Assembly: GCA_963966185.1 (NCBI GenBank)
Contig: CAWZYM010000283.1
Coordinates: 1,646,001-1,710,000 of the forward strand
Length of the DNA stretch: 64,000 nucleotides
Direction of reading: 5' to 3'
Origin: Rhabditoides inermis
Lineage: Eukaryota > Nematoda > Chromadorea > Rhabditida > Rhabditidae
In this document: in pieces, positions 1-64,000 of the stretch
Numbering within the stretch: position 1 is the first letter of the stretch
How the letters are laid out: the number at the start of each line of letters is the position of its first letter
The notes under the pieces: generated by a model
The model's input: the letters and a program-made list of their open reading frames with translations, nothing else
Databases searched by the model: none
Told to the model about the DNA's origin: nothing
Program-made: the position numbers and the translations under genes

Positions 1-82
1 CCAGACAGGGTGGTGGAGAGTGAGTGAGAGCGAGAAATGCGAGTACTGTAAATTATAAAAGTGCTGGCTAAATCCGTAATTG

Positions 83-221
83 TGACCCTTTCGGGCGTTC
101 AAAAATTGCGTATGCCACCATGTTTCAGGGACACCGCGGGCAATTGGGAAAAGTTTTCAACCAGCAATAAACGCACCTCGGCTAGGCCTCATTGGTCACG
201 TTATCGCCTCTGCGCAAAGCT
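83..221 (-). ncRNA. U4: U4 spliceosomal snRNA (first complete copy of array A)
   Basis: U4 pairs with U6 in the U4/U6 di-snRNP and is released during spliceosome activation. Read on the minus strand from 221, the sequence starts AGCTTTGCGCAGAGGC, the canonical U4 start that pairs with U6 in stem II. It continues with CCAATGAGG and CCGAGGTGCG (5' stem-loop with kink-turn), TTATTGCTGGTTG (stem I), GAAAACTTTTCCCAAT, then a variable central region and the Sm site CAATTTTTGAAC. A small GCCC-GAAA-GGGT hairpin follows and marks the 3' end near 83. Length is about 139 nt, close to known U4 RNAs. Stem I differs from the usual TTGCTAATTG by two A-to-G changes that G.U pairs with U6 could tolerate. The identity is recognised from the conserved blocks; the exact 3' end is an estimate. 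Confidence 0.93.
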
Positions 222-3200
222 GTCGAAGCGGTCGAATGATCCGGCCTTACGCCAGAACCGCACGCAACTCGCGCCGGGTTCACAGCCAGACAGGTGGTGG
301 AGAGTGAGTGAGAGCGAGAAATGCGAGTACTGTAAATTATAAAAGTGCTGGTTAAATCCGTAATTGTGACCCTTTCGGGCGTTCAAAAATTGCGTATGCC
401 ACCATGTTTCAGGGACACCGCGGGCAATTGGGAAAAGTTTTCAACCAGCAATAAACGCACCTCGGCTAGGCCTCATTGGTCACGTTATCGCCTCTGCGCA
501 AAGCTGTCGAAGCGGTCGAATGATCCGGCCTTACGCCAGAACCGCACGCAACTCGCGCCGGGTTCACAGCCAGACAGGGTGGTGGAGAGTGAGTGAGAGC
601 GAGAAATGCGAGTACTGTAAATTATAAAAGTGCTGGTTAAATCCGTAATTGTGACCCTTTCGGGCGTTCAAAAATTGCGTATGCCACCATGTTTCAGGGA
701 CACCGCGGGCAATTGGGAAAAGTTTTCAACCAGCAATAAACGCACCTCGGCTAGGCCTCATTGGTCACGTTATCGCCTCTGCGCAAAGCTGTCGAAGCGG
801 TCGAATGATCCGGCCTTACGCCAGAACCGCACGCAACTCGCGCCGGGTTCACAGCCAGACAGGGTGGTGGAGAGTGAGTGAGAGCGAGAAATGCGAGTAC
901 TGTAAATTATAAAAGTGCTGGTTAAATCCGTAATTGTGACCCTTTCGGGCGTTCAAAAATTGCGTATGCCACCATGTTTCAGGGACACCGCGGGCAATTG
1001 GGAAAAGTTTTCAACCAGCAATAAACGCACCTCGGCTAGGCCTCATTGGTCACGTTATCGCCTCTGCGCAAAGCTGTCGAAGCGGTCGAATGATCCGGCC
1101 TTACGCCAGAACCGCACGCAACTCGCGCCGGGTTCACAGCCAGACAGGGTGGTGGAGAGTGAGTGAGAGCGAGAAATGCGAGTACTGTAAATTATAAAAG
1201 TGCTGGTTAAATCCGTAATTGTGACCCTTTCGGGCGTTCAAAAATTGCGTATGCCACCATGTTTCAGGGACACCGCGGGCAATTGGGAAAAGTTTTCAAC
1301 CAGCAATAAACGCACCTCGGCTAGGCCTCATTGGTCACGTTATCGCCTCTGCGCAAAGCTGTCGAAGCGGTCGAATGATCCGGCCTTACGCCAGAACCGC
1401 ACGCAACTCGCGCCGGGTTCACAGCCAGACAGGGTGGTGGAGAGTGAGTGAGAGCGAGAAATGCGAGTACTGTAAATTATAAAAGTGCTGGTTAAATCCG
1501 TAATTGTGACCCTTTCGGGCGTTCAAAAATTGCGTATGCCACCATGTTTCAGGGACACCGCGGGCAATTGGGAAAAGTTTTCAACCAGCAATAAACGCAC
1601 CTCGGCTAGGCCTCATTGGTCACGTTATCGCCTCTGCGCAAAGCTGTCGAAGCGGTCGAATGATCCGGCCTTACGCCAGAACCGCACGCAACTCGCGCCG
1701 GGTTCACAGCCAGACAGGGTGGTGGAGAGTGAGTGAGAGCGAGAAATGCGAGTACTGTAAATTATAAAAGTGCTGGTTAAATCCGTAATTGTGACCCTTT
1801 CGGGCGTTCAAAAATTGCGTATGCCACCATGTTTCAGGGACACCGCGGGCAATTGGGAAAAGTTTTCAACCAGCAATAAACGCACCTCGGCTAGGCCTCA
1901 TTGGTCACGTTATCGCCTCTGCGCAAAGCTGTCGAAGCGGTCGAATGATCCGGCCTTACGCCAGAACCGCACGCAACTCGCGCCGGGTTCACAGCCAGAC
2001 AGGTGGTGGAGAGTGAGTGAGAGCGAGAAATGCGAGTACTGTAAATTATAAAAGTGCTGGTTAAATCCGTAATTGTGACCCTTTCGGGCGTTCAAAAATT
2101 GCGTATGCCACCATGTTTCAGGGACACCGCGGGCAATTGGGAAAAGTTTTCAACCAGCAATAAACGCACCTCGGCTAGGCCTCATTGGTCACGTTATCGC
2201 CTCTGCGCAAAGCTGTCGAAGCGGTCGAATGATCCGGCCTTACGCCAGAACCGCACGCAACTCGCGCCGGGTTCACAGCCAGACAGGGTGGTGGAGAGTG
2301 AGTGAGAGCGAGAAATGCGAGTACTGTAAATTATAAAAGTGCTGGTTAAATCCGTAATTGTGACCCTTTCGGGCGTTCAAAAATTGCGTATGCCACCATG
2401 TTTCAGGGACACCGCGGGCAATTGGGAAAAGTTTTCAACCAGCAATAAACGCACCTCGGCTAGGCCTCATTGGTCACGTTATCGCCTCTGCGCAAAGCTG
2501 TCGAAGCGGTCGAATGATCCGGCCTTACGCCAGAACCGCACGCAACTCGCGCCGGGTTCACAGCCAGACAGGGTGGTGGAGAGTGAGTGAGAGCGAGAAA
2601 TGCGAGTACTGTAAATTATAAAAGTGCTGGTTAAATCCGTAATTGTGACCCTTTCGGGCGTTCAAAAATTGCGTATGCCACCATGTTTCAGGGACACCGC
2701 GGGCAATTGGGAAAAGTTTTCAACCAGCAATAAACGCACCTCGGCTAGGCCTCATTGGTCACGTTATCGCCTCTGCGCAAAGCTGTCGAAGCGGTCGAAT
2801 GATCCGGCCTTACGCCAGAACCGCACGCAACTCGCGCCGGGTTCACAGCCAGACAAGGTGGTGGAGAGTGAGTGAGAGCGAGAAATGCGAGTACTGTAAA
2901 TTATAAAAGTGCTGGTTAAATCCGTAATTGTGACCCTTTCGGGCGTTCAAAAATTGCGTATGCCACCATGTTTCAGGGACACCGCGGGCAATTGGGAAAA
3001 GTTTTCAACCAGCAATAAACGCACCTCGGCTAGGCCTCATTGGTCACGTTATCGCCTCTGCGCAAAGCTGTCGAAGCGGTCGAATGATCCGGCCTTACGC
3101 CAGAACCGCACGCAACTCGCGCCGGGTTCACAGCCAGACAGGGTGGTGGAGAGTGAGTGAGAGCGAGAAATGCGAGTACTGTAAATTATAAAAGTGCTGG

Positions 3201-5187
3201 TTAAATCCGTAATTGTGACCCTTTCGGGCGTTCAAAAATTGCGTATGCCACCATGTTTCAGGGACACCGCGGGCAATTGGGAAAAGTTTTCAACCAGCAA
3301 TAAACGCACCTCGGCTAGGCCTCATTGGTCACGTTATCGCCTCTGCGCAAAGCTGTCGAAGCGGTCGAATGATCCGGCCTTACGCCAGAACCGCACGCAA
3401 CTCGCGCCGGGTTCACAGCCAGACAGGGTGGTGGAGAGTGAGTGAGAGCGAGAAATGCGAGTACTGTAAATTATAAAAGTGCTGGTTAAATCCGTAATTG
3501 TGACCCTTTCGGGCGTTCAAAAATTGCGTATGCCACCATGTTTCAGGGACACCGCGGGCAATTGGGAAAAGTTTTCAACCAGCAATAAACGCACCTCGGC
3601 TAGGCCTCATTGGTCACGTTATCGCCTCTGCGCAAAGCTGTCGAAGCGGTCGAATGATCCGGCCTTACGCCAGAACCGCACGCAACTCGCGCCGGGTTCA
3701 CAGCCAGACAGGGTGGTGGAGAGTGAGTGAGAGCGAGAAATGCGAGTACTGTAAATTATAAAAGTGCTGGTTAAATCCGTAATTGTGACCCTTTCGGGCG
3801 TTCAAAAATTGCGTATGCCACCATGTTTCAGGGACACCGCGGGCAATTGGGAAAAGTTTTCAACCAGCAATAAACGCACCTCGGCTAGGCCTCATTGGTC
3901 ACGTTATCGCCTCTGCGCAAAGCTGTCGAAGCGGTCGAATGATCCGGCCTTACGCCAGAACCGCACGCAACTCGCGCCGGGTTCACAGCCAGACAAGGTG
4001 GTGGAGAGTGAGTGAGAGCGAGAAATGCGAGTACTGTAAATTATAAAAGTGCTGGTTAAATCCGTAATTGTGACCCTTTCGGGCGTTCAAAAATTGCGTA
4101 TGCCACCATGTTTCAGGGACACCGCGGGCAATTGGGAAAAGTTTTCAACCAGCAATAAACGCACCTCGGCTAGGCCTCATTGGTCACGTTATCGCCTCTG
4201 CGCAAAGCTGTCGAAGCGGTCGAATGATCCGGCCTTACGCCAGAACCGCACGCAACTCGCGCCGGGTTCACAGCCAGACAGGGTGGTGGAGAGTGAGTGA
4301 GAGCGAGAAATGCGAGTACTGTAAATTATAAAAGTGCTGGTTAAATCCGTAATTGTGACCCTTTCGGGCGTTCAAAAATTGCGTATGCCACCATGTTTCA
4401 GGGACACCGCGGGCAATTGGGAAAAGTTTTCAACCAGCAATAAACGCACCTCGGCTAGGCCTCATTGGTCACGTTATCGCCTCTGCGCAAAGCTGTCGAA
4501 GCGGTCGAATGATCCGGCCTTACGCCAGAACCGCACGCAACTCGCGCCGGGTTCACAGCCAGACAGGGTGGTGGAGAGTGAGTGAGAGCGAGAAATGCGA
4601 GTACTGTAAATTATAAAGTGCTGGTTAAATCCGTAATTGTGACCCTTTCGGGCGTTCAAAAATTGCGTATGCCACCATGTTTCAGGGACACCGCGGGCAA
4701 TTGGGAAAAGTTTTCAACCAGCAATAAACGCACCTCGGCTAGGCCTCATTGGTCACGTTATCGCCTCTGCGCAAAGCTGTCGAAGCGGTCGAATGATCCG
4801 GCCTTACGCCAGAACCGCACGCAACTCGCGCCGGGTTCACAGCCAGACAGGGTGGTGGAGAGTGAGTGAGAGCGAGAAATGCGAGTACTGTAAATTATAA
4901 AAGTGCTGGTTAAATCCGTAATTGTGACCCTTTCGGGCGTTCAAAAATTGCGTATGCCACCATGTTTCAGGGACACCGCGGGCAATTGGGAAAAGTTTTC
5001 AACCAGCAATAAACGCACCTCGGCTAGGCCTCATTGGTCACGTTATCGCCTCTGCGCAAAGCTGTCGAAGCGGTCGAATGATCCGGCCTTACGCCAGAAC
5101 CGCACGCAACTCGCGCCGGGTTCACAGCCAGACAGGGTGGTGGAGAGTGAGTGAGAGCGAGAAATGCGAGTACTGTAAATTATAAAA

Positions 5188-5343
5188 GTGCTGGTTAAAT
5201 CCGTAATTTGCGCAAAGCTGTCGAAGCGGTCGAATGATCCGGCCTTACGCCAGAACCGCACGCAACTCGCGCCGGGTTCACAGCCAGACAGGGTGGTGGA
5301 GAGTGAGTGAGAGCGAGAAATGCGAGTACTGTAAATTATAAAA
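5188..5343 (-). pseudogene. Truncated repeat unit lacking the U4 body
   Basis: This unit is 156 bp instead of 285. It jumps from the 3' flank (TAAATCCGTAATT) directly to the first ten U4 bases (GCGCAAAGCT on the plus strand), so about 129 bp, nearly the whole transcribed part, is missing while spacer and upstream region remain. The same truncated unit recurs at 7339-7494 and 10630-10785 with the same junction, so it arose once and was copied by array expansion. Confidence 0.9.
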
Positions 5344-8300
5344 GTGCTGGTTAAATCCGTAATTGTGACCCTTTCGGGCGTTCAAAAATTGCGTATGCCA
5401 CCATGTTTCAGGGACACCGCGGGCAATTGGGAAAAGTTTTCAACCAGCAATAAACGCACCTCGGCTAGGCCTCATTGGTCACGTTATCGCCTCTGCGCAA
5501 AGCTGTCGAAGCGGTCGAATGATCCGGCCTTACGCCAGAACCGCACGCAACTCGCGCCGGGTTCACAGCCAGACAGGGTGGTGGAGAGTGAGTGAGAGCG
5601 AGAAATGCGAGTACTGTAAATTATAAAAGTGCTGGTTAAATCCGTAATTGTGACCCTTTCGGGCGTTCAAAAATTGCGTATGCCACCATGTTTCAGGGAC
5701 ACCGCGGGCAATTGGGAAAAGTTTTCAACCAGCAATAAACGCACCTCGGCTAGGCCTCATTGGTCACGTTATCGCCTCTGCGCAAAGCTGTCGAAGCGGT
5801 CGAATGATCCGGCCTTACGCCAGAACCGCACGCAACTCGCGCCGGGTTCACAGCCAGACAGGGTGGTGGAGAGTGAGTGAGAGCGAGAAATGCGAGTACT
5901 GTAAATTATAAAAGTGCTGGTTAAATCCGTAATTGTGACCCTTTCGGGCGTTCAAAAATTGCGTATGCCACCATGTTTCAGGGACACCGCGGGCAATTGG
6001 GAAAAGTTTTCAACCAGCAATAAACGCACCTCGGCTAGGCCTCATTGGTCACGTTATCGCCTCTGCGCAAAGCTGTCGAAGCGGTCGAATGATCCGGCCT
6101 TACGCCAGAACCGCACGCAACTCGCGCCGGGTTCACAGCCAGACAAGGTGGTGGAGAGTGAGTGAGAGCGAGAAATGCGAGTACTGTAAATTATAAAAGT
6201 GCTGGTTAAATCCGTAATTGTGACCCTTTCGGGCGTTCAAAAATTGCGTATGCCACCATGTTTCAGGGACACCGCGGGCAATTGGGAAAAGTTTTCAACC
6301 AGCAATAAACGCACCTCGGCTAGGCCTCATTGGTCACGTTATCGCCTCTGCGCAAAGCTGTCGAAGCGGTCGAATGATCCGGCCTTACGCCAGAACCGCA
6401 CGCAACTCGCGCCGGGTTCACAGCCAGACAGGGTGGTGGAGAGTGAGTGAGAGCGAGAAATGCGAGTACTGTAAATTATAAAAGTGCTGGTTAAATCCGT
6501 AATTGTGACCCTTTCGGGCGTTCAAAAATTGCGTATGCCACCATGTTTCAGGGACACCGCGGGCAATTGGGAAAAGTTTTCAACCAGCAATAAACGCACC
6601 TCGGCTAGGCCTCATTGGTCACGTTATCGCCTCTGCGCAAAGCTGTCGAAGCGGTCGAATGATCCGGCCTTACGCCAGAACCGCACGCAACTCGCGCCGG
6701 GTTCACAGCCAGACAGGGTGGTGGAGAGTGAGTGAGAGCGAGAAATGCGAGTACTGTAAATTATAAAAGTGCTGGTTAAATCCGTAATTGTGACCCTTTC
6801 GGGCGTTCAAAAATTGCGTATGCCACCATGTTTCAGGGACACCGCGGGCAATTGGGAAAAGTTTTCAACCAGCAATAAACGCACCTCGGCTAGGCCTCAT
6901 TGGTCACGTTATCGCCTCTGCGCAAAGCTGTCGAAGCGGTCGAATGATCCGGCCTTACGCCAGAACCGCACGCAACTCGCGCCGGGTTCACAGCCAGACA
7001 GGGTGGTGGAGAGTGAGTGAGAGCGAGAAATGCGAGTACTGTAAATTATAAAAGTGCTGGTTAAATCCGTAATTGTGACCCTTTCGGGCGTTCAAAAATT
7101 GCGTATGCCACCATGTTTCAGGGACACCGCGGGCAATTGGGAAAAGTTTTCAACCAGCAATAAACGCACCTCGGCTAGGCCTCATTGGTCACGTTATCGC
7201 CTCTGCGCAAAGCTGTCGAAGCGGTCGAATGATCCGGCCTTACGCCAGAACCGCACGCAACTCGCGCCGGGTTCACAGCCAGACAGGGTGGTGGAGAGTG
7301 AGTGAGAGCGAGAAATGCGAGTACTGTAAATTATAAAAGTGCTGGTTAAATCCGTAATTTGCGCAAAGCTGTCGAAGCGGTCGAATGATCCGGCCTTACG
7401 CCAGAACCGCACGCAACTCGCGCCGGGTTCACAGCCAGACAGGGTGGTGGAGAGTGAGTGAGAGCGAGAAATGCGAGTACTGTAAATTATAAAAGTGCTG
7501 GTTAAATCCGTAATTGTGACCCTTTCGGGCGTTCAAAAATTGCGTATGCCACCATGTTTCAGGGACACCGCGGGCAATTGGGAAAAGTTTTCAACCAGCA
7601 ATAAACGCACCTCGGCTAGGCCTCATTGGTCACGTTATCGCCTCTGCGCAAAGCTGTCGAAGCGGTCGAATGATCCGGCCTTACGCCAGAACCGCACGCA
7701 ACTCGCGCCGGGTTCACAGCCAGACAGGGTGGTGGAGAGTGAGTGAGAGCGAGAAATGCGAGTACTGTAAATTATAAAAGTGCTGGTTAAATCCGTAATT
7801 GTGACCCTTTCGGGCGTTCAAAAATTGCGTATGCCACCATGTTTCAGGGACACCGCGGGCAATTGGGAAAAGTTTTCAACCAGCAATAAACGCACCTCGG
7901 CTAGGCCTCATTGGTCACGTTATCGCCTCTGCGCAAAGCTGTCGAAGCGGTCGAATGATCCGGCCTTACGCCAGAACCGCACGCAACTCGCGCCGGGTTC
8001 ACAGCCAGACAGGGTGGTGGAGAGTGAGTGAGAGCGAGAAATGCGAGTACTGTAAATTATAAAAGTGCTGGTTAAATCCGTAATTGTGACCCTTTCGGGC
8101 GTTCAAAAATTGCGTATGCCACCATGTTTCAGGGACACCGCGGGCAATTGGGAAAAGTTTTCAACCAGCAATAAACGCACCTCGGCTAGGCCTCATTGGT
8201 CACGTTATCGCCTCTGCGCAAAGCTGTCGAAGCGGTCGAATGATCCGGCCTTACGCCAGAACCGCACGCAACTCGCGCCGGGTTCACAGCCAGACAAGGT

Positions 8301-9489
8301 GGTGGAGAGTGAGTGAGAGCGAGAAATGCGAGTACTGTAAATTATAAAAGTGCTGGTTAAATCCGTAATTGTGACCCTTTCGGGCGTTCAAAAATTGCGT
8401 ATGCCACCATGTTTCAGGGACACCGCGGGCAATTGGGAAAAGTTTTCAACCAGCAATAAACGCACCTCGGCTAGGCCTCATTGGTCACGTTATCGCCTCT
8501 GCGCAAAGCTGTCGAAGCGGTCGAATGATCCGGCCTTACGCCAGAACCGCACGCAACTCGCGCCGGGTTCACAGCCAGACAGGGTGGTGGAGAGTGAGTG
8601 AGAGCGAGAAATGCGAGTACTGTAAATTATAAAAGTGCTGGTTAAATCCGTAATTGTGACCCTTTCGGGCGTTCAAAAATTGCGTATGCCACCATGTTTC
8701 AGGGACACCGCGGGCAATTGGGAAAAGTTTTCAACCAGCAATAAACGCACCTCGGCTAGGCCTCATTGGTCACGTTATCGCCTCTGCGCAAAGCTGTCGA
8801 AGCGGTCGAATGATCCGGCCTTACGCCAGAACCGCACGCAACTCGCGCCGGGTTCACAGCCAGACAGGGTGGTGGAGAGTGAGTGAGAGCGAGAAATGCG
8901 AGTACTGTAAATTATAAAAGTGCTGGTTAAATCCGTAATTGTGACCCTTTCGGGCGTTCAAAAATTGCGTATGCCACCATGTTTCAGGGACACCGCGGGC
9001 AATTGGGAAAAGTTTTCAACCAGCAATAAACGCACCTCGGCTAGGCCTCATTGGTCACGTTATCGCCTCTGCGCAAAGCTGTCGAAGCGGTCGAATGATC
9101 CGGCCTTACGCTAGAACCGCACGCAACTCGCGCCGGGTTCACAGCCAGACAGGGTGGTGGAGAGTGAGTGAGAGCGAGAAATGCGAGTACTGTAAATTAT
9201 AAAAGTGCTGGTTAAATCCGTAATTGTGACCCTTTCGGGCGTTCAAAAATTGCGTATGCCACCATGTTTCAGGGACACCGCGGGCAATTGGGAAAAGTTT
9301 TCAACCAGCAATAAACGCACCTCGGCTAGGCCTCATTGGTCACGTTATCGCCTCTGCGCAAAGCTGTCGAAGCGGTCGAATGATCCGGCCTTACGCCAGA
9401 ACCGCACGCAACTCGCGCCGGGTTCACAGCCAGACAGGGTGGTGGAGAGTGAGTGAGAGCGAGAAATGCGAGTACTGTAAATTATAAAA
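5188..9489 (-). repeat. Two copies of a 2151-bp higher-order repeat within array A
   Basis: The block 5188-7338 (one truncated unit followed by seven full units, the third full unit carrying the spacer G-to-A variant) recurs in the same order at 7339-9489. The later truncated unit at 10630 lies 3291 bp (eleven full units plus one truncated unit) after the second and is not followed by the variant at the same place. This is the pattern left by segmental duplication or unequal exchange in the array. Confidence 0.75.
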
Positions 9490-12232
9490 GTGCTGGTTAA
9501 ATCCGTAATTGTGACCCTTTCGGGCGTTCAAAAATTGCGTATGCCACCATGTTTCAGGGACACCGCGGGCAATTGGGAAAAGTTTTCAACCAGCAATAAA
9601 CGCACCTCGGCTAGGCCTCATTGGTCACGTTATCGCCTCTGCGCAAAGCTGTCGAAGCGGTCGAATGATCCGGCCTTACGCCAGAACCGCACGCAACTCG
9701 CGCCGGGTTCACAGCCAGACAGGGTGGTGGAGAGTGAGTGAGAGCGAGAAATGCGAGTACTGTAAATTATAAAAGTGCTGGTTAAATCCGTAATTGTGAC
9801 CCTTTCGGGCGTTCAAAAATTGCGTATGCCACCATGTTTCAGGGAAACCGCGGGCAATTGGGAAAAGTTTTCAACCAGCAATAAACGCACCTCGGCTAGG
9901 CCTCATTGGTCACGTTATCGCCTCTGCGCAAAGCTGTCGAAGCGGTCGAATGATCCGGCCTTACGCCAGAACCGCACGCAACTCGCGCCGGGTTCACAGC
10001 CAGACAGGGTGGTGGAGAGTGAGTGAGAGCGAGAAATGCGAGTACTGTAAATTATAAAAGTGCTGGTTAAATCCGTAATTGTGACCCTTTCGGGCGTTCA
10101 AAAATTGCGTATGCCACCATGTTTCAGGGACACCGCGGGCAATTGGGAAAAGTTTTCAACCAGCAATAAACGCACCTCGGCTAGGCCTCATTGGTCACGT
10201 TATCGCCTCTGCGCAAAGCTGTCGAAGCGGTCGAATGATCCGGCCTTACGCCAGAACCGCACGCAACTCGCGCCGGGTTCACAGCCAGACAGGGTGGTGG
10301 AGAGTGAGTGAGAGCGAGAAATGCGAGTACTGTAAATTATAAAAGTGCTGGTTAAATCCGTAATTGTGACCCTTTCGGGCGTTCAAAAATTGCGTATGCC
10401 ACCATGTTTCAGGGACACCGCGGGCAATTGGGAAAAGTTTTCAACCAGCAATAAACGCACCTCGGCTAGGCCTCATTGGTCACGTTATCGCCTCTGCGCA
10501 AAGCTGTCGAAGCGGTCGAATGATCCGGCCTTACGCCAGAACCGCACGCAACTCGCGCCGGGTTCACAGCCAGACAGGGTGGTGGAGAGTGAGTGAGAGC
10601 GAGAAATGCGAGTACTGTAAATTATAAAAGTGCTGGTTAAATCCGTAATTTGCGCAAAGCTGTCGAAGCGGTCGAATGATCCGGCCTTACGCCAGAACCG
10701 CACGCAACTCGCGCCGGGTTCACAGCCAGACAGGGTGGTGGAGAGTGAGTGAGAGCGAGAAATGCGAGTACTGTAAATTATAAAAGTGCTGGTTAAATTC
10801 GTAATTGTGACCCTTTCGGGCGTTCAAAAATTGCGTATGCCACCATGTTTCAGGGACACCGCGGGCAATTGGGAAAAGTTTTCAACCAGCAATAAACGCA
10901 CCTCGGCTAGGCCTCATTGGTCACGTTATCGCCTCTGCGCAAAGCTGTCGAAGCGGTCGAATGATCCGGCCTTACGCCAGAACCGCACGCAACTCGCGCC
11001 GGGTTCACAGCCAGACAGGGTGGTGGAGAGTGAGTGAGAGCGAGAAATGCGAGTACTGTAAATTATAAAAGTGCTGGTTAAATCCGTAATTGTGACCCTT
11101 TCGGGCGTTCAAAAATTGCGTATGCCACCATGTTTCAGGGACACCGCGGGCAATTGGGAAAAGTTTTCAACCAGCAATAAACGCACCTCGGCTAGGCCTC
11201 ATTGGTCACGTTATCGCCTCTGCGCAAAGCTGTCGAAGCGGTCGAATGATCCGGCCTTACGCCAGAACCGCACGCAACTCGCGCCGGGTTCACAGCCAGA
11301 CAGGGTGGTGGAGAGTGAGTGAGAGCGAGAAATGCGAGTACTGTAAATTATAAAAGTGCTGGTTAAATCCGTAATTGTGACCCTTTCGGGCGTTCAAAAA
11401 TTGCGTATGCCACCATGTTTCAGGGACACCGCGGGCAATTGGGAAAAGTTTTCAACCAGCAATAAACGCACCTCGGCTAGGCCTCATTGGTCACGTTATC
11501 GCCTCTGCGCAAAGCTGTCGAAGCGGTCGAATGATCCGGCCTTACGCCAGAACCGCACGCAACTCGCGCCGGGTTCACAGCCAGACAGGGTGGTGGAGAG
11601 TGAGTGAGAGCGAGAAATGCGAGTACTGTAAATTATAAAAGTGCTGGTTAAATCCGTAATTGTGACCCTTTCGGGCGTTCAAAAATTGCGTATGCCACCA
11701 TGTTTCAGGGACACCGCGGGCAATTGGGAAAAGTTTTCAACCAGCAATAAACGCACCTCGGCTAGGCCTCATTGGTCACGTTATCGCCTCTGCGCAAAGC
11801 TGTCGAAGCGGTCGAATGATCCGGCCTTACGCCAGAACCGCACGCAACTCGCGCCGGGTTCACAGCCAGACAGGGTGGTGGAGAGTGAGTGAGAGCGAGA
11901 AATGCGAGTACTGTAAATTATAAAAGTGCTGGTTAAATCCGTAATTGTGACCCTTTCGGGCGTTCAAAAATTGCGTATGCCACCATGTTTCAGGGACACC
12001 GCGGGCAATTGGGAAAAGTTTTCAACCAGCAATAAACGCACCTCGGCTAGGCCTCATTGGTCACGTTATCGCCTCTGCGCAAAGCTGTCGAAGCGGTCGA
12101 ATGATCCGGCCTTACGCCAGAACCGCACGCAACTCGCGCCGGGTTCACAGCCAGACAGGGTGGTGGAGAGTGAGTGAGAGCGAGAAATGCGAGTACTGTA
12201 AATTATAAAAGTGCTGGTTAAATCCGTAATTG

Positions 12233-12270
12233 TGACCCTTTCGGGCGTTCAAAAATTGCGTATGCCACCA
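12233..12270 (-). pseudogene. U4: 3' part of the U4 gene split by retrotransposon copy 1
   Basis: The last unit of array A stops after the plus-strand CCACCA, inside the U4 gene between the Sm site and the central region. Retrotransposon sequence begins at 12271. The flanking spacer is of type A, whereas the other half of this interrupted gene, at 18499, belongs to type B. Confidence 0.88.
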
Positions 12271-12544
12271 TATAGAAGATTTATCGCAAATCAATGGTTG
12301 GGGGGAAGTATTGATATTGCTGAAATGGGGGGCAGAAATGGTGGTCCGGCTTGTCCCGTCGATGGTCCCTCGGCAAAAGATGCTTGGTCGCAGCGTCCTG
12401 AAGGCGTCGGGGTCGATTGGGGCAGCCGGCTGTATCGCGCTTTGTCAGACAGCCCTCTTGGTCCCTTTGTCGCAGGGAGAGAAACGGCCTTACACGAGTA
12501 CAGTATGAAGCCTCGTCGATTAGAAATCTGTTGATATAGGGTCC

Positions 12545-15500
12545 TTATAGGGCCGCGGCGCGTATGTGCGCGTAGTGTTCCTTGTATTTCGCCACCATAT
12601 TCAGCGCCTTTTCCGGTCTATTCCTTCCATATTTCGGGCAGTAGTTGTCGTTCATCACATGTAGATGGTATATCGCCTTAGAGTATTCGAGTGTCTCGCA
12701 CTGTATCTGTCCTATCAGCGAATTCCAGTCAGTCTTCGGTATTCCGAGTGCAGTCAGTGCTGCATCGTTGCCCTTCCAGTTGTCGCCGAGTGAACTGACC
12801 AAGTATGGGTGCAGAGACACTTTGTATCCCAGTTCTCTATAGGTTTCGGCTATTTCCGTGTATTTCGCAATCTTTTCGGCGGCGGCGCGCTCGAATGACT
12901 CGAGTCCGTTTCCGAATGAAACGCGCACATCCACTATGACCACCTCTTTTTCGCCCTCTCGTTTCAGCACAATGTCCGGTCGCAGACTGCCGCCATTTAT
13001 CGAATCGCGAGTGTCTGTCTCTATCCACGCACTCTCGTTTACCGCACTCTTTTCCGCAGCCGCCACTATCAGATCCTGTATATTGTTATGTCGGTCCATT
13101 ATTCCCATTGTGAGGTGAGCTTTGCACGCGTTGAGCACATGTGGAAGCGTCTCTATCTGGTTCTCGTTGCATGTTGTGCACACGCGGTCCGCCAAAGCGT
13201 TTTGCATCGTGAATCTCGCTCCTTTCAATGGCAGATTATCGAGCAGCGCTCTATGTCTCCAGTCGATCGCACTATCGGTCGCCTGAGGCGATTTGTTTCG
13301 AAGTATGCGCGCATTTCTCGTATCCTGCATGAACATATCAAAGTGTTTGCTGGTCACTGTGTATTCGGTGCTCATTCGTTCGATATTGCACTCGTCCAGT
13401 GCCGCAGCCATCCTTCTCTTTAGTAGGTGCATCGTATTCGAGTCAGTTATCGATTTTTTGCTCGTGGGAGTAGCCTGCATCTCCACTATCAGCTGATCGT
13501 TGTCCCATTTCACTTCGAACAAGTGCAGTTTCCGTCTCATATGTCTCGTTGCCTCGCGGCAGTTTCTCATCATATTAGTCTGTCCACCGTATGTTATTCC
13601 ACGGTATCCAACGTTTTCGTCATTCAGATATCTCGCACACACCGTCTTTTTGTCCATCGTATGCGCTTGTTGCGGTCCAATCCACGCGACAGCTATGTAT
13701 TCCAGAAGGTTCCAGAACACTGTCGATATGTAGGCGTCTTTTGAGCGGAGCAGCTTCATTGTTGTGGTGAAGCAGCCAATGTACATGGTATCTTTCGGGT
13801 GTTGCATGTTGAAGCCCTTGGAGCAGTACAAGTATGGCTTCGACACTCCGCACTTGACGTTCTGTATGTGTGATATGGTACTGGCGAGCGTCTTTTCCAT
13901 CTCGTCTATACTGGCCATAGTGCATCTGTCGTTCATAGCAATGTAGTATAGCCTGGACATGACGAATGTTCGTATCGCATCTCTCAGCTGGTCGCAACTC
14001 AGCGATCCCCTTGCTGCTGCCAGCTTTCGCATATCTGTATTCATCTGTCGCAGCGTCTCCGACTGCTCGTTGATCTCTCGGAAGCCTATATTCACTCCGA
14101 GGTATTTGTAACTATCTCCTTCTCCGAGCACATTTATGCATTCGTTGTACATCTTGGTCTCTCGTTGAACCACTTTTCCCTTCTGTATTATGAGAGCGCC
14201 GCATTTGCGCGGCTTGAACAGCAGGTGTATACTTTTCGCGTCTTCAGCCATTCTATCGAGTTGATATTGGAGGTCTCAGTGGTTTTTGGTTATTATGGCC
14301 ATATCGTCGGCGAAAGCGAGCAGCGAGAAGCCTTGTCCAAGTATCTGCATCGGCCTCACTCTCTTGTTGTGCGCCCGAATGACCATCTCCAGTACTATGT
14401 TGAAGAGGATGGGTGATATGGGGTCTCCCTGCTTCACTCCCGCATCCACCGCTATGCTTCTCGTCTGGTGTGTCTTTGTATTCACTCGCATCGTCGCTCC
14501 ATCGTATAGGTCCTCTATTATGTTTCGGAACTCTTGTGGGAATCCGAATGCCCTGAGGGCTTCGTGTATAGCCTCGTGTGGCACGCTGCCAAACGCATTG
14601 GCAAGGTCCAGCCACGTGACGCATATATCTCCTTTTATCGATTTGACGTGTTGTATAGGTGTGCGGAGAAGCGCAATGTTCTCCAGTGTGCCCTCTCTAT
14701 TCGTGAAGCCCTTCTGGCAGTCACTTATCAGTCCCTTTATCTCGTTCATCCTGTTTGTCAGAAGTGTGGTATATATTTTATAGACGGTATTCATCAGACT
14801 TATCGGCCTCCAGTTTTCTATGTCGAGCTCGTCTCCCTTTTTGTATATGAATGTCACGTTGGTCTCTTTCCAACTGCTCGGGATCCGCTGTTCTCTCATG
14901 CATCTATTGAAGAGCTCAGTCAGGAAGCTGCCATCCGGATCGGCGCTCAATAGGTCGCTATACACTGTCCCGTCTGGTCCGGCCGCCGTATCACGCTTCT
15001 TTTTTATAGTTTTCATCACTTCGTGTCGTCCGAACCTCCTGAGCAGTGAGCCGGAGATGTTCATATGGGGCAGGTTGGCGGCAAGTCGTCGCACCGCATC
15101 GCGGTCACACGGCTGCGCGCCCGTTATCCGTCGGAAGTAGTTCTCGACTTTGTTTATTCCTATCTCGCAGTCTTTCGACTCCTCTCCCAGTATACGTTTC
15201 ACAGCGAGAGCCTTATTCTCGCGATACAGTATCCGGAGCTCCTTGTCCGCTCGGCGAGGTATATCCCTTTTCGCCTGTTTCTTTCTCGGCTGCTTCGGTC
15301 TATCGGCGAGTGACTCGAGTGATGGCAGCTCATCATTCAGTAGTTTCACCGCATCCGCTATCTTATCTTTCCTCATCAGGTATGCGAATTTCACGAACGA
15401 GTCGGAAACGTATTCGATCTGTTCGAAACACGTCGCCTGTCCGAGTTTCTCATGCCAGCTCCCTCTCACAGCGATAGGTTCGGGGTGTATTTGCATGTGT

Positions 15501-18469
15501 TGTAGATCTATGTCCATGAGTCTCGGAATGTGTCGCGTCCTCTCATTATGTATCGTGCTTTTCATCCTTTTTCGCAACTCCTCCAGATCGCCCACTGAGT
15601 GGAAGAGCGGTCGATTATCGATTATTTGCTCCAGGATCATCACAGCGCGCAATCCACAGTTCATCTCATCTCTCTCCTGTTTACTGTATGTATTCGGATC
15701 GGCATACTGTAGCTCTCTGCCGAACAGACGCCTCAGCTTGTCCATCGATCGATTATCGATTGATCGCCGCTGCATCGGATCGTACACGGTAGCTCTATCT
15801 TGTGACTTATCAGCCACTATCATCATCCAGTGTCCCTTCTCGTAATATGGTAGTACGACTTTTGTGTATCTGTCGTTTTGCATGGATGGATGTATGTTCA
15901 TCTCGCTCCCTTTATATTTCCACTCCATCCCGCGCACTATGGCCGGATTGATCACGAACATATCGGTGTTACGGTATTTTGAGAGGAGGTATGCGTGTAT
16001 CGCCTGGTTGCTCAGCCTCGAATTGACTCCCTCAGTATAGTTGAGACAGGCCATCGCAGACTTGGTCGTATCCGTTTGTATCACGTATTCGTCGAATTCG
16101 CCGTTTGTATCGTGAGTGCTCACTGGCTCGCTCACTGCGCGTGACGTCATCTCGTCTCGTGACGTCATATCATTTTGCCGACTAGTATCAGTCTCGCACT
16201 CCATGTATGTCGGCGCGAATTCTATGTTCTTTACAGTATCATCGTCTCCTTCATCGATCATCAGTATATCATCGATCGATATATCGATCGATATATCGAT
16301 CGATTTGTCCTCCGCACTCACTGCGGTATGCGTATTGGGTATATCAGTGTGGGTAGATCGGTCGCCGTCTCTCTCCTCTCGCACACTCACACCAGCTGGC
16401 AGCCAGTGGCTACAGCCTGGCCGCGATATCGAATATTCCTCTCTCTCCCTTTTCGCCGTTGTATTGTGACTCGAGTGAGGACTATCTGCCCTATACTCTC
16501 GTTCTCTCCTTTCTATTTCCGTCGGCGCGCATTCTATGATATTTCCAGTATCATCGTCTCCCTCGTCTATCACCAGTATATCCTCGATCGATATATCGAT
16601 CGACTTGTCCGCCACACTCACGGCGGTTTGCGTATCGGGTATATCAGTGTGGGTAGATCGGTCATCGCCTCTCCCTTCTCGCACGCTCACACCAGCTGGC
16701 AGCCAGTGGCTACAGCCGGGCCGCGAGTTCGAGTATTCCGCGCTATCACTTATCAACGTGGTATTTTGTGTCGGGTGCGGGGTGCTATCTGTCCTCTCGC
16801 TCTCCCTCCTTTCTATTATATTCGAGCCGGCAGCCTTCTCGCTCACGGCACTCTGCGTCTCTGTCGGTGTTATTGATTTATCGATCTCGTTCTGATCTAT
16901 GCGTGCTCTCTTCGCCTGCGCACTCTCAGTCCTCTTTCTCTTTCGCACTCTGCCGTTTCCAACGGGTGTGGGAACGGGGAGCGAGTATGGTATGGGATAT
17001 TGGGTATGTGTCGTCTCATCAGCTGTTTCCTCTATGCGCATTGACTGTTCGTCATCCTCTTGCGATCGCAGTCTCCTTCTTTCATCATTCACGCCTCCTT
17101 TCTCGGTCATTATTCGTTTGCGTATAGCCTCCTGGGTTTCCTCGAACTCTTTCATTTCCGGGTGTGTTTCGAAGGCGTGTTTTCGAGCTCGCCTCAGTAG
17201 ACTGAACTCTTCTTTGCACACTCTGCACGTGTAAACTATGAACATATCGGATTTCGCTCCCACTTCCAGATTCAGTTCGTTTTTCCAGGGGCATGGGTAT
17301 CCTCTTATCAGTGCACGTTGTCTATAGTGTTTGGCTATATCGTTCAGCCTCGCATTCGATAGGTATGAGCTGGTGCACCCTCCGCATTTCAGTTTGCCCG
17401 CAGGCGGCACCATCACGTATATCTTTTTGTTTATCATTGCCGATTCATCTGTTATCAGTTCGTCACCACCTCCGAAGAATAGAGGCTGCTTATTGCGTAT
17501 CGGTCTATGACGTATCTCTTGCAGTATTCTCTGCATCTTCAGAAGATATCGTCGGGTTTGTGCCCTTCTTTTTCTATTCAATCGTTCGCTTTCCCGCCCT
17601 CGTCTATCACGTCTCCATGGAAGGAGATGAAGTAGGAAGAGCAGAATTCGAACAGCACGATTCACACTGTCCGAACTATGAGCGCCTTGAATTCTCGATC
17701 GTAGATGTTCATGTCTCGTATTGCCTGGTTCAGGTAGTGCCTCCTCCTTGAAGACTGTGCTGTTGATGATGCCTATCAGTTCCTCTATCTCGTCCCATCG
17801 TCTTTCTATGTGGCCAGTCGACTTTTGTTTATGATCTTTGGTATATTGCCTGCGGCAGCGTCCCTTCCGGTCGATTTTCGATCTATGAGCTCCGATTCCG
17901 AGGTCAATATCACGTCGACGATCATCTTTCGGTTCTTTATCAGTTCTTTCCGTCATCCGTCTTTGAGTATCGGGCATCCTTCTTTTCCGAGCAGTATAGA
18001 TCTTTCGAGTATCAGTGTAGAGCATCTCTTTGTATCGGGTGTAGGTCTTTCGAGTATCGGTGTAGAGCATCTCCATGTATCGGGTGACGTATATGGGCAT
18101 ATGGGTGAACGCGGCAATATCGATCGGTACCAACGGAGGTGGGGAGAAAGGGGGACGCTGGAGGGGACCAGCAAGACATCCACAATCCACAGCCACAACC
18201 GAATGACACAATGATCGCGGAAACCGAGATTCACAGGGCACGACATCGGACGAATTGTATCGGTTCAAGTAGAGATTGCGCGAGTCTGTCGTGTATACAA
18301 TCGAAGTCGACTGGCCAAAGCTATGGTATTCTATGGAGCGCACAAACGATTGAATGGGGACAACCGAGAGGACGCCAACAAGATATGCATATAGGAGTAT
18401 AGGAGGAAGCACAGTGCGGATAGTGGAGGAGACAAGCTTAGCACCAGGACAACGAGAGAGAAGAGACAT
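12545..18469 (-). pseudogene. Retrotransposon polyprotein (Ulp1-like protease, RT, RLE) with one internal stop
   Basis: The start is the ATG at 18469, 7 nt after the SL1 exon. The frame runs 1975 codons to a stop at 12545. One TGA at 14276-14278 interrupts it just after the RT catalytic FADD (residue about 1385); the equivalent codon in copy 3 is TCG (Ser). Approximate residues: 355-385, Cys-Cys-His-rich segment; 411-435, C2H2 finger (YTCRVC ... HAFETH); 850-950, C48/Ulp1-like protease with His in GHWMMI, Asp in VYDPMQ and Cys in EMNCGLRAV; 1170-1500, reverse transcriptase (FIYKKGD, NWRPISL, GVKQGDPISP, FADDMA); about 1763, CCHC motif (CTTC ... H ... C); 1825-1850, restriction-like endonuclease (SLRPDIVL, then VIVDVRV). 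The N-terminal 350 residues are very basic. An intact donor copy must exist or have existed elsewhere. Confidence 0.88.
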
Positions 18470-18476
18470 CGACGAC

Positions 18477-18498
18477 CTCAAACTTGGGTAATTAAACC
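18477..18498 (-). other. SL1: Complete SL1 spliced-leader exon at the 5' end of copy 1
   Basis: The minus strand reads GGTTTAATTACC followed by CAAGTTTGAG, identical over all 22 nt to the SL1 leader of C. elegans and relatives. It abuts U4 sequence on its 5' side, with no SL1-gene promoter, and continues on its 3' side into GTCGTCG-ATG rather than the GTAAAC intron start of an SL1 RNA gene. It is therefore a spliced exon copied from a trans-spliced transcript, not an SL RNA gene. Confidence 0.95.
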
Positions 18499-18595
18499 TC
18501 AGGGACACCGCGGGCAATTGGGAAAAGTTTTCAACCAGCAATAAACGCACCTCGGCTAGGCCTCATTGGTCACGTTATCGCCTCTGCGCAAAGCT
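18499..18595 (-). pseudogene. U4: 5' part of a type-B U4 gene next to the SL1 junction
   Basis: U4 nucleotides 1 to about 97 (5' end at 18595) run directly into the SL1 exon of copy 1. A transcript from this promoter would be a U4-SL1-retrotransposon chimera, so the U4 promoter could in principle drive the element. Confidence 0.88.
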
Positions 18596-18798
18596 GTCGA
18601 AGTGGTCGAATGATCCGGCCTTACGCTAGAACAGCACGCAACGCGCGCCGGGTTCACAGTCAGACAGTGTGGTGGAGAGTGAAAGAGCGAGAAACGAGAG
18701 TACTGTAAATTATGAAAGTGCTGGTTAAATCCTTAATTGTGACCCTTTCGGGCGTTCAAAAATTGCGTATGCCACCATGTTTCAGGGACACCGCGGGC

Positions 18799-19225
18799 TT
18801 CTTCTTCTTATTCTTCTTCTTTTCCCCGCGGCGTGCGGTCGGGTCTTCATTTTGCCCCGCCGCTGCCGAATGATCGGGTGCATCGACAAGAATCCTTCCC
18901 AAGACATCCATTGAGCCGGCGGGAAGTAGCTCATGTGGAAGCAGTTCAGGCGCGAGGAGATACTATGTGCAAAGCAAAGGAGTCTCCGGCGCTGTCACAT
19001 CAACAATGGTACTCTAATGGTCTATGGAAAGAATATCGATCAAGTATCGGAGAATTATCGATCAAGAATCGTCTTCCGCCACTAACCTCGTCTGCCCAAC
19101 TGTCTTTCCCCGGCGTTAGCCCATAAGATCTTGGCCCACTGTATGCTTCCTATCCTATCATTGTGATTGTGATTGTCATATTCAGCTATAACGATTCCGG
19201 ATAAACACTTGACTTGACTTGACTT
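18799..19225 (+). mobile_element. Short retroelement insertion (SINE or LINE 3' fragment) in a U4 gene
   Basis: A 427-bp non-U4 segment interrupts a type-B U4 gene (pieces 18740-18798 and 19238-19317). It is flanked by a perfect 12-bp target duplication, GACACCGCGGGC (18787-18798 and 19226-19237). The right end is a short tandem ACTTG repeat tail, typical of some non-LTR elements and SINEs; the left end starts with a CTT-rich stretch. No long ORF and no clear family assignment. Its insertion site and duplication differ from those of the NeSL-like copies, so a different machinery made it. Confidence 0.75.
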
Positions 19226-19461
19226 GACACCGCGGGCAATTGGGAAAAGTTTTCAACCAGCAATAAACGCACCTCGGCTAGGCCTCATTGGTCACGTTAT
19301 CGCCTCTGCGCAAAGCTGTCGAAGTGGTCGAATGATCCGGCCTTACGCTAGAACAGCACGCAACGCGCGCCGGGTTCACAGTCAGACAGTGTGGTGGAGA
19401 GTGAAAGAGCGAGAAACGAGAGTACTGTAAATTATGAAAGTGCTGGTTAAATCCTTAATTG

Positions 19462-19600
19462 TGACCCTTTCGGGCGTTCAAAAATTGCGTATGCCACCAT
19501 GTTTCAGGGACACCGCGGGCAATTGGGAAAAGTTTTCAACCAGCAATAAACGCACCTCGGCTAGGCCTCATTGGTCACGTTATCGCCTCTGCGCAAAGCT
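19462..19600 (-). ncRNA. U4: U4 spliceosomal snRNA (first complete copy of array B)
   Basis: The transcribed region appears identical to the type-A copies although spacers have diverged. It has the AGCTTTGCGCAG start, kink-turn 5' stem-loop and AATTTTTGA Sm site. The contrast of an unchanged RNA and changed flanks suggests that selection or gene conversion keeps the RNA functional. Confidence 0.92.
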
Positions 19601-22046
19601 GTCGAAGTGGTCGAATGATCCGGCCTTACGCTAGAACAGCACGCAACGCGCGCCGGGTTCACAGTCAGACAGTGTGGTGGAGAGTGAAAGAGCGAGAAAC
19701 GAGAGTACTGTAAATTATGAAAGTGCTGGTTAAATCCTTAATTGTGACCCTTTCGGGCGTTCAAAAATTGCGTATGCCACCATGTTTCAGGGACACCGCG
19801 GGCAATTGGGAAAAGTTTTCAACCAGCAATAAACGCACCTCGGCTAGGCCTCATTGGTCACGTTATCGCCTCTGCGCAAAGCTGTCGAAGTGGTCGAATG
19901 ATCCGGCCTTACGCTAGAACAGCACGCAACGCGCGCCGGGTTCACAGTCAGACAGTGTGGTGGAGAGTGAAAGAGCGAGAAACGAGAGTACTGTAAATTA
20001 TGAAAGTGCTGGTTAAATCCTTAATTGTGACCCTTTCGGGCGTTCAAAAATTGCGTATGCCACCATGTTTCAGGGACACCGCGGGCAATTGGGAAAAGTT
20101 TTCAACCAGCAATAAACGCACCTCGGCTAGGCCTCATTGGTCACGTTATCGCCTCTGCGCAAAGCTGTCGAAGTGGTCGAATGATCCGGCCTTACGCTAG
20201 AACAGCACGCAACGCGCGCCGGGTTCACAGTCAGACAGTGTGGTGGAGAGTGAAAGAGCGAGAAACGAGAGTACTGTAAATTATGAAAGTGCTGGTTAAA
20301 TCCTTAATTGTGACCCTTTCGGGCGTTCAAAAATTGCGTATGCCACCATGTTTCAGGGACACCGCGGGCAATTGGGAAAAGTTTTCAACCAGCAATAAAC
20401 GCACCTCGGCTAGGCCTCATTGGTCACGTTATCGCCTCTGCGCAAAGCTGTCGAAGTGGTCGAATGATCCGGCCTTACGCTAGAACAGCACGCAACGCGC
20501 GCCGGGTTCACAGTCAGACAGTGTGGTGGAGAGTGAAAGAGCGAGAAACGAGAGTACTGTAAATTATGAAAGTGCTGGTTAAATCCTTAATTGTGACCCT
20601 TTCGGGCGTTCAAAAATTGCGTATGCCACCATGTTTCAGGGACACCGCGGGCAATTGGGAAAAGTTTTCAACCAGCAATAAACGCACCTCGGCTAGGCCT
20701 CATTGGTCACGTTATCGCCTCTGCGCAAAGCTGTCGAAGTGGTCGAATGATCCGGCCTTACGCTAGAACAGCACGCAACGCGCGCCGGGTTCACAGTCAG
20801 ACAGTGTGGTGGAGAGTGAAAGAGCGAGAAACGAGAGTACTGTAAATTATGAAAGTGCTGGTTAAATCCTTAATTGTGACCCTTTCGGGCGTTCAAAAAT
20901 TGCGTATGCCACCATGTTTCAGGGACACCGCGGGCAATTGGGAAAAGTTTTCAACCAGCAATAAACGCACCTCGGCTAGGCCTCATTGGTCACGTTATCG
21001 CCTCTGCGCAAAGCTGTCGAAGTGGTCGAATGATCCGGCCTTACGCTAGAACAGCACGCAACGCGCGCCGGGTTCACAGTCAGACAGTGTGGTGGAGAGT
21101 GAAAGAGCGAGAAACGAGAGTACTGTAAATTATGAAAGTGCTGGTTAAATCCTTAATTGTGACCCTTTCGGGCGTTCAAAAATTGCGTATGCCACCATGT
21201 TTCAGGGACACCGCGGGCAATTGGGAAAAGTTTTCAACCAGCAATAAACGCACCTCGGCTAGGCCTCATTGGTCACGTTATCGCCTCTGCGCAAAGCTGT
21301 CGAAGTGGTCGAATGATCCGGCCTTACGCTAGAACAGCACGCAACGCGCGCCGGGTTCACAGTCAGACAGTGTGGTGGAGAGTGAAAGAGCGAGAAACGA
21401 GAGTACTGTAAATTATGAAAGCGCTGGTTAAATCCTTAATTGTGACCCTTTCGGGCGTTCAAAAATTGCGTATGCCACCATGTTTCAGGGACACCGCGGG
21501 CAATTGGGAAAAGTTTTCAACCAGCAATAAACGCACCTCGGCTAGGCCTCATTGGTCACGTTATCGCCTCTGCGCAAAGCTGTCGAAGTGGTCGAATGAT
21601 CCGGCCTTACGCTAGAACAGCACGCAACGCGCGCCGGGTTCACAGTCAGACAGTGTGGTGGAGAGTGAAAGAGCGAGAAACGAGAGTACTGTAAATTATG
21701 AAAGTGCTGGTTAAATCCTTAATTGTGACCCTTTCGGGCGTTCAAAAATTGCGTATGCCACCATGTTTCAGGGACACCGCGGGCAATTGGGAAAAGTTTT
21801 CAACCAGCAATAAACGCACCTCGGCTAGGCCTCATTGGTCACGTTATCGCCTCTGCGCAAAGCTGTCGAAGTGGTCGAATGATCCGGCCTTACGCTAGAA
21901 CAGCACGCAACGCGCGCCGGGTTCACAGTCAGACAGTGTGGTGGAGAGTGAAAGAGCGAGAAACGAGAGTACTGTAAATTATGAAAGTGCTGGTTAAATC
22001 CTTAATTGTGACCCTTTCGGGCGTTCAAAAATTGCGTATGCCACCA

Positions 22047-23182
22047 CATAGAAGATTTATCGCAAATCAATGGTTGGGGGGAAGTATTGATATTGCTGAA
22101 ATGGGGGGCAGAAATGGTGGTCCGGCTTGTCCCGTCGATGGTCCCTCGGCAAAAGATGCTTGGTCGCAGCGTCCTGAAGGCGTCGGGGTCGATTGGGGCA
22201 GCCGGCTGTATCGCGCTTTGTCAGACAGCCCTCTTGGTCCCTTTGTCGCAGGGAGAGAAACGGCCTTACACGAGTACAGTATCAAGCCTCGTCGATTAGA
22301 AATCTGTTGATATAGGGTCCTTATAGGGCCGCGGCGCGTATGTGCGCGTAGTGTTCCTTGTATTTCGCCACCATATTCAGCGCCTTTTCCGGTCTATTCC
22401 TTCCATATTTCGGGCAGTAGTTGTCGTTCATCACATGTAGATGGTATATCGCCTTAGAGTATTCGAGTGTCTCGCACTGTATCTGTCCTATCAGCGAATT
22501 CCAGTCAGTCTTCGGTATTCCGAGTGCAGTCAGTGCTGCATCGTTGCCCTTCCAGTTGTCGCCGAGTGAACTGACCAAGTATGGGTGCAGAGACACTTTG
22601 TATCCCAGTTCTCTATACGTTTCGGCTATTCCCGTGTATTTCGCAGTCTTTTCGGCGGCGGCGCGCTCGAATGACTCGAGTCCGTTTCCGAATGAAACGC
22701 GCACATCCACTATGACCACCTCTTTTTCGCCCTCTCGTTTCAGCACAATGTCCGGTCGCAGACTGCCGCCATTTATCGAATCGCGAGTGTCTGTCTCTAT
22801 CCATGCACTCTCGTTTACCGCACTCTTTTCCGCAGCCGCCACTATCAGATCCTGTATATTGTTATGTCGGTCCATTATTCCCATTGTGAGGTGAGCTTTG
22901 CACGCGTTGAGCACATGTGGAAGCGTCTCTATCTGGTTCTCGTTGCATGTTGTGCACACGCGGTCCGCCAAAGCGTTTTGCATCGTGAATCTCGCTCCCT
23001 TCAGTGGCAAATTATCGAGTAGCGCTCTATGTCTCCAGTCGATCGCACTATCGGTCGCCTGAGGCGATTTGTTTCGAAGTATGCGCGCATTTCTCGTATC
23101 CTGCATGAACATATCAAAGTGTTTGCTGGTCACTGTGTATTCGGTGCTCATTCGTTCGATATTGCACTCGTCCAGTGCCGAA
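22047..23182 (-). mobile_element. U4-inserted retrotransposon copy 2, 5' truncated
   Basis: This is 1.14 kb of the element's 3' end, inserted after the same plus-strand CCACCA as copy 1; U4 resumes with GTTTCAGGG at 23183. It keeps the 3' UTR and the last ~280 codons (stop at 22321) with the CCHC motif (CTTC ... H ... C) and the endonuclease motif (SLRPDIVL / VIVDVRV) intact in frame. Truncation lies just upstream of the MSTEYTVTSKHF segment. 5' truncation is the normal outcome of incomplete target-primed reverse transcription. Confidence 0.9.
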
Positions 23183-24870
23183 GTTTCAGGGACACCGCGG
23201 GCAATTGGGAAAAGTTTTCAACCAGCAATAAACGCACCTCGGCTAGGCCTCATTGGTCACGTTATCGCCTCTGCGCAAAGCTGTCGAAGTGGTCGAATGA
23301 TCCGGCCTTACGCTAGAACAGCACGCAACGCGCGCCGGGTTCACAGTCAGACAGTGTGGTGGAGAGTGAAAGAGCGAGAAACGAGAGTACTGTAAATTAT
23401 GAAAGTGCTGGTTAAATCCTTAATTGTGACCCTTTCGGGCGTTCAAAAATTGCGTATGCCACCATGTTTCAGGGACACCGCGGGCAATTGGGAAAAGTTT
23501 TCAACCAGCAATAAACGCACCTCGGCTAGGCCTCATTGGTCACGTTATCGCCTCTGCGCAAAGCTGTCGAAGTGGTCGAATGATCCGGCCTTACGCTAGA
23601 ACAGCACGCAACGCGCGCCGGGTTCACAGTCAGACAGTGTGGTGGAGAGTGAAAGAGCGAGAAACGAGAGTACTGTAAATTATGAAAGTGCTGGTTAAAT
23701 CCTTAATTGTGACCCTTTCGGGCGTTCAAAAATTGCGTATGCCACCATGTTTCAGGGACACCGCGGGCAATTGGGAAAAGTTTTCAACCAGCAATAAACG
23801 CACCTCGGCTAGGCCTCATTGGTCACGTTATCGCCTCTGCGCAAAGCTGTCGAAGTGGTCGAATGATCCGGCCTTACGCTAGAACAGCACGCAACGCGCG
23901 CCGGGTTCACAGTCAGACAGTGTGGTGGAGAGTGAAAGAGCGAGAAACGAGAGTACTGTAAATTATGAAAGTGCTGGTTAAATCCTTAATTGTGACCCTT
24001 TCGGGCGTTCAAAAATTGCGTATGCCACCATGTTTCAGGGACACCGCGGGCAATTGGGAAAAGTTTTCAACCAGCAATAAACGCACCTCGGCTAGGCCTC
24101 ATTGGTCACGTTATCGCCTCTGCGCAAAGCTGTCGAAATGGTCGAATGATCCGGCCTTACGCTAGAACAGCACGCAACGCGCGCCGGGTTCACAGTCAGA
24201 CAGTGTGGTGGAGAGTGAAAGAGCGAGAAACGAGAGTACTGTAAATTATGAAAGTGCTGGTTAAATCCTTAATTGTGACCCTTTCGGGCGTTCAAAAATT
24301 GCGTATGCCACCATGTTTCAGGGACACCGCGGGCAATTGGGAAAAGTTTTCAACCAGCAATAAACGCACCTCGGCTAGGCCTCATTGGTCACGTTATCGC
24401 CTCTGCGCAAAGCTGTCGAAGTGGTCGAATGATCCGGCCTTACGCTAGAACAGCACGCAACGCGCGCCGGGTTCACAGTCAGACAGTGTGGTGGAGAGTG
24501 AAAGAGCGAGAAACGAGAGTACTGTAAATTATGAAAGTGCTGGTTAAATCCTTAATTGTGACCCTTTCGGGCGTTCAAAAATTGCGTATGCCACCACATA
24601 GAAGATTTATCGCAAATCAATGGTTGGGGGGAAGTATTGATATTGCTGAAATGGGGGGCAGAAATGGTGGTCCGGCTTGTCCCGTCGATGGTCCCTCGGC
24701 AAAAGATGCTTGGTCGCAGCGTCCTGAAGGCGTCGGGGTCGATTGGGGCAGCCGGCTGTATCGCGCTTTGTCAGACAGCCCTCTTGGTCCCTTTGTCGCA
24801 GGGAGAGAAACGGCCTTACACGAGTACAGTATCAAGCCTCGTCGATTAGAAATCTGTTGATATAGGGTCC

Positions 24871-26966
24871 TTATAGGGCCGCGGCGCGTATGTGCGCGTA
24901 GTGTTCCTTGTATTTCGCCACCATATTCAGCGCCTTTTCCGGTCTATTCCTTCCATATTTCGGGCAGTAGTTGTCGTTCATCACATGTAGATGGTATATC
25001 GCCTTCGAGTATTCGAGCGTCTCGCACTGTATCTGTCCTATCAGCGAATTCCAGTCAGTCTTCGGTATTCCGAGTGCAGTCAGTGCTGCATCGTTGCCCT
25101 TCCAGTTGTCGCCGAGTGAACTGACCAAGTATGGGTGCAGAGACACTTTGTATCCCAGTTCTCTATAGGTTTCGGCTATTTCCGTGTATTTCGCAATCTT
25201 TTCGGCGGCGGCGCGCTCGAATGACTCGAGTCCGTTTCCGAATGAAACGCGCACATCCACTATGACCACCTCTTTTTCGCCCTCTCGTTTCAGCACAATG
25301 TCCGGTCGCAGACTGCCGCCATTTATCGAATCGCGAGTGTCTGTCTCTATCCACGCACTCTCGTTTACTGCACTCTTTTCCGCAGCCGCCACTATCAGAT
25401 CCTGTATATTGTTATGTCGGTCCATCATTCCCATTGTGAGGTGAGCTTTGCACGCGTTGAGCACATGTGGAAGCGTCTCTATCTGGTTCTCGTTGCATGT
25501 TGTGCACACGCGGTCCGCCAAAGCGTTTTGCATCGTGAATCTCGCTCCCTTCAGTGGCAGATTATCGAGTAGCGCTCTATGTCTCCAGTCGATCGCACTA
25601 TCGGTCGCCTGAGGCGATTTGTTTCGAAGTATGCGCGCATTTCTCGTATCCTGCATGAACATATCAAAGTGTTTGCTGGTCACTGTGTATTCGGTGCTCA
25701 TTCGTTCGATATTGCACTCGTCCAGTGCCGCAGCCATCCTTCTCTTCAGTAGGTGCATCGTATTCGAGTCAGTTATCGATTTTTTTTCTCGTGGGAGTAG
25801 CCTGCATCTCCACTATCAGCTGATCGTTGTCCCATTTCACTTCGAACAAGTGCAGCTTCCGTCTCATATGTCTCGTTGCCTCGCGGCAGTTTCTCATCAT
25901 ATTGGTCTGTCCACCGTATGTTATTCCACGGTATCCGACGTTTTCGTCATTCAGATATCTCGCACACACCGTCTTTTTATCCAATGTATGCGCTTGTTGC
26001 GGTCCAATCCACGCGACAGCTATGTATTCCAGAAGGTTCCAGAACACTGTCGATATGTAGGTGTCTTTTGAGCGGAGCAGCTTCATTGTTGTGGTGAAGC
26101 AGCCAATGTACATGGTATCTTTCGGGTGTTGCATGTTGAAGCCCTTGGAGCAGTACAAGTATGGCTTCGACACTCCGCACTTGACGTTCTGTATATGTGA
26201 TATGGTACTGGCGAGCGTCTTTTCCATCTCGTCTATACTGGCCATAGTGCATCTGTCGTTCATAGCAATGTAGTATAGCCTGGACATGACGAATGTTCGT
26301 ATCGCATCTCTCAGCTGGTCGCAACTCAGAGATCCCCTCGCTGCTGCCAGCTTTCGCATATCCGTATTCATCTGTCGCAGCGTCTCCGACTGCTCGTTGA
26401 TCTCTCGGAAGCCTATATTCACTCCGAGGTATTTGTAGCTATCTCCTTCTCCGAGCACGTTTATGCACTCGTTGTACATTTTGGTCTCTCGTTGAATCAC
26501 TTTTCCCTTCTGTATTATGAGTGCGCCGCATTTGCGCGGCTTGAACAGCAGGTGTATACTTTTCGCGTCTTCAGCCATTTTATCGAGTTGATATTGGAGG
26601 TCCGAGTGGTTTTTGGTTATTATGGCCATATCGTCTGCGAAAGCGAGCAGCGAGAAGCCTTGTCCGAGTATCTGCATCGGCCTCACTCTCTTGTTGTGCG
26701 CCCGGATGACCATCTCCAGCACTATGTTGAAGAGGATGGGTGATATGGGGTCTCCCTGCTTCACTCCCGCATCCACCGCTATGATTCTCGTCTGGTGTGT
26801 CTTTGTGTTCACTCGCATCGTCGCTCCATCGTATAGGTCCTCTATTATGTTTCGGAACTCTTGTGGGAATCCGAATGCCCTGAGGGCTTCGTGTATAGCC
26901 TCGTGTGGCACGCTGCCAAACGCATTGGCAAGGTCCAGCCACGTGACGCATAAATCTCCTTTTTTT
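24871..26966 (-). pseudogene. RT-endonuclease part of retrotransposon copy 3
   Basis: The RT core (CVTWLDLANAFG, GVKQGDPISP, FADDMAII) is in one frame without the stop seen in copy 1. That frame is broken near 25778 by a longer T run (a frameshift), after which the CCHC and PD-D endonuclease region continues in another frame to a stop at 24871. It is useful for comparison with copy 1 but not coding as a whole. Confidence 0.8.
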
Positions 26967-27642
26967 GAAGAGAGAGACGGCGACCGATTTACCCCCACTG
27001 ATATACCCGATACGCATACCGCAGTGAGTGCGGAGGACAAATCGATCGATATATAGATCGAGGATAGACCGGTGATCGATGAAAAAGACGATGATACTGA
27101 AAATAACATAGAATTCGCGCCGACATACATGGAGTGCGAGACTGATAGTCAACCAAATGATATGACGTCACGAGACGAGATGACGTCACGCGCATAGTGC
27201 GAACCAGTGAGCACTCACGATACAAACGGCGAATTCGACGAATACGTGATACAAACTGATACGACCAAGTCTGCGATGACCTGTCTCAACTATACTGAGG
27301 GAGTCAATTCGAGGCTGAGCAACCAGGCGATACACGCATACCTCCTCTCCAAATACCGCAACACCGATATGTTCGTGATCAATCCGGCCATAGTGCGCGG
27401 AATGGAGTGGAAATATAAAGGGAGCGAGATGAACATACATCTATCCATGCAAAACGACAGATACACAAAAGTCGTACTACCATATTACGAGAAGGGACAC
27501 TGGATGATGATACTGGCTGATAAGTCACATGATAGAGCTACCGTATACGATCCGATGCAGCGGCGATCAATCGATAATCGATCGATGGACAAGCTGAGGC
27601 GTCTGTTCGGCAGAGAGCTACAGTATGCCGATCCGAATACAT
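26967..27642 (+). pseudogene. Inverted Ulp1-protease segment of retrotransposon copy 3
   Basis: The plus strand encodes the part of the polyprotein from the acidic linker (about 26990) through the protease His (GHWMMI) and Asp (VYDPMQ) to GRELQYADPNT. It stops before the catalytic Cys motif. It is a fragment of copy 3 in reverse orientation with its own stops (for example near 27053 and 27196). Confidence 0.85.
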
Positions 27643-27686
27643 TGTGACCCTTTCGGGCGTTCAAAAATTGCGTATGCCACCATGTT
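27643..27686 (-). pseudogene. U4: U4 3' stub between copies 3 and 4
   Basis: ATTGTGACCC through CCACCATGTTT is the 3' end of a U4 unit, including the Sm site. It is bounded on both sides by retrotransposon sequence, so the array ends here. Confidence 0.8.
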
Positions 27687-27930
27687 TATAAAGTAGATTT
27701 ATCTCAAATTCAATGGTTTGGGGGAAGTGTTGAGGTTGTTGAATTCGGGGGAAAGTGTGGTGGTTCGGCTTGTCCCGTCAATGGTCCCTTGGCAAAAATT
27801 GCTTTGTCGCAGCGTCCTGAAGGCATCGGGGTCGATTGGGGCAGCCGGCTGTATGTATCGCGCTTTGTCAGACAGCCCTCTTGGTCCCTTTGTCGCAGGG
27901 AGAGGGACGGTCTCGCACGAGCCTCGTCGT
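27687..27930 (-). mobile_element. Diverged retrotransposon copy 4, 3' UTR fragment
   Basis: This is clearly alignable to the 3' UTR of copies 1-3 (shared blocks such as GGGTCGATTGGGGCAGCC and CAGACAGCCCTCTTGGTCC) but with many changes, so it is older or a sister family. It again follows CCACCATGTTT of U4. The next part of the element, the end of the coding region, appears only at 29953-30013. Confidence 0.8.
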
Positions 27931-28109
27931 GATCTACCAGGTCAGTGATCTACCCTATATATTTTTTTCGCGCCTTTCTTTGCCCATCGCGCCTTGTCTC
28001 AGTCAGTGTCAGTCCTTGCGTTCTATCAGTCGGCTAGTTTCGTTGCTCGTATTTTCTTTGGTTTTCTTTTTTTCCTTGGTGTATCATCTCATTAGGTTGT
28101 TCCAGAGAG

Positions 28110-28670
28110 ATGGAAGACGGCGAGTCGATGCTCGAGGACGCTCTGAAACTGGACATAATGGCGGTGGCCAGTAGGTTCTCCCTCGCTCTGCAGATCGATC
28201 AGCGTACATTGGAGTTGGTATCTCTCGCCCTCTCCGACCAGCGTATGAGAACCAGGTTTGTTCTTTGAGCTTTGCAGGTCGATTATATAGGGTTGAGGAA
28301 GTATCTTCGCGAGGTCGAGCTCGCTGCTGTTACCGCTCCCACGGCCCGTGTGTCCTCGTCTGCTCCGGTGACCGCTGAGCCCCGTTTTATGTCCCGTCTG
28401 GCGGACCCGGCGCCGCGTTCGTCTCACGTGGATTCGCGCCATAAGCCGAGGGCATCTCGCCACGTCTACGAACCGGCGAGGAAACGGACGCGGGGTTCCA
28501 GTCCCGTTGGAGTAGCCGCCGAGCCCGCTATTCTCGTCGGGGCGGCCGAGCTTGCCGCTGATCACCCGCGATATCTCAATTTCGCCACATTCCCGATTGC
28601 CGCTCCTAAGATCTATCACTCTGTTTTCTTTCTCGCGGAGATTTCATTTTCTATGTTTCAGTACCGTAGA
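28110..28670 (+). CDS. Unidentified gene, copy 1 (two exons recognised, 3' end lost)
   Basis: Exon 1 is 28110-28255. Its ATG lies 4 nt after a TTCCAG acceptor, as for a trans-spliced start. It encodes an acidic start (MEDGESMLEDALKLD) and a helix-rich stretch (SRFSLALQIDQRTLELVSLAL). Exon 2 starts at 28298 (phase-consistent join giving TRKYLREVEL) and continues as a Ser/Arg/Pro-rich low-complexity region to around NFATFPIAAPKIYHS. The paralogue at 28820 shows that a third exon should follow; here it is absent. The helical N-terminus weakly resembles the short MOZART1 microtubule-nucleation protein in size and pattern, but I do not claim this. Probably a partial gene. Confidence 0.45.
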
Positions 28671-28677
28671 CTATTCG

Positions 28678-28800
28678 TCTGTGAACCCGGCGCGAGTTGC
28701 GTGCGGTTCTGGCGTAAGGCCGGATCATTCGACCGCTTCCACAGCTTTGCGCAGAGGCGATAACGTGACCAATGAGGCCTAGCCGAGGTACGTTTATTGC
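28678..28800 (+). pseudogene. U4: Inverted U4 fragment with its upstream region
   Basis: This is type-A spacer upstream of U4 (28678-28742) followed by the first ~58 nt of U4 (AGCTTTGCGCAGAGGC at 28743 through CGTTTATTGCTT). It is on the plus strand, opposite to the arrays. It lies just upstream of the second copy of the unidentified gene and breaks off where U4 would continue with GGTTGAAAAC. Confidence 0.88.
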
Positions 28801-28819
28801 TTCATTTGTTCGTTCCAGT

Positions 28820-29839
28820 ATGGGTGACGAGGCGTTTCGGTTGGAGGATGCCCTTCAGCTGGATGTCCTCTCGGTGTGCTAATCGGTTCTCCATGCAGAT
28901 TCAGCTGGATCAGAGGACTATGGAGCTGGTGTCGCTAGCCCTTTCGGACCAGCGGCTTTGCACTCGGTTAGTCCCTCGTATATAGTATCGATCTATTTGG
29001 CGGGATGGATTTAGGCGGTATTTGCGGGAGGTGGAGCTTCGGGCATCTTCTTGTGTATCCCGGTCTTCGCCGTCTGGTGGCTCTATGCGGTCGCCCGCGC
29101 CCACTTCGAGTCGTGCCCACGAGTCGGGGCGTCGTCCTTCTATCTCTTCTTCGGCCACTTCGACCCGTGCCTCTGTGCCTGTGCGCAAACGACCCCGCGA
29201 GGAGGATCCTAACAGCGAGGGAGGTTCATTCGAGGCCGCCATATTGGTATGCTCGACTGAGCCCTCGGGTGTGCGCCCTCCGTCGCTCGACTATGCAAAC
29301 CTTCCTCTGGCCACAACAAAGCGGTATCACTCAGCGTTCATCTACGGCTTCAAGAAGTGGGTATTCTCTTGGGTTATGTATTGCCTTGTTGCTGTATATC
29401 TAGTATGTTCTGGTACTATATCCTTGTTTAGTGTGTCCTGTTGTCGGAGATAAACGCTGTCACGTCCCCCAAGTCCCAGCTCTTTGTGCTGCTGGAGGAG
29501 GAGAGCAAGTCCGGTGTGCGACGCGCTATCGAGAAGATTCGCTACGCTGGGTTCATCGCAAGTGTCAGCGTCATCTCGTCCGTCAAGGATCTCTCGTATG
29601 AGCACATGCGTCGATTGAGCTTCCGCCCGGACGGGCCGTTATATAGGAATAGATCGCGGCTCTCGGCGGGCGTCGCCGGCGAGACCACCGGCGCTCTCCC
29701 GCCAGGAAACCGGTCAGCCAGATGGATACGAACTGATGTGTATATGTTCCTTTGCGATTTTATCCTTTGTCCATGGTGTTTTATCCGCGTATTTGTGAAA
29801 TATTATGTATTTTGTTTTTGGTCTTGTGAGATAATATGA
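28820..29839 (+). pseudogene. Unidentified gene, copy 2 (three exons, frameshift in exon 1)
   Basis: The ATG at 28820 follows a GTTCCAG acceptor by one base, like copy 1. Exon 1 (to 28966) encodes MGDEAFRLEDALQLD, then a one-base insertion after GTG near 28878 shifts the frame; the following NRFSMQIQLDQRTMELVSLAL matches copy 1. Exon 2 is 29015-29360 (RRYLREVEL, then a Ser/Arg-rich region to YGFKKW). Exon 3 starts at 29432 (CVLLSEINAV) and stays open to 29839. Splice phases are consistent. Either a pseudogene or one sequencing error. No domain recognised; exon 3 has an alternating Arg/Lys and hydrophobic pattern. Confidence 0.4.
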
Positions 29840-29952
29840 GTTTTATGTATATATCCATGTGTACTATGGTGTGAGTGAAGTGGATAGATCACTTTGGTCG
29901 TCTCGTTTAGTATCGATCGTGTGACTCGGGTGGTCTCTCTCCTTTGACTGAG

Positions 29953-30013
29953 TTGCGTATATATGCGCGTATGTAGTGTTCCTCGTTTTTCGCCACCATA
30001 TTCAGTGCCTTTC
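29953..30013 (-). mobile_element. Retrotransposon coding-end fragment
   Basis: Matches the plus-strand end of the retrotransposon coding region (the CGCGTATGT / GTAGTGTTCC / CGCCACCATATTCAG blocks at 12560-12606) with several changes. With the 3' UTR at 27687-27930 it is collinear, so the intervening 2 kb with the duplicated gene and the inverted U4 fragment looks like an insertion into, or a rearrangement of, an old element copy. Confidence 0.6.
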
Positions 30014-30192
30014 ATTCAGTGCCGACATTCACCCCGTCACATAACTGCTCCATCCTTCCGACACATTTGACACGTGTGAGTGAGTTACCATGGAACATCT
30101 TTGTTACAAATTACCGCACAAACTACCTGACACCCAGGCAACAAACGCTCTTGTCAGAGCAGTGGACGTGGGGAGTCAGTCGAGTTCCCGAG

Positions 30193-30416
30193 ATGCGTTC
30201 GTGGCTCGTTCTACTCACGGCGGCAGTCCTCGCGGTGAGTCGCCGCCTTGTTTCGCTCGCTGTCACGGCATTCAATGTCACGGCATTCATTCAAACTTCA
30301 GGTTATTCATCGAAACACACGGCAAAACTTCACGGGAGAAGCATGCGGGAAGGGATGTGTGGGTGAGAAAGAGAGAGAAAGAAAGACAGAGAGAAAGAGA
30401 GAGAGAAAGATAGAGT

Positions 30417-30468
<52 letters not shown>

Positions 30469-31286
30469 AGAGAGGGAGGGAAAGAGAAAGAGAGAAAAAA
30501 GAGAGAGATAGAGAGATAAAGTACTTCAGCGCCCTCTCTCTTGTCTTCTGATGGTTTAGGGTGCGCGCTAGATTCCCACCAAGAGTCACCGATTATTGTT
30601 TTGATGAGCTAAGCTAGTATGCACCGATCAAGTTAAGCTATTCATTTGATTTTAGAAAATATTTTATTAGGTAATGGCAACTGCATTGGAATCATCAGTG
30701 ATGGACGCAATTGTCAGTTTCTGGGAGGACGGTGAGTGTTGTCGACATTCAAAGTGTTAATCTGTTACACATTCGAAGTGGTGTCACCGTTAATCGATAA
30801 GTATCTCAACAGAATCAAGTAATAGATGTGTCCGGACAATGTAGTGTGTATTTGGTATTTGGTATTGAGTTTTCCCTGATCGTGAAGTTGGATTCGGTTT
30901 TCATCTTCAATGAAAACCTTGCGCAGAAAAAGTGACAAACTGTTTCACTCTGATAATATTATAAAAAAAATGGCTTCGTTAACGAAAACAAAAGGTACAT
31001 GAACCTTAAGATCAGACAATGTTGCGTTGTCCGGCTGCGTCCTTTAGGCCAATTTTTGGTTTTGAGTTTTTTTTTTTAAATGAAAGGGCGGTTTGAAACG
31101 TGAAGTGCTGATGTGGATTGCGTTTTCAGACTGATTGGCGCGGCGACTTGTCCTGACCAGTGGATCCGCGTTGCATTGAAAGACAACGCTGCCTGCCCGG
31201 AAGAAAAGGAGGCTAGCGAGCAAGTGGAGAAGATAGTCAAGCAGTACAAGCCATCCGGTCTCTCGAAACCTATGCTGCCTGGATGA
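30193..31286 (+). CDS. Small secreted cysteine-containing protein
   Basis: Four exons (30193-30234, 30302-30362, 30671-30731, 31130-31286) give 106 aa; every intron is GT-AG and all phases agree. Residues 1-14 (MRSWLVLLTAAVLA) plus what follows look like a signal peptide. The mature part has Cys pairs in GEACGKGCVG, NGNCIG, GRNCQF, ATCPDQW and AACPEE, and ends in a Lys-rich tail (KQYKPSGLSKPMLPG). An AATAAA lies 16 nt after the stop. Intron 3 holds a degraded MITE-like element. I do not recognise the family; it is likely a small extracellular protein. Confidence 0.7.
30362..30520. repeat. GA-rich simple repeat in intron 2
   Basis: Mostly (GA)n with GAAA variants, starting at the splice donor of exon 2 of the secreted-protein gene. 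Confidence 0.95.
30823..31055. mobile_element. Degraded MITE-like element
   Basis: The ends GTGTCCGGACAATGTAG and (reverse complement) GACGCAGCCGGACAACG are diverged versions of the terminal inverted repeat of the element at 39228-39452. The shared interior includes AATGAAAAC...TTGCGCAGAA. It lies within intron 3 of the secreted-protein gene. Confidence 0.6.
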
Positions 31287-31301
31287 CGTGTGTGTGAATC
31301 G

Positions 31302-31307
31302 AATAAA
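31302..31307 (+). promoter_or_regulatory. Poly(A) signal AATAAA of the secreted-protein gene
   Basis: Canonical hexamer 16 nt downstream of the stop codon at 31284-31286, on the coding strand. Confidence 0.6.
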
Positions 31308-31337
31308 TGGTGACTGTTGGCATTCAAACGGGCGTGT

Positions 31338-31452
<115 letters not shown>

Positions 31453-31974
31453 AGAGTACATCATATTGAATCTACAACAATATATACTGTATCCGAATCA
31501 TCAGAATCATCGTCAGTTCCCGGCTCCCGGGATCAGAGTCATTAGTTATTAGTAATAAAAGAAAAAATAGTATACGGTATCCCCCATTTTCACAGAACGC
31601 GGGCGGTCGATCAGACGAGTGCGAAATGACGAAAATTTATGCGAATTCAGCGTTTTCGAGCATTTCTTGTCCAAACCACGGTACAATCCAAAGAAAATAA
31701 TTTATAATATTGAAAAACAGTCCTCTAGAGACACTATCGGGGCGGCCTTTCGAAAACTGGGAACTGTAGCACAAGTTTGAAAACAGTTATAAAGTTGTCG
31801 TTTTTTTTTTATTTGCTTACAATAAGGGACTGGAAAAAAGCAGTTGCTAAAATGGTGTTGTTACCAATTTCAATGGTACGTTGTAAAAACCTCTTCGAAA
31901 CGAATGTCAATCACGAGAGTCAACATGTCGAGCCTGTCTTGATAGTTTTTGACAATATCTCTGTGCAGGCGGCT

Positions 31975-32018
31975 CGCGCGCAACCGTTCCGCCTAATAAG
32001 GCGAAACGGTTGCGCGCG
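31975..32018. repeat. Short inverted repeat, 20-bp stem with AATA loop
   Basis: CGCGCGCAACCGTTCCGCCT and its reverse complement (one mismatch) flank a 4-base loop at 31995-31998. It could be the centre of a palindromic element; no transcription evidence. Confidence 0.8.
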
Positions 32019-32090
32019 ATGGGGTAGATCAGAGGAAGGCGGAGAGTCAGCTCTCGGCAATAGCGCGCAAAACAAGAGAGGCAAACTGCA

Positions 32091-32581
32091 ATTATCTTTT
32101 AAAAGTACTTCCGTAAAAAGTGTTGTTTGTGTTAACCTGATTCAAGAAAAGCGCATGCATATATTATTAATTTTCGAAAAATCAAATCGTAAACACCTGA
32201 ACATGAAAACTAACACAAACTTGCTCTTTCAAACGAATATAGAATAGTTACACGTAACATTCAGAATAATACGATTGTTTTGTTTATTTAGTGTTTTTTG
32301 CGGTTTATTATTTATGGTTTATCAGTAAAATAAAATGTTATTCGTGATGTTGTTTGACTCAATGTTTCAGGTATAAAAATGTCAAAAAAATAAAACATGG
32401 AATTATTCAACATTAATTATTCAAAAATTATTCAACGTTTTGAAAGAGCAAGTTTGTGTTAGTTTTCATGTTCAGGTGTTTACGATTTGATTTTTCGAAA
32501 ATTAATAATATATGCATGCGCTTTTCTTGAATCAGGTTAACACAAACAACACTTTTTACGGAAGTACTTTTAAAAGATAAT
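32091..32581. repeat. Long inverted repeat, ~145-bp arms around a 200-bp loop
   Basis: The left arm 32091-32235 and the right arm 32436-32581 are reverse complements with a single one-base length difference in an A run (AAACG against AAAACG). The arms include AAAGTACTTCCGTAAAAAG and GCATGCATATATTATTAA. A transcript would form a near-perfect 145-bp duplex. The AT-rich loop has no ORF. No target duplication was recognised; it may be a foldback element or a hairpin-RNA source. Confidence 0.92.
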
Positions 32582-32689
32582 ATATGTCCTTTTGTTGAAT
32601 TTCATAGAAATTTTCTCTCTCGTCTTCATACATGTAACATGTTCTTCTCTCATTATTTCATCAATTTCATTTCAAATTTATTCGATATT

Positions 32690-34676
32690 TTCTCGTTCTC
32701 TCGTTCTCTCCTCCCATTCCTTCCCTCCTTCTCTCCTTCTCCCCTTCTCTCCTCCTCTCCTCCTCTCCTTCCCTCCTTCCTTCCTTCCCTCCTTCTTTCC
32801 TTCTCTCTTTCTCTCGTTCTCTCTTTCTCTCGTTCTCTCTTTCTCTCGTTCTCTCGTTATCCCTTTCTCTCTTTCTCTCGTTCTCTAGTTCTCTCGTTCT
32901 CTCGTTCTCTCGTTCTCTCGTTCTCTCTTTCTCTCTCTTCTCTCTTTCTCTCGTTCTCTCTTTTCTCTCTTTTCTCTCTTTCTCTCGTTCTCTCTTTCTC
33001 TCGTTCTCTCGTTCTCTCGTTCTCTCGTTCTCTCGTTCTCTCCGTCTCTCCGTCTCTCCTTCTCTCCTTCCCTCCTTCCCCCCTTCTCCCTTTCTCTCTT
33101 TCTCTCGTTCTCTCGTTCTCTCGTTATCTAGTTCTCTCGTTATTTCGTTTTCTCTTTCTCTCGTTCTCTCGTTCTCTCGTTCTCTCCTTCTCTCGTTCTC
33201 TCGTTCTCTCGTTCTCTCGTTCTCTCGTTCTCGCGTGTCTCCTTCTCTTCTTCTCTCCTTCCCTCCTTCCCTCCTTCTCCCTTTCTCTTTTTCTCTAGTT
33301 CTCCAGTTCTCTCTTTCTCTCTTTCTCTCTTTCTCTCTTTCTCTCTTTCTCTCGTTCTCTCGTTCTCTCGTTCTCTCGTTCTCTCGTTTCTCGTTCTCTC
33401 GTTCTCTCGTTTTCTCCGTCTCTCCTTCTCTTCTTCCCTCCTTCCCTCCTTCTCTCTTTCTCTCTTTCTCTCGTTCTCTATTTCTCTCGTTATATCGTTA
33501 TATCGTTCTCTCTTTCTCTCGTTCTCTCGTTTTCTCGTTTTCTCGTTCTCTCGTTCTCTCGTTCTCTCGTTGTCTCGTTCTCTCGTTCTCTCGTTGTCTC
33601 GTTCTCTATTTCTCTCGTTATATCGTTATATCGTTCTCTCTTTCTCTCGTTCTCTCGTGCTCTCGTTTTCTCGTTCTCTCGTTGTCTCGTTGTCTCGTTG
33701 TCTCGTTGTCTCGTTCTCTCGTTGTCTCGTTCTCTCCTTCTTTCCTTCCCTCCTTCCCGCCTTCTCACTTTCTCTCTTTCTCTCGTTCTCTAGTTCTCTC
33801 GTTATATCGTTCTCTCTTTCACTCGTTTTCTCTTTCTATCGGTTTCTCTTTCTCTCGTTCTCTCATTATCTCTTTCTCTCTTTCTCTCTTTCTCTCTCTT
33901 TCTCTCTTTCTCTCTTTCTCTCTTTCTCTCTTTCTCTCTTTCTCTCTTTCTCTCTTTCTCTCTTTCTCTCTTTCTCTCTTTCTCTCTTTCTCTCTTTCTC
34001 TCTTTCTCTCTTTCTCTCTTTCTCTCTTTCTCTCTTTCTCTCTTTCTCTCTTTCTCTTTTTTCTCTAGTTCTCTCCTTCTCTCCTTCTCTTCTTCTCTCC
34101 ATCCCTCCTTCCCTTCTTCTCCCTTTCTCTCTTTCTCTCGTTCTCTAGCTCTCTCGTTATATCGTTCTCTCTTTCTCTCGTTTTCTCTTTCTCTCGTTTT
34201 CTCTTTCTCTCTTTCTCTCCTTCCCTCCTTCCCTCCTCCTCCCATTCTCTCTTTCTCTCGTTCTCTAATTCTCTCGTTATATCGTTCTCGCTTTCTCTCG
34301 TTCTCTCTTTATCTCTTTCTCTCTTTCTCTCTTTCTTTCGTTCTCTAGTTCTCTCGTTCTCTCTTTCTATCCTTCTCTTCTTCTCTCCATCCCTCCTTCC
34401 CTCCTTCTCCCTTTCTCTCTTTCTCTCGTTCTCTAGCTCTCTCGTTCTCTTTTTATATCTTTCTCTCTTTCTCTGGTTCTCTCGTTCTCTCGTTCTCTCT
34501 TTCTATCCTTCTCTCGTTCTCTCGTTCTCTCGTTCTCTCCGTCTCTCCTTCCCTCCTTCCCTCCTCTCTTTTTCTCCTTTTCTCTCGTTATATCGTTCTC
34601 TCGTTCTCTCGTTCTCTCGTTCTCTCGTTCTCTCGTTCTCTCGTTCTCTCGTTCTCTCGTTCTCTCTTTCTCTCTC
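32690..34676. repeat. 2-kb pyrimidine tract (TTCTCTCG family of short repeats)
   Basis: The plus strand is almost pure C/T, built from irregular 6-8 bp words (TTCTCTCG, TTTCTCTC, CCTTCCCT). Long ORFs on both strands here are low-complexity artefacts. Confidence 0.95.
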
Positions 34677-35469
34677 CCCTTACTAAATTCCTACTGATCG
34701 CAGCCACCAAAGTACATCTGTCTCTCTCCAAACAGCGTGCTCTCTCGCGTGCTCTCGCGCTCGCCCGCCAGCAGAGGGCTAGCTATCAGCTAGCGTGACT
34801 GGAAACGACACCCACCCACCCACCCACCCACACGCTGGCCTTTCGCCTAGTGCGAGTGCGAGATCGCTCATAACTTCTTTCGGAGAAAAGATACAAAGAT
34901 GCCGTCAATTAGTGATCTGCCCTATGGAACCGTGCGAATCTAACTAACATAAATTGTAAGACTTCACATTGTTGCTAACATGTCCTTTGGATATCGCTAC
35001 TTGAAAATTCTGGCGCGAGCCTTATTTTAACCCAAGAGAGAGGGCGCTGCGCGCCCTCTCTAATTTCAAACTGCAAGCGAGGTAGATCGAAAACTATCGT
35101 TCTCGTGCAGGCTATAGAAACCCACAGCTCCGGGTGGAAAGAAGGAACGATAGTCATTCTGAAAGCGATTTGACGATAGAACTCCCGGAATGTTTCACAC
35201 GAAAAAGTTCCGTTTATCGTGTGACACATATCACAATACGCCAATAATATCATGAATGCGAATCGTGTGTAAATCAAAATTCACTTTCTTTATGAATTTT
35301 GTAATTGACGGGGCAGTTTGGTGAAACGGCAATGCTTGTCACCGCTTGTCACTGATTAAACAGAGTACGCATTTCATTAGCATTGTGTCATAAGTAATTG
35401 ATTCATCGGAATGCCATAGACAAACAAAAAAGAACGGGGCGTAGCACGCACGAATCAGCTGTTGCTAAC
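34677..35469. other. No gene recognised
   Basis: Contains a short (CACC)n run near 34811-34830 and short open stretches only; nothing supports a gene. Confidence 0.5.
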
Positions 35470-35705
35470 GAGGAGTGTAGTAGGTGCCACACCCTCGGAT
35501 TCGTACCAAATCGATAGAATACCTTAGTTAGGACCCTAGCCATCGATTTGTGGTGTCCGAACTTCCTAAACGAACTATACGTTTCCGTTACGAAAACGTA
35601 CAAGGCTCGTTTTTTTTTTTCATCCTACGCGGCGATCAAAGACCGAGCGGCTGTGGCTTACTGCCTGTCAAAATGACCCTCTCGAGTTCGATTCCGCGCA
35701 CATGC
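35470..35705 (+). repeat. Dispersed repeat with tRNA-like segment, copy 1
   Basis: Matches 43035-43290 in inverted orientation over about 230 bp (shared blocks TTAGTTAGGACCCTAGCCAT, CGAACTATACGTTTCC, CCTACGCGGCGATC). The end at about 35643-35695 looks tRNA-derived: AGACCGAGCGGCTGTGGC resembles a tRNA 5' part with an A box, and GAGTTCGATTCC is a good B box. A tRNA-derived SINE or tRNA pseudogene with conserved flank. Confidence 0.55.
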
Positions 35706-35944
35706 TGCTTGTTTTGTCAATAGTTTATGGACTTGTACTATCTGACTACCATATCATCATTTTCGCAGGGTCCGTGACTAGCGCTTCGGCGCGCTGTCGC
35801 GCGCCTCCGCACTAGTTTATAGAAGAATAGAAAATAGTTTAGATGAATAGTTGCAAGGTAAACTACGCTCTCATCACAAAAAAAAGAAAACTTTTCTTCC
35901 ATTTTGACGCAGAGGTAACAACAACATTCTAGACACAGTTCCAT

Positions 35945-37892
35945 GCATTCTTCTGTCTACTCTCACGTCTCCGCTATGCTCTCTTCTGTCTACTCTCACG
36001 TCTCCTCATCGATCAAATCACTTATCTAGAAATAGTTCTATGCTCTCTTCTGTCTACTCTCACGTCTCTGCATCGATCACATCACTTTTCTAGAAACAGT
36101 TTTATGCTTTTTCTGTCTACTCTCACGTCTCTGCATCGATCAAATCACTTTTCTAGAAACAGTTCTATGCTCTCTTCTGTCTACTCTCACGTTTCTGAAT
36201 CGATCACATCACTTTTCTAAAAAAACAGTTATATAATCTCTTCTGTCTACTCTCACGTCTTCTCATCGATCAAATCACTTTTCTAGAAACAGTTGTATGT
36301 TCTCTTCTGTCTACTCTCACGTCTCCGCATCGATCAAATCAGTTTTCTAGAAACAGTTGTATGCTCTCTTTTGTCTACTCTCACGTCTCTGCATCGATCA
36401 CATAACTTTTCTAGAAACAGTTTTATGCTTTTTCTGTCTACTCTCACGTCTCTGCATCGATCACATAACTTTTCTAGAAACAGTTTTATGCTTTTTTCTG
36501 TCTACTCTCACGTCTCTGCATCGATCAAATCACTTTTCTAGAAACAGTTGTATGTTCTCTTCTGTCTACTGTCACGTCTCCTCATCGATCAAATCAGTTT
36601 ATTAGAAACAGTTGTATGCTCTCTTTTGTCTACTCTCACGTCTCCGCATCGATCACATAACTTTTCTAGAAACAGTTTTATGCTTTTTTCTGTCTACTCT
36701 CACGTCTCTGCATCGATCAAATCACTTTTCTAGAAACAGTTGTATGTTCTCTTCTGTCTACTGTCACGTCTCCTCACTTATCTAGAAATAGTTCTATGCT
36801 CTCTTCTGTCTACTCTCACGTCTCTGCATCGATCACATCACTTTTCTAGAAACAGTTTTATGCTTTTTCTGTCTACTCTCACGTCTCTGCATCGATCACA
36901 TCACTTTTCTAAAAAAAACAGTTATATAATCTCTTCTGTCTACTCTCACGTCTTCTCATCGATCAAATCACTTTTCTAGAAACAGTTGTATGTTCTCTTC
37001 TGTCTACTCTCACGTCTCCGCATCGATCAAATCAGTTTTCTAGAAACAGTTGTATGCTCTCTTTTGTCTACTCTCACGTCTCTGCATCGATCACATAACT
37101 TTTCTAGAAACAGTTTTATGCTTTTTCTGTCTACTCTCACGTCTCTGCATCGATCACATAACTTTTCTAGAAACAGTTTTATGCTTTTTTCTGTCTACTC
37201 TCACGTCTCTGCATCGATCAAATCACTTTTCTAGAAACAGTTGTATGTTCTCTTCTGTCTACTGTCACGTCTCCTCACTTATCTAGAAATAGTTCTATGC
37301 TCTCTTCTGTCTACTCTCACGTCTCTGCATCGATCACATCACTTTTCTAGAAACAGTTTTATGCTTTTTCTGTCTACTCTCACGTCTCTGCATCGATCAA
37401 ATCACTTTTCTAGAAACAGTTCTATGCTCTCTTCTGTCTACTCTCACGTCTCTGCATCGATCACATCACTTTTCTAAAAAAACAGTTATATAACCTCTTC
37501 TGTCTACTCTCACGTCTTCTCATCGATCAAATCACTTTTCTAGAAACAGTTGTATGTTCTCTTCTGTCTACTCTCACGTCTCCGCATCGATCAAATCAGT
37601 TTTCTAGAAACAGTTGTATGCTCTCTTTTGTCTACTCTCACGTCTCTGCATCGATCACATAACTTTTCTAGAAACAGTTTTATGCTTTTTCTGTCTACTC
37701 TCACGTCTCTGCATCGATCAAATCACTTTTCTAGAAACAGTTGTATGCTCTCTTTTGTCTACTTTCACGTCTCTGCATCGATTACATACTTTTCTAGAAA
37801 CAGTTTTATGCTTTTTTCTGTCTACTCTCACGTCTCTGCATCGATCACATCACTTTTCTAGAAGCAGTTGTATGCTTTTTTCTGTCTAGTTC
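35945..37892 (+). repeat. 64-bp minisatellite array
   Basis: About thirty imperfect tandem units of the pattern TCTGTCTACTCTCACGTCTC / TGCATCGATCACATCACTTT / TCTAGAAACAGTT plus ATGCTCTCT. Variants include ATCAAATC for ATCACATC and shortened units lacking CATCGATCAAAT. Larger blocks recur (36227-36545 resembles 36917-37240 and 37485-37680), so there is higher-order copying. ORFs here are artefacts. Confidence 0.93.
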
Positions 37893-38019
37893 TATTAAAT
37901 TGAAAAAAAAGTAGCGATTCATGTAAAAAATATGAAAAAATATCTACATAAATTACAGATGTCATTCATTATTCAATCACAGTCTTCGTAATTAGGAGGG
38001 CTTGCACTTGATACTCACC

Positions 38020-38568
38020 TCACCTCACTTTCATTCTTCACTGAACTGCTCAAAAATACCTTGTTCGGAGTGGAAGAAGATCGAGCTTGCGACCCTCCAC
38101 AAGCTGATCGTTTCGATGCCCCGCCGCTGCCAGGCCGTTATCGTGAACAAGGGACACCCAACGAAGTACTGAGAGAGTTAGGCTTTTTTAGAATTAGATT
38201 TTTGCATTTTTTGATGTTGTTTCTTTACTGCTTATTTAAGTTCAAGTAATCAATAATGTAATATGAAATCAAGGTGTTTTTGGATGCCCAATGATTGGTT
38301 ATACCCAAAAATGGTGGTTAGAACTTTTTTGGAAGTGTGGTTTGGTCACAGGGATTTTTCAAAGTTGAAAACGAGAAAATGATGATTTTGTGAATACAGT
38401 AATCCGCCTACTGTAACTGAGAGAATAGAGGGGGATGAATATGGAACAAGGTATTAGGCCTTAATGGAGTCCAGAAAACGGTGTGCAAAAGATGGGAGCT
38501 CTATCTTTCATTTGAATAGTTTTATAGAGCAAAAACCAAAAGGTGATACCTTTTTGGCCGCCACTGTA
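38020..38568 (+). mobile_element. Tc1/mariner-type transposon, 3' remnant
   Basis: 38065-38172 encodes a C-terminal transposase fragment: SEWKKIELATLHKL, then SMPRRCQAVI and GHPTKY-stop, the usual end of Tc1-family transposases (W.K.....L..SMP.RC.AV.......TKY). The probable right terminal repeat ends CCAAAAAGGTATCACC-like (plus strand GGTGATACC TTTTTGGCCGCCACTG) at 38566 beside TA. No 5' half is visible, so it cannot move by itself. Confidence 0.75.
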
Positions 38569-38900
38569 TCTTATACGCAAGTACTTTTTAACAGACAATT
38601 AAGTCTTAGATAGATTATATTACCCTGCTGCTTTGTTGCAATAAAACTACTCTCACGCATCCCTTCACAATGCGTGTTCTTATTCCTATGTATAAGCCGT
38701 TTCCCAGTCATGTTTTGTCGTAACTGTTTGTATAGTCAGAAACACTCATTGATAACTGATTTTAACACACGACACTGAATAGCACAGATAGTTGAAACTT
38801 TACTGCTGCGGGTTCCTGTCTCATGAGCTCTGGTCTCGATTCTGGTCTCATGAGCTCAGTTCTGTTGACTACTTAATGTCTTGTGTGATGGCTGACTGAA

Positions 38901-39149
38901 ATGTCAAAAAAATTGTATCGAAGTAACAGGACTGTGTCTGTGAGCAATGATTGGTTTGCGGTCAATCTGGATGGGTTGATTGAAAAAAAAGTTTACAGCG
39001 CTTCGAAAAATATGCTCTGTTCAGTACAAAAGACGACAGCAGTAGGCAGACACATACGAAACATGCGGGCATTCTTCTTTCTCGCTCTTATTGGCGTCGC
39101 AGGTATCGCTTATTTATTTAACTATTTGTGGCGCTGTGCTACAAATTGA
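38901..39149 (+). CDS. Possible small membrane protein
   Basis: An 82-codon ORF (starts MSKKLYRSNRTVSVSND). The last third is hydrophobic (FFFLALIGVAGIAYLFNYLW), suggesting a C-terminal membrane anchor. No splice signals or homology were recognised and the ORF could be chance. A Tc1 remnant lies upstream and a MITE downstream. Confidence 0.25.
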   Translation: MSKKLYRSNRTVSVSNDWFAVNLDGLIEKKVYSASKNMLCSVQKTTAVGRHIRNMRAFFFLALIGVAGIAYLFNYLWRCATN

Positions 39150-39227
39150 CAAATCTTAAATAGTACGGCAGTACATAAATTCGAAAATATCGAATCTCAA
39201 AGATGGTAGATGGCTGTGACCTTTTAA

Positions 39228-39452
39228 AGGATGTATCCGGACAATGTAATGTTGCCTGATCTTCAGGATGGGGTCGCTTTCGTTTTTTTCAATGAAGACG
39301 AGTTTTGAATTACTGCTTGCGCAGAATAATCGGTAAAAATACAAAAGTTTTTTTTTCCATTTTTATATAATTTTTAAAGAGGGCTCAGTTGACGAGAACA
39401 AAAGCGACCTCAACCTGAAGATGAAGCAAGATTACATTGTCCGGATACATCC
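39228..39452. mobile_element. MITE with ~39-bp terminal inverted repeats
   Basis: GGATGTATCCGGACAATGTA at the left (39229) is matched by its reverse complement at the right (ending 39452). The inverted similarity extends to ATCTTCAGG, about 39 bp with a few mismatches. TTAA flanks both sides (39224-39227 and 39453-39456), suggesting a TTAA target duplication. 225 bp, no coding capacity. The right end lies 26 bp before the thioredoxin ATG. A diverged relative is at 30823-31055. Confidence 0.82.
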
Positions 39453-39477
39453 TTAAACCCTAGCTTGCGATGTGAAG

Positions 39478-39992
39478 ATGCTGGAGTCGAAAGACCAGTT
39501 CTACGAGGCGATTCGCTCTTCCACACCCACTATCGTCATGGCTCACACCACGTGGTCAGTTTCACTTTATACGAAATGAGAGAAGCCGAATTGGAAAGCT
39601 CATCATTGAATCTGATACGATTGATGATATGTGTATTGCGCACGCTGGTGTTGATCAGGTGCGGACCGTGTCGCGTCATGTCCCTCCAGTTCCGATCTTT
39701 ATCGAACGAGTACTCCGCGCTCAACTTCGTCTCGTTCGAAACGGATAAAATGCATGGTACGCGTGGGGACTCCTCGATGCTCTCATGTGGTTCATGCGCT
39801 TTTCAGATTTGTCAGAAGAGCTCGGTGTGCACGCGTTGCCCACCTTCTATCTATTCGTCGATGGGTGAGCTACATGCGGAACACTACGCTGGGTAGTATC
39901 AGCGAAATGTTCCTTGCAGATCGAAAACTAACGAAGTGGTGGGCATGGCGACTCCGACGGCTATGCGCAGTCTGATCGCCAGTGCACTTTGA
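39478..39992 (+). CDS. Thioredoxin
   Basis: Four exons (39478-39554, 39659-39756, 39807-39864, 39920-39992) encode 101 aa with consistent phases. The active site W-C-G-P-C is created by the exon 1/exon 2 junction (TG|G TGC), and the cis-Pro loop is HALPTFY (residues about 72-78), followed by the FVDG turn. Size and layout match classical cytosolic thioredoxins, which reduce protein disulfides using NADPH/thioredoxin reductase. No signal peptide. The start was chosen because an upstream ATG is followed at once by TGA; a CTAG acceptor 14 nt upstream fits trans-splicing. The adjacent MITE occupies the promoter-proximal region. Confidence 0.9.
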
Positions 39993-40225
39993 TCTAACCA
40001 CAATTACACATGTCTTTGCCACAGTACGGATAAAGATTATTTAGATTTGACTTTTATCGTTTTCTTGTTTTAGGGTATTCCTTCACCCGTTTGCTGTACG
40101 CTTTTCATAGCATTTAGTTATTCATTTCATAGCATTAAGCATTTAGTTGGGACATTGGTCTGAGCGAGATCATTCGACCGCGCTATTCGCGCGTTCGTCG
40201 GTTTTAAGGACATGAGGGTTATTGG

Positions 40226-41205
40226 CAAGTCAAATGAGGCAATTAGGAATTCGCACCACGCACCACCGCACCACCGCACCACTACACCACCGCACCACCA
40301 CACCACCACACCACCGCACCACCAAACCATCACACCATCGCACCACATTCTATCGCACCACGCTTTATCGCACCACCGATCGCACCACCGCCCATGGGTT
40401 TTACAAGTATCATTTTTCGCGCGTATTTTCGTAAGAAGTATTTTGCTCATGCATTTTTTGATATAAGTTCCGTTTCAAATTCATGTTACTCGTTTTCAGA
40501 AGTGATATAGTTAATGTTGCTTGAAAAAATAATGGTGTCATATCTGATAATCGCTAGACTTCTATTTGCATAGTAAGCTATTTGGTGATGGTGACGTGTC
40601 GTGTTAATTGGTATTCGATTTATCACATTCAGCGTTTACAGACGATGTTTCTTTTTCAAATCTTTGCTATAGGTGTAAATAGCAGGTGCTGACGTGCGCG
40701 GGGTTTGCTCACAGACTGCTACATGTCTCATCTAGCAAGTGATGATTTGCATTTGATCTCTGCAAAAACTGACATTGACACAACAGTCTGACAGTTACAG
40801 GGCAGACTGCTAGATAAGTGATAGTTTTTGAGAAGGGATATAACGAGGGTTCAACGAAAAGAACTCATGTCACCCATGGGCACTATGCATGTAAAGAACT
40901 AGGTTTGCAAATGTATGACTAAAGATTAACTGATGGTGATGGAGTGGTAATCGTGTATGCGGCACGAAGCGGTATCCGGCATGACGAAAAAAATATACAT
41001 GAAATACATATTTTCAGCAAGTGGTGCGATAACATAAGTGGTGGTGCGGTGGTGCGGTAGTGCGATAACATGTGGTGCGATGGTGCGGTGGTGCGGTTAA
41101 ATGTGGTGCGATGGTGCGGTGGTGCGATAAAATGTGGTGCGGTGGTGTAGTGGTGCGGTGGTGTGGTGGTGCGTGGTGCGATTTCCTAATAGCCGTCAAA
41201 TTAAG
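40226..41205. mobile_element. Foldback-like element with (CACCAC)-rich inverted arms
   Basis: The left end reads TCAAATGAGGCAATTAGGAA-TTCGCACCACGCACCACC and the right end, reverse complemented, AATTTGACGGCTATTAGGAA-ATCGCACCACGCACCACC. The arms are CACCAC-type simple repeats (40254-40394 and 41020-41190 in opposite orientation) around about 600 bp of unique DNA. A similar element is at 51087-51426. No ORF of note. Confidence 0.65.
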
Positions 41206-41275
41206 CAGATCGGAGCAACTTTTTAGAAGAAGTCAACAAATAGGGTAGATTTTGAAGAGAGATATCGATCCGGAA

Positions 41276-42841
<1,566 letters not shown>

Positions 42842-43034
42842 CATAGTAAATATTAGTCTCAATGGGGGAAACAACTCTATCAAACAAGTTTTTTTTATGA
42901 GACAGTCTCGCCGATTTCTGTTTGATAGACATGTCAGCCTTCGATCATCGTAGTGACGTAGTGCCACTCGCAACGAATGTCGTCGAGCTACTTCACTATG
43001 AGACGATCAACCAAATGTGTTAACAAAACAAAAC

Positions 43035-43290
43035 AAAAAACATTTTGCGCGGAATCGAACTTGAAAGGGTCATTTTGACATGCACCCGCTTTCGCTACTA
43101 TGCCACAACAGCTCGGTCTTCGATCGCCGCGTAGGGTGATACTTAGGAACGCGAAAAACGAGCCCTGTACGTTTTCGTACCGGAAACGTATAGTTCGTTT
43201 AGATCGGGACACCACAAATTGATGGCTAGGGTCCTAACTAAGATATCCTATCAATTTGGTACGAAGCCGAGGGTGTGGCACCTTCTACAC
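43035..43290 (-). repeat. Dispersed repeat with tRNA-like segment, copy 2 (inverted)
   Basis: Reverse complement of the 35470-35705 repeat. The tRNA-like part (43050-43118 on the minus strand) reads GACCGAGC, then TGTGGCATAGT and AAGTTCGATTCCGCGC, with recognisable A-box and B-box motifs. A variable-arm-like insertion is longer than in copy 1. Confidence 0.55.
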
Positions 43291-43329
43291 TTCTCGTGCG
43301 AGAAAAGCGGCATCATTTATGACCAACCG

Positions 43330-44140
43330 CTGCGCGACCGCGACGCGACCCTTTCGCGGGGCTGCCTCGGTTTTAGGGATTTCAAAACGCATTTTCTTTG
43401 TCCATAATATCAAATAAATCAATGAGGCAAACTGTTCCTGTCTGGCAATAGTGACAATGTTAATGTCTTTCAGTCTTCTCTCGTCCTAAAGTTCAGTGAA
43501 CCAAATAACTTTCGAATGCGTAGTGTGACACGGTCACTCAATTCTCTCATTCTCTCATTTGCATTTAGAATGGTTCGCAACTGGGTGGGACAAACTCACA
43601 TACACGTTTGTCAGCTGGTTGTCAGAAAACACATCGTTATTGTGGATTTTTATTATCGGTTTTCTATTGAGAACATCTAGAACTTTACCGAAGTTGCATT
43701 ATCGTTCGCAGGCATTTCATGTGTGAAGCATTTTTGTGGTGTACTTTATTTTTTTCTCTTCATTACCTGTTATCTCATCTGCGAAGCAAGACGGTTTGCG
43801 CTAACCTGGTTTTCCTGCACACTCGACAGTGATTCGTCATTTGTGCTTACGTTTCTCCGTCTACCACTATACGACTACCGGCTTTCGCCAAAACTTTCAT
43901 ATATCATTTGATTTGATTCCCTAAACAGTTGAAATTGATAGTAATACTCTTTTTACCGCGTGGTCATTCCGTGAAACGGAGACAATATGAAATCGTGAGA
44001 CAAAAAACCTCGAAAATCTTCGATATGCCATTTTTTCGCAACTGCTCGTTTGGAATCGATTATAACAACGTTTATCTGGCGGTGACATAGCAACATAATA
44101 TGTTTATACGAAGATGTACAGAACGAAGAGCATCTGGCAA
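43330..44140. other. No gene supported
   Basis: A plus-strand stretch at 43570-43721 behind a CATTTAG acceptor is open and has a hydrophobic segment, but no partner exon was found. Nothing else recognised. Confidence 0.4.
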
Positions 44141-44146
44141 TTAAGT

Positions 44147-45213
44147 CTAATTGCGGATATCGGTATCGTCCCTATCGCTGCCGGTATACGTTCCCCTTTC
44201 TTTCTCTTTCAGTACTTCGAGTTTCTCTTTCATCAGTCGAACTTCTTTGAGTTTCTTTCTCAGTTTTTCGTTGTTTTTCTCTCTCTGTTTTTCGGAACGC
44301 CTTTTTCGAATAGCAAATAGTTTCTTACTTCTTCTTCTTTCTAAATGTCGATCTCTTTTTTCGCTCTCCAGTAAAAATAGCTCTTCCATCTCTTTTTCCA
44401 TTTCCTCAAATCTCTGCTCCAGCGTCTGGCCTTGTTGAACATAAAACAGTGCAAGAGTAGATGATACAATCGCTACATTAGTTGCGAGGATGTTGAACCA
44501 TCCAGAGGAGAAGAAAGCATACAACTCGGCTAGAACTCTTTTTTTAATCAAGATTCGTCTTCTTCAAAAAAAAATACCTGCGAACGAATTACTGTCGTTT
44601 TCTGGAGTAGAATCGTCGACAGATTGAGGATCTACATGGAACGTGTGGCGTGTTGAAACAATTGATCAGGCACACCTTGATTGGCATCCGTGTCGATCGG
44701 AGGATGACTGGAAGGAAGACCATTGCACAAATCGTCGTATTGCATGATAAACAGGTCTCTCGCGGGATTGCGATCGACATTGAGCCCGCACAGATAGCAG
44801 TGGTAGCCGTCTAGCTTCATACAAATCCCCTTCACACATCCGCGAGCCAGCACTGCAAATAGTTCCAATGCTACAGTTTGCAGTTTGAGTCGCCGATTCT
44901 GACCTTTTCTGTTGCGGTAGTTGTTCCGCTGAACGGATTCGTCGATGTCTTTTCCCCAGTCCTCTGAAGAAAAATATATTTCGAAGATCTGTATAGACTA
45001 CCATCATATCTCTTGTCGTAGCGATAGCATTGATGATGATTGGAGGGACAAGTTTCAGTTTCTTGCTGTTCCAAGGGCAGATCGCACTTTTCCAACTCGC
45101 ACTTATAGCACTCTAGACAGGAGGAAATACTGAGTGAACCTGAAAACGGAAAAAGTAGAGCGATTTGTAAATGTATTCGCGTTACCTAGTAAACAAACGA
45201 GCAGCGGTAGCAT
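44147..45213 (-). CDS. Type I membrane protein: Cys-rich (Ly6-like?) ectodomain, one TM, coiled-coil tail
   Basis: Four exons on the minus strand (45213-45186, 45139-45002, 44963-44636, 44561-44147) give 302 aa; the last junction, with a TTTGAAG acceptor, is the least certain. The ATG lies 2 nt after a TTTCAG acceptor, as for trans-splicing. Residues 1-17 are a signal peptide (MLPLLVCLLGSLSISSC). The ectodomain has LECYKCELEKC, ETCPSN, HQCYRY, then RGCVKGIC and YHCYLCGLNVDRNP, a pattern reminiscent of Ly6/uPAR three-finger proteins though the final Cys-Cys...CN is not typical. A hydrophobic segment (WFNILATNVAIVSSTLALFY) is followed by a long Glu/Lys/Arg-rich coiled coil predicted to be cytoplasmic. 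Function unknown. Confidence 0.65.
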
Positions 45214-45219
45214 AGCCTG

Positions 45220-46416
45220 AAAGCTGAAAGCATCGAATGGACCGTCTGTCCGCGATGGCGAAATTAACTTCCGATAAGATATCGGTGAACGATTGTGAAA
45301 TGAAATGATTATGAAATGCGATACTATCTATCTTCTGGAAACGTTTTGTGGCTTTGCACGTGCACATATTGGTAAGCTTGTAACATGGAACCACCGGTCT
45401 TTTGCGTTTTTGATATTGAAGTGTTTATTCCACAGCAAGGGAGAAATAATAACGATAAAAGGCAAGCATGAAAAATATGTGGATAAACAAGGCTAACCCT
45501 TGACTTGACTGACCAGTGCAAGTGGTCAGCTACTTATTGGGGAGCTCTCATGTTACATAAAAATCGTACAAAGATTAATAACATCAACATCAACACATTA
45601 CACGACAAAGATAAAACAACTCTACAATAGTTTTTTTTTCATATCGGAAGTTTTCTTTGTTTGTTCCGTGTTTCCGTACAAGCAATGAACCAAAAAAAAA
45701 ACTAAGCGCCATTGTACCTTAAAACTAACTTTCCAATTAACATACACTCTAAGTTAGTTTCTTATCAGTTCTCGATACTTACATAAACTATACTAATTAT
45801 CGATGGTGAATGATTCATCGTTTAGCGCTTACACGGGTTGCTTGCGCATCTGTCTTATTCTTATGAAAACATGGCGAAACACACATTTTTTTCAAGCTGA
45901 TTTTAATGTGAGGATAACTTTACGAAGAAATAGTTTGAAACTCACCGAATAGACTCACCAATGGAACTGACAAGACAACAACAGCGCCTGCCATACAGAT
46001 ACAGCCTGCAATGTTAGCTTTCCATCATTTTCAGATTTCCGCAGATTTATCCACAAAAGTGTCACATGACGGACTTCAGAGTACGACTAATGTTTTTTTT
46101 TCACAAATAACTTCTCTCGTTTTACTGTAGATGACCCCACCAGTATATAAATTGATTGCTCTCAGGCGACTAAGTAGCCCGAGTTTGATTCCTTTCTGTT
46201 CTGGACGGTTGAAGTAGTTTCTGTGTCTGTGTTTGAGATGACAACCCATTCTATGCGCTCGTATGGGTGCCAATGGGCTCTGTCACAGTCTTCACTTTGT
46301 CCCTACTCACGGGTCTGACCGTTAGTTTGTTGGATGCTGTGTGTTGTGATTTTGTGATCTCTGATTATGAATAAATACATTATATGTCGGTGCGACCGAA
46401 CTGATTCACCCCTCCT

Positions 46417-46462
<46 letters not shown>

Positions 46463-46836
46463 GGGTGTTGCTTGCCCTGAATCGGCGATGACTTTTGAAC
46501 ACTGAATTTCGTTTGTATTGCCTAATGAAGAATGAGACTCGGGACCTACTGCGGCGGACAATCAATGAATCAATTTCGTATTCTTCTAACCAAAAAGCAA
46601 TCTTTATCAAACCAGCACACACGATGCAACTTTACATACACGTTTTTGTAAGCAACACAAGACGCTCGAGCGTTTACGAAGCGACTCAATCTATGTTTTC
46701 TTTCAGCTTTACTCTTGTTAGAGAGTGACTTGGAGGAAGGTGGATTCAAGACTTGGAGTAGCGCACGCGCAGCGAGAGAGCCGCCATGCCGATCGCCCTA
46801 AAAGAGGAAATCAATCGATAATCAATCGATAATCGA
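45220..46836. other. Intergenic, no gene recognised
   Basis: AT-rich DNA with short ORFs only. It includes a CTTGACTTGACTGACC motif near 45500 resembling the ACTTG tail of the 18799 insertion, and a (GA)n run at 46418-46460. Confidence 0.45.
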
Positions 46837-47527
46837 TTACTTAAAGATGAAGGAGAGGAGGATGAGAGCTCCGAGACAGGTGGCAATGTAGGTGGTAGGG
46901 TCGACGTCCTTCAGACCGCGGTACTGTAATAGAAAGGATAAAGACGCAGATAATTTAAAATACGTTTCACACAATTCATTCATTTTCTACAAACTATCAC
47001 AATAAAATTAATTAAATAAATAAAACTTTTTTAACTTAAGACCTTGAGAATATCGCTACCGTCCTCGCCAATACACGTCTGCGTCGAGTTGGAAATGCCG
47101 GTGCAGCCTGTAAACAAGTAAACATACAAACAATTACTTTTAAAAAAAATTGAACAAGTAAACAAGACAATATGGTCGACGTCTCACTATAGGTCAACAA
47201 TCCAATAAGTAAACAAGCAAACAATGAAACATGTAAACAAGCGTACCCTCGATATGGTCGACGTCCCACCACTGGTTGACTTGCAGCGCCTCGAATCCGT
47301 AGCGGAACCAGGAGATGTTGGATACCCATTGGAAGTAGGGCGGCACGTTCTGAAAACACATGTACTCAACATATGCATAGGCCCATAGGCGAGACAAATA
47401 ATAGAACTAGAATCCGTTGTTTCTTCTCTTTGTCGAATTATTAGTCATTGGACTGGACTATATTTGGACTAGAAGAAACTGTTCGAAGATCTGTTCTACT
47501 CTGCTACTACGCAAAACTATGGAAATC

Positions 47528-47571
<44 letters not shown>

Positions 47572-50500
47572 TACATTGCCTTCTGCTCACATGGTAGTTG
47601 ATGTAGAACCCTCCGAAGACGAGCATGGGGAGCACCAGCATGGGCATGTATGTGATGGCGATGCCCTCGTCTCCGAATGCGCACGCGCCCGCGTACGCTG
47701 AACAAAAAAAACATATATGACAGCCTAGCACCGGCGCACGCTGCAGACAGAACATTTCTATGTCTGTTTTTTTTCTGTCATTTTTCAAACAGAGCAGAAA
47801 CTAAATTTTGTTTTAGTTTTAGAATTTTAGAGTGCTCCGCTCACCGACAGACACAGCGCACGCGACCAGAGTGACGTTGACGAGACAGAAGACTGCCACG
47901 CGGGCGAACGTCGGCGTCATGCCTGTATGGGGGATACTGAACTGTATAGGGGTACAGTACTCATACACAGTACTCATTCAACTACAGTACTCATCTCTTC
48001 ACTTACCGGTCATGAAGAACATGATGATGCTGTAGACGAGCGGAAGAAAGAAGAACTGGGGCAGCTGCAAAAGTAAGTACAGTAATCTACAGTACCCTGC
48101 AGTACCGTACTACATTACAAACACAATACCTCGGCAGTGGTCTTGGCGACAAAGTAACAGCCAGAGTCGTAGATGTTCGCCTTGATTTCTCGCATAATGA
48201 TCGGAAGTTCGGAGGTGATCACCTAGAATAAAGTACTACGCATTCCAAATTCCACTGTTCGAATAAAAAACTACGATTCCTATTGCCACCTACGTTGACA
48301 GATGGATAGATGAACAGGAAATTCATGTCCCTCGCGCAGTTGTACAGCATACCCTCGATGTTCTGCACCTGAAGCCGAGATATTCAAGTACAGTAACTCC
48401 TATTTTACAATAAACCGTACCTGATTTCCGCTAACCTCCGTCTGCCAGTTGACCACGCCAATAATGAGAGCAGTGATCTGAAAGTATCGTATCGCAAATT
48501 CATAGTACAGTAACCCATTATATTATACCGTAATCATCTCAAAGTGTAGTTTTCAAAGTACCGTAGTCCAATGTACCGTACTCACCACGACCTGCAGGGT
48601 CTTGACCTTGAGTAGGAGGGGATCGCGGACGGTGGTGATGAGAGAGCGTTTGAAGATCACAGACAGCTGGCGCAGCCACGAGGCCTTGCTGAAACGTATA
48701 CATATAGAGGGAAGAAAAGAAGATCAGTTAAAGGAAACCAAAATATTCGTCATATCACTGACATTATCGATGAAATTAAAAAGCTGGAAAGATCAAAACT
48801 GTACATATTTTATCGATCATTCAATAAACATAATCTGAACAGTTTAATTGATTTTATAACAGACGATATTGCATTTTCATCGCTAGATAAACACGATAGG
48901 TACAAGGTGTTCGCTGTTTCTTGTAAATACTTCCAGAAGCTACAATCTCAACATTTTGATGGAAAAAGAGAATTTCACAATCTTAAACTACAGTTTTATG
49001 GACAATTCATGGATAATGTGAACGTTAGTAAAATAATAAATCGTGAAATAAATAGGCATAATAAGTTTGATGTCCCTGATCTGCTTCAAACTAGAATAAT
49101 CTATAATTAAGACTTACCGATTACCAGTTTCATATGTAATTACAATAAAGTTTTAAAAAACATAACTGAACTGGAGATAAATGAAATATTGAAGTCGTCT
49201 TGTAGATGTGAAACATTGTACTCTCAATTTTGTGACAGTCACCATAAACATGTTGTTACTGGAAATTTGAAAATTATACATAATCAAGAACTACGGGATT
49301 TAATGTTAAAAGGCGCTAAGTACAGAATACAGAAAAATGTCAATATTGAACAATGTAGGTCAGAAATTGTTGATTCGGTTAAGTCACACATGTTATTTCT
49401 AAAAAAATAAATACATGATTTCAAATGATTCACTAGAACTCGCATTTACAAATCGATTATTAATCGATTTATTAATCGAGAAACGACTGAATGCCGAATT
49501 TATGTTGCCATCTATTAGTTACGACTATTACCACCAACTCAAACAAATACAAAAAGAATTTGTGATAACGTGTATTGATAAAGCTTCAGGAAACTTTTCT
49601 TTGATCTGTAAAAAATTATACTTGACCATCTTGAATAACGAACTTGGAGTAGGATCTTCAATTCCAAATCAAACATACACCCCCTACACTGCAGAAACAG
49701 AAGACTCTATCATAAACCGACACGTAACCGCAACTAAATATAGCTGCAAACAAGAAATTGACAGCAATAATGCTGTGTTACCTAAAATTTATGCAATTCC
49801 AAAAATGCACAAGAATCCCATAAAATTCAGATTCATCACTGGTGCCTTCACTAGTAGTCTCAAACCACTTTCTATCGAACTACGCAAGGTGTTATCGTTC
49901 TTAAAAACACATTTCATGAACATTTGTAAAGCAACAGAAGCTAGGACGAAAACTAATTATTACTGGTCTATTAGTAATAGTTTACAAGTAACACAGGCTT
50001 TAAATAGTGTTAATAATTGGGAAAACAAATGTCTACATTCAGCGGATTTTAGCAGTCTGTTTACCAACTTGCCCCATTCTGTGGTAATTGATAACGTTAA
50101 TAAAGTAATCGATATTTGTTTTAAAAATAGCAAAAAAGATTACATTATCATGGGATACAAAAAACTTTACTATAAATCAGACTCGTCCAATATCGGTACT
50201 AGTCATTATTATCAATCACATGATGTTAAGTTCATGTTGGAATACGTTTTACGCAATAGTTATGCTAAATATGGAGGTTGCATCTTTAAACAAGTATCTG
50301 GTATTCCACAGGGAAACAATGCTTCTCCTCTTATAGCTGACCTCACACTTCTAATGATGGAACACTCTTATATCAAAACACATGAAACTCAGTTCAAATA
50401 CGGAGTGAGAGGCTTCCGTTACGTCGACGACCTGTTGATAATCTATCCTAAAGATAGCCTCGTATTAGATCATATCAGGCAGATGTATCACCCTTCACTT

Positions 50501-52251
50501 TCACTAGATCAAACCAATTTAACAGACAGAGAAGTGGTTTACTTGGATTTAAAAATAAAACTCACAAACTCTGGTTATACCACAGAACTGTACAATAAGA
50601 CGGATGATTACAGCTTCTCTATAATGAGATATCCCCAATATACATCCAGTCTAAGACGGAGTATTGGATTGAACGTATTACACGGTGAAGTACTACGTAT
50701 TTATCGTAGCTGTAGTCTCGTAGCAGACTTCAGATTGCGAATACATGATCTTATTGAAACGTACATTAGTAATGGCTATCCCACACATATCATAGAAAAC
50801 CAACTCACGAAATCTATCCTAGGTTCTAAACTGATAATTCAGAAATATAATATAACCAGCAGATTAAGATATCTGCATATTATCAGATAAAAACATTCCA
50901 TTTATCATTTGACCTAACTAACCTGTTTGTTGTCTAAACCCTCTAATTATGACACACTCTCTCATTCTACGTCTCCCGCCCGTGACCGCGCGATCTACAC
51001 TTTCTACGCATGCTCAGTGTCACTCAGATAAAAACACTTTAGTGTCATTCTTTGACCTCACTAATCTGTTGTTGTCTACACCCTCTAATTATGGGCGAAT
51101 AGGAAATCACACCATCACACCACCACACCACCACACCATCACACCATCATACCACTCACACAACCCACACCTCCACTACTGTACACCACCACACCACCCA
51201 CACCACATATAGGAAATCACACCACCACACCACCACACCACCACACCACCACACCACTCACACAACCCACACCACCACACCACCACACCATCAACATAAT
51301 CAGTCGTAGAGAATAGTGTGGTTGTGTTAAGTTGTGGTGGTGTGCTTGTGTGATGGTGTGGTGGTGTGATGGTGTGGTGGTGTGGTGGTGTGGTGGTGTG
51401 ATGGTGTGAACTCCATATTGCCCTAATTATGACACACTCTCTCGTATACTCTCCGTCTCCCGCCCGTGACCGTTCGATTTGCACCCTCCACGCTTGCTCA
51501 GTGTCACTCCTCTATCATTCTCTCCCATGTGCGACCTAGCAGGCAGGCGGCAGGCAGCAGACATCCACGGACAGCGACTACTTCCTTCTTCGAACATGAG
51601 TTTATTGGTTTATTGGTTTACTTATTGATTCATTGATCAACTCATCTATAGGTAGACTTGTTCATTATTATGTAATAAAGCGTTTTGCATGCATGCTAAC
51701 CCCACTGTAGAAAATGTCGTATTGTGAGCTACTAACAGCTGATTGTTCATCTCTGATGAAGCCCGGCAATCAGTTAGCACAACTGTCAGGTGATAGGGCA
51801 GAAACAGTGTGTGCTATGTAGGTTGTGCATGCTTTGTTTGTTTGCTTTGCTTTATAATAGTGGATACGTTTCACTCTTGGATACGTTTCACGCATATTTA
51901 ACTTGAGAGAGTATGGATGCGCAATACAACGAGAAAATCGAAGTTGAATGGAAACCACAAAATGGCAATACCAATGTTCCACCCACCCCGCACGATCGCG
52001 CTTGTTCTTCTTCTCACTCTCAACAGACGCCTTCATCTGCAAATTCAAAGTACAGTAACCCAGAGCAACGCAGCCCGACTGATTACAGTACCCCTGCCGT
52101 ACCTTAACAAACTCGTCGTGAATCTCGAGATTGGCGCGGCCGATGGTGGCGTTGTAGTGAGCGATCACAGTCTGCAATAGGGGAAACTAGAGGGGGGATA
52201 GATTAGGGCGCTGGTAAGGTGTTCTTCCCACATCTTCGCATAACGACAAGC

Positions 52252-52287
<36 letters not shown>

Positions 52288-53042
52288 AAGAGAGAGAGAC
52301 AGACCGAGAGATAGAGAGACATAGAAACAGAGACAGACAGAAAGAGAGAGAGGCAGAGCGAGGCAGAGAGAGAGAGAGAGAGCCACCACCTCGACCCTCT
52401 TCTCGTCCTCCTTCCTCTGTTCGGGGTCGTCGTGGGAGACGGAGAGGGTGTTGAGCACAAAGTCCGGCGGGTTGTAAGAGGCGGGAATGGTCAGTTCCGG
52501 ACACCCGAACCTGCAGTGAGAGGGTCGTGAAAATGCAATTGTTGGGAATAGAAAACTTGGTGGCAGAGAATTGGAGGATTCGCAGTGGAGGACGTGTAGT
52601 TTCAGGTGGTCAATTTTCTTTCTGTGGGTCAATTTGAGTGGTCAATTTTTAAGAGTGGTCAATTTTCTTTCTGATTCTCCAGGAATACACATTTACACAT
52701 ATTTCAGTCAGCCAACACACTAATTGATGTTTCTAATTAATAGTAAACAATATCTATGAAATGCCATTCACATGCGGTAACGTAGAAAAGATAAAAGTGA
52801 AACGTAATCAATAAATCGCGAAATTAAAACAAGCATACGTTTCGAAGCTCGTACTTCTGCTGTGGCTTTATAATAACATTAATTTTTCCTACTTGTTCTT
52901 TGTTTATTACTACCATTCGTTGTTTGTATTGTTTATTTCATGACTCACGATCGAAAGAACTTGGGCACTCTGTTGACGGGAGAGAAGAGAGCCATGCGAC
53001 CGCCCTTGGCCATGAAGATCACCCTAGAGAGGGAGAGAGTCA

Positions 53043-53078
<36 letters not shown>

Positions 53079-53254
53079 GGAGAGAGAGAGTGAGAAAGAG
53101 GAGAGGAGAGGAGAGAGCCATGCGACCGCCCTTGGCCATGAAGATCACCCTAGAGAGGGGGAGAGTCAGAGGGAGAGAGAGAGAGAGAGAGAGAGGAGGG
53201 AGAGAGAGAGTGAGAAAGAGGAGAGGAGAGGAGAGAGGGAGGGGGGGGAGAGAG

Positions 53255-53288
<34 letters not shown>

Positions 53289-53342
53289 GGAGAGAGAGTG
53301 AGAAAGAGGAGAGGAGAGGAGAGAGGGAGGGGGGGGAGAGAG

Positions 53343-53378
<36 letters not shown>

Positions 53379-53435
53379 GGAGAGAGAGTGAGAAAGAGGA
53401 GAGGAGAGGAGAGAGGGAGGGGGGGGGGGAGAGAG

Positions 53436-53485
<50 letters not shown>

Positions 53486-53536
53486 AGGGAGAGAGAGAGT
53501 GAGAAAGAGGAGAGGAGAGGAGAGGGGGGGAGAGAG

Positions 53537-53584
<48 letters not shown>

Positions 53585-53896
53585 GGGGAGGGAGAGCTGC
53601 TCACTCGTCAAAGAGGGAGAAGACCTGACTGCTGGGCTGATGGATGACCGAGATGATGATCTTTCCCCTGCGAGACATCTTGTGCAGAATGCGCACCACC
53701 TAAGTGAGTGAAACTTTAAAATGTGATCCTATCCTCACATGGAAAAGTGGAATTTCCAGTAACTTGTTAGAACAGAATCAGTATTATTGTTTCTCATGGA
53801 AGAAATCAAATTGATAATACAAATGTGAAACAGAATATTAGTTAGGTGTGAAACGTACCCATTAGGCACGTATCTATCTCCTCCTCTCTATCTTTT

Positions 53897-53938
<42 letters not shown>

Positions 53939-56340
53939 TCTCTCTCTCTCTCTCTCCCACCTGTTCCGCCATGAACGAGTCCAGCCCACTCGTCGGCTCG
54001 TCGCAGAAAAGAATCTTCGGATCAGTCATGATCTGTAAATTGAAAAACATATTTTCAATCAGTTTTATTAAAACGAAATCAAATGCAATACGTTTCCGAA
54101 AGTCATCATATCAGTATCAGTTTGCAAGGATGCAATTGAAGGAAAGAACAACGTGCTTATGTATATGTGACAAATTTATATGAGAAAATGCATGCGTGAA
54201 CAACAGAAAAAAGTGAGCTGCTTCTTAGACCTCAAATGTTACCTCACCTCTCACCTCACTTCAAAAAGTACAACAACAAAGAATGCAAATTATTTAAAAA
54301 TTTCACCTCGCACGCAAACGCCAGCCGCTTCTTCTCTCCGATCGAAATGCCCTTGGTGCGGTTCGGAATACCGATCAGCGTGTGCTCACACGACGTCAGA
54401 TTCATCTACATTATCGATTTATCGGATTACCAATCGATTATCGATTACCTCCTTGATCACCTCGTCGACCCTCGCTTTGCGCTCCGCCTTCGACATGTTC
54501 TCCGGCAGACGCAGTGCCGCCTGAAAATTTGGATTTTGAACTCCCGCGAATTTTCTGCCATTAGAAAAAGTCGTAGTAAAATAATAAGCTACCGATAGCT
54601 CGAGCTGCTCGCGCACAGTCAGCGTACCGATGAACATGTCAACCTGCATTTTCAAGATACAGTAACCCAAACAATACTACCGTATACCTGCTGAACGTAT
54701 GCGGAAATCTCGCGCATCTTCGCCTCCGTCATCAGCTCGCCGCCGACGCGCACCTCTCCAGTCACCTGATTACGGTAGGTACAGTAACCCAGGCTACCGT
54801 ATACCTTGAGCTTGTTGGTCTTCTGCATGGCGAGACTGTTCATGAGGGTGGTCTTGCCGGCGCCACTGCTGCCCATGATAGCGAGAAGACAGTGCGTGGT
54901 ACAGTAACCCGATACTGTAACAGGTGTACGGTACGTTCAATTCCGGGTTACCGTACCGCTCTGGAGCAGCTGCTTCTCCTGCTTGTTGGGCGTCTGCATC
55001 GTGACTTGAATGTTGCTCCACGTGAGAACCTACAAAGTTCAGTATCCATTGTTCAAAGTACAGTAACCGTTACTGACCGACCAGCCGGGCTGTCCGAGGT
55101 ACTCTGCGGGAGTGCCGCGGATCTTCTCCTTGTCCGTAAGGTTCTTGTCGATAGACGTAGGGGGTGGATGCTCCTGGAAAGAAGTAGAAATAGAGAATGA
55201 AAGGCTAACCACATTTCGATAGAGATATTTAAAATCTAAGGCACACAGTTTTTGAACGACTATCACTAAATTTTCAATTTGTGAAATATTATTCTGGACA
55301 CTTTTCGAACAGCTTTTACAAACTGATCCGCATTTACGTAAGTCACGTTTCAGTATTATTCGGAAAAATCTAATTTTGAAATGTAAGACAGAACAACATT
55401 TCTCAAACAGCTTTTACTAAGTGATCCGAATCATATAATGTGCCGTAATCATTCTATTTATGATCTCGTATACACGGTTATAAATAGTGTTACTATTATT
55501 TAAATATGTGTTTTAAGTTTCATTATCATTCGGGAAATGTGAAAAATGTGACTTTGTGACTTATTAAAAAATGCAAAAATGTGACTTATAAAAAGGCACA
55601 TAATTCATAAAATCACTAACAGCTTTATTAGTGATCCGGAAAAATTAATTTGTGTTCTGTAAAGCTATTATGGAAACACTTTAGATTTATGATCCGTAAT
55701 CTCAATTCGAGATAAGCAAAAAGCTTTCCAAAAGAAAGAGAGAGAAGGAGAGAGAGAGGGAGAGAGGGGAGAGAGAGAAATCGCTAGGAAACAACCCACA
55801 TCTTCCGATGATTCACTGTGTTCTTCCTTCTTCAGTCTGGGTAGCACAGCCGGTGGCTCATTGGGAATCGGCGGGGGCGGATGGCCTCGAGACGGCTGCT
55901 GCAATACAGTAACCTACCGTAACCCTCACCACCATACCGTACCTGCGGCATGGCAATCTGGAAGCTGTGCGTGCTGCGATCGCCGCTTTTGATCGCCACC
56001 AGAGAGCGCATCGCTGGCGGACCGCCGGGTGCCTAGGTATACGGTACTCTAGGCATATGGTAGCTACAGTACCTTGACCACTTCGGCGCTGGGTTCGAGA
56101 CTGACGCGCTCGTGACTAGGCTTGCTCTCCTTGGTGCGCGCGCGCGTCGACAACTTGGCGGCAATCGACTCGGCCGACAGACCCTAGGTATACGGTAGTA
56201 TGAATATGGTATACGGTAGATTACGGTAGGTACATACATACCTCGTTGCTGTTGGGGTTCTTGGGTGGCGGGGCGGCATGAATGGGTGCAGGTGCGGGTG
56301 CCGGCACAGGCAACAGCGGCTGCTTCTCCTTTCCGTTCAT
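46837..56340 (-). CDS. ABCG/White-family ABC half transporter
   Basis: 27 coding exons on the minus strand give 761 aa: 56340-56242, 56183-56073, 56032-55943, 55898-55800, 55173-55078, 55029-54957, 54914-54805, 54765-54688, 54643-54593, 54520-54449, 54405-54307, 54032-53961, 53699-53605, 53023-52949, 52510-52390, 52171-52103, 52036-51987, 48688-48586, 48477-48421, 48368-48294, 48222-48130, 48064-48007, 47922-47845, 47697-47591, 47349-47247, 47107-47043, 46923-46837. All phases agree. Residues 1-165 are Pro-rich and variable. The ATPase domain has Walker A (GSSGAGKTT, ~204), Q-loop (AYVQQ, ~252), signature ISIGEKKR (~312, instead of LSGGE), Walker B with D-loop (ILFCDEPTSGLD) and H-loop (IHQPSS). 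A six-helix domain follows (from KASWLRQL), with the family motif NISWFRYGFEAL. ABC-then-TM order and length identify ABCG; such proteins dimerise to export lipids, sterols or pigment precursors. The ATG lies 2 nt after a TTCAG acceptor. Exon 17 (50 nt) is inferred from phase and position. Confidence 0.9.
47529..47569. repeat. (GA)n microsatellite in an ABC gene intron
   Basis: Pure GA dinucleotides ending about 20 bp before exon 24. Confidence 0.95.
48721..50890 (+). pseudogene. Penelope-like reverse transcriptase element in ABC intron 17
   Basis: Lies antisense to the host gene. A continuous 491-codon ORF (49415-50890) carries RT motifs: KIYAIPKMHKNP, FRFITGA, SADFSSLFTNLPHS, SGIPQGNNASPLIADL, FRYVDDLLII and VYLDLKI. 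The PKMHK and PQGN..PL.ADL blocks are those of Penelope-like RTs. The upstream part (from about 48721), in another frame, holds HVVTGNLKII and LMLKGAKYRI, a segment known to precede this RT type. It is separated by one in-frame TAA (49108-49110) and a frameshift at an A7 run near 49401. No GIY-YIG domain follows the RT. Much more AT-rich than the exons around it. Recently inserted and lightly decayed; the class is a judgement from motifs. Confidence 0.65.
50945..51510. repeat. Direct repeats around a CACCAC foldback element
   Basis: An ~75-bp block (ACACACTCTCTC, CGTCTCCCGCCCGTGACCG, GCTCAGTGTCACTC) occurs at 50952-51028 and again at 51428-51509. Another block (TTTGACCT...TGTTGTCTA-ACCCTCTAATTATG) occurs at 50910-50951 and 51047-51090. 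Between them lies the foldback element. Confidence 0.7.
51087..51426. mobile_element. Foldback-like element with CACCAC arms, second copy
   Basis: The left arm starts GGCGAATAGGAAATCACACCATC; the right arm, reverse complemented, starts GGGCAATATGGAGTTCACACCATC, followed in both by CACCAC repeats. It also contains an internal TAGGAAATCACACC start at 51211. Same design as 40226-41205. Lies in ABC intron 17. Confidence 0.6.
52986..53180. repeat. Duplicated piece of ABC exon 14 in intron 13
   Basis: Exon 14 start plus its acceptor (GAGCCATGCGACCGCCC, TTGGCCATGAAGATCACC on the plus strand) is repeated at 53112-53180, inside the upstream intron, with the same flanking GA tract. The duplicate has an acceptor but no matching donor, so it is presumably not used. 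Confidence 0.85.
53034..53590. repeat. GA-rich tract in ABC intron 13
   Basis: Purine-rich repeats with G runs (GGGAGGGGGGGAGAGA) duplicated several times, an expansion of the exon 14-linked GA tract. A smaller GA tract lies at 52252-52380 in intron 15, and a CT tract at 53888-53957 in intron 12. Confidence 0.9.
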
Positions 56341-56342
56341 GG

Positions 56343-56756
56343 CTGAACGAGATAGAGTAGGAAAGGGTAAGTTAGACAGGAGAGGACAAGCGAACCTGCC
56401 AATGCAACGAGCGACGAACGTATGGCGGCATTCCGGAGACGATCCGAGGATCCGAGACGGCGTCATTTCATCAGACGAGACGGTTTATGATAATTGTTTT
56501 GTATTATCGTATTCGAAATATCTTTCCCACTTTCTCAGCAGTCCTAGGGGTGTGAAGTGTGTGAAGGGTAATTGGCTGTCTCATTTCCTCATGTATATTT
56601 ATATATTCAATACTCATAATGCCGCCGATGTGTGATGTTTCCTTCACCGCAAAACTCTCCCTCCTTCGGCAGTCTCCCTTTCTCCCTTTCACCCTTTCTC
56701 CCATGTCCCCATACCCTCATTTCCCACACACAAAAAAAACTCACTTCTCCTCTCTC

Positions 56757-56812
<56 letters not shown>

Positions 56813-57282
56813 TAAACCGTGCTGGTTGACACATACCGCTGTTTGTACGAGAGAGAGAGGGGAGAGAGAGAGAGAGGAGGGAGAGAGAGAGAGAGAGAAA
56901 GGCTCGAAACTGTGCAGCGGGAGAGATGAGAGAGAAAGAGGGAGCTGGCGTGGATTTTGAACCGCGCGCGCCCAAGTGAGAGAGTGGTCAGCGTGTGAGA
57001 GGGGGCAGAGAGAGAGCGCGCGCGATTCAGTGGCTGGCACCGCCCCGGGGCACCCCGCGCCCCCCTCTTCCATTCTCTCTCTCTCTCTCCCAGAGAGGGC
57101 GCAGAGAGCGAGAGAGGGGAAATTTTTTTTCTCTCTCTTTTCTCTCTCTTCCACAACCACCTCTGCAAAACGCTATTTGGGTCAAGTCGCGCGCGCCTCA
57201 AAGAACCGCATCGAATCTGGCACACTTTTTATAATGAGAGCGAGAAAAAAACAGCACATACACGAAACAAGGCAACAGTCAT

Positions 57283-57320
<38 letters not shown>

Positions 57321-57418
57321 ATTTATTCGAATTTGGCTGGCGCGCGAGGTAGCACAGTTACAGAGAATCATAGCGAGGACTGGGGAGAGGGAGAGGGAAA
57401 AGGATAGCGAGTGGTCCG
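56343..57418. other. Intergenic region between ARMC9-like and ABC genes
   Basis: About 1.08 kb containing a (CT)n run (56760-56810), GA-rich blocks and a (CA)n run (57284-57316). It would hold the ABC promoter and the 3' end of the upstream gene. No ORF supported, and the distance is longer than usual within nematode operons. Confidence 0.6.
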
Positions 57419-58187
57419 CTAGTAGACGGACGTGACCGGTTTGCGCTCCTTGTCCGGGGTGCGGGTCACCTTCGGACGAGAGCCGAACACGGACACGTAG
57501 TCGAGCGGGCTGGAACGAAGAGGGGTTCAATCAAATCATCCAAATTCAGTGTATTCCGCGGGCTGACACGCGAACACGGACAGTTCTGCTATGAATAGCC
57601 AATAACAATAGATTTTTGTAGTCTGACGGTTTCGTTTGCTTATGCTCACGAGATCTGATCTATAGCGAAACATTTATGTTTTGTGTCTTGAAATTCTGGT
57701 TAAACTTTTTTGATGATCACAGCTATACTCACTCCGCGTCGTCCGGTATCCTGTTCGGTCGCGAGTCCTCTACCGGGGTGTCCGCCTCCCACTCCTTCGC
57801 CTTGTCCACCTTCTCCAGCCGGGTCGGCCTGGAAGCATCTCACTCCTCCCTCTCTCCCTCTCTCTCTCCCTTGCTCTCTCCCCTATCCAACCTGATCATA
57901 TTCTCCTTGGCCGCCTCCTTGGGTGGGCTCTTGCTAGGCGATGACGGCGAGTCGATGGGTGGAGTGGGTATCTGGAAGGAAGTAGTGATCAGTCTCAGTT
58001 TCTTCAAACTACTGTCTTCCGAACGACTTCAAACCACCGCAGACTACCCAAACTACTTCCAATTACTTCGGATACGGGTTCCGACTGATCGCTTCTTCGG
58101 GAAACAATCACCTTCCCCGACACACTCACCTTGACTCCTTTCCTCGCCGTGGTTGGAGTGCGGGTCGGCGTGCGCGGCTCAACCTGT

Positions 58188-58244
<57 letters not shown>

Positions 58245-61200
58245 TGCCACTCTCACCTTCAGCGGCTGCCGTCCACTGCTCGGATGTCTCCTCATCTCTC
58301 GCTTGGCCTCCAGCTTCTCCTGCCTCTCCCTTGCCCTCCTCTCCTTCTCCTCCTTCTCCCGCTCCTCCTTCTCCCTCTGTGCCCGCTCCTTGTCCGCCTT
58401 CTCCCTCTCCAGCCGCTCCTTCTCCTCCCGCTCCCTTTGCAACGCCTGCTGCGCCACGCGATACGCGGCCGCGGCTGAAAAAACGCCTCGTAAAACAACT
58501 TCTAGCTCAACTTCCCACTCCTTCCAGTATCAAATCACTTCCAGCTGCGATTGTCCTCAAACCACGTTCAACTACTTCGAAAATGGTCCAAAGAGATGAG
58601 TAATGTACACTGCCCGCCTTCATTCAGCCCCGTGGGTCCGGTGAGCGGCCGGCGTCTCTCCGACTCAACCACAAAGGTCACCATCGACTGCGCCGTTTGC
58701 AGACGGGCCGGCGCTTCCTCGGCACGCGGCGCGCCACGACCCCTCTGAAAGAGTTCGAATGTTCAGCAGAGCACGATCTCGGCCTATTGTTTTATTTGTT
58801 TTATTCCCTTTCATATTGATTGTCTGTGAGATTGTCTATCACTCATGATGACTCATCACTCATCACCCCAATCTCCGGCGTACCTTCGCCCCCTTCTCGG
58901 CCGGCGCGCTCCTCCTCGGCACTGTTCCCGGCACGTTGCCGGACGGCTCCTCCCTGTCGTCACTAGACGCCGACGGGGCGCTGCCCAGCACTTTCACTGC
59001 AAGAAAGACCACTCAATCGATCGGTGTTCTTATCGAATCAATGACGTTTCTCTCTGCAAGCACATATCAATACAACCTAGCAAATGAATTTCAAACTCGA
59101 TTTACCTTCGCAAATACGTATACGTTTCAGTACAAAAGTTTAATGAATTTGTCGAATGGCCATTCAATCTTTTCCATTCCGAAAGATCCAATGATGTTTC
59201 TCTACAAGTACGTTTCAGTAAAAGTGTTTAGTGAATCTGTCGGAAAAAATTCAATCTGGTGTATACCGATTCAGCAGAGAGAAACGTCGTTTACAGAACA
59301 CACGAATACGGATTGATTGATCATGCATTCGATTGCTTTCTGAGGATTCTGAGGGATCCAATGATGTTTCTCTCTACAAGTACGTTTCAGTACAACCGTT
59401 TAATGGATGTGTCGGAAAAGAATTCAATCACGTGTTTGTCATCTTTACGACTCAATGATGTTTCTCTCTATAAGTAGATTAGATGCGTTTCAGTACAACA
59501 GTTTAATGAATGAGTCGGAAAAAAATTCAATCATGTGTTCGTAAGAACTCAATGGTGTATCTCAGCAATTGCGTTTCAAAACACACGAACGACTATTCAT
59601 TCGATTCCTCTCTAAAGGATCCAATGTCTTCCTCACCTATGAGCAGTCGGGCTCCGCTAAGCTCCCCGCCGAGTGGCCGCAGCGAATCCGTCGCATCTAC
59701 CTCTGTCTCCGCTATGTCCGACAGCTGAAACGGCGCTTTTGTCCTTCCGTATCCTTGAGAATGTAACCTAGTGACTCCTTTCAATTGTCTAGTGACACCC
59801 TTAATCATGTCCAGTCTAGCTCTTTTCAACTCGCTGCGACTGTGCAGATTGTACTCGCCATACCTCATCAGCCGTTACTTTTCAGCGCGCATACTTTTTG
59901 CGCCGCGCGTACCTCGCTGTGCCAGCGCCGCCGCTGTCGCTCATCTCATTTGTATCCATACATGTCGGTCTCACCTATCTCTCTTCTACCTGCGTCAATT
60001 ATCCACTATCAATTAGGCTTGACGCACTTCTTCTTATTCCCTCGGGGGGCAATGCGAGATCGATTCGGCAAGTTTCCCACTGTAACTATGACAATACGGT
60101 AAGTGACTATTAGGGGAGAGGATCCAGTGCCACCAAAGTTACCTAGAGAGATATTGGAAGTTTTGGTAACTAGCAACGTGAAGAATTGCAGACGAGGAGG
60201 GGATGAGACACATTGACGCATAAGCACATATCCACCTGGATACATGGGGATTTGTGTCTCCTGCTAATAAGAAAAGAGCATCATGATTCATGATTTCGAG
60301 TGAGTTTAGTTTCGAGAGTAATCTCTGCTGCTTTGTGCACCCCTCGACAACCCCAGCAGTGTTGCGTGATCAGCGGATCACTCGTTATCACTTATCACCG
60401 GCCTAGAGCGGCAGCATAGCAGCGCCTGGATGAGCCTGGCACACTTCTCGGGGCTCGGACGGGAGTGCGGGCGGTGCCAGGGTGAGTCGCAGCCACCGCC
60501 AGGCACGCCTATCCCCCCTTTATCACTCCACTCCCTCCCTCTCCCACCCACCGAGCCTCCGCCACTGGTACTGTCCAGTACGAATTCGAACCGCTATTCG
60601 AGCGCGCGCGTCAGCTGGCCACTCTCTCGCTTCTCGACGCTCTCTCAATTTCACTCCCTCTCTCGTGCGCGCATTTTCCCGCCGCCGGCTGCTGCTGCTG
60701 CACATTTCAAACAAATACACCCCGGAAACCTGCACACGCGTTAGCCCCCATAGACGTTTCGACATTTGCATGCAGATGGGTCTTCCTGAACGCATGGGGT
60801 AAATGGCGCGTGCAATTGAGAGAGCTGGGTTGCACTTTCCATTCAATACGGGCCATGAGTATGTGTGTACTTTTTGCTCCATGCGATGTGTCACACAGAG
60901 TGCGGCGAGGGGCAATGATGTCAATTTTCGAAATCGATTCCATTCGAAAATTGAAAAACCTACCGAATCCTCATCGTCTGGAATGGGAGCAGACTGCGAA
61001 TAGGGATTCCGCGTTGGCTCGATCTCTGAAACGCGGCAATGCAATTATACCCCGACACTGGCTAGCCACATCCTACTCAAATGTCTAGTGAGAATATGAG
61101 CGCACACACACAAAGACACCGGCTATCGAGCTTCCTGGACCCTGATGCCCCAGACTGCGAACACTCAAGACGTCGCAATTGAGGTCTCAGGGATCAGGCC

Positions 61201-63408
61201 ACACGAAGCGGTAAGGTAATACCAGTTACGGGAATACAGTAAGTACTGGGAGACAATACAGACCTCGCTACAACAAGTCTAGGTACACACTGACCGGGCC
61301 GGCGGCGGCGGCCGCTGGAGGGGGAGGAGAGAAAAAAAACGGCTCGTGGCTGGCTTGAGCCGGCACTGCGCCGCACCAGGCACTGCCTGGCCCTCTCGCC
61401 TCTCGCCGCCCAGACGGCCAGACACGCAGACACACACTGTGTTGCACATGTGCACAACACGCACTTGCAGCGATGAAGCGGGAGTTTCGAGGAAGCGTGT
61501 TAATTACCGGCGGCGCACAGGTATGGAAAGTACCAGTACATCAACAGCGGCGGGCCGCGCTACGCTAAGGGCGGGAGAGGGGCGAGAGAGAGAGAAACGA
61601 AGAGCAAACACATACACTGCGTGTCTCTCTCTCCCACTCACACACACTATACCCACTACTCGCAGTCGGCTATCCCTATCGATAAGAGAGAGAAAAATCG
61701 ACCGACTCGCAACACCAGCCGTCTGCCGCCAGATAACAATGTGTCTCCACTACGCAACACTCACCCAACAGCCGGCCGACGAGAATACAGCGGACCAATA
61801 GCGGTCAGGGGACCATCTGGGGCGAGATAAGGGACCACCAATAGAGCGGTGCTACAGTAGGCCGTGGGATGGCGACTGATCGGGGCGCGAGTGAACAGAT
61901 ATACTGAAGTGACCAGCGGTCGGGAGGGGCGGGTCAGTGGGACGCGGAGTCGGCGATTTCACTCCCACCAGCATAGCAGCGCCAGCCGTTTTTCAGTCAA
62001 AGTGGGCGGGGCGGGGGGGGAGAGAGACGCGAAATAGCAGGGGAAGGGGAGAGGGCGCAGCGTGTGCGCGGCACACACTTGCACACAGCAGCAATCTATG
62101 CCGCGCACCGCCGACGATCCCATCTCCTTACCTAGTTTTGGGCCTCTTTTCATGAAAAAGCGAGAGAGAGCGCGCCGGATTGAGGTCAGTGGGCTACTAC
62201 GCAGAGCTGCGCGGTTTCGCGCTCGCTGCGTCGCACCCTCGGGATCGATAGCCGTAGATCGGACTTGTGTCGAGCTGGTAGATCAGGTGTTGGTGAGACG
62301 GGAGGGCGAGAGAGAAGGCAGTAGCGGTCGATACGTGGGCCTCACACACACGACTGTGCGATGGAAATGGCAAAACAGGCACTCTGCGTCTCTCGCCGGC
62401 GTTCGCCCGCGTGACGAACACCAGTATCTCTACGCTCTCACTCTCACTCACTATCTCAAAGTGACTATCATCATAATCATGAAAATGAGTGAGAAACAAG
62501 GCGACGAGGCTACAGTAACCCACGTGACACTGGCAGCCGGCACCGGTCAACGAGATCAAAGTCCATTTGCATAATCAGATCACCACTCTCGATGCGACCG
62601 AAAACTAGTTGTGTTTTTGAGAACGAACACCGGGACTGTGTGTGTGTGTGCGCGCATATACTCAACTCGAGTCAATCGATAATCACAAATCAATGCGTAC
62701 CTCCTTTCAGTAGCCGCAGAATGTAGGGGAGCTGCAGGTCGCACTGCGAACAGCACGAGCGCTCGATTTTCGCCTAAATAAAAAATGTAGTATTACACAA
62801 TGCAATTTTACAAACATACAAAATAGTTATACCTGAATCGCCTGTTCGAAGCCGTGCTCCTTCGCGCGCGCTCGCATCTTGCCGAGAGAAAGCACCGTGT
62901 AGAGGATGCCATTCAAGTAAGGACACACCTAAACATGTTTTCGCTTCGTCCTCAAATCGGGAGTCCAGGCTTCAGATAGATAGAAGCAGAGGCAGAGTAT
63001 TTGAAACCTAATTCGAGAATGAGAGAGAAACAGTATTTTTTTAATTGAAAATTTAATGTTTCAAACCCCACATTGCTATTGGAGTAGTTTCCCTTGAGCA
63101 GGTTGAGGAGTGCTGTGGCCAGCGATTCCACCTGCAAAAAACACATTCGCATTCCATTTCCATTTCCATTTCCATTGTTTTCGACTTTCCATTGTTTGTC
63201 ACTGTTGCAATTGCATTTTCCAGTCGTTGTTATCAGGACCACATGTTTTTACGTCGTGTTTTTTTTTGTTTATTGCAGGAATTGAAGATCTCATTTTGGA
63301 AAAAAAAATTAACCCCACCGAGCGACTGACGACGGGTGATGCACCCGGGTTGAGGCAGAGATTGAGGAGGAGGGCGCAGGCGTATTCCAGGCCTGAGAGG
63401 GAGATAGA

Positions 63409-63450
<42 letters not shown>

Positions 63451-63684
63451 AAGAAAGAGAGATGGAGATAGGAAGAAAGAGAGGGAGAGGGAGAAGGAGA
63501 GGGGGAGAGAGAGAAAGAGAGGGGGAGAGCGAGGGAGAGATAGCGAGAGAGAGGGAGATAGCGAGAGAGAGAGTGAGAGAGAGAGAGAGAGAGATGCTCA
63601 CCGTAGGGACTTGGCCGCGCGTCCACATAGTTGAGCAGCCACTCGAACGTGTTCAACTGTAGCAGCTCTCGTTGCACCGAAGGT
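57419..63684 (-). CDS. ARMC9: ARMC9 homologue, 3' part (5' end beyond window)
   Basis: Exons on the minus strand: 63684-63602, 63392-63331, 63131-63072, 62928-62833, 62773-62701, a probable 14-nt microexon 60977-60964, 59724-59637, 58996-58884, 58744-58609, 58474-58257, 58183-58130, 57971-57892, 57828-57733, 57509-57419. Together they give 420 residues in one frame to a TAG. Armadillo-like helices include LEYACALLLNLCL, then PYLNGILYTVLS, as in ARMC9 (LEYS.ALLMNLCL; PYVNGALYSILS). LGGELSGARLL matches the LGELSGEKLL block of ARMC9, and the tail has YVSVFGSRPKVTRTP. A Glu/Arg-rich coiled coil (58257-58474) precedes a Thr/Pro-rich tail. ARMC9 is a LisH/ARM protein of the ciliary base and axoneme linked to Joubert syndrome. 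A further exon at 63975-63950 is possible (low confidence). Confidence 0.8.
58186..58243. repeat. (GA)n microsatellite in ARMC9-like intron
   Basis: GA dinucleotides with two GAAA interruptions between two coding exons. Confidence 0.95.
59055..59600. repeat. Degenerate ~110-bp tandem repeat in ARMC9-like intron
   Basis: Five diverged copies share CTACAAGTACGTTTCAGTAC, GTTTAATGAAT, GTCGGAAAA and ATTCAATC, spaced roughly 60-180 bp apart. No coding potential. Confidence 0.75.
59725..62700. other. Long ARMC9-like intron region
   Basis: About 3 kb between the acidic-linker exon and the armadillo exons, containing only the proposed 14-nt microexon (60964-60977). It is GC- and CpG-rich with pyrimidine tracts at 60500-60700 and 61300-62100. 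Short ORFs are unsupported. Confidence 0.5.
63395..63598. repeat. GA-rich repeat in ARMC9-like intron
   Basis: (GA)n with GGGAGA, GAAA and GATA variants, filling most of the intron between the first two visible exons. Confidence 0.95.
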
Positions 63685-63699
63685 CTGAAAAAATTCTTT

Positions 63700-64000
63700 C
63701 ATGTATTTTGTATTGTAAAAAAATGTCCTTTGCGAATGCTCTCTGTGAATGGAAATTCAAATGACCCTGTACCTTCCATTACTTTGAAATAAAAAGTACG
63801 ATCATATCATGTTCTTTGAGTGATTTCCTTTAGTGTTATGATCATATCTCTCATGTGCGATTCCGAAAAAAAAACTATATGATCTCAATTGCATGCAGTA
63901 CATTGTAGTTCCTAATTGATAGAGCTCATGTTTACCAGCCTACTATTACGGCCACATGTAATTGAAGAGAACCGCCTGCATTCTTTTCCTATTAGTCACT
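63700..64000. other. Window edge, intron of the ARMC9-like gene
   Basis: AT-rich sequence. A 26-bp stretch at 63950-63975 between an AG and a GT on the minus strand would be in phase with the next exon, but is too short to trust. Confidence 0.3.

Follow-up and report, generated by a model that had tools for sequence, protein, structure and literature searches.

The window, the whole stretch of 64,000 nucleotides analysed here (C283:1646001-1710000 of the Rhabditoides inermis genome assembly, 172.6 Mb in 599 contigs), carries a tandem array of U4 snRNA genes with 58 Rfam matches, which is broken up by copies of a retroelement. One of these copies interrupts a U4 gene and starts with the spliced leader SL1 (Table 1); the upstream U4 sequence ends in CCCTGA directly at the leader, and the leader is followed by GTCGTCGATG, the element joint of the U4 family. 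The end points of this copy are accurate to ±1-2 nt, owing to letters common to the element and U4, and the Rfam match to the interrupted gene spans 18467-18595. No second match to SL1 with up to 3 mismatches was found in the window. The reverse transcriptase (RT) region of this copy contains a single in-frame stop. The 3' joint in U4 is identical in all three window copies, with TGGTGGC following it, and two of them lack the 5' end; by eye, the inverted 5' part of the copy at 24597-27644 resembles a twin-priming product.

Table 1. Features of the SL1-headed element copy, the U4 gene it interrupts and the two further copies in the window
Feature	Position	Strand	Remarks
SL1 leader GGTTTAATTACCCAAGTTTGAG, perfect, 22 nt, 5' terminus of the element	18477-18498	-	exact match, 0 mismatches
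Spacer GTCGTCG, 7 nt, from SL1 to ATG	18470-18476	-	
ATG opening the long frame of the element	18467-18469	-	
Element frame up to the in-frame stop at 14276-14278, beginning with the ATG at 18469	14279-18469	-	
RVT_1 within the element frame	about 14282-14842	-	Pfam
Peptidase_C48 (Ulp1-type protease), weak	15536-15859	-	E 0.0016, 18.7 bits, below curated cut-off of 20.7
Element frame beyond the stop, same frame	12545-14251	-	C-terminal part (~12725-13186) matches R2 endonuclease end, E 7.5e-9
Whole element copy including SL1, 6.2 kb	12271-18498	-	
Interrupted U4 gene, 5' part	18499-18595	-	Rfam
Interrupted U4 gene, 3' part, from TGGTGGC on	12235-12270	-	
Second copy in U4, 5'-truncated, without SL1	22047-23182	-	
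Third copy in U4, 5'-truncated, without SL1	24597-27644	-	last ~0.7 kb (~26968-27644) inverted

The preliminary description of the locus had reported a full 22-nt SL1, 7 nt and an ATG at the start of the element, with SL1 abutting U4 without the promoter or intron of an SL1 gene, and this reading proved correct. The match is exact, with 0 mismatches; the SL1 genes of this genome read SL1-GTAATTTC, and the sequence following SL1 in the window element differs from this intron; the AACCCGG box common to SL1 genes and U4 genes at -58/-59 was not found upstream of the window element's SL1, where the best match had 3 mismatches. The interval assigned to the feature, 18466-18510, needs trimming, since the feature proper occupies 18467-18498 and the interval runs 12 nt into U4 at one end and 1 nt into the coding sequence at the other.

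Other features of the window are a short insertion in a U4 unit (18784-19238) with a (TTGAC)n tail and GACACCGCGGGC repeated on both sides, by eye like a SINE with a target-site duplication; a tract of about 1.6 kb that consists almost entirely of a tetranucleotide repeat, with frames open on both strands (41252-42856); and a 491-codon frame with a weak reverse transcriptase match (49415-50887, E 5.7e-7), which looks Penelope-like.

Compared with solved structures, the RT of the window element matched R2 proteins best (E 5.5e-40), with LINE-1 behind (E 1.6e-24). A restriction-like endonuclease follows the RT: in the C-terminal part, residues 356-509 align with R2 proteins at E 7.5e-9, and Pfam at E 0.001 gave no match in this region. 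Judged by its RT and endonuclease matches, the element is a non-LTR retrotransposon of the R2 group, and it fits the NeSL neighbourhood of this group, a placement made from sequence matches rather than a tree; protein searches named no nematode relative. U4 genes harbour five of the seven 5'-complete copies of the family and all three window copies, and insertion into SL1 genes, the criterion of NeSL-1, was not found. The U4 element is therefore not an SL1-gene-targeting NeSL-1 element, and the proposed tie to an SL1-targeting clade calls for caution, the target being U4.

The likeness to NeSL-1, Utopia and the NeSL clade lies in the R2-type RT and endonuclease, insertion into multicopy RNA genes and a target-site deletion (PMC4640811, PMC3636483). 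Deletion at the target site is described for NeSL-clade elements (PMC3636483); here, intact U4 reads CCCTGAAACATGG, and in the two copies in which both joints were read, the window copy lacks AACA and the copy L032 lacks AAACA. Nematode NeSL members carry an Ulp1-like protease, and the U4 element has a weak match of this kind at 18.7 bits, below the cut-off of 20.7. Differences were noted as well: the reported targets of the clade are SL genes, U2, tRNA and others, whereas here they are U4 and, for a related family, U5; and a leader at the 5' end, present here, is not mentioned in the excerpts describing the clade (PMC4640811, PMC3636483). No earlier report of a U4-targeting LINE was found in the open-licence literature searched.

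A genome search with the 5' 179 nt of the element returned 13 places, seven belonging to the U4 family and six to the related family. As anticipated for full-length copies, all seven U4-family copies matched by their 5' end begin in SL1, at nt 1 in six and at nt 3 in one, with a single mismatch within SL1 in one of them (L033). They are spread over six contigs. Five have U4 upstream, its side of the joint ending in CCCTGA, CCCTG, CCCT or the like, and two have other upstream flanks; for one of the latter (L033), the 3' flank (L106) is also non-U4. The 3' ends of L035 and L037 were not found in the stretches examined. Since the SL1 starts include copies flanked by sequences other than U4, SL1 is part of the copied RNA and not of the target. 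Separate insertions begin precisely with the complete leader exon, and neither the promoter nor the intron of an SL gene accompanies it. Among the copies matched by their 5' end, none is outron-bearing or unspliced, and no acceptor of the family's own was seen.

The related family, named NeSL-2 here, inserts into U5 genes; local alignment of its protein with that of the U4 family scored 317, and none of 50 shuffles exceeded 62. A search with the NeSL-2 5' end found 16 places, 13 of NeSL-2 and three of the U4 family. The 13 NeSL-2 places start at SL1 nt 1 (eight), nt 2 (one) or nt 3 (two), that is, within nt 1-3 in 11 of 13; two of the eight nt-1 starts have a common flank and may be one duplicated insertion. 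The two remaining places are a copy truncated at nt 70 and L131, which begins exactly at AG. At the loci L131-L135 (contigs C40, C291, C151 and C253), NeSL-2 lies behind U5-like sequence, after the AAAGAATT of its loop-I stem, and Rfam at E up to 0.1 recognised U5 in four of the five NeSL-2 loci read, one at gathering score. Further NeSL-2 copies have unrelated upstream flanks.

At L131, SL1 is replaced by the 22-nt GGTTTATAACCCAGTACTCAAG, located between AAAGAATTCC and GTTGCTGATG and differing from SL1 at 11 of 22 positions. This leader has all three features used in PMC1657053 to recognise SL2-like leaders, namely gaps of 4 and 7 nt and an AAG end. The exact 22-mer did not occur in the open-licence literature searched, and a C. 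elegans-like SL2 pattern, from which its spacing differs, matched 0 places in the genome. About 9 kb away, behind a like U5 unit, L132 has the same joint but carries SL1 there, beginning at nt 2; its body is identical to that of L131 over the 29 nt compared, and the U5 joint is offset by 1-3 nt, which makes L131 and L132 look like two separate insertions. Between the U4 family and NeSL-2, SL1 is identical at 22 of 22 positions, whereas 50-110 nt downstream the agreement falls to 9/30 and 9/30, and the leader is therefore either renewed or selected. The exchange of SL1 for an SL2-like sequence indicates that the leader is acquired by splicing rather than handed down from a single capture. Operon transcripts are resolved by SL2-like leaders in the rhabditine species surveyed in PMC1657053, a role that would suit the release of an element from a co-transcript.

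Exact SL1 occurs at 368 places genome-wide, of which the first 100 were listed individually; 58 of the 368 continue with sequences other than GTA (8, 21 and 29), leaving 310 with GTA by subtraction, SL1 genes among them. On contig C109 (L015-L022), a 1442-bp tandem unit combines U2 snRNA, 5S rRNA and SL1 RNA genes, and on contig C41 a boxed SL1 gene (L007) diverges from SL1 RNA right after SL1-GTAA, by insertion or break.

SL1 starts were also found on two LINE families, B and C, with a frame for an APE-type endonuclease, identified for family B by Pfam in one locus (L047) and for family C by the look of the translation only. Family B shows seven kinds of SL1-body joint across 11 loci. Family C starts at SL1 nt 1-4 in 10 of 17 places and at nt 35 in the other seven; the latter, with differing upstream sequence, were considered as an outron form and rejected, the five of seven that were read being all alike; we interpret all seven as a single 5'-truncated insertion that was amplified within a cluster. 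Starts at nt 2-4 in several loci fit reverse transcription ending near the cap. At three places in two families SL1 is followed by TTTGAG, which would fit the product expected if a new leader were spliced to the AAG within an older SL1, comparable to the relics of dinoflagellates (PMC12014239); two of the three (L047 and L104) have a common relic, which shows that a 5' structure can be carried over from one insertion to another. Another SL1-starting LINE (L045, contig C57) has as its upstream flank an inverted repeat of its own first ~22 nt, a fold-back. Among LTR elements, SL1 lies mid-LTR at L052-L054, L058, L059, L062-L066, L068, L069, L071 and L072, roughly 450-640 nt from the LTR start; L055 has partial SL1s in tandem. 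L060 and L061 compared over 1.5 kb are of low identity (1229 identities, 213 mismatches, 86 gap positions).

Acceptors at the joint were found in two other settings. An SL1-tagged short repeat of about 130 nt occupies at least 42 places (40 of 166 candidates scored), at least 17 of which start at SL1 nt 1-3 and at least 24 exactly at AG plus body, with one fragment. In 20 of 20 AG-plus-body repeats read, out of the 24, an outron ending in GATTGTAG directly precedes the joint. SL1 or an outron stands before a CTGATGA...GAAAC motif in short repeats at L001, L005, L010, L027, L028, L030, L070 and L073, and likewise at L075-L083 and L111-L130. By its letters this motif is reminiscent of a hammerhead core; as an Rfam hammerhead search up to E 0.1 in 12 short-repeat loci gave no match, we do not claim one. 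The second case is an intronless, SL1-tagged copy of a KH-domain gene with an uninterrupted 321-codon frame (L056 and L057, which have the same flank and represent one locus or two haplotypes). Its parent on C39 was matched in five pieces with 87-91% identity, two of them with one stop each. SL1 joins the copy exactly where the parent reads AAATTGCAG, with TTGCAG at the joint, and the copy lacks two introns of the parent in the aligned part; from this joint and the missing introns it follows that an RNA both trans-spliced and cis-spliced was reverse transcribed here with its leader. The AG acceptor that the preliminary description had looked to as a mark of splicing thus exists in the short repeat family and the KH parent, though not in the U4 family.

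These observations bear on how the leader reached the U4 element. The window copy is very probably the reverse transcript of an element RNA that had been trans-spliced to SL1 and was copied through to nt 1. The same proposal in the preliminary description, of a trans-spliced element RNA copied to its 5' end, gains support from the seven of seven SL1 starts, the acceptors and the SL2-like swap.

An unlikely alternative is that SL1 was captured once, for example by an ancestor sitting in an SL1 gene behind the exon, and has since been inherited as element DNA, retained for its function as start site or internal promoter. In Ascaris, the SL sequence reportedly belongs to the promoter elements that lie inside the SL RNA gene; the literature search found no paper on this. 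Inheritance would agree with SL1 on every copy with the U4-family 5' end and an outron on none, with the relic common to L047 and L104, with the GT that follows SL1 in most SL1-tagged families as it does in SL1 genes, and with the LTR elements, where SL1 lies mid-LTR, alike in both LTRs, and is handed on by the LTR cycle. Trypanosomatid LINEs, moreover, use a promoter at their 5' end to which TBP and SNAP50 bind (PMC8190864). A single capture is, however, hard to reconcile with the SL2-like leader that L131 carries at the same joint, with AG acceptors at the joint in the short repeat family and the KH host gene, or with A instead of G after SL1 in two U4-family copies. It is the SL2-like leader at this joint in NeSL-2 that makes unlikely the origin from an SL1 gene which had been named as a refutation. 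The promoter evidence also speaks against capture, as the -58 box is absent from element-borne SL1s: among 58 distinct exact-SL1 sites with sufficient flank, it is exact at -58 in L007, L012 and L015 and has one mismatch in L090, all in SL1-gene context; L050 looks like an SL1 gene downstream, yet lacks the box, and the nearest box among the remaining sites has one mismatch at -49 (L005). SL1-gene flanks or introns were looked for at element-borne SL1s, and none were found. SL1 as a complete promoter of the SL-gene type was rejected, there being no box at -58. As an internal start site, or internal-only promoter, SL1 could help to keep the leader, but this leaves the SL2-like copy and the AG at the joint unexplained.

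Less probable still is a template switch, in which the reverse transcriptase, on reaching the end of the element RNA, would have moved on to an SL RNA. LINE reverse transcriptases do make chimaeras with small RNAs, but such a jump should also have brought in the intron half of the SL RNA, whereas all seven copies carry the exon only, ending at the splice site, and the same joint recurs in separate insertions. Although the U4 array is repetitive, a chance match or misassembly can be rejected as having next to no probability, given 0 SL1 matches in 100 dinucleotide shuffles, 0 places for the reversed pattern against 368 for SL1 genome-wide, and the recurrence of this joint in seven copies that are spread over six contigs and include two whose upstream flank is not U4.

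Reverse transcription of a trans-spliced RNA thus being the preferred explanation, a cycle could be proposed for the element. R2 is co-transcribed with 28S rRNA. An inserted copy of the U4 element would likewise be transcribed together with the snRNA gene or from flanking DNA; trans-splicing would cut the element RNA loose from the co-transcript and supply it with a capped leader; and target-primed reverse transcription of the SL1-headed RNA, in the style of the R2 group, would yield the copy at 12271-18498. New copies may be re-expressed either by re-splicing at the AG of the old leader or with SL1 as start site. Since SL1 itself ends in AG, the old leader can serve as an acceptor, and it would then be renewed in every cycle. 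The usual nematode acceptor is TTTTCAG, to which the TTTGAG end of SL1 is a poor fit, and this counts against re-splicing. More tentatively, and with somewhat less than even confidence, we propose that SL trans-splicing could be the regular 5'-end maturation of promoterless LINEs in snRNA genes (U4, U5), the co-transcript from the host snRNA promoter being freed and capped by SL1 or SL2 as in an operon, and the copied leader serving as the next acceptor.

R2 and L1Tc reportedly carry self-cleaving ribozymes at their 5' end. Such ribozymes, like the trans-splicing proposed here, release from a host transcript an element that lacks its own promoter or is co-transcribed; the difference is that in the U4 element, where only 7 nt separate the leader from the ATG, trans-splicing would take the place of the ribozyme. 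In Brugia malayi, 120 integral SL1s were counted, 60 of them within 1 kb of PAO elements, and the authors inferred that leaders had been added to expressed PAO elements and integrated along with them (PMC7181701). The likeness lies in SL1 outside SL1 genes beside retroelements, and the genome studied here also has SL1-bearing LTRs; PAO elements, however, are LTR elements, whereas here LINEs have SL1 as their exact 5' terminus, together with an SL2-like exchange and acceptor controls (PMC7181701). Dinoflagellate retrogenes contain SL relics, in which an AG inside the relic leader was used as the splice point for the next leader (PMC12014239). There, as here, trans-spliced RNA was copied into the genome, but the relics described are in host genes only, whereas here both a host gene and the retrotransposon itself are involved (PMC12014239). 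Cer1 of C. elegans is likewise a nematode retrotransposon with an SL1-spliced mRNA; its full-length 8-kb RNA is not trans-spliced, in contrast to the copied full-length RNA here (PMC3315495). Apart from the Brugia paper, no SL1-tagged LINEs or retrogenes in nematodes were recognised in the open-licence literature searched, nor was an earlier leader-tagged, leader-swapping snRNA-gene LINE found there; the precedents are SL1 beside PAO LTR elements in Brugia and SL relics in dinoflagellate retrogenes, as far as the excerpts of these papers go (PMC7181701, PMC12014239).

In its 5' leader, the element preserves a genomic trace of the very RNA from which it was copied. This matters for the transcription of NeSL-type elements, on which PMC3636483, in the excerpt concerned, states that no data were known. 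Leader-tagged starts suggest a simple genomic assay that would report, in trans-splicing animals, on both full-length reverse transcription and the choice of acceptor. If trans-splicing is indeed the regular 5'-end maturation of these LINEs, a parasite of spliceosome genes would be perpetuated by the spliceosome.
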